From positions 1-38,361 of the forward strand of contig JAJXZT010000039.1 of NCBI GenBank assembly GCA_021779935.1: a DNA stretch of 38,361 nt, written 5' to 3'. Source of the stretch: Acidobacteriota bacterium (GTDB lineage Bacteria; Acidobacteriota; Terriglobia; Terriglobales; Acidobacteriaceae). Shown in pieces: positions 1-38,361 of the stretch. Position numbers and translations under genes: made by a program. The notes under the pieces were generated by a model. That model did not search any database. It saw nothing but the letters and a program-made list of their open reading frames with translations, and was not told the DNA's origin. Position 1 is the stretch's first letter. Each line of letters starts with the position of its first letter.

Positions 1-117
1 CTCGGATGGAAATCACAGCCTACAATCATCATCGAAGGCTCCTTCCTTCCAGCGTCTTACTTCCACAACAAAGAAAGACTACCGGAACTCGAAGTGAGCC
101 TTCGCCCTTATCCAATC

Positions 118-143
118 AATCCTGAGCGCAGCGAACGGTGGGA
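118..143. repeat. partial copy of palindromic repeat tail
   Basis: The stretch CCTGAGCGCAGCGAACGGTG followed by GGA closely resembles the right half of the element at 19388-19420 (CCTGAGCATCGCGAAGGGTG plus GGA). The GGGTGCCCCA head seen in other copies is absent, so this looks like a decayed or truncated copy lying beyond the 3' end of the minus-strand gene at 161. The first 117 bases of the window show nothing else I can name. Confidence 0.4.
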
Positions 144-160
144 AGAAAGCTTGCTATTTC

Positions 161-1639
161 TTATCTGATCGCCGCTTGCGGTGCGGCAGTTGCTACCGGT
201 GCGGACGGATTTGCCTGCGGGTCGCCAACTTCATCGCCGCGGAAATACTCATTCTTGGCCGCGCGCATCGTCGGCATCGCGGCAAAAGGTTTGCTGTAGT
301 CGTTGCCGGCGTTCCAGAACAAGAAGCCGTCGCCGCCGTGCTCGCGCGCCACGCGGACTTGCACCATGATGTAGTCGGGCGAATAAGTTTTTGTCCGCCA
401 CGCGAAAGCCTGTAGCCACGGACGTATCACGACCCCCGTGCCCTTCGTGATGGCGACAAAGCGGTCCATCGATTCGCTGATGAAATGTTCCGGAGCATCG
501 CCCGGGTGGGCCACGCCGTCCATCCCGAAGAAGTGCGACGGGTAGATCATCGGCGAGAGCACGTCGCAATACTTCGCCATCTGCGGAATGTCCTGCCCGG
601 TGTGTACCAGGTCGACCGTGCGCTGCCAACCCATGATTCCGAAAACGTCAAGCGAGAAGAGCACGCCCATGGGCTTCAGTTCGCCGTCGGCGCGTTGCAG
701 AAAATTCGTAATCACGTCGGAGCGCTTCCACGTCGGATGCTCCGTCTCGTAGGCGAACTTCGCGTCCTTCTGATCGCTCTCCGTGGGGAAGCGCACGTAG
801 TCGAACTGGATTTCGTCGGCGCCATTCGCCGCCGCATACTTCGCCAGCGCGATGTTGTAATCCTGCACCTCGCGCAGCGACGGATCGGCCCACGCGAGCT
901 TGTTGTTCTCCAGCCACGGCTTTCCCGTGCGACGCGAGCGCACGGCGAGTTCGGGATGACGCGCCACAAGCTGGTCATCCTTAAAGATGGCGATGCGCGC
1001 AATGGCGTGCATCCCGAGCGAGTGGATGTAGCGCGTCAGCTTGGCGAGGTTGCGGATCGGAACGCGTTCGCGGTGCGGCACCAGCGGGCCTTCAAACGGG
1101 ACGCTGAGCGAGCCGTCGCTGTCCTTGATATCGAAGACCACGGAGTTGCCGCCCACCGCGCGCCACTTGCGAATGATGTCGAGCCCGTGGGCGCTGCCTG
1201 CCATGGTGCCGGTGAGATAGACGGCACGCACTTCGAAATCCTTCGGCGCCAGCCTGGACTTCTCGGTCCACGGCATCGGCATGTAATCCGGAATAATGAC
1301 TTGGCTGCCAGGCTTGAGCCAGATTCCCTTGATCTCGGGGTTCTCGCGACGGATGGCCGTTTCCAGTTCGGTGTCCGTCATGTAAGGCGTCTCGGGCAGG
1401 TAGCGATAGGCGACGCCGGGAAGCGTCTCTCCGCGCGTGACTGTGTGAATGGTGCTTCCGGGAGGCGCGGTTTTCGCGGCTTCGGGCTTGGGCGGCGTTT
1501 TCTGCTTCGACGGAGGATCCGTGGCGGGACCGGCCGCAGCCACGGAAGACGGCAGCGTTTGAAAGAAGAGCAGCGTAAAGGCAAACGCAATCAGGAAAAC
1601 GAAAGCGCCAGTGACCCGAAGAAAATGCTTATGCGACAT
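161..1639 (-). CDS. exported LysM-like / putative glycosyl hydrolase (DUF4015-type) protein
   Basis: The product is 492 aa from the ATG at 1639. The frame stays open to 1795, but the ATG at 1639 is followed directly by a hydrophobic N-terminal anchor or signal (about residues 8-35), so it is preferred. A Pro/Lys-rich linker follows. Next comes a LysM-like segment (VTRGETLPGVAYRYL ... LKPGSQVIIPDY, about residues 65-120), of the kind that binds peptidoglycan or other glycans. The rest reads as a TIM-barrel like the DUF4015 putative glycosyl hydrolase family, with FDIKDSDGS, ADEIQFDYVRFP, LSPMIYPSHF and GDGFLFWNAGN as the barrel-strand motifs. The acidic residues in IQFDYVRFP and FDIKD are candidate catalytic residues by analogy only. 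It would act in the envelope or periplasm; substrate unknown. It is transcribed divergently from the M48 protease gene. Confidence 0.8.
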   Translation of the reverse strand: MSHKHFLRVTGAFVFLIAFAFTLLFFQTLPSSVAAAGPATDPPSKQKTPPKPEAAKTAPPGSTIHTVTRGETLPGVAYRYLPETPYMTDTELETAIRRENPEIKGIWLKPGSQVIIPDYMPMPWTEKSRLAPKDFEVRAVYLTGTMAGSAHGLDIIRKWRAVGGNSVVFDIKDSDGSLSVPFEGPLVPHRERVPIRNLAKLTRYIHSLGMHAIARIAIFKDDQLVARHPELAVRSRRTGKPWLENNKLAWADPSLREVQDYNIALAKYAAANGADEIQFDYVRFPTESDQKDAKFAYETEHPTWKRSDVITNFLQRADGELKPMGVLFSLDVFGIMGWQRTVDLVHTGQDIPQMAKYCDVLSPMIYPSHFFGMDGVAHPGDAPEHFISESMDRFVAITKGTGVVIRPWLQAFAWRTKTYSPDYIMVQVRVAREHGGDGFLFWNAGNDYSKPFAAMPTMRAAKNEYFRGDEVGDPQANPSAPVATAAPQAAIR

Positions 1640-1811
1640 TCGGAAAATTTCCACTCGTCCTGAATCCGAATGTAGCACGAAACACCGGGTTGGGACTGCC
1701 CAAGCATCACGGTTGGCACGGTACGAAAGGGTGCGTACGGTAAAAGTTTCAAGTTGGAAAACCCGCCAGCCGGAAGCCGAAAACAAAAGCGACAAAGCCC
1801 GGCCATTGCGT

Positions 1812-1833
1812 CAGATAGAATAATGTCTATCTG
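1812..1833. promoter_or_regulatory. perfect dyad in divergent intergenic region (operator-like)
   Basis: CAGATAGA at 1812-1819 and its exact complement TCTATCTG at 1826-1833 flank a 6-nt AT-rich spacer (ATAATG). The dyad sits in the 304-bp divergent gap (1640-1943) between the LysM-like gene and the M48 protease gene. It could be a dimeric repressor or activator site. The rest of the gap holds nothing else I can name. Confidence 0.4.
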
Positions 1834-1943
1834 CTGTTGTTGATTTTGTGCCGAGTGGAAAAATTCAACGCTCCGCCGGGTGCGGGCATCTTACATCCTT
1901 GGAAGTTGTGGAATACCGCCGAGGCGGTTCAAGTGAGGGACAC

Positions 1944-3392
1944 ATGGTGATGCGTGGCAAAAGTGCGCGGGTGCTGGCCCTGTTGCTGCTGATGTCGACC
2001 TGGAACCTGGTGTGTGCGGCGCAGGTGAACACGCGCGATCTCCAACAGGACAAGACGACCGGCCGCATCATCCTGACTGCTGGCGACGTCTCGATGAGCC
2101 CGCAGGATCAGATTCAGGCGGGACGTAAGTACGCTGCACAGGTCGCGCAGCAGATGCCGGTGCTACCAGAGTCGAGCCCGGTGACCAAGTACGTGCAGGC
2201 CCTGGGAAGGCGTCTGGCATTGAAGGCGCCGGGATACAAGTGGCCGTTCGAGTTCCGCGTCATCAACCAGAAAGACATCAACGCGTTTGCGTTGCCCGGC
2301 GGGCCCGTGTTCGTCAACCTCGGAACCATCCAGATGGCGGATGAGTCGGAACTGGCGGGCGTGATGGCCCACGAGATCAGCCACGTGGTGTTGCAGCACA
2401 CGGCGCGCGACGCGGGAAAAGAACAGACCATCCAGACGCTGGGCGCGCTCGGCAGCATCCTGGCTGGAGCCGTGTTCGGCAATACCGTTGGCGGACGGCT
2501 GGCGCAACTTGGCATACAGATTGGCGCCAGCGGAATCGCCATGAAGTATTCGCGTGCCGACGAGACGGAAGCCGACCTGCTGGGCTCGCAGATCATGTAC
2601 GACGCCGGCTACGATCCTTACGCCATGGTGGAGTTCTTCGACCAACTGGCGAAGCAGGGCGGGCCGGGAGTTCCGCAATTTCTGGCCGACCACCCGAACC
2701 CCGGCAATCGCGCGGAGACCGTGCGCTCGGCGATCGAGAAGTTTCCACGGAAGCAATTCGCGCGGCACGACAGCCCGGAGTTCGTCGCGATGAAACGCGT
2801 GGCGGATCACATGCACGCCATGACGCAGCCAGAGTTGGCACAGTACCAGAAGACGCACACGGCCGATCCGAACGCCAGCCAGCCGGTGAATACGGCGCTG
2901 AGCGATGTTATGCCCTCCGGCAATACTTCGCGCCTGGATCGGGATGCGTACTCCATTGAGTATCCGGACAACTGGCAGGTCTATGGCGCGCAGGGTTCGT
3001 CGGTGACGATTGCGCCGCAGGCCGGAGTCTCGCAGAATGCGGTCGCCTACGGAGCTTCCGTCAGCAGTATGTCGACCGCCAGCGGTACTTCGCTGGAGAC
3101 GGCGACGCGCCAGGTGATCGCCACGCTTGAACGCGAGAACCAGGGCATGAAGGCGATTGGCAGTGCGGAAAGAATTCGCGTCAACGGCGGAGATGGGCGG
3201 TCTGTTGACCTGACGGGAATTTCCCCGGTGCGCGACGCGAATGGCGGACAACTGGCGGAACGCGACTGGCTGGTGACCCTGCAACGCCACGACGGATCGA
3301 TTGTGTCCGTGGTGTTCACCGCTCCGCAGAAGGATTTCGATGCGCTGCGTCCGGCCTTTGAACATATGTTGAAAAGCTTGCGGCTGAAGTAG
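1944..3392 (+). CDS. secreted M48-family zinc metalloprotease
   Basis: The product is 482 aa. The start is set by an SD-like AGTGAGGGA at 1932-1940 and by the signal peptide that follows (ARVLALLLLMSTWNLVCAAQ); an ATG at 1950 is an equally usable start. The zinc site HEISH lies at residues 143-147, with the third ligand probably E207 in ADETEAD. This is the arrangement of BepA/Oma1/HtpX-like M48 peptidases. YKWPFEFRVINQKDINAFALPGG upstream of it is the usual M48B/C substrate-groove region. After about residue 315 comes an added domain of about 150 aa (YSIEYPDNWQVYG ... HMLKSLRLK), resembling PsbP/DUF1795-like folds. It probably degrades or refolds outer-membrane proteins in the periplasm. The gene stands alone, convergent with the histidine kinase gene downstream. 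Confidence 0.88.
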   Translation: MVMRGKSARVLALLLLMSTWNLVCAAQVNTRDLQQDKTTGRIILTAGDVSMSPQDQIQAGRKYAAQVAQQMPVLPESSPVTKYVQALGRRLALKAPGYKWPFEFRVINQKDINAFALPGGPVFVNLGTIQMADESELAGVMAHEISHVVLQHTARDAGKEQTIQTLGALGSILAGAVFGNTVGGRLAQLGIQIGASGIAMKYSRADETEADLLGSQIMYDAGYDPYAMVEFFDQLAKQGGPGVPQFLADHPNPGNRAETVRSAIEKFPRKQFARHDSPEFVAMKRVADHMHAMTQPELAQYQKTHTADPNASQPVNTALSDVMPSGNTSRLDRDAYSIEYPDNWQVYGAQGSSVTIAPQAGVSQNAVAYGASVSSMSTASGTSLETATRQVIATLERENQGMKAIGSAERIRVNGGDGRSVDLTGISPVRDANGGQLAERDWLVTLQRHDGSIVSVVFTAPQKDFDALRPAFEHMLKSLRLK

Positions 3393-3406
3393 GGAAGTGC
3401 GGAGTT

Positions 3407-3424
3407 GAAAAGCCCCAGCTTTTC
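3407..3424. terminator. bidirectional hairpin between convergent genes
   Basis: GAAAAGC (3407-3413), CCCA loop and GCTTTTC (3418-3424) form a 7-bp stem exactly between the stop of the M48 gene (3392) and the stop of the minus-strand kinase gene (3425). Its A- and T-rich arms would provide short U-runs in both directions, which fits a shared terminator. Confidence 0.55.
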
Positions 3425-5263
3425 TTACAGTGCTGCTTGCGATCCGTCCTGCGGTTGCTGCGGAAGGAAGATGGCGAACGCTGTTCCGCGGTAGGGGCCA
3501 GGACGCTGACTGCTGCGCAGTCGCAGTGTCCCTTCGTGTTTTTCGACGATCCCGCGGCTCACCCACAGTCCCAGGCCTGTTCCGCGTTCGCCCTTGGTCG
3601 TAAAGAACGGTGTGAACAGCGATTCGCGCGAGGCCTGCGGAATGCCGCAGCCATTGTCGGCCACCAGGATGCGCACTCCCGGGATGCTGCCGTTGCCATA
3701 ACCTTGTGCCGCCACTACTCGCACGCGAATCATTCCATTCTTTCCCACCGCGTCCATCGCGTTCGCCAGCAGGTTTGAGAAGACCTGCCGCAGCTCTCCG
3801 GGGAATGCCATCACCGCCGGATGTGCTCTGTACTCGCGCTTGACTTCGATTTTTGAAGACGCCAGTTTCGGCGCGAAGAGCGCCAGCACGCTCTCCATGA
3901 TCTCTTCCACGTCCACGCGCACTGCTTCGTGCGCCTCGCGGTGGAAGCTCAGCAACTGGCTGGTGATGTGCACGATGCGGCGCAGCTCGTCCTCCGCCAT
4001 CGTCACATGTCCGCGGACATCGTCAGCCAGCGCCGGCGACGACTTCACCAGGTACGTCAGGTTCATCACCGCGTCCAGAGGGTTGCGAATCTCGTGTGCG
4101 ATCGTTGCCGCCAGCCGTCCAATCAGCGCCAGCCGTTCGCTCGATTGCAGCGCCGCCTCCGAGCGTTTCCGTTCCGTCACGTCGCGCAGCACCAGCACCA
4201 TTCCGCGCATCGCTCCCGTCGCGTCCGGAATACTCGCAGCACTTTCGTCTACGTACGCCACCGTGCCGTCGCGACGGCTCAACAACCGCTCGCTCAGCCG
4301 TTCCACTCCGGTGCCGGCATTCTTTACCCGCTGAATCGGATCAGGCAACGCCGTCCGCTTCTTCGGGTCGGAAAGTCGGAGCACTTCCGATACCGGCTGG
4401 TTCTCGGCCTCCGTCTGCGTCCATCCGGTTATACGCTCGGCGGTCGGATTCATGAACTTCACTTTTCCGTCCGCATCCGTGGCCACCACGCCTTCGCCCA
4501 TGCTGCGGAGGGTTGTCAGCAGCCACTCGCGATTCTCCCGCGCCTCTTCCGTCTGCCGCTGTTCCATGTGCAGGTGCTGCAGGTAGACGCGCGAAATCTC
4601 CATCAGCCGCCGCTTGGTCACCAGCGCCAGTACAAATGCCACTCCCAGAGTCAGCAGCGCCACCATTGCCAGCGTGACGCGCGCCGCGTGGCGGGCTCGT
4701 TTCGCCCGCAGATCCCGCAGCGTTTCCACTTTGTCCAGCAGCCGTTCGCGGGACTCGCGCACCCCGTCCATCAACCGCTTTTCTTCCAGGTTCATCGCCG
4801 CGCCGGAGGTGTTCTTGCCCTGCTCGCGCCACTCGATCATTTGCTTCGAATAGACGTGCCATGATCTGTAGTCGGTCTCCACCAGGCGCAACGCGTCCCG
4901 TTCTTCCGAGTCCACGTCGATGGTGCGTTCCAGATCCGCGAATCTTTCTTCCACCTGGGGCTCGGCGGTCTTGTAGGGTTGCAGGAAGCCGGGATCGTCA
5001 GTCAGCAGGTAGCCGCGAAGGCCCGTCTCCATGTCCACGATGCTCCGCATCAGTTGGCGCGCCACTCCGGCAATGTTGTCCGTGTGCTGCACCAGCTCCA
5101 TCGCCGATGTCATGTAGGCCACCTGCCACGCCAATGCTCCGGCGAGCACGGCCAGCAGGATGATCGGCAGCAGGACCGTATGACGCAGAAAACTTTTAAA
5201 GTTGCCTGGTTCCATCGGGCGAATTTCCGGGTGAACGGTTTTCCTTCGGCAAGTGAGCCGCAC
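3425..5263 (-). CDS. CHASE3-PAS sensor histidine kinase
   Basis: The product is 612 aa from a GTG at 5263, which is preceded by AAGGA at a 4-nt spacing. An ATG at 5215 (MEPGNF) is the alternative start and would lose 16 residues. Order of parts: TM helix about 29-50; periplasmic CHASE3-type region about 51-195 with the signature METGLRGYLLTDDPGFLQPY; TM helix about 196-216; PAS about 245-360 (MGEGVVATDADGKVKFMNPT); HisKA with phospho-acceptor H390 in AHEIRNPLDAVM; and HATPase_c with an N box (FSNLLANAMDAVG), G1 (VADNGCGIP) and G2 (GTGLGLWVSRGIV). It is a membrane-bound orthodox kinase of the NtrB-like HisKA class. No response regulator is adjacent, so it is an orphan here and its partner is unknown. 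Confidence 0.92.
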   Translation of the reverse strand: MRLTCRRKTVHPEIRPMEPGNFKSFLRHTVLLPIILLAVLAGALAWQVAYMTSAMELVQHTDNIAGVARQLMRSIVDMETGLRGYLLTDDPGFLQPYKTAEPQVEERFADLERTIDVDSEERDALRLVETDYRSWHVYSKQMIEWREQGKNTSGAAMNLEEKRLMDGVRESRERLLDKVETLRDLRAKRARHAARVTLAMVALLTLGVAFVLALVTKRRLMEISRVYLQHLHMEQRQTEEARENREWLLTTLRSMGEGVVATDADGKVKFMNPTAERITGWTQTEAENQPVSEVLRLSDPKKRTALPDPIQRVKNAGTGVERLSERLLSRRDGTVAYVDESAASIPDATGAMRGMVLVLRDVTERKRSEAALQSSERLALIGRLAATIAHEIRNPLDAVMNLTYLVKSSPALADDVRGHVTMAEDELRRIVHITSQLLSFHREAHEAVRVDVEEIMESVLALFAPKLASSKIEVKREYRAHPAVMAFPGELRQVFSNLLANAMDAVGKNGMIRVRVVAAQGYGNGSIPGVRILVADNGCGIPQASRESLFTPFFTTKGERGTGLGLWVSRGIVEKHEGTLRLRSSQRPGPYRGTAFAIFLPQQPQDGSQAAL

Positions 5264-5784
5264 GGCATCCTTGTCTTAGTTAAGATGCGCACTGCGAACA
5301 ATCTGCCGTCCGGACGTATTCCGGTGGCCGTTCGTTTCTTCTGTTCTGGAATTCTTCACAACCGTCACGCTCAGCCGGGTAAACCGGTTTTCGCGGGCGG
5401 ACAATGCTCTCATGACTACTTACTTCTTGGCTCCGCATTTCATGTCTCCGGGGAGTTGTTTCCAAGGTACTAATGCCTTCGTAACGAATTCCGGTAACGC
5501 CGCATCCTTTGCATCACTACCACCGCATCTAGTGGTGTATCCATCTGGTAAACGCAAGTGCTCGTGCAAACACCTTGGGGGAACTTCGGTACATGTCCGG
5601 AAATCACCCGGTAATACCGGAAGTTATCGGATGTTCATATTGACACTCCATCCCGTAACCCTGCTATAACGGGCCATCGTAAGATGTCCCCCCGAGAAAG
5701 CGAGGCATTGTCCTTGCGTTGCCCGAGCGTGTACGTCTCCCCCGCGTGGTTCGGGTAATCCTCTGTGGAAAGGGCTGTTGCTTT
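5264..5784. other. long intergenic region ahead of the pilus operon
   Basis: These 521 bp separate the divergently read kinase gene and the HTH/pilus operon, and I see no coding sequence. The region is less GC-rich than its surroundings and contains several CCGGTAA/TTACCGG-like words (near 5490, 5608 and 5616) and a short dyad ACCAC...GTGGT near 5519-5536. The best promoter lies at 5640-5670. A leader of about 100 nt would precede the HTH gene. Confidence 0.5.
5640..5670 (+). promoter_or_regulatory. sigma-70-type promoter for the HTH-pilMNOPQ operon
   Basis: There is a perfect -35 TTGACA at 5640-5645 and a -10 TATAAC at 5665-5670, preceded by TGC (an extended -10 TGn). The spacer is 19 nt, slightly long, which the extended -10 could compensate. 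It points towards the HTH gene at 5785 and then pilM at 6031. It is the clearest housekeeping promoter I can see in the window. Confidence 0.6.
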
Positions 5785-6018
5785 ATGGCAGAAGCGCCTG
5801 AAGTGATGAACATCCGCCAGGCCTCCGAGTATCTCGGGGTCAGTCCCGACACGCTATACAAATACGTGTACGAGGAGAAGATCCCAGCGTTCAAGCTCGG
5901 CAACCGCTGGAAGTTCAAGAAGACCATCCTCGATTCGTGGATGGAGCGGAAGAGCATCATGGGAGAGGGACGCGGCAAGAAGCGGCCGAAATCCGCGCGT
6001 GCCGCCGCCGGTCGATAA
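5785..6018 (+). CDS. excisionase/MerR-type HTH DNA-binding protein
   Basis: The product is 77 aa from the ATG at 5785; an upstream in-frame ATG at 5719 adds non-homologous-looking sequence. The pattern MNIRQASEYLGVSPDTLYKYVYEEKIPAFKLGNRWKF is the winged-helix HTH_17 (excisionase) fold: helix-turn-helix, then a wing ending in a basic GNRWKF. A very basic tail (GRGKKRPKSARAAAGR) probably adds DNA contacts. The gene ends 12 nt before pilM and is surely co-transcribed with it. No integrase or mobile element is nearby, so it is unlikely to be a real excisionase. It is more likely a transcription factor acting on the pilus operon, or a nucleoid-type BldC-like protein (inference). Confidence 0.85.
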   Translation: MAEAPEVMNIRQASEYLGVSPDTLYKYVYEEKIPAFKLGNRWKFKKTILDSWMERKSIMGEGRGKKRPKSARAAAGR

Positions 6019-6030
6019 AGGACGTTCGCC

Positions 6031-7086
6031 ATGTTTGGAATGGGAACTGAAAAAGCGGTTGTCGGACTCGATATTGGCTCCAGCAGCATCAAGGCCGTGG
6101 AGCTCAAGAAGACGCGTGCCGGTCTAGTGGTCGCTCATCTTGGTATCGAACCGCTAGCCTCGGACATCGTTGTTGACTCGATGATCGTCGATAGCGGCAG
6201 TGTCGCCAACGCCGTCAGCAAGATATTCACCGACAGCGCCATTAAGGCCAAGGCTGTCGCCACGTCCGTCAGCGGACACTCCGTCATCGTCAAGCCGGTC
6301 AAGATGCCGTCCATGCCGGACGAGGATCTCGCCAACGTCATCCAGACCGAGGCCGCGCAATACATCCCGTTCGATATCTCCGACGTCAACATCGACTACC
6401 AGATCCTTTCCGAGGATCTCGCGGCTCCCGAGATGGACGTGCTCCTCGTCGCCGTCAAGCGCGACAAGATTCTGAACTACACCAACGCTCTGCAACTCGC
6501 CGGACGCCAGCCGTCCATCGTCGATATCGACGTTTTCGCCTTGCAGAACTGTTACGAGTACAACTACGAACCGGCGCCTAATTCCACCGTTGCCCTGCTT
6601 AATATCGGCGCCAGCGTCATGAACATCAACATCGTCAAGGGTTCCACGCCGCTGTTCACTCGCGACGTCAGCGTCGGTGGCCATCAGTACACCGACTCGC
6701 TCCAGAAGGAACTCGATCTCAGCTTTGACGATGCCGAGGCCTTCAAGCTCGGCCAGAAGGTCGGCACCGTCAGCGAAGACGCCAAGGGCCCCATTCTCCA
6801 GCAGGTCACTGAAATCATCGTTCTGGAAATCCAGAAGACGTTCGACTTCTTCCGTGCCACGGCAGCCGGAGAACACATCGAGCGTATTTATCTGGCCGGT
6901 GGATCGTCCCAGGTTCCGGGATTGATCGAGGCGCTGCGCCAGGAGTTTTCGTTGCCGGTTGATTCGCTGAACCCGTTCCAGCGCATTGATGTGCCGGAGG
7001 GCCCCGCCGCCGATATCGTTTTCCATAGTGCAGCGCAGTTCGCGGTGGCCGTCGGTTTGGCTCTGAGGAGCTTCGAAAGCCTATGA
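6031..7086 (+). CDS. pilM: type IV pilus assembly ATPase-fold protein PilM
   Basis: The product is 351 aa, the usual PilM length. The actin/FtsA-like nucleotide-binding fold is seen in VGLDIGSSSIKAVELK (phosphate 1 loop), ALLNIGASVMNINIV (phosphate 2) and RIYLAGGSSQVPGLIEAL (adenosine region). PilM sits on the cytoplasmic face of the inner membrane and binds the short N-terminal tail of PilN, joining the cytoplasmic motor side to the PilNOP alignment complex. It starts 12 nt after the HTH gene, with AAAGGA upstream, and its stop overlaps the pilN start as ATGA (7083-7086), indicating translational coupling. Confidence 0.95.
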   Translation: MFGMGTEKAVVGLDIGSSSIKAVELKKTRAGLVVAHLGIEPLASDIVVDSMIVDSGSVANAVSKIFTDSAIKAKAVATSVSGHSVIVKPVKMPSMPDEDLANVIQTEAAQYIPFDISDVNIDYQILSEDLAAPEMDVLLVAVKRDKILNYTNALQLAGRQPSIVDIDVFALQNCYEYNYEPAPNSTVALLNIGASVMNINIVKGSTPLFTRDVSVGGHQYTDSLQKELDLSFDDAEAFKLGQKVGTVSEDAKGPILQQVTEIIVLEIQKTFDFFRATAAGEHIERIYLAGGSSQVPGLIEALRQEFSLPVDSLNPFQRIDVPEGPAADIVFHSAAQFAVAVGLALRSFESL

Positions 7087-7667
7087 TTCGCATCAATCTG
7101 CTAGGTACACCGAAACCGAAGAAAGGCCGTCGAACCGGATTTGCAATGCCGGTCACGACTACCGGCGGTCCCTCGGTTGCGATGGTGGCTGCGTTGCTCG
7201 TCGCCATTGCCGGCGCCGGCAACTATTACTACTACCACCAGGTCAACAAGGCCCACGAGAAGATCCAGGCCGATATGGTGACTGCCGACCGTCAGATCAA
7301 GGATCTTTCGGCCGTCAAGAGCGCCTACATTGAGAAGCAGAAACAGGCTGACCAGCTTAAGCGCCAGTTCGATGTCATCGATCAGTTGCGCTCCAATCAG
7401 TCCGGCCCGGTCACGTTGCTTTCCACCATCGGCAACACGGTTAACGCCAGCGATGCCGTCTGGCTCGACACCATGCTCGATAACGGCAACACCATCGAAC
7501 TCAACGGGACGGCCCTCAGTTCGGTCGCCGTCGCTGGTTTCATGACGAACCTGAAGAAGACCGGATACTTCAAGAGCGTCGAACTCAAGGAGACCATGCA
7601 GCAGGATTACAAGAACATGCGTGCATTCTCCTTCACCCTGATTTGCGAGAAGCAGCAGAAAGTGTAA
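7083..7667 (+). CDS. pilN: type IV pilus assembly protein PilN
   Basis: The product is 194 aa. The N-terminal MIRINLLG is the conserved PilM-binding motif of PilN. One TM helix (about residues 31-48) follows, then a coiled-coil stretch (about 55-105) and a ferredoxin-like periplasmic domain (VWLDTMLDNGNTIELNGTALS ... SVELKETMQQDYKNMRAFSF). It forms an inner-membrane heterodimer with PilO. It overlaps pilM by 4 nt and is followed by pilO after 10 nt. Confidence 0.94.
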   Translation: MIRINLLGTPKPKKGRRTGFAMPVTTTGGPSVAMVAALLVAIAGAGNYYYYHQVNKAHEKIQADMVTADRQIKDLSAVKSAYIEKQKQADQLKRQFDVIDQLRSNQSGPVTLLSTIGNTVNASDAVWLDTMLDNGNTIELNGTALSSVAVAGFMTNLKKTGYFKSVELKETMQQDYKNMRAFSFTLICEKQQKV

Positions 7668-7677
7668 CGGGGAAGTT

Positions 7678-8295
7678 ATGGCTAAGCTCTCAGATCTTCC
7701 GAAGATGGCGCAGATAGGGGTCGTCCTCGCCCTGGTGGCCGGTTCCACCATTGCGCTCTACATGCTTGTCTTCAAACCGATCGACGATCAGAACCAGAAG
7801 GATCTCATCAATCTCAAGGCCAAGCAGGCTGAGGTCGCGCAGCTCGCGCCCTATCGCAATAAGCTCAGCGATCTTGAGAACCAGATTGCCAGCCTCAAGC
7901 AGCAGATCGATTTGCAGCGTCGCATCGTGCCGGATTCCAAGGAAGTTCCGAGCTTCATCGAAATCATGCAGGGAGAGGCCGTCAAGGCCGGCGTCGAGCT
8001 TCGCCGCTTTACCGCCAAGCCGGTCGTGGCGCATGAGTATTACAGCGAGGTCCCCTTCGATATCGACGTGGACGGCCCGTACTACGCTGTCCTCAATTTC
8101 TTCCAGCGCGTGAGCCAGCTCGAACGCATCATCAACATTTCCAATATGCAGATGGCCAGCGTTCACATGGCTGGCCAGGCACGCGTCAAGAAGCAATACA
8201 CCTACGCTCCCGGCGAGACCGTGGTCGCCAGTTGCACGGCCACCACCTTCTACAGCAATGCGGGTGCGGCTCCGGCAAAGCCGGTGAAAAGGTAA
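7678..8295 (+). CDS. pilO: type IV pilus assembly protein PilO
   Basis: The product is 205 aa, with GGGGAAG just before the ATG as ribosome-binding site. A short cytoplasmic tail and one TM helix (about residues 13-32) come first, then a coiled coil (about 38-85, KDLINLKAKQAEVAQL ... IASLKQQIDLQRR), then the periplasmic ferredoxin-like domain (VPFDIDVDGPYYAVLNFFQRVSQLERIINI). This is the typical PilO architecture. PilO pairs with PilN and recruits PilP. It sits between pilN and pilP, with only 4 nt to pilP. Confidence 0.94.
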   Translation: MAKLSDLPKMAQIGVVLALVAGSTIALYMLVFKPIDDQNQKDLINLKAKQAEVAQLAPYRNKLSDLENQIASLKQQIDLQRRIVPDSKEVPSFIEIMQGEAVKAGVELRRFTAKPVVAHEYYSEVPFDIDVDGPYYAVLNFFQRVSQLERIINISNMQMASVHMAGQARVKKQYTYAPGETVVASCTATTFYSNAGAAPAKPVKR

Positions 8296-8299
8296 GGTT

Positions 8300-8956
8300 A
8301 TGAAGCTGACGGCGAGCGTTTTCGTAGTTGTGCTGGCTGCATCCGCCTTGGCGGCGCAGACCAGGCCCGTGTCGCCCGCGCCCGCTCGTCCCGCGGGAAA
8401 GGCGCCAGAAAAGGCTGCGGTTCATGTGGCGCGCCCCTCCGGGGCCCGTGCCCGGCCGGTTGCTCACCGCGCGGTGGAACCACATCGCCGCGTACCCGTG
8501 CGTCACGTCGCCCAGGCCAAATCTCCGGCCCGCAAGCCCGTGCGTCGCGTTGAGCGCAAGCCCGTGCGCCGTGCCGAAACCACGCCGGCCGAGACCGAAA
8601 AGAAAGCTTCCACTCCCGAGATGGAGGGAGCTGCTGGACGCCGCGACCCGTTCCGCAGTCCGGTTGTTGAAACCGGCGGCGTGCTGGCCGGGTGCAGCAC
8701 CGGCGGAAAGAAGTGCCTGGTCGTCGATCAGATTACGTTGCAGGGAATCGTTAAGGCACCCAGCGGAAACATCGCCGTGATCACCAATTCGGAGAAGCGA
8801 ACCTACTTTCTCCGCGACAACGATCCCGTCTTTAACGGTTTTGTCCAGAAGATCACCGGTAACTCTGTCATCTTCCGCGAGAATGTGAAGGATCGTCTCG
8901 GAAGGCCGGTGACGCGCGAAGTGGTGAAGACGTTGACCAATCCCGCCATCGGTTGA
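8300..8956 (+). CDS. pilP: type IV pilus assembly protein PilP
   Basis: The product is 218 aa. It begins with a cleavable signal (LTASVFVVVLAASALAAQT) with no lipobox cysteine, unlike the PilP lipoprotein of Pseudomonas. Residues about 25-100 are a low-complexity Ala/Pro/Arg/Val linker. The C-terminal domain (RRDPFRSP ... QITLQGIVKAPSGNIAVITN ... GRPVTREVVKTL) is the PilP beta-sandwich that links the inner-membrane PilNO complex to the PilQ secretin. AAGGTT precedes the ATG. A 211-nt hairpin-rich gap separates it from pilQ. Confidence 0.9.
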   Translation: MKLTASVFVVVLAASALAAQTRPVSPAPARPAGKAPEKAAVHVARPSGARARPVAHRAVEPHRRVPVRHVAQAKSPARKPVRRVERKPVRRAETTPAETEKKASTPEMEGAAGRRDPFRSPVVETGGVLAGCSTGGKKCLVVDQITLQGIVKAPSGNIAVITNSEKRTYFLRDNDPVFNGFVQKITGNSVIFRENVKDRLGRPVTREVVKTLTNPAIG

Positions 8957-8983
8957 CGCGGGACGTGACGTCGGAACCGGCAG

Positions 8984-9008
8984 GCTGCATCCGCCGATTG
9001 GATGCGGC
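8984..9008 (+). promoter_or_regulatory. first hairpin of the pilP-pilQ leader
   Basis: GCTGCATCC (8984-8992) pairs with GGATGCGGC (9000-9008) over 9 bp (one G-T pair) around a 7-nt loop, 27 nt after the pilP stop. No U-run follows, so it is more likely a processing or stability element than a terminator. A weaker 5-bp hairpin, CCCCT/AGGGG, follows at 9019-9033. Confidence 0.5.
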
Positions 9009-9077
9009 AGGAGTTTGGCCCCTCTTACAGGGGATACAAGAGTCAGGCAGTAACCGGCTGTTCGCGGAAGATTGGCG

Positions 9078-9100
9078 AATCGCCGGGGGCGATTTTCTTC
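9078..9100 (+). terminator. attenuator-like hairpin in the pilQ leader
   Basis: AATCGCC (9078-9084), GGG loop and GGCGATT (9088-9094) form a 7-bp stem followed by TTCTTC, which resembles a weak intrinsic terminator placed 68 nt before the pilQ start. It could lower read-through from pilP into pilQ. Confidence 0.45.
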
Positions 9101-9132
9101 ACGGTGGCTGGCGAGGCTAGCGCCGGTCGACG

Positions 9133-9160
9133 CACGGATGGAACTTTCATCCGTGAGGAG
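9133..9160 (+). promoter_or_regulatory. hairpin abutting the pilQ ribosome-binding site
   Basis: CACGGATG (9133-9140) and CATCCGTG (9148-9155) form a perfect 8-bp stem with a 7-nt loop. The next base begins AGGAG (9156-9160), the pilQ Shine-Dalgarno, 7 nt before the ATG. Such placement can present or hide the ribosome-binding site and suggests translational control of the secretin. Confidence 0.55.
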
Positions 9161-9167
9161 AACTACC

Positions 9168-11765
9168 ATGAGGCTGAAACAACTACAGGCAATGCTGATC
9201 CCGCTGCTGTTCTGCACCTTGACGGCGGCGGCTTTCGGACAGAAATTGACTGGTGTCAATGTATCGACGCACGGCCGCGAGACCGTGTTCACGCTGCGCA
9301 CCAGCGATGCTTTTACCCACAACGAGTATCGTCCGGAAGACAATCTCCTGCTCGTCGACCTGAACGGCGTCTCTGCCGCCGATCTGGCGAACCGTAAGGA
9401 CACTGTCGAGTCGCCCGCCGTCAAGTCGTATCGCGTGCTGACCTACAAGGGAACCAACGGCGCCGAAGTCACGCGTCTCGAGCTCCATCTTGGCAATGGT
9501 GTCAGTTTCCGTACAGACCAGTCGGCTCACGACCTGGTGCTCCATCTGCTCGCAGCCTCCGAGCCGTCCGCAGCCGCCAGTGCCAAGCCGCCCGCAACTG
9601 TTCCTTCCCGGCCGGCCTATGTCGTCCCGGCCTCCGAGCCGGCGCGTCCCGTTGCGGCTCCCGTCAAGACGGCCGCCCGCGGCGTCAGCGAGCGTCCCGG
9701 ACAGCGTCATCAACTCAGCAAGGTTGCCGTAGTGCGCACCGGTGACGGACTCGCCGTGGAACTCCATGGCGCCTCGGAAGCCACCACGCTGAAGCTCTCC
9801 ACCCCGTATCGTCTCGTCGTCGATCTTCAGAACACCGTGGTCGATACCCGTTCGCGCGACATTTTTGTCAACGCCCACGACGTCCGCAGCGTTCGCGTCG
9901 GCCAGTTCCGTGCTGAGCCGCCCGTCGCCCGCATCGTCGTCGACCTCAAGTCGCCGCTGGCCTATGACCTGGTACGCACCGCGAATGGATTGATCGTGCA
10001 GTTGCGCGGCCCCGTTGCCGTGGCTGTCTGGAAGGGTGAATCTCCGGCTCCGTCCGCTGCCTCTTCCATGGCTGCCGCCCGGCCCGCTGCCGCCCCGCAG
10101 AAGACGGAAATCGCTGTTAATCAGCCTCCGGCGCAGGCTCCCGTGGCCACCGTTTCGGCTTCGCTTCCGCACCCAACTCCTTCGCCTAATGCTGGCGCGG
10201 CTGTTTTGGAGCGCGACAAATCTGATGCGACAAACTATGTGCCCGCCTCGTTGCCGGTAGCGTCGCAGCCGGCGCCGCCCACGCAGCAGGCTCAGCCATA
10301 TGCCTTCGTCGAGCCGCAGTATCACCAGGTGCAGAACACGCCCGCCGAGCGGGCCGCCGCGGCTGCGGAAACCGTGGCGCATTCCGACTCCAGCACGTCC
10401 GGCATTCTGCCGCCGGTCAGCGCCGCGCCAACGCCCATGCCCGCCGTCAACCTTGCCCTTGCCCAGCAGGAGCAGGCTGCCGCGGCTGCCAACGCGCCGG
10501 CTCAGCCGAAATACACCGGCGAACCGATTTCCGTAAACCTTAAGGACGTCGATCTCAAGGACTTCTTCCGCCTGATCCATGAGATCAGCGGCCTCAATAT
10601 CGTCCTCGATCCCAACGTCCACGGAAGCGTCACCATCGTTCTCGATGACGTACCGTGGGACCAGGCGCTCGACATCGTTCTGCGCAACAACGGACTTTCC
10701 AGCCAGCTTGAAGGCAACGTCCTGCGCATTGCCAGTCTTGACGATCTCCGCAAGGAAGCCGACGCGCGTCACGCCCAGGAAGTGGCCGAAGCACAGGCCA
10801 TCAAGAAGGTGACCGTCACCCGCTTCCTCAGCTACTCGCACGCCAAGGACATCATGCCCACGGTGAAGCGCTTCCTCTCGCCGCGCGGTGAAGTCATCGC
10901 CGACGACCGTACGAACGCGCTCGTCATCTCCGACATTCCCAGCGTTATCCCCGAGGTCGACAAACTCATCGGGCAGCTTGATCGCAAGACGCAGGAAGTT
11001 GAGATCGAGGCGCGCGTCGTCGCTGCCACCCGCAACTTCGCCCGTGACCTCGGCATGCAGCTTGGCTTCGGCTGGGGCAATGGAGTTTCCGCCGTCGGTG
11101 GCCCGGCCGGTACCGCCGGCATGGTCAGCCCCATTCAGGTCAACGGTCTCAGTCCGCGCTACATCCTTGATCCAACCGGCAAGTCGATTCCGCTGTTCTC
11201 AAACCTGGTGTCGCCGAATATCACCAGTGGCCTCTCGTTCGTCAACGCCACCAACTCCTACCGTATCGACGCCATTCTTACGATGGCTGAATCCCGCGGT
11301 CTGCTGAAAGTACTTTCGCGTCCGCGCATCGTCACTCAGAACAACGTGACGGCCATCGTTAAGCAGGGCTTACGCATCCCGGTCGTGACCCAGGCGCAGT
11401 TGGGCGGTCCGCCAACTACCACCTACGTCGAGGCTGATCTGCGGCTTACTGTCACTCCACAGATCACCGTCGAGAACACCATCTTCCTCTCGGTCGACGT
11501 GGAAAACACCACGCCTGATTTCGGCCGCACCGTCGGCGGCAACCCGACGCTGATTACCCAGCAGGCAACCACTCAGGTGCTCGTCACCGATGGCGGCACG
11601 GTCGTCATCGGCGGCGTCATCCAGACGCAGAACTCCATCAGCCGGTCGCAGGTACCGCTGCTCGGCAGCATCCCGATCCTGGGCAACCTCTTTAAGCAGC
11701 GTTCGGTCAGCACCTCGACTCAGGAACTTATCTTCTTCCTGAGCCCGCGCATCATCCAGACATAG
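9168..11765 (+). CDS. pilQ: type IV pilus outer-membrane secretin PilQ
   Basis: The product is 865 aa from the ATG at 9168 (AGGAG at 9156-9160); the longer frame from 9072 runs through the leader hairpins and is rejected. A signal peptide (PLLFCTLTAAAFGQ) is followed by two AMIN domains (about residues 24-125 and 184-282) that bind peptidoglycan, a Pro/Ala-rich linker (about 283-450), a secretin/TonB short N-terminal domain (ISVNLKDVDLKDFFRLI, about 453-530), a secretin N1/KH-like domain (FLSYSHAKDIMPTVKRFLSP, about 552-608) and the secretin barrel (about 609-865), with the late motif VPLLGSIPILGNLFK. It forms the gated outer-membrane pore for the pilus. It is the last gene of the operon. Confidence 0.95.
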   Translation: MRLKQLQAMLIPLLFCTLTAAAFGQKLTGVNVSTHGRETVFTLRTSDAFTHNEYRPEDNLLLVDLNGVSAADLANRKDTVESPAVKSYRVLTYKGTNGAEVTRLELHLGNGVSFRTDQSAHDLVLHLLAASEPSAAASAKPPATVPSRPAYVVPASEPARPVAAPVKTAARGVSERPGQRHQLSKVAVVRTGDGLAVELHGASEATTLKLSTPYRLVVDLQNTVVDTRSRDIFVNAHDVRSVRVGQFRAEPPVARIVVDLKSPLAYDLVRTANGLIVQLRGPVAVAVWKGESPAPSAASSMAAARPAAAPQKTEIAVNQPPAQAPVATVSASLPHPTPSPNAGAAVLERDKSDATNYVPASLPVASQPAPPTQQAQPYAFVEPQYHQVQNTPAERAAAAAETVAHSDSSTSGILPPVSAAPTPMPAVNLALAQQEQAAAAANAPAQPKYTGEPISVNLKDVDLKDFFRLIHEISGLNIVLDPNVHGSVTIVLDDVPWDQALDIVLRNNGLSSQLEGNVLRIASLDDLRKEADARHAQEVAEAQAIKKVTVTRFLSYSHAKDIMPTVKRFLSPRGEVIADDRTNALVISDIPSVIPEVDKLIGQLDRKTQEVEIEARVVAATRNFARDLGMQLGFGWGNGVSAVGGPAGTAGMVSPIQVNGLSPRYILDPTGKSIPLFSNLVSPNITSGLSFVNATNSYRIDAILTMAESRGLLKVLSRPRIVTQNNVTAIVKQGLRIPVVTQAQLGGPPTTTYVEADLRLTVTPQITVENTIFLSVDVENTTPDFGRTVGGNPTLITQQATTQVLVTDGGTVVIGGVIQTQNSISRSQVPLLGSIPILGNLFKQRSVSTSTQELIFFLSPRIIQT

Positions 11766-11787
11766 CCTTTTGTTGCTCACCCTCTCG

Positions 11788-11815
11788 GCGGGTCCCTCGC
11801 GGACCCGCTTTTTTC
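11788..11815 (+). terminator. intrinsic terminator of the pil operon
   Basis: GCGGGTCC (11788-11795), CTCGC loop and GGACCCGC (11801-11808) form a perfect 8-bp stem followed immediately by six T residues. It lies 22 nt after the pilQ stop. Confidence 0.9.
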
Positions 11816-11848
11816 TTGCCATCGCATTTGCTCTTGTCGTTGCTTTTG

Positions 11849-11876
11849 CTAACGGCCAACGACTAACGGCCAACGA
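11849..11876. repeat. heptanucleotide tandem repeat (4 x 7 bp)
   Basis: Two alternating heptamers, CTAACGG and CCAACGA, are each present twice in perfect 7-bp register. The run ends 17 nt before the M24 peptidase start codon and overlies the place where a -35 box would be expected. Confidence 0.85.
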
Positions 11877-11881
11877 CCATT

Positions 11882-11893
11882 TACAATCTCCCC
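11882..11893 (+). promoter_or_regulatory. -10 box of a probable leaderless transcript
   Basis: TACAAT at 11882-11887 is followed by CTCCCC and then the ATG at 11894. A -10 box 6 nt from the start codon would place the transcription start at or next to the A of ATG. No Shine-Dalgarno is present, which fits leaderless translation. Confidence 0.6.
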
Positions 11894-12967
11894 ATGGACC
11901 ACCCGGCCCGTCTCCATCGGCTTCTCTTCGAACTCGAGCGCCGCAAGATTGACGCGCTACTTGTCACTCATCTTCCCAATGTCCGTTATCTCTGTGGATT
12001 CACCGGTAGCGCTGGCATCCTGCTCGCCGGCCGCCGTTCCGCCTTCTTCACCGATGGCCGTTACTCCGAGCAGTCGCGTTCTGAAGTCCAGGGAGCCCGT
12101 GTCGTCATTGGCAAGGGCCCCACGCTTGCCGTGGCAGCCCGGCACATCGGCCGCTCGCGCGTCGTCCGTCTTGGCATTGAGGCCGATCACCTGACCGTCG
12201 CCCTGCGCTCCCAGCTCGCTACGGAACTTGGCAAGGGCATCAAGCTCGTGCCCGTCAGCGGAGCCGTCGAAACCCTCCGCATGATCAAGGAGCCCGCCGA
12301 GATCGAAGCCATTCGTGAGGCCGTTAATCTCGCCGCACGACTCCTGGCACCTCTTCTTCGCGGAATCCGTCCCGGAGTCCCCGAGACCACCGTGGCCGCC
12401 CGTCTCGAATACATGGCGCGCCGTGCCGGAGCCGAGGGCATGTCGTTTGAAACCATCGTTGCTTCCGGCCCGCGCTCGGCCCTGCCGCATGGAGTCGCCT
12501 CTACTTCGCCCATCGCCCGTAACGGGTTCGTCGTTCTCGATTACGGTGTTATACTCAACGGTTATTGTTCCGATATGACGCGTACCGTATACGCTGGAAA
12601 GCCCGGCGAAGAGGAACGCGCCCTCTATCGCGCCGTGCTTGAGGCGCAGTTGGCTGCCATCACCGCTGTCACTCCGGGTTTGCCCGCCGGTGAGGTCGAT
12701 GAAGCCGCGCGTTCCGTCCTCAAGCGGGCCAGGCTGGCGAAGTTCTTTACCCACTCCACCGGACACGGCGTGGGTCTTGAAGTTCACGAAATGCCCCGTC
12801 TGGCTTTCCGGCAGGAACAGGTGTTGCAACCCGGCATGGTGGTCACGGTTGAACCCGGCGTCTACCTCCCCGGGCGTTGTGGTATCCGCATTGAAGACAT
12901 GGTGCTTGTCACCGAGCGTGGGTTTGAAGTGCTGACCCCCGCGACCAAGGATTTAATCGAACTCTGA
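11894..12967 (+). CDS. M24-family Xaa-Pro aminopeptidase
   Basis: The product is 357 aa. The N-terminal creatinase-like domain (about residues 1-125, VTHLPNVRYLCGFTGSAG) precedes the pita-bread M24 domain. Metal ligands are visible in LDYGVILNGYCSDMTRTVY (two Asp), STGHGVGLEVHE (His), TVEPGVYLPG (Glu) and RIEDMVLVT (Glu), so the enzyme looks intact. It would cleave N-terminal residues before proline in cytoplasmic peptides. An aroQ-pepP-efp-accB-accC order is common in other bacteria; here the peptidase leads directly to accB with neither aroQ nor efp. There is no Shine-Dalgarno; the start is supported by the -10 box at 11882. Confidence 0.92.
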   Translation: MDHPARLHRLLFELERRKIDALLVTHLPNVRYLCGFTGSAGILLAGRRSAFFTDGRYSEQSRSEVQGARVVIGKGPTLAVAARHIGRSRVVRLGIEADHLTVALRSQLATELGKGIKLVPVSGAVETLRMIKEPAEIEAIREAVNLAARLLAPLLRGIRPGVPETTVAARLEYMARRAGAEGMSFETIVASGPRSALPHGVASTSPIARNGFVVLDYGVILNGYCSDMTRTVYAGKPGEEERALYRAVLEAQLAAITAVTPGLPAGEVDEAARSVLKRARLAKFFTHSTGHGVGLEVHEMPRLAFRQEQVLQPGMVVTVEPGVYLPGRCGIRIEDMVLVTERGFEVLTPATKDLIEL

Positions 12968-13002
12968 CCAACGGCCGCTCCGGTGGCTGTTCCCAGGACA
13001 CG

Positions 13003-13476
13003 ATGAACCAGAAAGAATTAAAAGAACTTGTTGAATTCCTGATCGAAAAAGACATCACGGAATTCGAGCTCGAACGTGGCGATGTCAAGGTCCGCATCAA
13101 GCGGGGAACCCCCGTTGCTCCGGCCATCGTCGCCTCCGGCCCGCATTTTCCGCCGGCCGTTTCTTATGCGTCGCAGCCGGTTGCTCACGCCCCGGTCGCG
13201 TCCGCCTCAGCCGCCGTCGAGGACGGCGACAACGGGCTGCACACCGTCAAGTCGCCCATCGTCGGAACTTTCTATGAGTCTCCGTCCCCCGGCGCTCCGC
13301 CCTTTGTCAAGGCCGGTGACCAGGTCACGCTCGGGCAGGTCCTCTGCATCGTTGAAGCCATGAAGCTGATGAACGAGATCGAGTCCGACGTCGCCGGTGA
13401 AATCGTCAAGATGTACGTCAAGAACGGCCAGCCCGTCGAATACGGACAGCCATTATTCGCCATTCGCGCCCGCTAA
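13003..13476 (+). CDS. accB: biotin carboxyl carrier protein of acetyl-CoA carboxylase
   Basis: The product is 157 aa, a typical AccB length. The N-terminal helical region (LKELVEFLIEKDITEFELERG) is followed by an Ala/Pro/Val-rich linker (about residues 36-75) and the biotinyl domain, with biotinylation lysine K121 in the canonical EAMKLMNE. It carries carboxybiotin between AccC and the AccAD carboxyltransferase for malonyl-CoA synthesis. CCAGGA precedes the ATG. It is 35 nt downstream of the M24 peptidase gene and is followed by accC. Confidence 0.96.
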   Translation: MNQKELKELVEFLIEKDITEFELERGDVKVRIKRGTPVAPAIVASGPHFPPAVSYASQPVAHAPVASASAAVEDGDNGLHTVKSPIVGTFYESPSPGAPPFVKAGDQVTLGQVLCIVEAMKLMNEIESDVAGEIVKMYVKNGQPVEYGQPLFAIRAR

Positions 13477-13485
13477 GTTATGGAA

Positions 13486-13545
13486 GCCCCGGGCCGCAAG
13501 CCCGGGCGCTCTTCGGGGCTGTGCCTGGGGTATTGCCCCGGCCCT
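13486..13545 (+). promoter_or_regulatory. GC-rich hairpins between accB and accC
   Basis: CCCGGGC (13488-13494), CGCAA loop and GCCCGGG (13500-13506) form a 7-bp stem. GGGG/CCCC around TATTG (13527-13539) forms a second one. Competing pairings are possible with CGGGGC at 13514-13519. There is no U-run, so full termination is unlikely; the hairpins may set the accB:accC ratio by processing or attenuation. Confidence 0.4.
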
Positions 13546-13596
13546 TGGGAATCGAAGGAAATTGATTGTGCGCCAGTGGGGTGCGCCTGATTTCGC

Positions 13597-14961
13597 ATGT
13601 TCAACAAGATCCTAATCGCTAATCGTGGAGAGATCGCGCTCCGTGTCATTTGTGCCTGCAAGGAACTGGGCATCAAAGCCGTCGCCGTTTATAGCGAGGC
13701 TGACCGCAATTCGCTGCACGTCCGTTTTGCCGACGAAGCCGTCTGCATAGGCCCGCCGCGTCCCTCGGACAGCTATCTCAACATCCCGGCCGTCATCAGC
13801 GCCGCTGAAATCGCCAACGTCGACGCCATTCATCCCGGCTACGGCCTGCTCAGCGAGAACGCCAACTTCGCCGAAGTCTGCGCCGCCTGTGGCATCAAGT
13901 TCATCGGCCCCCGCCCGGAAGTCATCCGCATGATGGGCGAGAAGGAAAAGGCGCGCATGGCCATGAAGAAGGCCGGCGTCCCCATCCTTCCCGGCTCCGA
14001 CGGCGTCATCGCTACTGCCGAAGAAGCGATCAAGTGGGCGCAGGAAGTCGGCTTCCCGGTCATCGTCAAGGCATCGGCCGGAGGCGGCGGCCGCGGCATG
14101 CGCGTCATCCGTTCCGCCGAAGAACTGCCCAACATGTTCAATGCCGCCCAAACCGAGGCCGCCAACGCCTTCGGCAATGGCGATCTCTACATGGAGAAGT
14201 TCATCGAGCGCCCGCGCCACATTGAGTTCCAGGTGCTGGCCGATGAATTCGGCAACGTCGTCTCGCTCGGCGAGCGCGAGTGCAGCATTCAGCGCCGCCA
14301 CCAGAAGCTGCTTGAAGAGTCGCCCTCTGTCGTCGTCACGCCTGAAATGCGCAAGGAGATCGGCGGCATCCTCGAAAAGACCATGCGCGAGATCGGCTAC
14401 TCCAACGCCGGCACCGTCGAGTTCCTCATGGACGAAGACGGCAAGCTCAACTTCATCGAGATGAACACGCGCATCCAGGTCGAGCACGCCGTCACCGAAA
14501 TGGTCACCGACGTCGATCTCGTCAAGAGCCAGATCATGATTGCCGCTGGCTATAAACTTCCCGATGTCCTCCACGGCCCCATCGTCCACCGCGGACACGC
14601 CATCGAGTGCCGCATCAACGCCGAGCACCCCGAGAAGTTCACCCCCTCGGCCGGCAAGATCACCACGTATCACATCCCCGGCGGCACCGGCGTCCGCGTC
14701 GATACCGCGCAGTACGCCGAAGGCGTCGTCCCGCCCTACTACGATTCGCTGATCGCCAAACTTGTGGTGCGTGGCAAGGACCGCGAGGAAGCCATCTCGC
14801 GTATGACGCGCGCCCTGGAAATGTTCATCGTCGAGGGAATCTTCACCAGCATCCCGCTCCACCAGCGCATCATGCGCGACCCCGACTTCCGTGCCGGCAA
14901 CTTCGACACGAAATTCATGGAGCGCTTCCTCGGCGAAAGCAACTTGAAGAACAAACACTAA
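13597..14961 (+). CDS. accC: biotin carboxylase subunit of acetyl-CoA carboxylase
   Basis: The product is 454 aa, the standard AccC length. The order is the pre-ATP-grasp domain ([24 protein letters not shown]), the ATP-grasp domain with the glycine-rich loop [14 protein letters not shown] and the ligand set in [16 protein letters not shown] (Glu, Asn, Arg), and the C-terminal domain with [13 protein letters not shown]. It carboxylates biotin on AccB using ATP and bicarbonate. The 120-nt accB-accC gap contains hairpins and no clear Shine-Dalgarno for accC. Confidence 0.96.
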
Positions 14962-14991
14962 CCGTCACGAAATTACAATCAAGACGCCTTT

Positions 14992-15040
14992 GTGCCCTAC
15001 CCTTGTCGCGTTCAGTTCGCGACAGGGTGGGGCTTTGTTC
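14992..15040 (+). repeat. palindromic element, GTGCCCTACCCTT type; probable accC terminator
   Basis: The head GTGCCCTACCCTTGTCGCG and the tail CGCGACAGGGTGGGG pair over about 15 bp with one bulged T, around the loop TTCAGTT; CTTTGTTCTT follows. It can end accBC transcription, and on the other strand it lies 39 nt past the repeat-peptide gene stop. It shares head, tail and loop core (CAGTT) with the element at 26676 while its inner stem differs. Confidence 0.75.
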
Positions 15041-15078
15041 TTGCGATCTGTCCCCGCGCAATTCAGCGAAGAGAGCTT

Positions 15079-15411
15079 CTATTCCGACGCGATCTTGAAC
15101 ATCGTCCTTGCCACACTCCCCGCGCTGGCCGTCTGATCGCAGTCGCACGAGCATTTTGGCGGCAGTGTTTGGTCGCAATCACACGAGCATGGTGGTGGCA
15201 CCGACTGATCGCAGTCACACGAGCACGGTGGCGGCACCGACTGATCGCAGTCACACGAGCATGGTGGCGGCACTGACTGGTCACAGTCGCATGAGCACGG
15301 TGGGGGTTGCGTCTGGTCGCAATCGCACGTGCAGGCGGCGACGCGGGATTCTTTGCCCACTTTGTCGTCCAGCGTAACGGCGCGAATTTGTGGAATTTCG
15401 AGAGTCGACAC
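15079..15411 (-). CDS. Cys-Asp repeat peptide, candidate radical-SAM-modified RiPP precursor
   Basis: The product is 110 aa from a GTG at 15411, fixed by an excellent GGAGG (15422-15418) 6 nt upstream. Residues 1-26 (MSTLEIPQIRAVTLDDKVGK and on) look like a leader. Residues 27-93 consist of six 12-residue units starting at C27, C39, C51, C63, C75 and C87, each CxCDCDQ followed mostly by a short Ser/Val/Pro-Pro-Pro spacer. The total is 18 Cys and 12 Asp. A 17-residue tail ends in SVARTMFKIASE. There is no signal peptide and no double-Gly site. The gene starts 15 nt after the SPASM enzyme stop, so the two are one operon. I infer a ribosomally made peptide whose Cys residues are cross-linked, perhaps to Asp, by the upstream enzyme. 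A metal-binding metallothionein-like role is the main alternative. I do not recognise a named family. Confidence 0.8.
   Translation of the reverse strand: MSTLEIPQIRAVTLDDKVGKESRVAACTCDCDQTQPPPCSCDCDQSVPPPCSCDCDQSVPPPCSCDCDQSVPPPCSCDCDQTLPPKCSCDCDQTASAGSVARTMFKIASE
15133..15333 (-). repeat. 36-bp coding tandem repeat, 6 units
   Basis: Six in-frame 36-bp units (the last incomplete) encode the CxCDCDQ modules. The units differ mainly at synonymous third positions (TGC/TGT, GAC/GAT, CAG/CAA, TCA/TCG), while every Cys, Asp and Gln of the motif is kept. Spacer residues vary only in the first and last units. Confidence 0.9.
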
Positions 15412-15426
15412 GGCAGTCCTCCGTTT

Positions 15427-16863
15427 CTATTGAGGGGCCTGGTTGACGGAAAAAACGGTTGTCTGTTCCGCGTGGCGCGGCTCGATCACTCCATCGGCCA
15501 CCCACGCGATGAGGGTTTTGTTGATGCGGTTGGCAATCTCGCAGCGATAGGGGTCCGGATGATACAAGTCGCGAGTGGAATATCGGAAGCTCTTGATCGG
15601 GCAGTCTCCCGCGCACTGGTAGCGCAGCAAGCACCCCTCGCAAGCTTTCATGTTTGAAGCCACGCGGCGCTTCAACGCCTCGATGCGCTGTTCGTCCAGC
15701 ACCACGCGCCGCTCCGCGACATCGACCCGGCCGATGAAGAACATGCTTGCCGCCGGGTCCGTTGCGTCCAGCACCTCGTAGCAGGTCGAGATGTCTCCAT
15801 CCGGCGTCACGCCGAAGTTGTGTCCGCACGCCGAGCAGAATCGCTGGCGGCAACGCTCGAAACAGTGAATGCCCGAGTACCCGACGTTGATGTCGTACCG
15901 CAGGCCCAGCAGAAAACACTTCAGAAACTTTTCCGTGAACTGTTCCACGTCAGGTCGCGAGACGGTACCGGAGGAGCCGCGTCCCGTCAGCGTTACCGGC
16001 TCGAAGCGAACTGCGGCCAGCCCCAGTTGCCGCGCCAGTTCCACCGTCTCTTCCATCGTCGCCAACGCCTCCCGGGTAATCGTCGCCCGAATGGAAACGT
16101 ATCTGCCCGCCTTCACCAGCGCCGCCAGGTTGCGTACCACCAGGTCGTAGCTCGGCGCGCCGGAGCGAAACGGCCGCTGGAGATTGTGGATGTCGCGCGG
16201 CCCGTCCAGGCTGAACGTCACTTGGATGTCGTTCTCGACGATCCACTGGTGCACGGCCTCGGCGTACGTGCCATTCGTGCCTAGCGTCACTGTCGTGCGC
16301 AGCCCTGCCCCGCGTGCCCGTTCGCGGAACTCCGCAACAATTTCTTTCAACGTGGCAAATTCCACCGTCGGCTCGCCGCCGCCGTGGATCGTCAGGTTCA
16401 CGCCGTGCCGCCGCGCGAACCGCCACGCCTCTCCCCACGCCAGCGTGGAGAAGAAGTGGTCCATCGCAATCTGCCAGACATCTTTGCGGATGGTTTTTCC
16501 GGAGTCTCCGCCGCGGGCATAGCAATAGGCACATTGAAGATTGCACTTCGAAGTCAGGAAGATCACCAGGCGAGTCATGGACGGCGCGTCTTGCGGCTCG
16601 CGGCTGGTGCCATTGCCGCCATCCTTGACTTCCACCAAAACACCGCGCTCGCGCAGATGCCTCGCAACATCCATCAGAGCCGCGCGATCATCGCCGGATA
16701 AGCCGGTAGGGAAGCCCGCTCCGTCCGGCTGTGTGAGGAACGCCAGCATCGCCTCATTCATCGAAGCGCAGGTGCGGCTTGCCGGATCGAACAGGTAAAG
16801 ACCGCCGTTGTGCCGGAACAAAGTCGCCAGCGGATTCAGAGCCAGCCGCGATGCAGGCGCCAT
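15427..16863 (-). CDS. radical SAM/SPASM peptide-maturase-like enzyme
   Basis: The product is 478 aa, with AGGTGAT 3 nt before the ATG at 16863. Residues 1-95 form an N-terminal domain (GGLYLFDPASRTCASMNEAM ... GVLVEVKDG) like the leader-binding/PqqD-type front part of peptide maturases. The radical SAM core follows, with the cluster motif C107-x3-C111-x2-C114 and GGGEPT at 161-166. The C-terminal SPASM part has C346-x14-C361, then C408-x2-C411-x5-C417-x3-C421, and C441. This is the full auxiliary-cluster pattern, with extra Cys at 334, 338 and 343. Such enzymes make thioether or C-C cross-links on ribosomal peptides. The next gene on the strand is the Cys-Asp repeat peptide, the obvious substrate. 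No transporter or protease gene is linked. Confidence 0.92.
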   Translation of the reverse strand: MAPASRLALNPLATLFRHNGGLYLFDPASRTCASMNEAMLAFLTQPDGAGFPTGLSGDDRAALMDVARHLRERGVLVEVKDGGNGTSREPQDAPSMTRLVIFLTSKCNLQCAYCYARGGDSGKTIRKDVWQIAMDHFFSTLAWGEAWRFARRHGVNLTIHGGGEPTVEFATLKEIVAEFRERARGAGLRTTVTLGTNGTYAEAVHQWIVENDIQVTFSLDGPRDIHNLQRPFRSGAPSYDLVVRNLAALVKAGRYVSIRATITREALATMEETVELARQLGLAAVRFEPVTLTGRGSSGTVSRPDVEQFTEKFLKCFLLGLRYDINVGYSGIHCFERCRQRFCSACGHNFGVTPDGDISTCYEVLDATDPAASMFFIGRVDVAERRVVLDEQRIEALKRRVASNMKACEGCLLRYQCAGDCPIKSFRYSTRDLYHPDPYRCEIANRINKTLIAWVADGVIEPRHAEQTTVFSVNQAPQ

Positions 16864-17020
16864 GGGATCACCTCGCCTCGGTCCATTGCGTCCGCCACTC
16901 TATCCCCACCGCCGTCCAAAGGCGAATGTTTGCTGCCACATTTCTGTCCGGCTGTTCAGTTTCGGCAATTCGGCGGCCGGTCGCGACAGATTGTCCAGGA
17001 TATCTGTGACGTGGCGTACA

Positions 17021-17581
17021 TCATTCCACAAAGAAGTCCTTCCACAACTCCAGCGTGGTCTCGTGGTACGCGCGATTTGATGCCCAATCCATTTCCGCGC
17101 GGAAGCGATCCTGCATCGTTTGGAAATGTAGTCCGAGCTTCTTGATCAGGAATTTTCCGTCTTCGCGATCCTTGCCGCTGTTGCGGAGCATCTTCGAAAG
17201 GAGCAGATCGTAGGGATCGAGAACGAAGAGCCGCACGTGTTTCATTTTCAGGTCCAATCCTTGGAGGCGTCCTTCGTATTCGATTGGCATCTCCACCGGT
17301 CCCGCGTAGTGAATGAATACGCCGTGCCTCCGTGCCAGTGCTGATTCCTGCCCTGCGATTTTCTCCAATTTCTCCGCTGTTCTCTTCGGCAACACTTCTA
17401 CGTAATCCAGGTCCGCCGTAACACGCGGAATGTCATAGAGTGCCTTCAGCACGAATCCGCCGATGCAATACAGAGTGACCTCTTCCGTGAGCTGCCTGTC
17501 CACATCTCTTAGAAATGGTCCCCACGGCTTCTCGCGCAGAAAACGCCGCAGTTCGTCGCTGTCGTCTTTCTTACCTCGCAT
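17021..17581 (-). CDS. nucleotidyltransferase-fold protein (AbiEii/DUF6036-like), toxin candidate
   Basis: The product is 186 aa. The pattern CIGGFVLKALYDIP ... TADLDYVEV (G41-G42 and D57-x-D59) is the GG-x(n)-DxD active-site signature of minimal/AbiEii-type nucleotidyltransferases. VRLFVLDPYDLLLSKMLRNSGKDREDG is the usual downstream helix of this group, as in AbiEii and DUF6036 proteins. Its start overlaps the end of the HTH gene by 11 nt, giving strict co-expression. By analogy with AbiE and MenAT systems it may modify tRNA or another nucleic acid and be neutralised or repressed by the partner. The toxin role is inference from fold and context. Confidence 0.75.
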   Translation of the reverse strand: MRGKKDDSDELRRFLREKPWGPFLRDVDRQLTEEVTLYCIGGFVLKALYDIPRVTADLDYVEVLPKRTAEKLEKIAGQESALARRHGVFIHYAGPVEMPIEYEGRLQGLDLKMKHVRLFVLDPYDLLLSKMLRNSGKDREDGKFLIKKLGLHFQTMQDRFRAEMDWASNRAYHETTLELWKDFFVE

Positions 17582-18263
17582 ATTGCAGCCACTCCGCCTT
17601 CCAGTCGGTCAGCAGATTCCAGTACTTCGCGTTTTCCGTGCGGTGTTCGCGAAGCCATTTCTGCTCCGCCTCCGTCATCGCGCTCTGTCCAAACGGTTCT
17701 TCCTGCGCCAGTCGTCCCCGGCCCAATTCTGTCAGCAATGCCGTCAGGGATTCCTTTTGCAAAAGCGAGGCTCTCCCGTCCTTCTGCGCCACTTCGCATG
17801 CGAGTGACACCACGAACCCAAGCCGGTTCGTGAGATTCCGCATCCTTGCCTCGCGCACCAGCCACTCGCGGTCCATCTCCGCGTAGTGCAGCACCAGCCA
17901 CGGCAATGCTTCGAACAATCTCGCTTCCAGTCCCTCCTGCGCCAGCGCACGCAGCAGCACCTCCGCCGGATTCCGCTTCCATGCCTTCTTCATGTAAGCA
18001 AATCCGGGATACCCCAGCGCCGCCAACTCCCGCGCCAGTTGCTCACCCGAGATTGGCTCCTCCACTCGCGATGCCGAAACTGGCAGCACCGTCGGCGAAA
18101 GCTTCATCACCCGCATCGCCTTGCTGGCCAGTTCTGGTGTCAGCGGACGCAGCCCTTTTTCCAGCAGGGACCAGTACGGCTGCGACACGCCGAGACGCTC
18201 TGCCGCGTTTTTCTGCGTCAAACCCAACTGCTTTCTTCTTGCCTTCAGTGCTTGCGCTACCAT
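17571..18263 (-). CDS. XRE-family HTH protein, antitoxin-like partner
   Basis: The product is 230 aa. Residues 1-60 form an XRE/Cro HTH (LKARRKQLGLTQKNAAERLG ... SQPYWSLLEKGLRPLTPELASKAMRVMKLS). The remaining 170 residues are helical, rich in Leu, Ala, Glu and Arg, with no domain I can name. It lies 5' of the nucleotidyltransferase gene and overlaps it by 11 nt, the order expected of an antitoxin/repressor followed by its toxin. The upstream dyad at 18291-18311 fits autorepression by the HTH domain. The region upstream is markedly AT-rich compared with the window. Confidence 0.82.
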   Translation of the reverse strand: MVAQALKARRKQLGLTQKNAAERLGVSQPYWSLLEKGLRPLTPELASKAMRVMKLSPTVLPVSASRVEEPISGEQLARELAALGYPGFAYMKKAWKRNPAEVLLRALAQEGLEARLFEALPWLVLHYAEMDREWLVREARMRNLTNRLGFVVSLACEVAQKDGRASLLQKESLTALLTELGRGRLAQEEPFGQSAMTEAEQKWLREHRTENAKYWNLLTDWKAEWLQYAR

Positions 18264-18282
18264 AGTTGTATTTAATACCTTG

Positions 18283-18317
18283 ATGTTAGTATATTACAAT
18301 AATTGTAATATTTAGAT
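18283..18317 (-). promoter_or_regulatory. promoter and 9-bp inverted-repeat operator of the HTH/nucleotidyltransferase pair
   Basis: ATATTACAA (18291-18299) and TTGTAATAT (18303-18311) are exact complements around TAA. Read on the minus strand, TTGATC (18312-18317 side) and TAATAT with an 18-nt spacer make a -35/-10 pair, so the dyad covers the spacer and the -10. The ATG is 28 nt downstream. This is a classic autorepression layout. Confidence 0.65.
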
Positions 18318-18382
18318 CAAAATAAGTAGCTGATAATAAATCATTTACAAGTGGCAGCGTCCTTGCGTACGATAGGGCGGTT

Positions 18383-18652
18383 TTGGCGGAAACGAACGTG
18401 CAAACCAGCTTCTTGACTCTGCTTGCCGCGAAAGACAGCATCTTCGACTGTGTTTCGATGATTCTGGTCGGGGGAACACTCGCGCTCTATGGCCTTCGTG
18501 CCAAGACGTTTCGTGAATCCCCGCAGCTCCACATGCTCTCGCGTCTCGATGAGTTAGAGTCGTATGTTCCTCGCTGGTACCATCGCCTCTTTTTTGTTGT
18601 CCCGGGTGTCATCCTCTTCGCAGGAGGACTCTACGAGCTCTTGCATAGATAG
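18383..18652 (+). CDS. small two-helix membrane protein, unknown function
   Basis: The product is 89 aa. There is no ATG; the frame can start at TTG 18383 (AGGG upstream) or GTG 18398 (GGCGGA upstream). Two hydrophobic helices are clear: about residues 20-38 (DCVSMILVGGTLALYGL) and about 68-86 (LFFVVPGVILFAGGLYEL), separated by a polar region with an SRLDELESYVPRWYHR motif. It is not recognised. It stands divergently from the HTH/nucleotidyltransferase pair across the AT-rich operator region, so the same dyad might affect it. Confidence 0.6.
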   Translation: MAETNVQTSFLTLLAAKDSIFDCVSMILVGGTLALYGLRAKTFRESPQLHMLSRLDELESYVPRWYHRLFFVVPGVILFAGGLYELLHR

Positions 18653-18687
18653 TCCGTGACAGTCGGTGGGGCTATTCCGGGTTCCTC

Positions 18688-18734
18688 CATTCGTCATTCG
18701 TCCTTCCCGTTCATCAATCAGCCATCGACAATCC
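18688..18734. repeat. degenerate heptanucleotide repeat upstream of thiE
   Basis: CATTCGT occurs twice in tandem at 18688-18701. It is followed by further 7-bp-spaced, degenerate units (AATCAGC, CATCGAC, AATCCCG). The run ends just before the -10-like box of thiE. Its right part resembles the run at 26783-26815. Confidence 0.65.
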
Positions 18735-18737
18735 CGC

Positions 18738-18749
18738 TATACTTCCCCC
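18738..18749 (+). promoter_or_regulatory. -10 box of probable leaderless thiE transcript
   Basis: TATACT at 18738-18743 plus TCCCCC places the ATG of thiE 6 nt downstream, with no Shine-Dalgarno. This is the same geometry and the same C-rich spacer as at 11882. Confidence 0.55.
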
Positions 18750-19361
18750 ATGCACCTTCCGCGGCTCTACGCCATCCTCGATCTCGGCCTTCTCCCCACC
18801 TTCGCTGCTCTCCGCGCGTGTGCCCTTGAACTTTCCGGCTCTGGCGTCACTCTCATGCAGTACCGTGCGAAGAACACATCGCCTCGCGATTCACTGGCGC
18901 ACGCCCGCGAACTTCGGCGCATTCTTCCTCCCGAGGTTCGTCTCGTCATGAACGACCGTGCCGACCTCTGCGTCGCCGCCGGGTTCGATGGTGTCCATGT
19001 CGGGCAGGACGATCTTTCTCCCCTCGGCGCGCGCACCGTCGTCGGAGAGGGGCGGATCGTTGGCGTTTCCACGCACAATGTCGATCAGGTCCGTCTTGCC
19101 GATGCCGCTCCCGTCGACTACATCGCCATCGGCCCTGTCTTCACGACCTCCACCAAAGTGAAACCCGACCCGGTCGTTGGACTCGAAGGTGTCCGCACTG
19201 CGCGTGCTCTCACTTCCAAGCCGATTGTCGCCATCGGCGGCATCACCCGCGCCAACTGCCGTTCCGTCATCGATGCCGGCGCCGACTCCGTAGCCGTCAT
19301 TTCTGATCTGCTAAACGCCCCAGCACATTCGGCGGAGACATTCCTCCGCCTCTTGTTGTAA
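18750..19361 (+). CDS. thiE: thiamine-phosphate synthase
   Basis: The product is 203 aa, the usual ThiE length, from the ATG at 18750. Motifs in order: LYAILDLG (strand 1), LMQYRAKN (the variant of the QlR.K pyrimidine-binding motif), VMNDRADLCVAAGFDGVHVGQDDL, DYIAIGPVFTTSTK (phosphate loop) and PIVAIGGITRANC ... GADSVAVISDLL. It joins HMP-PP and THZ-P to make thiamine monophosphate in the cytoplasm. No other thiamine gene and no TPP riboswitch is seen nearby, so it is an isolated copy. The first in-frame ATG (18666) is rejected because it would translate the heptad repeat region. Confidence 0.93.
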   Translation: MHLPRLYAILDLGLLPTFAALRACALELSGSGVTLMQYRAKNTSPRDSLAHARELRRILPPEVRLVMNDRADLCVAAGFDGVHVGQDDLSPLGARTVVGEGRIVGVSTHNVDQVRLADAAPVDYIAIGPVFTTSTKVKPDPVVGLEGVRTARALTSKPIVAIGGITRANCRSVIDAGADSVAVISDLLNAPAHSAETFLRLLL

Positions 19362-19387
19362 AGTCTTTCGGCAGCTTTCGTCGCAGC

Positions 19388-19420
19388 GGGTGCCCCATCC
19401 TGAGCATCGCGAAGGGTGGG
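19388..19420. repeat. palindromic element, GGGTGCCCCA type
   Basis: The head GGGTGCCCCATCCT and the tail AGGGTGGG pair as CCCATCCT with AGGGTGGG (8 bp, one G-T pair). It lies 26 nt after the thiE stop and could also serve as its terminator. Confidence 0.65.
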
Positions 19421-19421
19421 A

Positions 19422-19449
19422 ATGACTCGTGACTAATGACTCGCGACTT
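19422..19449. repeat. heptanucleotide tandem repeat (4 x 7 bp)
   Basis: There are four units in register of the form NNGACTN: ATGACTC, GTGACTA, ATGACTC and GCGACTT. It follows directly after the palindromic element and ends 15 nt before the TTG start of the permease gene. Confidence 0.85.
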
Positions 19450-19464
19450 TTTCCAAGGAGTCCC

Positions 19465-21015
19465 TTGACCCAGGAAACCGAAACCGTCATCGCCACTGAA
19501 AACGCGCCGCAGGACGCCGGACTCGTCAAGGGTCTTGGCCTTACCAGCGCCACCATGCTTGTCATGGGTTCCATGATCGGCTCCGGAGTCTTCATCGTCG
19601 CCGCCGACATTGCGCGTACCGTGCAGTCTCCCGCGCTGCTCGTCGGAGCATGGCTCATCACCGGCTTCATGACCATCGTCGGCGCCCTCGCCTATGGCGA
19701 GCTCGCCGGCATGATGCCGCACGCTGGAGGCCAGTACGTCTATCTCCGCGAGTCTCTTGGCCCGCTCTCCGGGTTCCTCTATGGCTGGACGTTCTTCCTC
19801 GTCATTCAGTGCGGCACCATTGCCGCCGTCGGCGTTGCCTTTGGAAAATTCCTCGGTGTCTTCTTCCCGTCGATTTCCGCCGACCACTGGATTCTCCATC
19901 TCTGGAAGGTTCCACCCATCCCCGTCGGCCCCATGGTTCTCGGCAACATGGATGTGGGCCTCAACACGCAGAACCTCGTCGCCATCCTTGGCGTCATACT
20001 GCTCTCGGTGGTGAACATCTACGGCGTCAAGACCGGCGCCATCATCCAGAACATCTTCACCTTCGCCAAGACCGCCGCCTTGCTTGGCCTGGTGCTCCTG
20101 GGTGTCTTCGTGGGAGCCAATCACGCGGCCATTCTCGCCAACTTCGGCGCCAACTTCTGGAAGAACGCCTCGCTCGGCTCGCTGCATGTCATCCCCGTGG
20201 GCCTCGCCGGAGCCACTGCCGCCGTCGGCACCATCACCGTGCTTGCCATTGCGCAGGTCGGCTCTCTCTTCTCCGCCGACGCCTGGAACTCCGTCACCTT
20301 CACGGCCGCCGAGGTCAAGAATCCGTCGCGCAACTTGCCTCTCTCGCTCGCCATTGGCACCGCCAGCGTCATCCTTCTCTATATCGCCGCCAACGTCGTC
20401 TACCTGCTCGCGCTGCCGCTCTTCGGCGATCCCCATAGCATGACGCTCATGGGCCGCGGCATTCAGTACGCCTCCGAGGACCGCGTTGCCACCGCCGTCA
20501 TGCAGTCCATGTTCGGCTTCACCGGAGCCAAGCTGATGGCCATCGCCATCCTTGTTTCCACCTTCGGATGCAACAACGGCCTCATCCTCTCCGGAGCCCG
20601 CGTCTATTACGCCATGGCCAAGGACGGACTCTTCTTCAAGTCCGTCGCCCGCCTCCATCCCAAGTACAAAACGCCCGCCGTCTCGCTTGGCGTGCAAGCC
20701 ATCTGGACCTGCGTCCTCTGTCTCAGCGGCTCTTACAGCCAGTTGCTCGACTACACCATGTTTGCCGTTCTCATCTTCTACATCATGACGCTCGGCGGCA
20801 TCTTCGTGTTGCGTCGCACCCGGCCCGATGCTCCGCGTCCGTACAAGGCCATCGGTTATCCTGTTCTGCCTGCCATTTACATTTTGATGGCGGTCTTCAT
20901 TGATGTAGTCTTGTTGCGCTACAAACCCCAGTACACGTGGCCGGGCCTGATCATTGTTCTGCTTGGGATTCCGGTCTACTTCTGGTGGTCGCGCAAGAAC
21001 GCCCAGACGGCCTAG
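19465..21015 (+). CDS. APC-superfamily amino acid permease
   Basis: The product is 516 aa from TTG at 19465, chosen because AAGGAG (19455-19460) lies 4 nt upstream; an ATG at 19429 would start inside the heptad repeat. The first helix, ATMLVMGSMIGSGVFIVAADIA, carries the GSGxF unwound substrate-binding motif of APC transporters. GALAYGELAGMMPHAGGQYVYLRESLGP is the conserved TM2-loop-TM3 signature. About 12 TM helices can be drawn. VFKIIGYPVLP-like residues (PYKAIGYPVLPAIYI) near the C terminus are typical of LAT/SteT-like exchangers. The substrate is probably an amino acid, not specified further. A second APC gene follows in the same direction after 88 nt. Confidence 0.9.
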   Translation: MTQETETVIATENAPQDAGLVKGLGLTSATMLVMGSMIGSGVFIVAADIARTVQSPALLVGAWLITGFMTIVGALAYGELAGMMPHAGGQYVYLRESLGPLSGFLYGWTFFLVIQCGTIAAVGVAFGKFLGVFFPSISADHWILHLWKVPPIPVGPMVLGNMDVGLNTQNLVAILGVILLSVVNIYGVKTGAIIQNIFTFAKTAALLGLVLLGVFVGANHAAILANFGANFWKNASLGSLHVIPVGLAGATAAVGTITVLAIAQVGSLFSADAWNSVTFTAAEVKNPSRNLPLSLAIGTASVILLYIAANVVYLLALPLFGDPHSMTLMGRGIQYASEDRVATAVMQSMFGFTGAKLMAIAILVSTFGCNNGLILSGARVYYAMAKDGLFFKSVARLHPKYKTPAVSLGVQAIWTCVLCLSGSYSQLLDYTMFAVLIFYIMTLGGIFVLRRTRPDAPRPYKAIGYPVLPAIYILMAVFIDVVLLRYKPQYTWPGLIIVLLGIPVYFWWSRKNAQTA

Positions 21016-21103
21016 CCCACGGCCCCTGGTCGTCACTGGCGGTTCGCCGTTGACGGCGCCTCCGCCGGAGCGTCTTTAAGCAAGTCTAAGGAGAACACCT
21101 CGG

Positions 21104-23023
21104 ATGTCGAAGCTTTTGGCCACCAAGCCTTTGGATATGCTGCTGGCCGAGGCGGGCGAAACAGGCGAACACAGCCTGAAACGCACCCTCGGTCCAATCA
21201 ATCTCATCACCCTTGGCATCGGAGCCATCATCGGTGCTGGCATTTTCGTGTTGACCGGCTCTGCCGCCGCGCAATACGCCGGCCCGGCGATCGTCCTCTC
21301 GTTCATCTTTGCCGGTGTCGCCTGCGCCTTTGCCGGACTGTGCTACTCCGAATTTGCCTCGCTCATCCCCATCGCCGGTTCTGCTTACACCTACGGCTAC
21401 GCCACCCTCGGTGAGCTCTTCGCCTGGATCATCGGCTGGGACCTCATCCTTGAATATGCCTTTGGCGCCGCCACTGTGGCCTCCGGTTGGAGCGGTTATC
21501 TCGTCAGCTTCCTTCAGGACTTCGGCATCCATCTTCCGCCGCGGCTTATCGCCACGCCCGGCACCGACCTTGTGCTTTACAACAATCGTTGGGAGATCCT
21601 CACCAAGGTCCTCCCCGACTTGCAGGCCGCGCACATCGATCCCGCCACGCTGCCGCATGTGCATGCTCTCTTCAATCTCGTGGCTTTTGTCGCGATTGCC
21701 ATCGTCACCACGATTCTTGTCATCGGCATCAAGGAGTCCGCGAACTTCAACTCTGCCATCGTGATCGTCAAGGTTGCGATCGTGCTGGTCTTTATCGCCA
21801 TTGCCGGGCAGTTCGCTCTTGCCCATCCGCAGCTCGTCGCCCACAACTGGCATCCCTTCATCCCGAAAAATCTCGGCGCATTCGGCGAGTATGGATGGTC
21901 GGGCATTGCGCGCGCCGCTGGCGTCATCTTCTTCGCCTATATCGGCTTTGACGCCGTCTCCACCGCCGCGCAGGAAGCCCGCAATCCGCAGCGCGACATG
22001 CCCATCGGCATTCTCGGCTCGCTCGTCATCTGCACCATCCTTTACATCATCGTCTCCGGACTGCTCACTGGCGTCGTCTCCTACACCGCGCTCAATGTTT
22101 CTGACCCGGTCGCCGTCGGCATCGATGCCACCGGCATCCGCTGGGGCAGCTTCCTCGTCAAGCTCGGAGCCATTGCCGGACTCGGCAGCGTCATGCTCGT
22201 CATGTTGCTCGGACAGTCCCGCGTCTTCTATTCCATGTCGCGTGACGGACTCCTGCCCAAGTGGGCCGGCACCGTTCATCCGCGCTTCCGCACGCCCTAC
22301 ATCTCGTCGATCACCGTGGGCATCTTCGTCGCCATCTTCGCGTCGTTGATCCCCATCGGAATCCTCGGAGAACTGGTTTCCATCGGAACCCTGCTGGCGT
22401 TTGTCATCGTCTGCGCCGGCGTCTGGGTCTTGCGAGTGCGCAAACCCGAACTGCATCGCCCCTTCAAGACGCCGTGGGTCCCCTTCGTCCCCATCATGGG
22501 TATCGTGGTCTCCCTCGCGCTGATGGCCAGCCTCCCGCTCGACACCTGGTTGCGCCTCATTATCTGGCTTGAACTCGGCATGTTCATCTTCTTTTCTTAC
22601 AGTGAGAGCCATAGCCGCGTGCAAGCTTTGCATGGTCCTCCGGCCAAGCTCCCCACTGCTACTGCGAACATGGGTCTTGGAATCTTGGGGTCATGTCTTC
22701 TGATAGCTGGGACATTCCTTCCGTTTGCCTCTTTTGCAGAGAGTGGAAGCATGAGCTGCTGGACTTACTCGATCGGCCTTGCGCTTGCTGTGCTGGGAGT
22801 AGTGCTAAATTCGGTTTTGTTTGCATTCACCGGGCGTTACGTCCATCAATGGTTTACCGGTGGCGGTGCTGTATTGATTACGGTGCTGACAGCGATAATC
22901 GCGTACCACTCTGCGGGTTTTGCGCATTTTCAGGTGGCAATGCTTGTGCTGATTATCGGTGCGGCTCTCTTGGTGATCTCCGCCGTGGTTGGTCCAGCCT
23001 TAGCACAGCCTTCCGGCGACTAA
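21104..23023 (+). CDS. APC amino acid permease (CAT/YfnA-like) with extra C-terminal 4-helix domain
   Basis: The product is 639 aa, about 140 longer than usual for this family. TAAGGAG precedes the ATG at 21104. The start MLLAEAGETGEHSLKRTLGPINLITLGIGAIIGAGIFVLTG and FDAVSTAAQEARNPQRDMPIGI are signatures of cationic-amino-acid-type permeases. Residues 1-500 give the usual 12 helices and end at FFSYSESHSRV, where most relatives stop. From about residue 510 (22630) come four further hydrophobic segments (GLGILGSCLLIAGTFLPFASF, WTYSIGLALAVLGVVLNSVLF, AVLITVLTAIIAYHS, FQVAMLVLIIGAALLVISAV). There the codon choice visibly shifts away from the C-ending codons used before. I infer a fused membrane module. 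Confidence 0.9.
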   Translation: MSKLLATKPLDMLLAEAGETGEHSLKRTLGPINLITLGIGAIIGAGIFVLTGSAAAQYAGPAIVLSFIFAGVACAFAGLCYSEFASLIPIAGSAYTYGYATLGELFAWIIGWDLILEYAFGAATVASGWSGYLVSFLQDFGIHLPPRLIATPGTDLVLYNNRWEILTKVLPDLQAAHIDPATLPHVHALFNLVAFVAIAIVTTILVIGIKESANFNSAIVIVKVAIVLVFIAIAGQFALAHPQLVAHNWHPFIPKNLGAFGEYGWSGIARAAGVIFFAYIGFDAVSTAAQEARNPQRDMPIGILGSLVICTILYIIVSGLLTGVVSYTALNVSDPVAVGIDATGIRWGSFLVKLGAIAGLGSVMLVMLLGQSRVFYSMSRDGLLPKWAGTVHPRFRTPYISSITVGIFVAIFASLIPIGILGELVSIGTLLAFVIVCAGVWVLRVRKPELHRPFKTPWVPFVPIMGIVVSLALMASLPLDTWLRLIIWLELGMFIFFSYSESHSRVQALHGPPAKLPTATANMGLGILGSCLLIAGTFLPFASFAESGSMSCWTYSIGLALAVLGVVLNSVLFAFTGRYVHQWFTGGGAVLITVLTAIIAYHSAGFAHFQVAMLVLIIGAALLVISAVVGPALAQPSGD

Positions 23024-23043
23024 CCCGTTTCACGCTTCCCCTC

Positions 23044-23070
23044 AGGCCCTCCCCCGCGGAGGGCCTTTGC
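23044..23070 (+). terminator. intrinsic terminator after the APC permease
   Basis: AGGCCCTCC (23044-23052), CCCGC loop and GGAGGGCCT (23058-23066) form a 9-bp perfect stem, followed by TTGCTTG. It lies 20 nt after the permease stop. Confidence 0.8.
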
Positions 23071-23081
23071 TTGTGCTTTCG

Positions 23082-23146
23082 CTAAGAGCAAAAAGCCAAC
23101 CGCTAACAGCCTTTACCTGACACCTGGAACCTGGTACCTAACACCT
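23082..23146. repeat. heptanucleotide tandem repeats, two runs
   Basis: At 23115-23142 four units begin ACCT in perfect 7-bp register (ACCTGAC, ACCTGGA, ACCTGGT, ACCTAAC) and a partial fifth follows. Just upstream, CTAAGAG, CCAACCG and CTAACAG appear with 7-bp phasing and resemble the run at 11849. Both lie ahead of the potassium channel gene. Confidence 0.75.
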
Positions 23147-23184
23147 CGCCCCTTCCCTCAGTAGCAATCCTCCCTCGCGCGCAT

Positions 23185-23190
23185 TACAAT
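23185..23190 (+). promoter_or_regulatory. -10-like box ahead of the channel gene
   Basis: TACAAT lies 11 nt before the ATG at 23202 and is followed by the C-rich word CGCCCC. The context ATTACAATCNCCCC matches that of the M24 peptidase promoter. It would give an mRNA with only a few leader bases. No Shine-Dalgarno is visible. Confidence 0.45.
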
Positions 23191-23201
23191 CGCCCCGTCC
23201 G

Positions 23202-24203
23202 ATGAAAGCGCTCCGCAACGCACTTTATCTCTCCGGCGCATTGCTTGCCGTCATGCTCATCGGCATGACTGGCTTCCACTACATTGAGGGCTGGTCCTGG
23301 TTCGATGGTTTCTACATGGTGCTCACCACCTTCACCACCATCGGATACCAGGAGCTCCATCCTCTCTCCACCATGGGGCGCGTCTTCAATGCGTTCCTCA
23401 TCGTGGCCGGTGTCGGACTGGTTTTTCTCATCATCGGGTCGCTCACCCAGGCTTTGTTAGAATTCGAATTCAATCAGCTTTACGGCAGGCGCAGAATGGA
23501 ACGCGATATCAGCCGTCTCAGCGGTCACTACATCATCTGCGGCGCCGGACGTGTCGGCCGCAGCGTCGCCCGCGAACTCGCGCGCAAGCCCGCTCCCTTC
23601 GTCATCATCGAGCACAATCCCGAGAAGGCCGAGCGTTACCGCGAACTCGGTCTCAACATCATCGGCGACGCCACCCAGGAGGCCACGCTCCAGCAGGCGC
23701 GCATCGAGCACGCCGCCGGACTCGTCGCCGCCACCACCACCGATGCGACCAATACCTACATCGTGCTTGCCGCCCGCAGCCTGAATCCCAAACTCAAGAT
23801 CATCGCGCGCGCCAGCGAAGACGGCGCCGAGAAGCACCTCCGCAGCGCCGGTGCCGACTCCGTCGTCTCGCCCTACGTCTTTGCCGGATATCGCATCGCC
23901 CACACGTTCCTCCGTCCCCACGTTGTCGACTTCATGGAAGTCGCGCTCGTGCAGCAGGAGGAACTTGGACTTGAGATTGAGGAGGTTCGTGTCGAGGAGG
24001 GATCGCGCTTCGCCGGCAAAACCGTCCGCGAATCGCATATCCGTCAGGACCTCAATGTCATCGTCCTCGGCATCAAGCCTCACGGACAGCCCATGAAGTT
24101 CAACCCGTCCTCCGCCGATCCCATCAGTGCCGGCGACCAGCTCATCGTCATGGGCAAGCCCTCGGATCTGCGCCAGTTGGAAGAGTTCGCCAAGGCCAAG
24201 TAG
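23202..24203 (+). CDS. potassium channel with TrkA-N (RCK) domain
   Basis: The product is 333 aa. TM1 (about residues 7-25), a pore loop with the filter TTFTTIGYQE (TIGYQ at 46-50), and TM2 (about 63-85) form a two-TM channel like MthK/YugO. The RCK part begins HYIICGAGRVGRSVARELA (Rossmann G-x-G-x-x-G) with the acidic dinucleotide-binding residue in FVIIEHNP, and ends in a TrkA-C domain (EVRVEEGSRFAGKTVRES ... GDQLIVMGKPSDLRQLEEF). It would conduct K+ gated by a nucleotide or ion. The filter has Gln in place of the second Gly of GYG. The gene stands alone. Confidence 0.9.
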   Translation: MKALRNALYLSGALLAVMLIGMTGFHYIEGWSWFDGFYMVLTTFTTIGYQELHPLSTMGRVFNAFLIVAGVGLVFLIIGSLTQALLEFEFNQLYGRRRMERDISRLSGHYIICGAGRVGRSVARELARKPAPFVIIEHNPEKAERYRELGLNIIGDATQEATLQQARIEHAAGLVAATTTDATNTYIVLAARSLNPKLKIIARASEDGAEKHLRSAGADSVVSPYVFAGYRIAHTFLRPHVVDFMEVALVQQEELGLEIEEVRVEEGSRFAGKTVRESHIRQDLNVIVLGIKPHGQPMKFNPSSADPISAGDQLIVMGKPSDLRQLEEFAKAK

Positions 24204-24228
24204 AGTTCTTTTCGAGCAGAGAACTTCG

Positions 24229-24271
24229 GGTGCCCCACGTTCGCGGCCTTCTTTTGGCCGATAACGTGGGA
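24229..24271. repeat. palindromic element A (CACGTT type)
   Basis: GGGTGCCCCACGTT at the left and AACGTGGG at the right give an 8-bp outer stem (24235-24242 with 24264-24271). CGGCC/GGCCG forms an inner stem. It starts 25 nt after the channel stop. Confidence 0.85.
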
Positions 24272-24283
24272 GAGACGAATTTG

Positions 24284-24316
24284 GGTGGCCCATGCGCGCT
24301 TTTTTGCTTGCATGGG
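24284..24316. repeat. palindromic element B (CATGC type)
   Basis: GGGTGGCCCATGC and GCATGGG flank a short T-rich centre; CCCATGC pairs with GCATGGG over 7 bp. It lies 12 nt after element A. Confidence 0.8.
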
Positions 24317-24328
24317 AACGAGAGCGGT

Positions 24329-24349
24329 CACCGACCATCGACTAACAAC
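24329..24349. repeat. degenerate heptanucleotide repeat (3 x 7 bp)
   Basis: CACCGAC, CATCGAC and TAACAAC are in 7-bp register immediately after element B. Confidence 0.5.
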
Positions 24350-24367
24350 AATGTTCGTTTTTCTCTT

Positions 24368-24395
24368 GAAACTCGAAACCTGAAACTCGAAACTG
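24368..24395. repeat. heptanucleotide tandem repeat (4 x 7 bp)
   Basis: Four units all begin GAAAC, in exact register (GAAACTC, GAAACCT, GAAACTC, GAAACTG). The run lies between palindromic elements B and C. Confidence 0.85.
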
Positions 24396-24400
24396 TCTTT

Positions 24401-24443
24401 GGGTGCCCCACGTTCGCGCCCCGTTGTTGGGCGATAACGTGGG
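24401..24443. repeat. palindromic element C (CACGTT type)
   Basis: It has the same head and tail as element A, with the core CGCCCCG...TTGGGCGAT instead of CGGCC...GGCCGAT. The inner stem is therefore different in sequence but still self-complementary (CGCCC/GGGCG). Confidence 0.85.
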
Positions 24444-24452
24444 TAATTCGCC

Positions 24453-24487
24453 GGGTGCCCCATGCAAGCCGCTTTTGCTTGCATGGG
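24453..24487. repeat. palindromic element D (CATGC type)
   Basis: GGGTGCCCCATGCAAGC and GCTTGCATGGG give an 11-bp stem. It lies 9 nt after element C, repeating the A-B arrangement. Elements A-D with the heptad runs fill the whole 342-bp gap 24204-24545; no gene is seen there. Confidence 0.85.
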
Positions 24488-24510
24488 ACGAAGTGGCTTT
24501 TGCTTTTCTC

Positions 24511-24531
24511 GTGACTCGCGACTATCGACTG
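24511..24531. repeat. heptanucleotide repeat (3 x 7 bp) ahead of the NAD(P)HX repair gene
   Basis: GTGACTC, GCGACTA and TCGACTG share the NNGACTN pattern of the run at 19422. The run ends 14 nt before the start codon and directly abuts the ribosome-binding site (ACGGAG). Confidence 0.7.
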
Positions 24532-24545
24532 GAACGGAGTTCCCC

Positions 24546-26117
24546 ATGAAACTCACCACCGCCGACGAAATGCGCACCATCGATCGTGTCACCAGCGAAC
24601 GCTTCGGCGTTCACTCCCTGGGACTCATGGAAAACGCCGGTATTGCCGTGGCTTCGTTCGTGCGCGCGCAGTTTCCCTCTGCCACGCGCATCACCGTCGT
24701 CTGCGGCAAGGGCAACAACGGAGGTGATGGTTTTGTTGCGGCGCGCCGCCTGCATCACTCCGGCAAGGTGGTGGAAGTTGTCATCCTCTGCGATCCCGCC
24801 GAACTCAAGGGCGACGCCGCCAACATGTTCGGACGCCTCCCCTTCCGCCCCATCGTCATTCGCAGCGAGCAGGAGTTAAAGAACGAGACTGATCGCAGCC
24901 TGGGCAGCGCCGATCTCATTCTCGACGCGATTCTCGGCACCGGCTTTCGTGCGCCCGTCACCGGCCTCTACGCTGCCGCCATTGAAGCCGTCAACGCGGC
25001 CATCGCTCCCGTTGTCGCCGTCGATATCCCATCCGGCGCCGCTGCCGATTCGTTTACCCTTCAGACCGGGCTCCTCGCGCGCGCCGATGCCATCGTTACT
25101 TTCACCGCGCCGCGTCCGGCCCACATATTCGGAGGCCTCACTCGCGGCCCCGTTATCGTCGCGCCCATCGGTTCGCCCGATGAAGCCATTGTCTCGGCCT
25201 TGAACCTTCAGGTCGTCACCGCCCGCCGTGTTGCGCCGCTGCTTGCGCCGCGCGCGCTCGACGCCAACAAGGGACGCTTCGGTCACGTGCTTGTCGCCGG
25301 AGGATCGCTCGGCAAGGCCGGAGCCGCTTCCATGGCTGCTCTCGGAGCCTTGCGCGCCGGGGCCGGATTGGTCACCGTCGCCACTCCTCGCAGCATCGTC
25401 GGCACCGTCGCCTCGTTCGCGCCGGAGATCATGACCGAGCCGCTCGCGGAAACCCACGCGAACTCCATCGCACTCGACTCGTTCGCGCACTTTGAAGGTC
25501 TGGCAAAAGGGAAGACCGTGCTCGCCATCGGCCCCGGCGTCTCGCGCGATCTCGACACCGCGCAGTTCGTGCGCACCGCCGTCGCCAAATGTACCGCCCC
25601 GATCGTGCTCGATGCCGATGGCCTCAACGCCTTTGACGGTAATGCGCAATTGCTGAATGGCAAGTCGCGGACCATTGTCCTCACGCCGCATCCCGGCGAA
25701 ATGGCGCGTCTCACCGGCAAGACCATCGAGCAGGTGCAGAAGGATCGCATCGGCATATGTCGATCTTTTGCCGCCGCCCACCAGTGCATCGTCGTCCTCA
25801 AGGGACACCGCACCATCATTGCCTCGCCCTCGCCGGATGATGCCACCTGGGTCAACCCCACCGGCAATCCCGGCATGGCCACCGGAGGCACCGGCGACAT
25901 CCTTACCGGCCTCATCGCCGGCATGATCGCGCAGTTCCCCTCGGACCCTATGGCTGCCGTCACCGCCGCCGTCTATCTCCACGGACTCTCCGGCGATATC
26001 GGCAGCGACGTCGTCGGCGAACAGCCCCTCATCGCCACCGACCTGCTGAAGTTTCTCCCCGAGGCCATGTCCCGCACCCGCGAATGGTCCCGCGAAAAAC
26101 TCCTCCGCCTTTGCTAG
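24546..26117 (+). CDS. nnr: bifunctional NAD(P)HX epimerase / ADP-dependent dehydratase
   Basis: The product is 523 aa from the ATG at 24546 (ACGGAG upstream); the ATG at 24462 lies in repeat sequence. Residues 1-210 are the YjeF_N epimerase (VCGKGNNGGDGFVAARRL and VDIPSGAAADSF). Residues about 225-510 are the ribokinase-like dehydratase, with KGRFGHVLVAGGSLGKAGAASMA, APIVLDADGLNAF, LTPHPGEMARL and the terminal signature NPGMATGGTGDILTGLIAGM. The enzyme repairs hydrated NAD(P)H, converting R to S and dehydrating S-NAD(P)HX. The fused form, as here, is the common bacterial version. It stands alone. Confidence 0.95.
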   Translation: MKLTTADEMRTIDRVTSERFGVHSLGLMENAGIAVASFVRAQFPSATRITVVCGKGNNGGDGFVAARRLHHSGKVVEVVILCDPAELKGDAANMFGRLPFRPIVIRSEQELKNETDRSLGSADLILDAILGTGFRAPVTGLYAAAIEAVNAAIAPVVAVDIPSGAAADSFTLQTGLLARADAIVTFTAPRPAHIFGGLTRGPVIVAPIGSPDEAIVSALNLQVVTARRVAPLLAPRALDANKGRFGHVLVAGGSLGKAGAASMAALGALRAGAGLVTVATPRSIVGTVASFAPEIMTEPLAETHANSIALDSFAHFEGLAKGKTVLAIGPGVSRDLDTAQFVRTAVAKCTAPIVLDADGLNAFDGNAQLLNGKSRTIVLTPHPGEMARLTGKTIEQVQKDRIGICRSFAAAHQCIVVLKGHRTIIASPSPDDATWVNPTGNPGMATGGTGDILTGLIAGMIAQFPSDPMAAVTAAVYLHGLSGDIGSDVVGEQPLIATDLLKFLPEAMSRTREWSREKLLRLC

Positions 26118-26133
26118 CGGCATATATATCTGC

Positions 26134-26177
26134 GGGTGCCCCACGTTCGCGCCCCGCTGTTGGGCGATAACGTGGGG
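26134..26177. repeat. palindromic element E (CACGTT type)
   Basis: It is nearly identical to element C (one C/T difference in the CCCCG[T/C]TGTTGGG core). The 8-bp outer stem CCCACGTT/AACGTGGG is intact. It starts 17 nt after the nnr stop and could act as a transcript end. Confidence 0.85.
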
Positions 26178-26250
26178 AGATGGCTCTCAACCTGAGCAAC
26201 ACGCGCGGTGGGATTTATCCGTAAGTCATGGTCCAAGAGTTCAGCCGTGG

Positions 26251-26667
26251 ATGAGGGCTCGCAGCATGTTGAATGTCTATAGGTTCAAACGGCCGTATGT
26301 TCCATCGCGGAGAACAACATCGCTCTTCCGCGCGGCGTTTTATCTTGTGATTGTCACGCTAGTCCTGTTTGTCATCGTCATGACCCTGGCCATCATCGAC
26401 CCGGGAGCGACTTACACGATCAGCGGAACCTTGGCGTCGGTGGTGTTCTGGTTGGAGTTTGCGGTCGTCGCAATTCTCATGAGCGCTTCATGCTGCTTGT
26501 GGCTCGGGATGCTGTATTTCCTGATCGTCTATGACGGCCGCTCTGGTTTTCTCAAAGGTTTTTGGTTCGTGGTTGTCCTCCTCACGGTTTATTTTGGTGC
26601 GGCGCTGTACTACTGGTTTGTCTATCGCGAGTTCTTAGGCTGGGGGCACACCCAGCGCATCGTGTGA
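26251..26667 (+). CDS. small membrane protein, unknown function
   Basis: The product is 138 aa from the ATG at 26251, with a second ATG at 26266; neither has a strong Shine-Dalgarno. Three hydrophobic helices can be drawn: about residues 27-49 (AAFYLVIVTLVLFVIVMTLAI), 58-88 (LASVVFWLEFAVVAILMSAS ... MLYFLIV) and 98-122 (GFWFVVVLLTVYFGAALYYWFVY). The N terminus is basic (RFKRPYVPSRR), so it is probably cytoplasmic. Not recognised. Codon use is more mixed than in the flanking metabolic genes. Confidence 0.65.
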   Translation: MRARSMLNVYRFKRPYVPSRRTTSLFRAAFYLVIVTLVLFVIVMTLAIIDPGATYTISGTLASVVFWLEFAVVAILMSASCCLWLGMLYFLIVYDGRSGFLKGFWFVVVLLTVYFGAALYYWFVYREFLGWGHTQRIV

Positions 26668-26675
26668 TTCTTTTT

Positions 26676-26718
26676 GTGCCCTACCCTTCTCTCGCGCAGT
26701 TTGCGAGAGAGGGTGGGG
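26676..26718. repeat. palindromic element, GTGCCCTACCCTT type
   Basis: The head GTGCCCTACCCTT and tail AGGGTGGGG are the same as at 14992. The inner stem here is CTCTCGC/GCGAGAG around GCAGTTT. As in the first copy, a single T is bulged. It lies 8 nt after the membrane protein stop. Confidence 0.8.
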
Positions 26719-26782
26719 TTGTTGCCTTTCAATTCGACACTCCGGCAATCCGTACATTCGAAAATCCTGTCGTCCTGCCCCA

Positions 26783-26815
26783 ATCGTCAATCAGCAATCG
26801 TAAATCGACAATCCC
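26783..26815. repeat. heptanucleotide tandem repeat (4 x 7 bp)
   Basis: Four units begin ATC in 7-bp register (ATCGTCA, ATCAGCA, ATCGTAA, ATCGACA), followed by ATCCC. It shares the ending with the thiE upstream run. Confidence 0.8.
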
Positions 26816-26855
26816 TCACCCTCTGCGTTCATCCGTTGCCTTTGTCTTTTCTAAT

Positions 26856-26883
26856 ACCCAGCACCTGGCACCTAACACCTTCC
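26856..26883. repeat. heptanucleotide tandem repeat (4 x 7 bp)
   Basis: ACCCAGC, ACCTGGC, ACCTAAC and ACCTTCC are in register. The units match the ACCT-type run at 23115 upstream of the channel gene. Confidence 0.8.
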
Positions 26884-26905
26884 CTCCGCAGCTTGCTCCA
26901 TGTGC

Positions 26906-26918
26906 GACAATGATCCCC
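26906..26918 (+). promoter_or_regulatory. -10-like box suggesting a leaderless GTG start for tsaE
   Basis: GACAAT (26906-26911), GATCCCC and a GTG at 26919 repeat the -10, C-rich spacer and start pattern seen at 11882 and 18738. If real, tsaE begins at GTG 26919, three codons inside the ATG call. Confidence 0.4.
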
Positions 26919-27353
26919 GTGACCCGTGAATTCACCACGCACTCCGCCGACGAGACCATCGCGCTCGGACGCCAGCTCGCGCCGCTCATCCGTGACGCGC
27001 GTGTTGTCCTTCTGCGTGGAGATCTCGGGGCGGGCAAAACGACGATGGTGAAGGGAATTGCTGAGGCGTTCGACGCCGCCGAGCGCGACGACGTCACCAG
27101 TCCAACATTCACTCTCATCCATGAGTACCGTGGGGCCGACCGTTCGCTCTTCCACATCGATCTCTACCGCATCGACACGCAGCGCGAACTCGACACCCTC
27201 GGCATCGATGAACTGATGAGCGACGAGGGCAACATCCTGCTCATCGAGTGGGGCGAAAAGTTCCCCCGCTTCCTCCGCGAGCGCGACTTCGAAATCGTCA
27301 TCACACGCGCCGGTGATCAGGACCGCAAAATCGTCCTCCTCGGCGAGCAATAA
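26910..27353 (+). CDS. tsaE: tRNA threonylcarbamoyladenosine biosynthesis ATPase TsaE
   Basis: The product is 147 aa from the ATG at 26910, or 144 aa from the GTG at 26919 (see the -10 box). Motifs: Walker A RGDLGAGKTTMVKGIA (about residues 37-52), the switch DDVTSPTFTLIHEY, FHIDLYRIDTQRELDTLGIDEL and the Walker B-like ILLIEWGEKF. Length and order are those of TsaE. It works with TsaB and TsaD to make t6A37 on ANN-decoding tRNAs. No tsaB is adjacent. A hairpin follows at 27363-27386. Confidence 0.94.
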   Translation: MIPVTREFTTHSADETIALGRQLAPLIRDARVVLLRGDLGAGKTTMVKGIAEAFDAAERDDVTSPTFTLIHEYRGADRSLFHIDLYRIDTQRELDTLGIDELMSDEGNILLIEWGEKFPRFLRERDFEIVITRAGDQDRKIVLLGEQ

Positions 27354-27362
27354 CTCCGTTTT

Positions 27363-27386
27363 AGGGAACCCCTCCTCGGGTGCCCT
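27363..27386 (+). terminator. hairpin after tsaE
   Basis: AGGGAACCC and GGGTGCCCT pair over 8 of 9 positions around CTCCTC. It is 9 nt after the tsaE stop. The T-run (GTTTTT) begins only about 8 nt later, so it is a weak terminator. The right arm contains the GGGTGCCC word of the palindromic family and may be a decayed copy. Confidence 0.45.
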
Positions 27387-27486
27387 GAATCGGTTGTTTT
27401 TGAGCTACTCCCCAGTATCGAAATCGCCAACACAAAAGATAATCAGTTGATTACTCAATACCCTTTAGTTACTCCACCCAAAAACA

Positions 27487-27517
27487 CAAAAAATCCGGGG
27501 CTCGATGCCCCGGATTT
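27487..27517 (-). terminator. intrinsic terminator of fabI
   Basis: AAATCCGGGGC (27491-27501), TCGAT loop and GCCCCGGATTT (27507-27517) form a perfect 11-bp stem. Read on the minus strand it is followed by a run of T (complement of the A-run at 27488-27493). It ends fabI transcription 20 nt after its stop. Confidence 0.9.
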
Positions 27518-27536
27518 CATAGTCTTCTTCGGGTTT

Positions 27537-28307
27537 TTAGTAGCCCATGATATTGAATCCGCAGTCGACGTAAATCGTCTCTCCGGTGATCCCCGCGCCT
27601 GCCGGACTCGCCAGGAAAGTTGCCGCTGCCGCGACCTCGTTTACATCCACATTGTGCTTCAGCGGAGCCCGGTCGGCGTGCATTTTCAGCATGTCCGTCA
27701 ACCCCGCAATCCCGCGCGCAGCAAGGGTTTTGATCGGTCCGGCGGAAATCGCATTGACCCGGATCTGCCTCGGTCCCATCGAGTTCGCCAGGTAGCGAAC
27801 CGTGGCTTCCAGCGCTGCTTTCGCCACGCCCATCACGTTGTAATTCGGCACCACTTTTTCCGCGCCGAAATAGCTCAGCGTAATCACGCTGCCGCCCTCG
27901 GTCATCAGCGGCGCAGCCGCCCGCGAGAGCGCAATCAGCGAGTAAACGCTGACGTCATGCGCAATCCGGAACCCCTCGCGCGTCGTCAGCAGGAAGTCGT
28001 TCTTTAATTCATCCGCCGGCGCGAACGCAATCGAGTGCACCAGCACGTCAAGTCTTCCGTAGCGCTGTTTTAGCTGCTCAAACAGCGCTTCAATCTCATC
28101 GTCGTTCGAAACGTCGCACTGGAACGCCGTTGCGTTCGGAAGCGAGGCGATCATCTCCTCGGCCTCTTCCCGCAGACGCTCGTTCTGATACGTAATGGCC
28201 AGTTGTGCGCCGGCTTCCTGCAGATGTTGCGCGATTGCCCAGGCAATGCTGCGCTTGTTTGCAACTCCAAAAACAACGGCGGTACGTCCTACCAGGCTGA
28301 ATGACAT
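27537..28307 (-). CDS. fabI: enoyl-[acyl-carrier-protein] reductase (NADH) FabI
   Basis: The product is 256 aa. It is an atypical SDR: VVFGVANKRSIAWAIAQHL binds the cofactor, and the catalytic set Y146, Y156 and K163 (SYFGAEKVVPNYNVMGVAK) has the FabI Y-x6-K spacing. RVNAISAGPIKTLAARGI is the conserved substrate-loop region, and it ends GETIYVDCGFNIMGY. It reduces trans-2-enoyl-ACP in the last step of each fatty acid elongation cycle. The start at 28307 is preceded by AGAAGG, close to the ATG. It is monocistronic, with its own terminator. Confidence 0.97.
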   Translation of the reverse strand: MSFSLVGRTAVVFGVANKRSIAWAIAQHLQEAGAQLAITYQNERLREEAEEMIASLPNATAFQCDVSNDDEIEALFEQLKQRYGRLDVLVHSIAFAPADELKNDFLLTTREGFRIAHDVSVYSLIALSRAAAPLMTEGGSVITLSYFGAEKVVPNYNVMGVAKAALEATVRYLANSMGPRQIRVNAISAGPIKTLAARGIAGLTDMLKMHADRAPLKHNVDVNEVAAAATFLASPAGAGITGETIYVDCGFNIMGY

Positions 28308-28479
28308 CCTTCTGCTTCACTCCATTTTGGGGGCGGAATGGTTGACGAATCTACCAGCATAGCAGTTTCCGCGCCGGTTGCGCCATGCATCCGCGCTGTG
28401 CCGCGATGGATCGCCAGCACATTTCGATGTGTTACGGGTCACTTCGCGCTTCTGCCGACCGGACTAAGGTAAAGCTGCT

Positions 28480-28797
28480 ATGACTACGAAAGTGCTGGAC
28501 CCGATAGCCGCGGAAAAACCAAAGGCCTGCCCGCCTGAGGCGATTCCGTTGTCCCGGGGCACGTGCCTGGAGTTCGTGAGGTTCTGCAAAGAGCAGCACC
28601 TCACGGCCCGGGCGGCACACACGTTTCTACGCGTGCTCCACAACAAGAGCTGGGAAGCTGAATGCGATCAGATCCGGGAAGCAATGCGTCCCGAAGTTGA
28701 TCGCATCTTTGCTCCCGCCGAAAGCGCTCTTGCCGATGGTGCCAACTGCAAGGATGTTTTCGATAAACTGGTGAAATCGCTGGACAATCAGAAGTAA
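28480..28797 (+). CDS. small soluble protein, unknown function
   Basis: The product is 105 aa from the ATG at 28480, with AAGG 12 nt upstream. No signal or TM segment. It has a mixed helical composition with five Cys (LSRGTCLEFVRFCKEQ near the middle and GANCKDVFDKL near the end); no CxxC pair that would mark a zinc site. Not recognised. It is divergent from fabI over a 172-bp gap and has a strong terminator at 28833, which supports it as a real gene. Confidence 0.65.
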   Translation: MTTKVLDPIAAEKPKACPPEAIPLSRGTCLEFVRFCKEQHLTARAAHTFLRVLHNKSWEAECDQIREAMRPEVDRIFAPAESALADGANCKDVFDKLVKSLDNQK

Positions 28798-28832
28798 CTT
28801 TTCTTATTCGTAGACGTCTTCATACATATACT

Positions 28833-28858
28833 AGCCCGCCATCCCGGCGGGCTTTCTT
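28833..28858 (+). terminator. intrinsic terminator
   Basis: AGCCCGCC (28833-28840), ATCCC loop and GGCGGGCT (28846-28853) form a perfect 8-bp stem followed by TTCTTC. It ends the 105-aa gene and, inverted, may also serve the minus-strand zinc-ribbon gene. Confidence 0.85.
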
Positions 28859-28876
28859 CGTATGAAGGCCTCGTAA

Positions 28877-29080
28877 TCAGACGTCGGGAGAATCCACGTG
28901 CACGAAAAAGCGGTGCCCGCAATCGTGGCAACGGAACGGGTACTGTCCCGTCAACTGGGAACGAAGGTACTCCAGGAGAGAGCGGTGAGAACGCCACGCC
29001 CGTGGTTTTTCGCAGTTTGGGCATAGGGTGCCCTCACGGTGGGGATGTTTGTTTTTTCGCTGCTTATATTTTTCAGGCAT
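28877..29080 (-). CDS. small zinc-ribbon protein
   Basis: The product is 67 aa. Two CxxC pairs (LCPNCEKPRAW and RCHDCGHRFF) separated by about 30 residues, with a basic middle (RSHRSLLEYLRSQL), make a zinc ribbon; the YPFRCHDCGHRF ending is a recurrent pattern in small proteins of this kind. The N terminus is very basic. No clear Shine-Dalgarno is seen ahead of the ATG at 29080. It could bind nucleic acid; function unknown. Confidence 0.6.
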   Translation of the reverse strand: MPEKYKQRKNKHPHREGTLCPNCEKPRAWRSHRSLLEYLRSQLTGQYPFRCHDCGHRFFVHVDSPDV

Positions 29081-29195
29081 GTGAATGCGTGTGCTTCACA
29101 CAGCAACTTTCTCCGGAAAAGCAGATTCACGGAGGCCAATTGCACCACGGGCATACTTCCGGATACTTCCACTTCGGTGCGCGAATAGCCTCGTG

Positions 29196-29786
29196 CTACT
29201 GACTCTTAACCAGTTCCGCAGCCAGGAGGCTGGCCTTTACGGCGAGATTGTGGGCACGCTCGAAGTCTCCGTCCTTGATTGCGCTGCGCGACTGGGCAAT
29301 GTAATTGAGTGCCTGGCGCATCATTCCCTGTTCGGTGGCGCTGAGTTGGCGCGTTATTTTCCGCAGATTCTCCTCGGCTGAGCCCAGCAACTGGTCGGTT
29401 TCACGACGCTGGGACTGTGCTGTACCCTGGGGAAGGTCGGCGGAGATCTGCATGGCATCACTACTGTTGGAAGGTTGCTGGCCGACCGTCGGTTTTCCGG
29501 CAGGTTCATTTACATGTGCCGATGGTTTCTTCGCCACATGATGGGTGACGCGCTTCTTTTTCCGGGGAATCTCGGGATTTGGCTTGGCCGCCTCACTGGA
29601 CGTGGTGGATGCCGGCGGCTGCGCGGGCGGAGTCACGGGTTTTGTTTCCACCGGCTGCGGAGCTGTGATGGTTGGAGCCTGCGCCTGTGGCGGAACCACC
29701 TGCGGCTTCCTCTTCTTGCAGCCCGCAATCATTGAAATTGCAATCAGGGCCGCAACAGTCACGAGTTTTCGCGTATTCAGGGACAT
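29196..29786 (-). CDS. lipoprotein with proline-rich linker and helical domain
   Basis: The product is 196 aa. The signal TVAALIAISMIAGC has a lipobox-like MIAGC with Cys at about residue 23. Residues about 25-75 are Pro/Ala/Thr/Val-rich, 75-90 are basic (PRKKKRVTHHVAKK), and about 120-196 form an amphipathic helical region (ETDQLLGSAEENLRKITRQL ... ALNYIAQSRSAIKDGDFERAHNLAVKASLL), like a single TPR/DUF4398-like hairpin. It lies 142 nt downstream of the sigma-54-linked kinase on the same strand, so it may belong to that operon. It would be anchored in the envelope; function unknown. Confidence 0.78.
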   Translation of the reverse strand: MSLNTRKLVTVAALIAISMIAGCKKRKPQVVPPQAQAPTITAPQPVETKPVTPPAQPPASTTSSEAAKPNPEIPRKKKRVTHHVAKKPSAHVNEPAGKPTVGQQPSNSSDAMQISADLPQGTAQSQRRETDQLLGSAEENLRKITRQLSATEQGMMRQALNYIAQSRSAIKDGDFERAHNLAVKASLLAAELVKSQ

Positions 29787-29928
29787 TCGGCAGTCAGTGA
29801 ATCGGCGGCCTGCGGAAACATGCTACGGGTTTCCAGAGACGGAGCCTGGAACCACACCAGTTCTTCGCGGGAACAATCGCCGTGTCCAGCGAGGCGAGCG
29901 CCACGAACATCTATTCTATCCGCCGCGT

Positions 29929-31827
29929 CTATTCCGTGCGCGTCGAATTTTCGTCGGCAGGGGTACCTTCCGCACGCGCCGTGATGGCAAGGGGCAATAG
30001 GAGACGGAAGGTCGTTCCCCTGTCAATTTCCGAATCGAATTCCAAAGCGCCATTATGCAATTGCAGAGCACGGTATGTCATCGCCAGTCCGATGCCGCTG
30101 CCTGATTTTTTCGTCGTGAAGTAAAGATTAAAAATCTTGTCGCGCACCTCCGGCGGGATTCCCACGCCATGATCGCGAACCACAATCAATGCAAGATCGT
30201 TCTGCCGGGCGGAGGAAACAATGAGCTTGCCGCCTTGCGGCATGGCCTGTATCCCGTTCAGCACGACATTGAGCAGTGCCTGTTTCATCAAGTCGCTGTC
30301 GGCGCGGACGACCAGTGGCTCCGTGGAGGCGACATACGAGATTTCGACATTCTGCTGCCTGGCCTGGGGCGCGGCGAGAGCAAAGACTTCCTCAGCAATG
30401 CGTCGCAGATCAAGTTCCGAAAGCGCCAGTTCGACCGGCCGGGTGAAGTCGACAAGCGTTTTTACAACCCGGTCAAGGCGATGAATCTCGGAGGTGATGA
30501 TGTCCATGTGACGGCGCGACTCGGGGTCGAGTTGCAACAACTTTTCGCGAAGCACTTCGAGGTGGATGACGATGGAGTTGATCGGATTCTTGACTTCGTG
30601 CGCGACGCCGGAAGTGAGGCGTCCGATGGCAGCCAGGCGGCGCGAAAGTTCGAGTTCGTTTTCGATGCGGCGGACGGATTCGACGTCGCGCATACTGAGC
30701 AGTGCGCCGATGGGTTGTCCGCGCTCCTCGATGAAATCCAGCGACATCTGCATGCGACGGCCGTCGAGGGTCTCGATCTCACGCGGTGGAACGTCTTGCT
30801 GGAGCGCGAAGGAATACAGGACGATCTGTCCGAGGCGGGTGGAATCGTTGAATATCTGTTCGACATGACTGCCAAGCATCTCGGATCGCGGCTTGCCGGT
30901 GAAGCGCTCGGCGGAAGCGCTGACGAGGACGACCCGGGCATCGCGAGTAAAGAGGACGATACCGTCCTGCAGTGCTCCCATGATCTGATCGAGGTTTTCC
31001 TTCAACGCCGAGAAGACTTCCTTTACGTCGCGGAACTGGCGGCCGAGGCGATCAATCTTGGTGTTCACAACGCCGTACTCGTCGGTCCCGGAAGTTGATT
31101 CCGGCGGAGGCGTTTCACCCTCGGCGGTCATGGCGTCAAGCCGGCGACCGATGGCTTCCAACGGACGAAGCGCAAACGAAGAGAGCAACGCGGCGAGTCC
31201 TATCGAGACAAAGAGGGCGATCACGGAGAAGAGCAGAGCTCGGTTGAGCATCGGCTGCAGCTCGCTCTTGATGAAGATGGTGGAAAGGCCCACGCGAATT
31301 TCGCCGAAGGGAGTTCCATCACGCTGGATCGGCAGACGCACTTCATAAACCCGGGGTGCGCCGTAAACAGTCGCAATCTGTTGGAAGAAGCTGCCGGTGC
31401 GGAGCGTTTGAAGGCTCGGGCGAATCGGCAGAGTCTTGCCAAGAAGGCTGGCGTCGGTGTGAAGCAGCGCGTGGTCTCCGGCATCGGCAATGGAGACATC
31501 GTAGACTTCCGGGTTGTAGCCGACGACGGATTGCAGGAGCGAATTCAGCGGAGCATCGCTTTGCAGAATTTGCGCAATGACGTCGTGAACCTGCGCGTTG
31601 TTGCGGAGGTCGACGCGCGTGCCGCTGACGTCGAGTTCGAGTGCCTGCCGTGTACCCTCCAGGACTTCGTGGGCAATAAAATCCGCGTTCGCGTACGACT
31701 CGTTGATGCGCTGGTGCAGGAGTTGGGAGATATAGACAAACGACAGCGCGACGACCAGCGTGAACACCATGCCGGTGATCGCCAGCACGAGCTTGGTCTT
31801 GAGTCGGAACCGGGGAATCTTCAGCAT
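29929..31827 (-). CDS. membrane sensor histidine kinase of an NtrC-type system
   Basis: The product is 632 aa from the ATG at 31827; the longer frame to 31914 crosses a 13-bp inverted repeat and is rejected. TM1 is about residues 11-33, followed by a 160-aa periplasmic sensor region (dCache/LuxQ-like by layout). TM2 is about 197-219, then HAMP (FALRPLEAIGRRLDAM), PAS (about 280-385, GALQDGIVLFTRDARVVLVS), HisKA with H410 in SGVAHEVKNPINSIV, and HATPase_c (NVVLNGIQAMPQGG, VRDHGVGIPPEV, GSGIGLAMTYRALQLHNG). It would phosphorylate the sigma-54 activator encoded just upstream on the same strand. The gap between the two genes is 111 nt. Confidence 0.93.
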   Translation of the reverse strand: MLKIPRFRLKTKLVLAITGMVFTLVVALSFVYISQLLHQRINESYANADFIAHEVLEGTRQALELDVSGTRVDLRNNAQVHDVIAQILQSDAPLNSLLQSVVGYNPEVYDVSIADAGDHALLHTDASLLGKTLPIRPSLQTLRTGSFFQQIATVYGAPRVYEVRLPIQRDGTPFGEIRVGLSTIFIKSELQPMLNRALLFSVIALFVSIGLAALLSSFALRPLEAIGRRLDAMTAEGETPPPESTSGTDEYGVVNTKIDRLGRQFRDVKEVFSALKENLDQIMGALQDGIVLFTRDARVVLVSASAERFTGKPRSEMLGSHVEQIFNDSTRLGQIVLYSFALQQDVPPREIETLDGRRMQMSLDFIEERGQPIGALLSMRDVESVRRIENELELSRRLAAIGRLTSGVAHEVKNPINSIVIHLEVLREKLLQLDPESRRHMDIITSEIHRLDRVVKTLVDFTRPVELALSELDLRRIAEEVFALAAPQARQQNVEISYVASTEPLVVRADSDLMKQALLNVVLNGIQAMPQGGKLIVSSARQNDLALIVVRDHGVGIPPEVRDKIFNLYFTTKKSGSGIGLAMTYRALQLHNGALEFDSEIDRGTTFRLLLPLAITARAEGTPADENSTRTE

Positions 31828-31870
31828 GGCGGAGTCAACCGGCCGGCGACGGGCCTCCAACAAGGTACAG

Positions 31871-31908
31871 GCAATTTTGCGTGGTATGCAACCGGCACGC
31901 AAAATTGC
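31871..31908 (-). promoter_or_regulatory. perfect 13-bp inverted repeat between regulator and kinase genes
   Basis: GCAATTTTGCGTG (31871-31883) and CACGCAAAATTGC (31896-31908) are exact complements around 12 nt. In the mRNA this is a 13-bp hairpin 30 nt after the regulator stop and 43 nt before the kinase start. It has no U-run, so a processing/stability or translational-uncoupling role is likelier than termination; a protein-binding site is possible. Confidence 0.6.
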
Positions 31909-31938
31909 TTCCACCAGCGCTGCAACGCGAATGGCGGA

Positions 31939-33327
31939 CTACCGGTGGTCGGTGCCATGCTGGGCCTGCTGTCCATACTCCTTGAGCTTGTTGTGCAGAG
32001 TCTTGAGGCTGATGCCGAGAACCTCGGCGGCACGCGTCTTGTTATTATGCGTACTTTCCAACGTCTTCAGGATCAACTGTTTCTCTGCGTCGCCCACGGT
32101 GGTGCCGACTCCGACCCGAATCGCATTGGCATCGTTCACGATATGCGGAGTGGGTACGCCAAAACCGGGCGGAAGATGGCGCGGCTCAATCACCGACGCT
32201 TCGCAGACGATGACGGCGCGCTCAAGCGTGTTGCGCAGTTCGCGCACATTTCCCGGCCATGAATAACCGCTAAAAATCTGCATTACCGCGTCATTCGCGG
32301 CACGTACGTTACGCCCGTGTTTTGTGCTCATCTCGTTAATCAGCGAATCGACGAGACTGGGCAGATCGTCGAGATGGTCACGCAGGGGCGGCATGTGGAT
32401 GTTGAAGACGTTCAGCCGATAGAAGAGGTCGTTGCGCAGTTCGCCGCGGGCCACGGCTTCTTCGGGAACCTTGTTGGTGGCGGCCAACACGCGCACGTCG
32501 ATGGAGGTTTCGGTTTTGCTGCCGAGGCGGCGCAACTTGCGGTCTTCCAGGACACGCAACAGTTTTGCCTGCGTGCCGACCGGCATCTCGCCGATTTCGT
32601 CCAGCAGCAGCGTACCGCCTTCGGCGAGTTCGAAACAACCGATGCGGCGTTCGAGGGCACCTGTAAATGCGCCTTTTTCATGGCCGAAAACCTCGCTCTC
32701 GATAAGGGTCTCGGGAATCGCGGCGCAGTTGATTGCGATGAAGGAGCGGTTCTTGCGCGGGCTGAGTTCGTGAATCGTGCGTGCGACAAGTTCCTTGCCG
32801 GTACCGCTCTCTCCGGTGATGAGCACGGAGGCCGTGCTGGGCGCAACGAGTCCGGCGAGGTGAAAGACCTCCTGCATTTTTCGGGAGGAGCCGACAAGCG
32901 CGCCGAGACGTCCAGTGTCACGCAGCATGCGGCGCGTGGCTTCAAGTTCGCGCTCCGTGCCGCGCTGGCGCGCGGCATTCTGCAGGATAGTGCGCAGACG
33001 AGTCGGGTTCACTGGTTTTTCAATGAAGTCGTACGCGCCGAGTTTCATGGCGGATACGGCGGCGTCGATGGAGCCTTGCGCGGTCAGGAGCACGACCGCG
33101 ACTTCATGAGGCGACTCCGCGATCTTCTGCAACAAGCCCATCCCATCCAGGCGCGGCATCTTGAGATCGGTGACGACGATGGCCGGCCGCCACTCCTCCA
33201 CCTTCTCCATGCCCTCGATTCCGTCGCAGGCGGTTTCAGTGCTGTAGCCCCAGGCGGAAACCAGCTCGGCCAGACCTGAGCGCTCGTTTTCTTCGTCTTC
33301 GACTATCAGGACTTTTTCAGAATTCAT
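31939..33327 (-). CDS. sigma-54-dependent response regulator (NtrC/AtoC family)
   Basis: The product is 462 aa from the ATG at 33327. The frame extends to a TTG at 33363, but that codon lies inside the sigma-54 promoter. The receiver domain spans residues 4-115, with phospho-acceptor D54 (VVTDLKMP) and K104 in FIEKPVNP. The AAA+ domain spans about 145-375: Walker A GESGTGKE (172-179), the sigma-54 contact loop GAFTGA (219-224) and Walker B LLLDEIGE (240-247). A Fis-type HTH lies at about 415-455 (TRAAEVLGISLKTLHNKLKEYG). All key residues are intact, so it should activate RpoN-dependent promoters when phosphorylated by the downstream kinase. Candidate targets are its own promoter and perhaps the gene at 33646. 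Confidence 0.96.
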   Translation of the reverse strand: MNSEKVLIVEDEENERSGLAELVSAWGYSTETACDGIEGMEKVEEWRPAIVVTDLKMPRLDGMGLLQKIAESPHEVAVVLLTAQGSIDAAVSAMKLGAYDFIEKPVNPTRLRTILQNAARQRGTERELEATRRMLRDTGRLGALVGSSRKMQEVFHLAGLVAPSTASVLITGESGTGKELVARTIHELSPRKNRSFIAINCAAIPETLIESEVFGHEKGAFTGALERRIGCFELAEGGTLLLDEIGEMPVGTQAKLLRVLEDRKLRRLGSKTETSIDVRVLAATNKVPEEAVARGELRNDLFYRLNVFNIHMPPLRDHLDDLPSLVDSLINEMSTKHGRNVRAANDAVMQIFSGYSWPGNVRELRNTLERAVIVCEASVIEPRHLPPGFGVPTPHIVNDANAIRVGVGTTVGDAEKQLILKTLESTHNNKTRAAEVLGISLKTLHNKLKEYGQQAQHGTDHR

Positions 33328-33359
33328 AAGGACACGACCCTTTGTGCCTGCTACTTTGA

Positions 33360-33374
33360 GCAATTACTGTGCCA
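33360..33374 (-). promoter_or_regulatory. sigma-54 (RpoN) promoter of the two-component operon
   Basis: On the minus strand TGGCAC (33374-33369), five bases and TTGC (33363-33360) match the -24/-12 consensus exactly at the conserved positions, with correct spacing. Transcription would start near 33348, about 20 nt before the ATG at 33327. Confidence 0.75.
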
Positions 33375-33585
33375 GAATACACATCACGTGGGGCTGGGGA
33401 ATTCCTGTCAAATCTTGCGATGCGGGCCGATCACAGTATGTAACTTTTTCCTGCTCGGAAATTGTGACACATCCGAGAGGGCGTGTAAGCGGCAAAGAAC
33501 CTCAAGACAGTCAACCAGACGATTTTGACTGCATCTTATTGACGTATCGGGATCACCGGCAGGCAACCCGGGGGCTCCCGTCCTT

Positions 33586-33600
33586 TGGTCGCAAATTTGC
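33586..33600 (+). promoter_or_regulatory. possible sigma-54-like promoter of the glycine-rich protein gene
   Basis: TGG at 33586-33588 and TTGCA from 33597 have the GG-GC spacing of a -24/-12 promoter, but the bases after TGG (TCG) depart from the consensus CAC. The gene start is about 46 nt downstream. The rest of the 318-bp region 33328-33645 shows no gene. Confidence 0.3.
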
Positions 33601-33645
33601 ACAAGACTTTAAATCAAGGCAATAAGCCTAAATGGGGGTGTGAGG

Positions 33646-34638
33646 ATGACTAAAAAACTCTGGATCGCAATCGTGGCAGTTGCGCTGGGCAGTTTTGCCC
33701 TTGCACAAACCTCTGCCGGTTCGCAGACAAACGCATCGGCGTCAGGCAACGCTTCGGCGCATGCCAGCCGGAATGGAGCCCAGGTAAACAGCAGCCATTC
33801 GATGTCAGCATCGCAGAACACCAGCTTGATTTCCGGGCCGAAAGGCCGTGCGTTGAAAGCGCATGGATCGTCAAGCAACTCGTCGAACAACTCGCTTGCG
33901 GTAGGGAAGAACGGTATCTCTTCGAACGGCAGTTCGCAGGGATCGAGTTCGCTGCAGGCGGTGCTGACGAAGCCGATTAACGCGAAGAAAGCAAAGCCCG
34001 GCGACACGGTGATGGCAAAGACCACGCAGGCGTGGACGACAGCGGACGGAATCAAGGTGCCAAAGGGTTCCAGGCTGATTGGCCACGTGACGGAGGCGCA
34101 GGCAAAGAGTCACGGACAGGCGCAGTCGTCACTGGGATTTGTCTTCGACAAAGCGGTGCTGAAGCACGGGCAGCAGGTGCCGATCCACGGCGTGCTGCGG
34201 GCGGTGGCTCCTCCGCGTAACCTGGCGGCGATGGCGTCGGGCAACGGCATGATGGACATGGGTGCTAATGGCGGCATGTCCGGCATGGGTGGTGCGGCTC
34301 CGGCAGTGGCCTCCGGCGGCGGAGGATTGTTGGGCGGCGTGGGCGGCGCAGTGGGCGGCGTGGCAGGTAACGCAGCACCGGCGCTCGGCGGCGCGGCGAG
34401 TGCAGCTGGAAATCTGGGTGCGAACGCAGCGGGCGGTCTCAACGGAGTCGCAAGCGGAGCGGCGCAGACCACGCTGGGAGCGGCCAGCAGCGGAGTAGTT
34501 GGACTGCGCAACATCCAGATGGTGACCAGCGCAGCGGGCAGTGCGAACGGCAGCATGAGCAACGTGCTGACGTCGACGACTCAGAACGTACAGCTGCAGA
34601 GCGGCACGCAGATGGTCCTGAACGTAACGAAGCAATAA
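33646..34638 (+). CDS. exported low-complexity protein with glycine-rich C-terminal half
   Basis: The product is 330 aa from the ATG at 33646 (GGGGG about 7 nt upstream); a GTG at 33640 is possible. The signal peptide KKLWIAIVAVALGSFALAQ is followed by a Ser/Asn/Ala-rich stretch to about residue 100. A folded segment (about 103-190) reads VLTKPINAKKAKPGDTVMAKTT ... VPKGSRLIGHVTEAQAK, and a long Gly/Ala repeat-like region runs from about 205 to 290. The folded segment has the same layout as the lipoprotein gene at 37082 (a GD..A pattern, then P.G..[ILV].G.V). It is probably surface or periplasmic. It is transcribed divergently from the two-component operon and ends at a strong terminator. Confidence 0.8.
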   Translation: MTKKLWIAIVAVALGSFALAQTSAGSQTNASASGNASAHASRNGAQVNSSHSMSASQNTSLISGPKGRALKAHGSSSNSSNNSLAVGKNGISSNGSSQGSSSLQAVLTKPINAKKAKPGDTVMAKTTQAWTTADGIKVPKGSRLIGHVTEAQAKSHGQAQSSLGFVFDKAVLKHGQQVPIHGVLRAVAPPRNLAAMASGNGMMDMGANGGMSGMGGAAPAVASGGGGLLGGVGGAVGGVAGNAAPALGGAASAAGNLGANAAGGLNGVASGAAQTTLGAASSGVVGLRNIQMVTSAAGSANGSMSNVLTSTTQNVQLQSGTQMVLNVTKQ

Positions 34639-34666
34639 CGCAAAACAACCAACCGTACACGGATGG

Positions 34667-34693
34667 GCCGGCGACATTCTCGCCGGTCTTTTT
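34667..34693 (+). terminator. intrinsic terminator
   Basis: CCGGCGA (34668-34674), CATTC loop and TCGCCGG (34680-34686) are followed by TCTTTTTG, 29 nt after the stop of the glycine-rich protein gene. Confidence 0.88.
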
Positions 34694-34750
34694 GTATTCA
34701 CCGGGAACGTCATGCATCGACGGTTGTGCGGGGGAGTGGCGCAGGTGGTA

Positions 34751-34822
34751 CCCTCTGAGAGGGGGATAGGTGCAGCGCGGACGTTGTTTGGCTGCATCTA
34801 ATCGGGATACGGGGAAGTCCGC
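34751..34822 (+). promoter_or_regulatory. pseudoknot-capable leader upstream of the beta-propeller gene
   Basis: TGCAGC (34771-34776) pairs with GCTGCA (34791-34796). Within that loop GCGGAC (34777-34782) is complementary to GTCCGC (34817-34822), giving an H-type pseudoknot. A small CCCTC/GAGGG hairpin precedes it (34751-34763). The gene starts 39 nt later. It could be an RNA regulatory element; I do not recognise a known class. Confidence 0.4.
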
Positions 34823-34860
34823 AGACGGATGTTGGGCTTCGTCACTTGAACTCACTCATC

Positions 34861-36897
34861 ATGAAGATTTCCATCGGAATGCTCTCGACGAGAAGCGCTC
34901 GCAAGATGCGTGTACTGGCAGTGCTGTGCCTGTTGTTCTGCGCCTTGGCCGTGCAGGCCCAGTGGCGGTTGCTTGGGCCGGAGGGTGGAGACGCGCGTTC
35001 CCTGGCCTACGACCCGAAGAATCCCGACCGCATCCTGCTGGGCACAAGCGCCGGCCGGTTGTTTGAATCGGTCAATGGCGGTCGATCATGGAATTCCTTC
35101 GCACATCTTGGAAGTGGCGACGATTATGTGCTCGACAGCATCGCCTTTGATCCATTGAATTCGAAGACGATTTACATAGCCGCGTGGAGCGTGGAAAACA
35201 ACGGCGGCGATATCTTCCGCTCGCGCGATGGCGGAAAAACCTGGCATGCGCTTCCGGGAATGCACGGCAAGAGCGTTCGCGCGTTCGCGGTTGCCCAATC
35301 CGATCCGAGGATACTGACGGCAGCGGCGCTCGATGGCGTATATCGCAGCTTTGACGCAGGCGACACGTGGAAGAGGATCTCGCCGGACGGTCATCCCGAC
35401 CTGAAGAACTTCGAGTCGCTGGCGGTCGATCCGAAGGACCCGGCCATCATTTATGCGGGAACGTGGCACCTGCCGTGGAAGACGAGCGACGGTGGCCAGA
35501 CGTGGCACAACATCAAGAACGGCATCATCGACGACTCCGATGTGTTCTCGATCATCATCGACCATTCCAACAACCAGACAATCTATGCCAGCGCCTGCTC
35601 TGGTATTTACAAGAGTGAATCGTCGGGGGAACTCTTCCACAAGATTCAGGGAATCCCCGGCACGGCGCGGCGCACGCGGGTGCTGCGGCAGAACCCGGTA
35701 GACCCGAACGTGGTTTACGCAGGCACGACGGAAGGATTGTTCAAGACTACCGACGGCGGCAAGACCTGGAAGAGAATCACGCCGACGGATTACATCCTGA
35801 ACGACGTACTGATTGATCCGCGAAACCCGATGCGGTTGCTGATCGCAACCGACCGGGCCGGAGTCTTTGCAAGCGACGATGCGGGCGCGACATTTTATCC
35901 CTCGAACACGGGATTTTCTCACCGGCAGATCACCGCCGTTATTCGCGATGTCCGCGATCCGAAAACTCTCTACGCCAGCGTGGTGAACGACAAGGAGTTC
36001 GGCGGAGTCTTCGTCTCGCACAGCGCAGGGAAACAATGGGAGCAATGGAGCGCCGGACTGGACGGGCGCGACGTCTACGACCTCGCACAAGCGTCCAACG
36101 GAACATTGCTGGCGGGAACGAACCAGGGTGTCTATCGGCTTATGCCGGATGGGCGAGAGTGGCAGCCGGCAAACGTGGTGTTGCACGAAAAAACTTTTCC
36201 ACCTCCGAAGCCGCACCGCGTTCGCGGCAAACTGGTTTATCCCAAGCCCAAACCTCCCGTGTGGCTGGAGTCATTGCTGACGGCAAAAGTGAACAGCCTG
36301 AACACTGGAGCCGCGAAGTGGTTCGCGGCAACTTCGTCCGGACTGTATGCAAGCCTGGATGCGGGAAATAGCTGGACGGGGGGCGAGATACAGGGAGAAC
36401 GGAATTTCATTGACGTGACGCAAGAGGGCAGCACGGTGCTTGCCGTCACCCCCGCGCATCTCTTCGCTTCAAGCGACGATGGCGCTACCTGGACGGTGAA
36501 GAACGTTCCGCAATACGTGACCCGCATCAACAGCGTGAGCATTGCCGGCGGGACGTGGTGGCTGGCAACACGCGAAGGCGCACTGCGCAGTACGGACAGT
36601 GGTCAAAGCTGGGAACACGTGCTCGAAGGATTGCCAGCGCGCAACCTGATCGCCATCGATAGGACGCGGGATGGGTTGATGCTGGCGACGGCAGAGGATC
36701 AGGTTTCAGTGTTCATCAGCCGCGACCAGGGAGCTACCTGGTTGCCATCCGCCGGATCAAACTATTCTCTACGCAAGGTTCTCGAGTTAGATGGACACCT
36801 TGTGGCTGCGACCGCATTCAATGGTCTCGCCGTAAACGATAGCGACGTTGTGGCAGTGCTACCGGAGAAGACAGCCGGGCGTAGCGGCAATGAGTGA
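34861..36897 (+). CDS. secreted Vps10/BNR-type beta-propeller protein
   Basis: The product is 678 aa from the ATG at 34861; the TTG at 34846 and ATGs at 34879 and 34906 are alternatives, all upstream of the signal RVLAVLCLLFCALAVQAQ. Repeated Asp-box motifs (RDGGKTW, FDAGDTW, SDGGQTW, TDGGKTW, SDDGATW, TDSGQSW, RDQGATW) recur every 45-60 residues, marking one or two beta-propellers of the sortilin/Vps10, BNR and photosystem-II-stability-factor type. DPKDPAIIYAGTW and DPRNPMRLLIAT strands alternate with them. Such proteins are found as secreted glycosidases or ligand-binding propellers; no catalytic residue set is evident, so function is open. No Shine-Dalgarno is clear. Confidence 0.88.
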   Translation: MKISIGMLSTRSARKMRVLAVLCLLFCALAVQAQWRLLGPEGGDARSLAYDPKNPDRILLGTSAGRLFESVNGGRSWNSFAHLGSGDDYVLDSIAFDPLNSKTIYIAAWSVENNGGDIFRSRDGGKTWHALPGMHGKSVRAFAVAQSDPRILTAAALDGVYRSFDAGDTWKRISPDGHPDLKNFESLAVDPKDPAIIYAGTWHLPWKTSDGGQTWHNIKNGIIDDSDVFSIIIDHSNNQTIYASACSGIYKSESSGELFHKIQGIPGTARRTRVLRQNPVDPNVVYAGTTEGLFKTTDGGKTWKRITPTDYILNDVLIDPRNPMRLLIATDRAGVFASDDAGATFYPSNTGFSHRQITAVIRDVRDPKTLYASVVNDKEFGGVFVSHSAGKQWEQWSAGLDGRDVYDLAQASNGTLLAGTNQGVYRLMPDGREWQPANVVLHEKTFPPPKPHRVRGKLVYPKPKPPVWLESLLTAKVNSLNTGAAKWFAATSSGLYASLDAGNSWTGGEIQGERNFIDVTQEGSTVLAVTPAHLFASSDDGATWTVKNVPQYVTRINSVSIAGGTWWLATREGALRSTDSGQSWEHVLEGLPARNLIAIDRTRDGLMLATAEDQVSVFISRDQGATWLPSAGSNYSLRKVLELDGHLVAATAFNGLAVNDSDVVAVLPEKTAGRSGNE

Positions 36898-37081
36898 TTC
36901 AAAATTCTGCGCATTCTTCCCGTCTGCGTCCCCGCGATTTTCCATAGCATGAAATTTCTACATGGCCAGCGTTCGTGGTGTACTTTTAAGCTATTGATTC
37001 ATAAGGGTGAGCCGTTTGGCATCTCTTCTGCATCCTTACATTGCATAGTCCTGTGGAAAGGGAATTTGAGGAGGCCAAACC

Positions 37082-37795
37082 ATGAACAATAAAACATGGG
37101 CATTGTTATGCTCCGTGTTGCTGCTGGTGATGTGGGGAGCGGGCTGTAACCATGTTCCTTCGGACGCGCAAGCGGCTACGCAGCAGACCGATAGTGGAAC
37201 CCCTGCTGCGGGTAGCGGGGCAGCGCCAGCACCGTTTGCTCAAAGTGAAAATTCTGACGTGCAAGCACCACATTCGCAACCAGTCAGAAGAATTACGATT
37301 CCTGATGGGACCCCGGTGACGATCCGAATGCAAAGCAGCGTCTCAAGCGCCAATGCTGTAGTCGGCGACGAGTTCGACGCCGTCCTCGACGGACCGCTCG
37401 CCGTTGGGGGACGCACGATTGTCCCGGCCGGTGCGCCGGTCCGTGGCCGTGTAGTAGCCGTTACGCGTTCCGGTCGCCTGAAAACGCCGGGAATGCTGGA
37501 AGTGTCATTGGCGTCGATCACGGTTCATGGCGAGCATATTCCGGTGACGTCGACTGCCGTCATGGTTCGAGCAGGCTCGCACAAGAAACGTGATTGGGCG
37601 ATGATCGGTGGTGGTAGCGGCGGCGGTGCGCTGATCGGCGCCCTTGCCGGCGGCGGAAAGGGTGCGCTGATTGGCGGTCTGGTCGGAGCCGGAGCAGGGA
37701 GCGGAGCGGCGTACGCCACCGGGAAAAAGGATGTGGGCTTCCACGCGGAAGAGGTACTAACCTTCCGGCTGCGGCAGCCAATCGTGGTGCACTAA
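37082..37795 (+). CDS. glycine-zipper outer-envelope lipoprotein
   Basis: The product is 237 aa with a strong GAGGAGG 7 nt upstream. Signal and lipobox: LLCSVLLLVMWGAGC, Cys at about residue 22. An Ala/Gln/Pro-rich linker (23-65) precedes a folded domain (about 68-160: ITIPDGTPVTIRMQSSVSSA, VVGDEFDAVLDG, TIVPAGAPVRGRVVAVTR). A glycine-zipper segment follows (about 178-220: IGGGSGGGALIGALAGGGKG ... LIGGLVGAGAGSGAAYATGKK), as in SlyB/OmpA-associated lipoproteins that insert in membranes. The folded part shares layout with the secreted protein at 33646. A possible weak sigma-54-like box lies at 37017-37031 (TGGCAT, five bases, CTGC). Confidence 0.85.
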   Translation: MNNKTWALLCSVLLLVMWGAGCNHVPSDAQAATQQTDSGTPAAGSGAAPAPFAQSENSDVQAPHSQPVRRITIPDGTPVTIRMQSSVSSANAVVGDEFDAVLDGPLAVGGRTIVPAGAPVRGRVVAVTRSGRLKTPGMLEVSLASITVHGEHIPVTSTAVMVRAGSHKKRDWAMIGGGSGGGALIGALAGGGKGALIGGLVGAGAGSGAAYATGKKDVGFHAEEVLTFRLRQPIVVH

Positions 37796-37856
37796 ACAAA
37801 AGAAGCAGCACAGTTATAGTAAGACTGTTGCGAAATTCATCAATTGAGCAATCAAG

Positions 37857-37890
37857 AGGCGCTGGGAACCCGGCGCCTTTTCTCTGTTTA
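37857..37890 (+). terminator. intrinsic terminator after the lipoprotein gene
   Basis: AGGCGCTGGG (37857-37866), AA and CCCGGCGCCT (37869-37878) form a 10-bp stem with one G-T pair, followed by TTTTCTCTGTTT. It lies 62 nt after the stop. Confidence 0.88.
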
Positions 37891-37965
37891 GAGCGCATTT
37901 ATGCGCACGTTGAGAATCTTGCATTCCGATGGATTGCGTTAACTTCCCGTTTTACGTAAACCGTA

Positions 37966-38052
37966 ATTCGCTTTGGGAAATACTGATTGTCACAGTGAAA
38001 TCAGCGACTTGCGCTGAGTTTCATCATGGGGCGTGATTCACTTTGGGAAATA
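37966..38052. repeat. direct repeat, two 17-bp copies 70 bp apart
   Basis: ATTCGCTTTGGGAAATA (37966-37982) and ATTCACTTTGGGAAATA (38036-38052) differ at one base. Possible protein-binding sites for a promoter outside the window, or a duplicated remnant. Confidence 0.6.
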
Positions 38053-38361
38053 GAGAGCGAGAAGAGTTATCGAGAGAAACCACCGCAAGTTGCAATAAGG
38101 CCTGTATTTTCGCACATTTGCAAGTTCTGAACGGAAATGGTCAGGAACGTGCAAATAGGAAGTGTGCCAGCGAGAGAGGAACTGTCGACGATGCAAGAAG
38201 AACGCGAGCGCAGCGGGGAGCTGATGCTGAACGCCTTAGGGAGCCTCTGCACAAGTTGTGAAGTGTGGCGGGGTTCGGGTTTTTAGATCGGCGGAAGCGA
38301 AGTTGTCAGCGTTTTCCGGGGTGTTTCGGGCGGCTTGCGGGTTCAGACATCACTGGCCAAC

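Follow-up and report, generated by a model that had tools for sequence, protein, structure and literature searches.

The question raised by this locus is whether a gene for a radical SAM/SPASM enzyme and the small cysteine-rich repeat ORF that follows it belong together and, if they do, what the enzyme may do to the peptide. Both lie in a stretch of 38,361 nucleotides from a member of the Acidobacteriota, the whole of which is called here the window. An earlier note, made by reading the sequence, had proposed the two as a candidate new RiPP class. The features used in the argument are listed below, each with its basis.

15427..16863, minus strand: radical SAM/SPASM enzyme of 478 aa, a putative peptide maturase (ORF reading, domain and family models, orthologue identity, clade support)
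16579..16863, minus strand: N-terminal 95 residues of the enzyme, an RRE-like (PqqD-like) predicted leader-recognition domain (AF2 model and fold matches)
16522..16545, minus strand: radical SAM 4Fe-4S motif CNLQCAYC, with C107, C111 and C114 (motif reading and PF04055)
15541..15828, minus strand: SPASM cysteines C346, C361, C408, C411, C417, C421 and C441 (spacing in all three enzymes; region aligned to 5wgg)
15418..15422, minus strand: ribosome-binding site GGAGG inside the 15-nt intergenic gap (sequence reading)
15079..15411, minus strand: precursor-like peptide of 110 aa with 18 Cys and a GTG start (ORF reading, selection and shuffle tests)
15370..15393, minus strand: putative leader motif PQIRAVTL, family form PxIRxV[ST]L (common to all three peptides)
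15133..15333, minus strand: six CxCDCDQ units with a period of 12 aa (Tandem Repeats Finder and codon analysis)
15088..15108, minus strand: C-terminal motif RTMFKIA, family form RTxFKIA (common with the Methylocystis peptide; shuffle test)
17021-17581, minus strand: DUF6036 nucleotidyltransferase-like protein, a neighbour within the same insertion (family match)
17571-18263, minus strand: HTH protein, a neighbour within the same insertion (family match)

When the ORFs were re-read, the coordinates, strand and reading frames given earlier for enzyme and peptide proved correct, as did the description of a 110-residue peptide with GGAGG, a 26-residue Cys-free front and six 12-residue units. The peptide gene starts 15 nt past the TAG stop of the enzyme. 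The enzyme matches PF04055 with an E value of 1.1e-12 (48.9 bits against a cut-off of 29.5), and its radical SAM cysteines (C107-x3-C111-x2-C114) form the CX3CX2C cluster motif. The SPASM signature comprises seven cysteines, CX9-15GX4C - CX2CX5CX3C - C. The earlier list of cysteines was right for C107/C111/C114, C408 to C421 and C441 but had missed one block; with it, the seven-Cys set is complete (C346-x9-G-x4-C361, C408-x2-C411-x5-C417-x3-C421, C441). The spacing of the C-x9-G-x4-C and C-x2-C-x5-C-x3-C blocks is identical in the three orthologous enzymes described below, and C441 is invariant across their alignment. By its architecture the pair can be filed as a putative RiPP-type radical SAM/SPASM system.

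The window peptide consists of the front (its first Cys is residue 27), the repeats and a Cys-free tail. The repeat unit, C-S/T-C-D-C-D-Q, occurs six times, every 12 residues exactly, with spacers that are mostly Pro-rich; Tandem Repeats Finder counts 5.9 copies of 36 nt in the gene. When the seven-residue motif is compared between the six units, 41 of the 46 pairwise nucleotide differences fall at third codon positions and the remaining 5 reflect the exchange of Thr and Ser at x. With the x codon set aside, every one of the 10 departures from the consensus is synonymous, a result equalled by 0 of 5000 random placements. This bias towards third positions and synonymous changes indicates that the units have been kept by selection at the protein level and not by chance: the six units are under purifying selection. 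If the two genes were fortuitous neighbours, the radical SAM gene would be an orphan that happens to lie next to an unrelated repeat ORF; selection on the repeat codons already speaks against this.

The same arrangement recurs elsewhere. An enzyme scan of 84,980 species genomes, which detects close relatives only, gave 15 pattern matches, a single one of them an orthologue, in a bog MAG of the Fibrobacteres (L024), 58-59% identical to the window enzyme in the full alignment. The contig stops 225 nt beyond the stop of this enzyme; the peptide begins 15 nt past the stop and is cut by the contig end, reading MFENERPEIRIVSLNEK... and then CDCDD, CSCDEG, CDGDC and CRSE. A tblastn search of 72,556 plasmids with the enzyme matched 133 records, only one of them at more than 60% identity: a plasmid of Methylocystis iwaonis (L045), whose enzyme is 62.7% identical over residues 1-472 of the window enzyme. 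Here a 128-residue ORF with 19 Cys, MVPKIRLVTLSQR...FRTFFKIAGDKS, lies 32 nt behind the enzyme gene. The gene table of this plasmid (PLSDB, incomplete) contains the enzyme as 'radical SAM protein' and lacks the peptide ORF. At all three orthologous loci a Cys- and acid-rich peptide lies directly downstream of the enzyme (gaps of 15, 15 and 32 nt for window, Fibrobacteres and Methylocystis). Since the enzyme orthologues of two distant bacteria also carry a Cys/Asp/Glu-rich peptide downstream, the pairing appears not to be accidental.

The family found in this way has three members in total, one per locus. Its enzyme clade was absent from a 100-genome sample apart from the host genome itself (best other match 163.6 bits against 1107.9), from the rest of a 396-genome sample of the phylum (next score 197 against 1018 bits) and from the rest of 167 genomes of the phylum of the Fibrobacteres genome (164 against 1011 bits); among 398 sampled genomes of the host's family it occurs in one, the host's own (E 1e-60). 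Enzyme matches in viral contigs were distant (28% identity or less in one search, none in a further search), and those in a phage collection were below 31% identity among the 20 of 26 matches listed. The gene pair seems rare and scattered among distant soil and bog bacteria. Its presence in one of 398 family genomes, with nothing comparable in the phylum sample, is what can be said in favour of fortuitous neighbours; close relatives are no help on the question of pairing because only the host genome in the sampled family carries the clade. Recurrence in two distant organisms, with matching fronts and in one of them a matching tail (see below), argues the other way, and together with the codon data leaves the fortuitous reading strongly disfavoured and very improbable. 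Judged from the sequences, the pairing of enzyme and peptide genes is well supported.

The genomic context suggests how the pair may have arrived. In the window, accC (ending at 14961) and thiE (starting at 18666), whose families were checked, are 3.7 kb apart and enclose four minus-strand genes and an 89-residue plus-strand ORF without a Pfam match. We found accC in 28 of 31 genomes and read 14 loci besides that of the host: thiE lies within 1.5 kb behind accC in 11 of these, and none of the 14 contains the enzyme, the DUF6036 gene or the HTH gene in this interval. From this comparison the pair and its neighbours look inserted between accC and thiE. Base composition does not set the pair apart (GC of 0.625 for the enzyme gene, 0.607 for the peptide gene and near 0.6 for the neighbours). 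The DUF6036 gene is lower, at 0.537. No gene was named or read as DUF6036 or HTH beside the Methylocystis and Fibrobacteres enzymes (going by names and reading), and these two neighbours are probably outside the enzyme-peptide pair. The Methylocystis copy is located near a recombinase gene and conjugation-type genes on a plasmid typed as non-mobilizable. The insertion, the plasmid copy and the scatter over distant hosts, which presumably belong to three phyla, together speak for probable horizontal transfer of the pair.

Genes for a dedicated exporter or protease are absent beside the pair, both in the window and in the Methylocystis gene table; for the window this had been remarked before. 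On the opposite strand the window contains an M24 peptidase (11894-12967), an M48 peptidase (1848-3392) and two amino-acid permeases (19429-23023), all of which we take for housekeeping genes.

A comparison of the three peptides indicates which parts matter. PxIRxV[ST]L recurs as the front of every peptide, and RTxFKIA as the tail of the two that are complete, those of the window and of Methylocystis (the Fibrobacteres peptide is cut before this point). In leader shuffle tests 3 of 5000 shuffles were as good for window and Methylocystis, and 0 of 5000 both for window and Fibrobacteres and for Methylocystis and Fibrobacteres; for the tails of window and Methylocystis the figure was also 0 of 5000. 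In 359 kb of fetched DNA each motif was found in just 2 of 2,595 ORFs, the two complete peptides (the ORF list left out the contig-cut Fibrobacteres peptide). The cores do not align as repeats, those of Methylocystis and Fibrobacteres being irregular and rich in Cys and acids. The six-fold CxCDCDQ repeat, around which the earlier note had framed its candidate class, is therefore particular to the window copy, a local elaboration and not the hallmark of the family, since the orthologous peptides keep the front or tail but not the repeat. What the family has in common is the front motif, the RTxFKIA tail and a core in which CxC and Cys followed by an acid are frequent. Such a conserved leader and variable core in an adjacent peptide are the pattern of a RiPP precursor.

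Searches with the peptides gave little. The window peptide obtained only two weak matches in the 396 genomes, which were rejected as noise from their reading frames (L022 and L023), and a single plasmid record at E 0.01, within a Marinobacter HTH gene, while the Methylocystis peptide was missed. This last peptide retrieved only itself from the plasmids, and a peptide search of viral contigs gave no match. Even at E 1, the window peptide failed to retrieve the Fibrobacteres peptide from its own genome. These negatives are weak because the query missed both known orthologous peptides. Repeat peptides regularly found without a radical SAM gene, which the earlier note considered fatal to the pairing, were not seen, but the peptide-only searches are insensitive. 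We also screened 36 loci, some of them overlapping, around more distant enzymes, taking the enzyme ORF nearest the locus centre and retaining ORFs no longer than 200 aa that lay within 1 kb and had at least 4 Cys or a leader-like motif. No CxCD repeat was seen among the small same-strand ORFs; QhpC-like proteins were present at five distinct loci (L004, L006, L010, L011 and L036), two of them confirmed by model.

A peptide of this kind might also be a metallothionein-like metal binder, using CxC and its acids, with an enzyme that acts elsewhere or only tunes it. Metal-thiolate sites commonly use CxC, the core drifts while its Cys and acidic character persist, and no exporter is linked, all of which would suit such a role. 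It accounts less well for the linkage to one radical SAM clade at three of three loci and for a conserved Cys-free front, as an RRE-bearing enzyme would need, and we consider it improbable.

The predicted structure of the enzyme's N-terminal domain bears on the function of this front. A moderate-confidence AF2 model of residues 1-95 alone (mean pLDDT 66.7) has four strands, two helices and a final strand; the model of the full-length enzyme was poor (pLDDT 42) and was left out of the fold search. Ranks 1 to 10 in Foldseek are all RRE domains or chains holding one (E 0.019-0.15, none below 0.001; probability 0.95-1.00), including a lasso B1 protein with leader peptide, the PbtF RRE and 5wgg/5why. 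With VIA-align, ranks 1 to 11 are mostly RRE-type, including TigE, ThcOx and PqqD, at Z values of 6.2-7.9, short of the caution line of 8 that the tool sets, and unrelated chains come close behind (a methyltransferase, Z 6.1, and GdmN, Z 5.9). Among the fold matches we take lasso B1, ThcOx, MibB and CteB to be RRE-holding proteins, CteB presumably being the protein of 5wgg and 5why. Pfam PqqD was not matched by the domain. Because the match list is consistent, though no single match is strong, an RRE in the first 95 residues is likely. Recurrence at three of three loci, the conserved front and this predicted domain bear out the pairing that the earlier note had put forward, and the peptide is most likely the substrate of the enzyme, as we infer from the sequences.

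What the enzyme would do to it depends on where the clade belongs. The three orthologous enzymes form one clade with support of 100/99 in a maximum-likelihood tree of 35 enzymes (35 of 36 rows; L054 was left out, having no ORF that fitted the motif filter). The comparison loci included 9 of the 19 weaker plasmid matches listed. The nearest other row by path, L025, is 3.29 changes per column away, with support of 89/85 for its place as sister. Of 74 matching NCBIfam models, the window enzyme reaches the cut-off of none among the 25 listed and falls far below all of these. The best of them is PapB (NF047865; 129.3 bits, cut-off 340), followed by a nif11-type maturase (113 bits, far below cut-off), QhpD (TIGR03906; 107 bits, cut-off 453) and the SCIFF maturase (TIGR03974; 104.9 bits, cut-off 425); CefB (NF038107; 78 bits, cut-off 600), the CXXX-repeat maturase (TIGR04115; 69, cut-off 350) and TIGR04463 (65, cut-off 525) score lower. 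Members of the clade match 38 models at E 1e-10, the lowest E value being 3.8e-38 for PapB; the PapB, nif11-type, SCIFF and QhpD models match all three. Membership in the PapB, QhpD and SCIFF maturase families was rejected on these cut-offs. The closest solved structure by sequence, using a profile of the three members, is 5wgg (E 2.8e-23).

Several relatives in the host's phylum, at about 30% identity, adjoin QhpC-like proteins. They include genuine QhpDs with QhpC adjoining, L006 and L010, which score 562 and 567 bits on TIGR03906. The window peptide has no match to the QhpC model (NF037958) at E 1. On the PapB model these two QhpDs score 285 and 269 bits against 129 for the window enzyme, which places the clade further from the proven thioether formers than true QhpDs are.

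In the peptides, the spacing between Cys and acids was counted for 0 to 8 intervening residues. CX2[DE] and CX0[DE] are the most over-represented forward spacings in all three cores. CX2[DE] holds for 12 of 18 Cys in the window, 11 of 19 in Methylocystis and 4 of 8 in Fibrobacteres (shuffles as high: 0, 1 and 175 of 5000), and CX0[DE] for 12 of 18, 10 of 19 and 4 of 8 (0, 25 and 215 of 5000). CX3[DE] is found for 0 of 18, 1 of 19 and 2 of 8. The choice between CX2 and CX0 is weak because the two are entangled through CxC; for Cys outside CxC, CX2[DE] applies to 4 of 10 in Methylocystis and 2 of 5 in Fibrobacteres. According to one in vitro study, PapB accepted Cys-Xn-Asp with n = 0-6 and completed CX1D to CX5D but not CX0D (PMC9413430), which favours CX2 here. 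A review describes PapB as mostly failing on CX2D and strict for CX3D (PMC8172795), against that later study. The tight Cys/Asp triad, which the earlier note set apart from freyrasin-type peptides, does not exclude PapB-like chemistry, since PapB accepted CX0-6D in the in vitro study (PMC9413430).

The reading to which we incline, at slightly better than even probability, is a two-gene RiPP-type module in which an RRE-guided enzyme joins the Cys of the peptide to nearby Asp or Glu, perhaps as in ranthipeptides, whose thioethers run from S to a non-alpha carbon. The RRE-like domain would bind the peptide encoded by the next gene at its PxIRxV[ST]L front and so keep the Cys/Asp(Glu)-rich core in the active site. 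There, chemistry of the 5'-deoxyadenosyl radical, aided by the SPASM auxiliary clusters, would join a Cys sulfur to a carbon of a nearby residue. The likeliest acceptors would be Asp or Glu shortly after the Cys, with CX2[DE] as a first guess. In the window peptide this would give C1 to D4 and C3 to D6 links in each CSCDCDQ unit, up to 12 thioethers, which would take up every one of the 12 core Asp and leave each unit with a spare Cys, six free thiols altogether. The RTxFKIA tail may be kept for recognition or a later step. Here we infer the thioether chemistry, the acceptors and the ring size; the spacing counts are what was computed.

Other chemistry by the same RiPP pair, such as sactionines (S-to-alpha-carbon), links to residues that are neither Asp nor Glu, C-C bonds or some other radical modification, with the acids serving solubility or metal binding, is rather unlikely, though much less so than metal binding alone. 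The distance of the clade from every curated family seen (no cut-off reached among the 25 models listed of 74), the lower PapB-model score of the window enzyme compared with true QhpDs, and the 18 Cys set against 12 core Asp in the window peptide would all suit it. Since the window enzyme scores far below the cut-offs, and below true QhpDs on PapB, its reaction may differ from those of PapB and QhpD. Nevertheless, of the curated models it is PapB, a former of Cys-Asp thioethers, that fits the window enzyme best, and all three members match it; in every core, moreover, acids follow Cys at short, fixed distances. These points favour joining of Cys to Asp or Glu.

A bolder version of the preferred reading would make the pair a new RiPP class: an enzyme of a distinct SPASM clade would staple the tandem-repeat scaffold with overlapping CX2[Asp/Glu] thioethers, two per unit, leaving one regularly spaced free thiol per unit. 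The product would be an intracellular mobile array of thiols or metal that needs no protease, with RTxFKIA docking to a cell component. That all of this holds is doubtful, at roughly one chance in eight.

Known systems offer partial parallels. PapB/PapA (freyrasin, ranthipeptides; NF047865) is likewise a SPASM enzyme beside a short peptide with repeated Cys and Asp, but the spacing of PapA is CX3D, whereas CX2[DE] and CX0[DE] prevail here, and the two complete family peptides carry an additional conserved C-terminal tail. In QhpD/QhpC (TIGR03906/NF037958), too, a SPASM enzyme adjoins a Cys/Asp protein; QhpD installs Cys-Asp/Glu thioethers, according to two papers (PMC8172795, PMC11002830). However, no QHNDH subunits were seen beside the window pair, and the peptide is unlike QhpC. 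CteB and the SCIFF maturases (TIGR03974; 5wgg, 5why) likewise have radical SAM and SPASM parts, and their N-terminal domain figures in the list of fold matches, but the window peptide is not a six-Cys-in-45 peptide. CefB (NF038107), the CXXX-repeat maturases (TIGR04115) and TIGR04463 are SPASM enzymes named for Cys-repeat or Cys-rich targets, whose repeat patterns, judged by name, differ. No description of the enzyme-peptide pair was found among the papers listed in searches of open-licence literature.

The pair appears to represent a new family of enzyme-tailored peptides. It contributes an enzyme clade and a type of precursor for which we found no curated model (none at cut-off among the 25 listed of 74), and its RTxFKIA tail is unexpected for a simple leader-core precursor. 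Three natural cores with closely related enzymes constitute a test set for partner choice and ring size in SPASM maturases and, if CX2[DE] stapling is true, the enzymes would be useful for making repeat peptides with multiple staples.

The enzyme retains cysteines beyond those of its cluster motifs. One lies in the RRE-like domain, within the following stretch:

Window 16753-16773, - strand: TCASMNE, enzyme residues 31-37, containing Cys32.

In a comparison of three orthologues, Cys32 is kept in all three enzymes despite its position outside the cluster motifs, and the further extra cysteines C316, C334 and C343 are likewise invariant (3/3). The junction between enzyme and peptide was compared between the window and the Fibrobacteres locus (L024):

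Window 15409-15429, - strand, and L024:7420-7440: enzyme stop to peptide start, 21 nt.

The two are identical at 15 of the 21 positions, including GGAG and ACTGCC.

Two other genes share the insertion with the enzyme pair:

Window 17021-18263, - strand: DUF6036 nucleotidyltransferase-like gene and HTH gene.

The former overlaps the HTH gene upstream of it, a toxin-antitoxin-like arrangement.

Among the sampled relatives, QhpC-like genes adjoin QhpD-like genes at five loci (L004, L006, L010, L011 and L036, the last belonging to the same family as the window's genome); NCBIfam confirms two of these pairs. Relatives also carry two or three radical SAM/SPASM genes clustered within 7 kb (G215:C3:42325-48827 and G127:C111:3911-10632).

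The Fibrobacteres enzyme is preceded by an acidic ORF:

L024:5229-5822, + strand: ORF of 197 aa, lying 178 nt before the enzyme.

This ORF, for which a Pfam search gave no match, contains Ser/Asp/Asn repeats followed by two long repeats ending in VPEIRPDD. These ends resemble the PEIR of the peptide leader, a likeness in sequence that could be coincidence or could mark a second partner.
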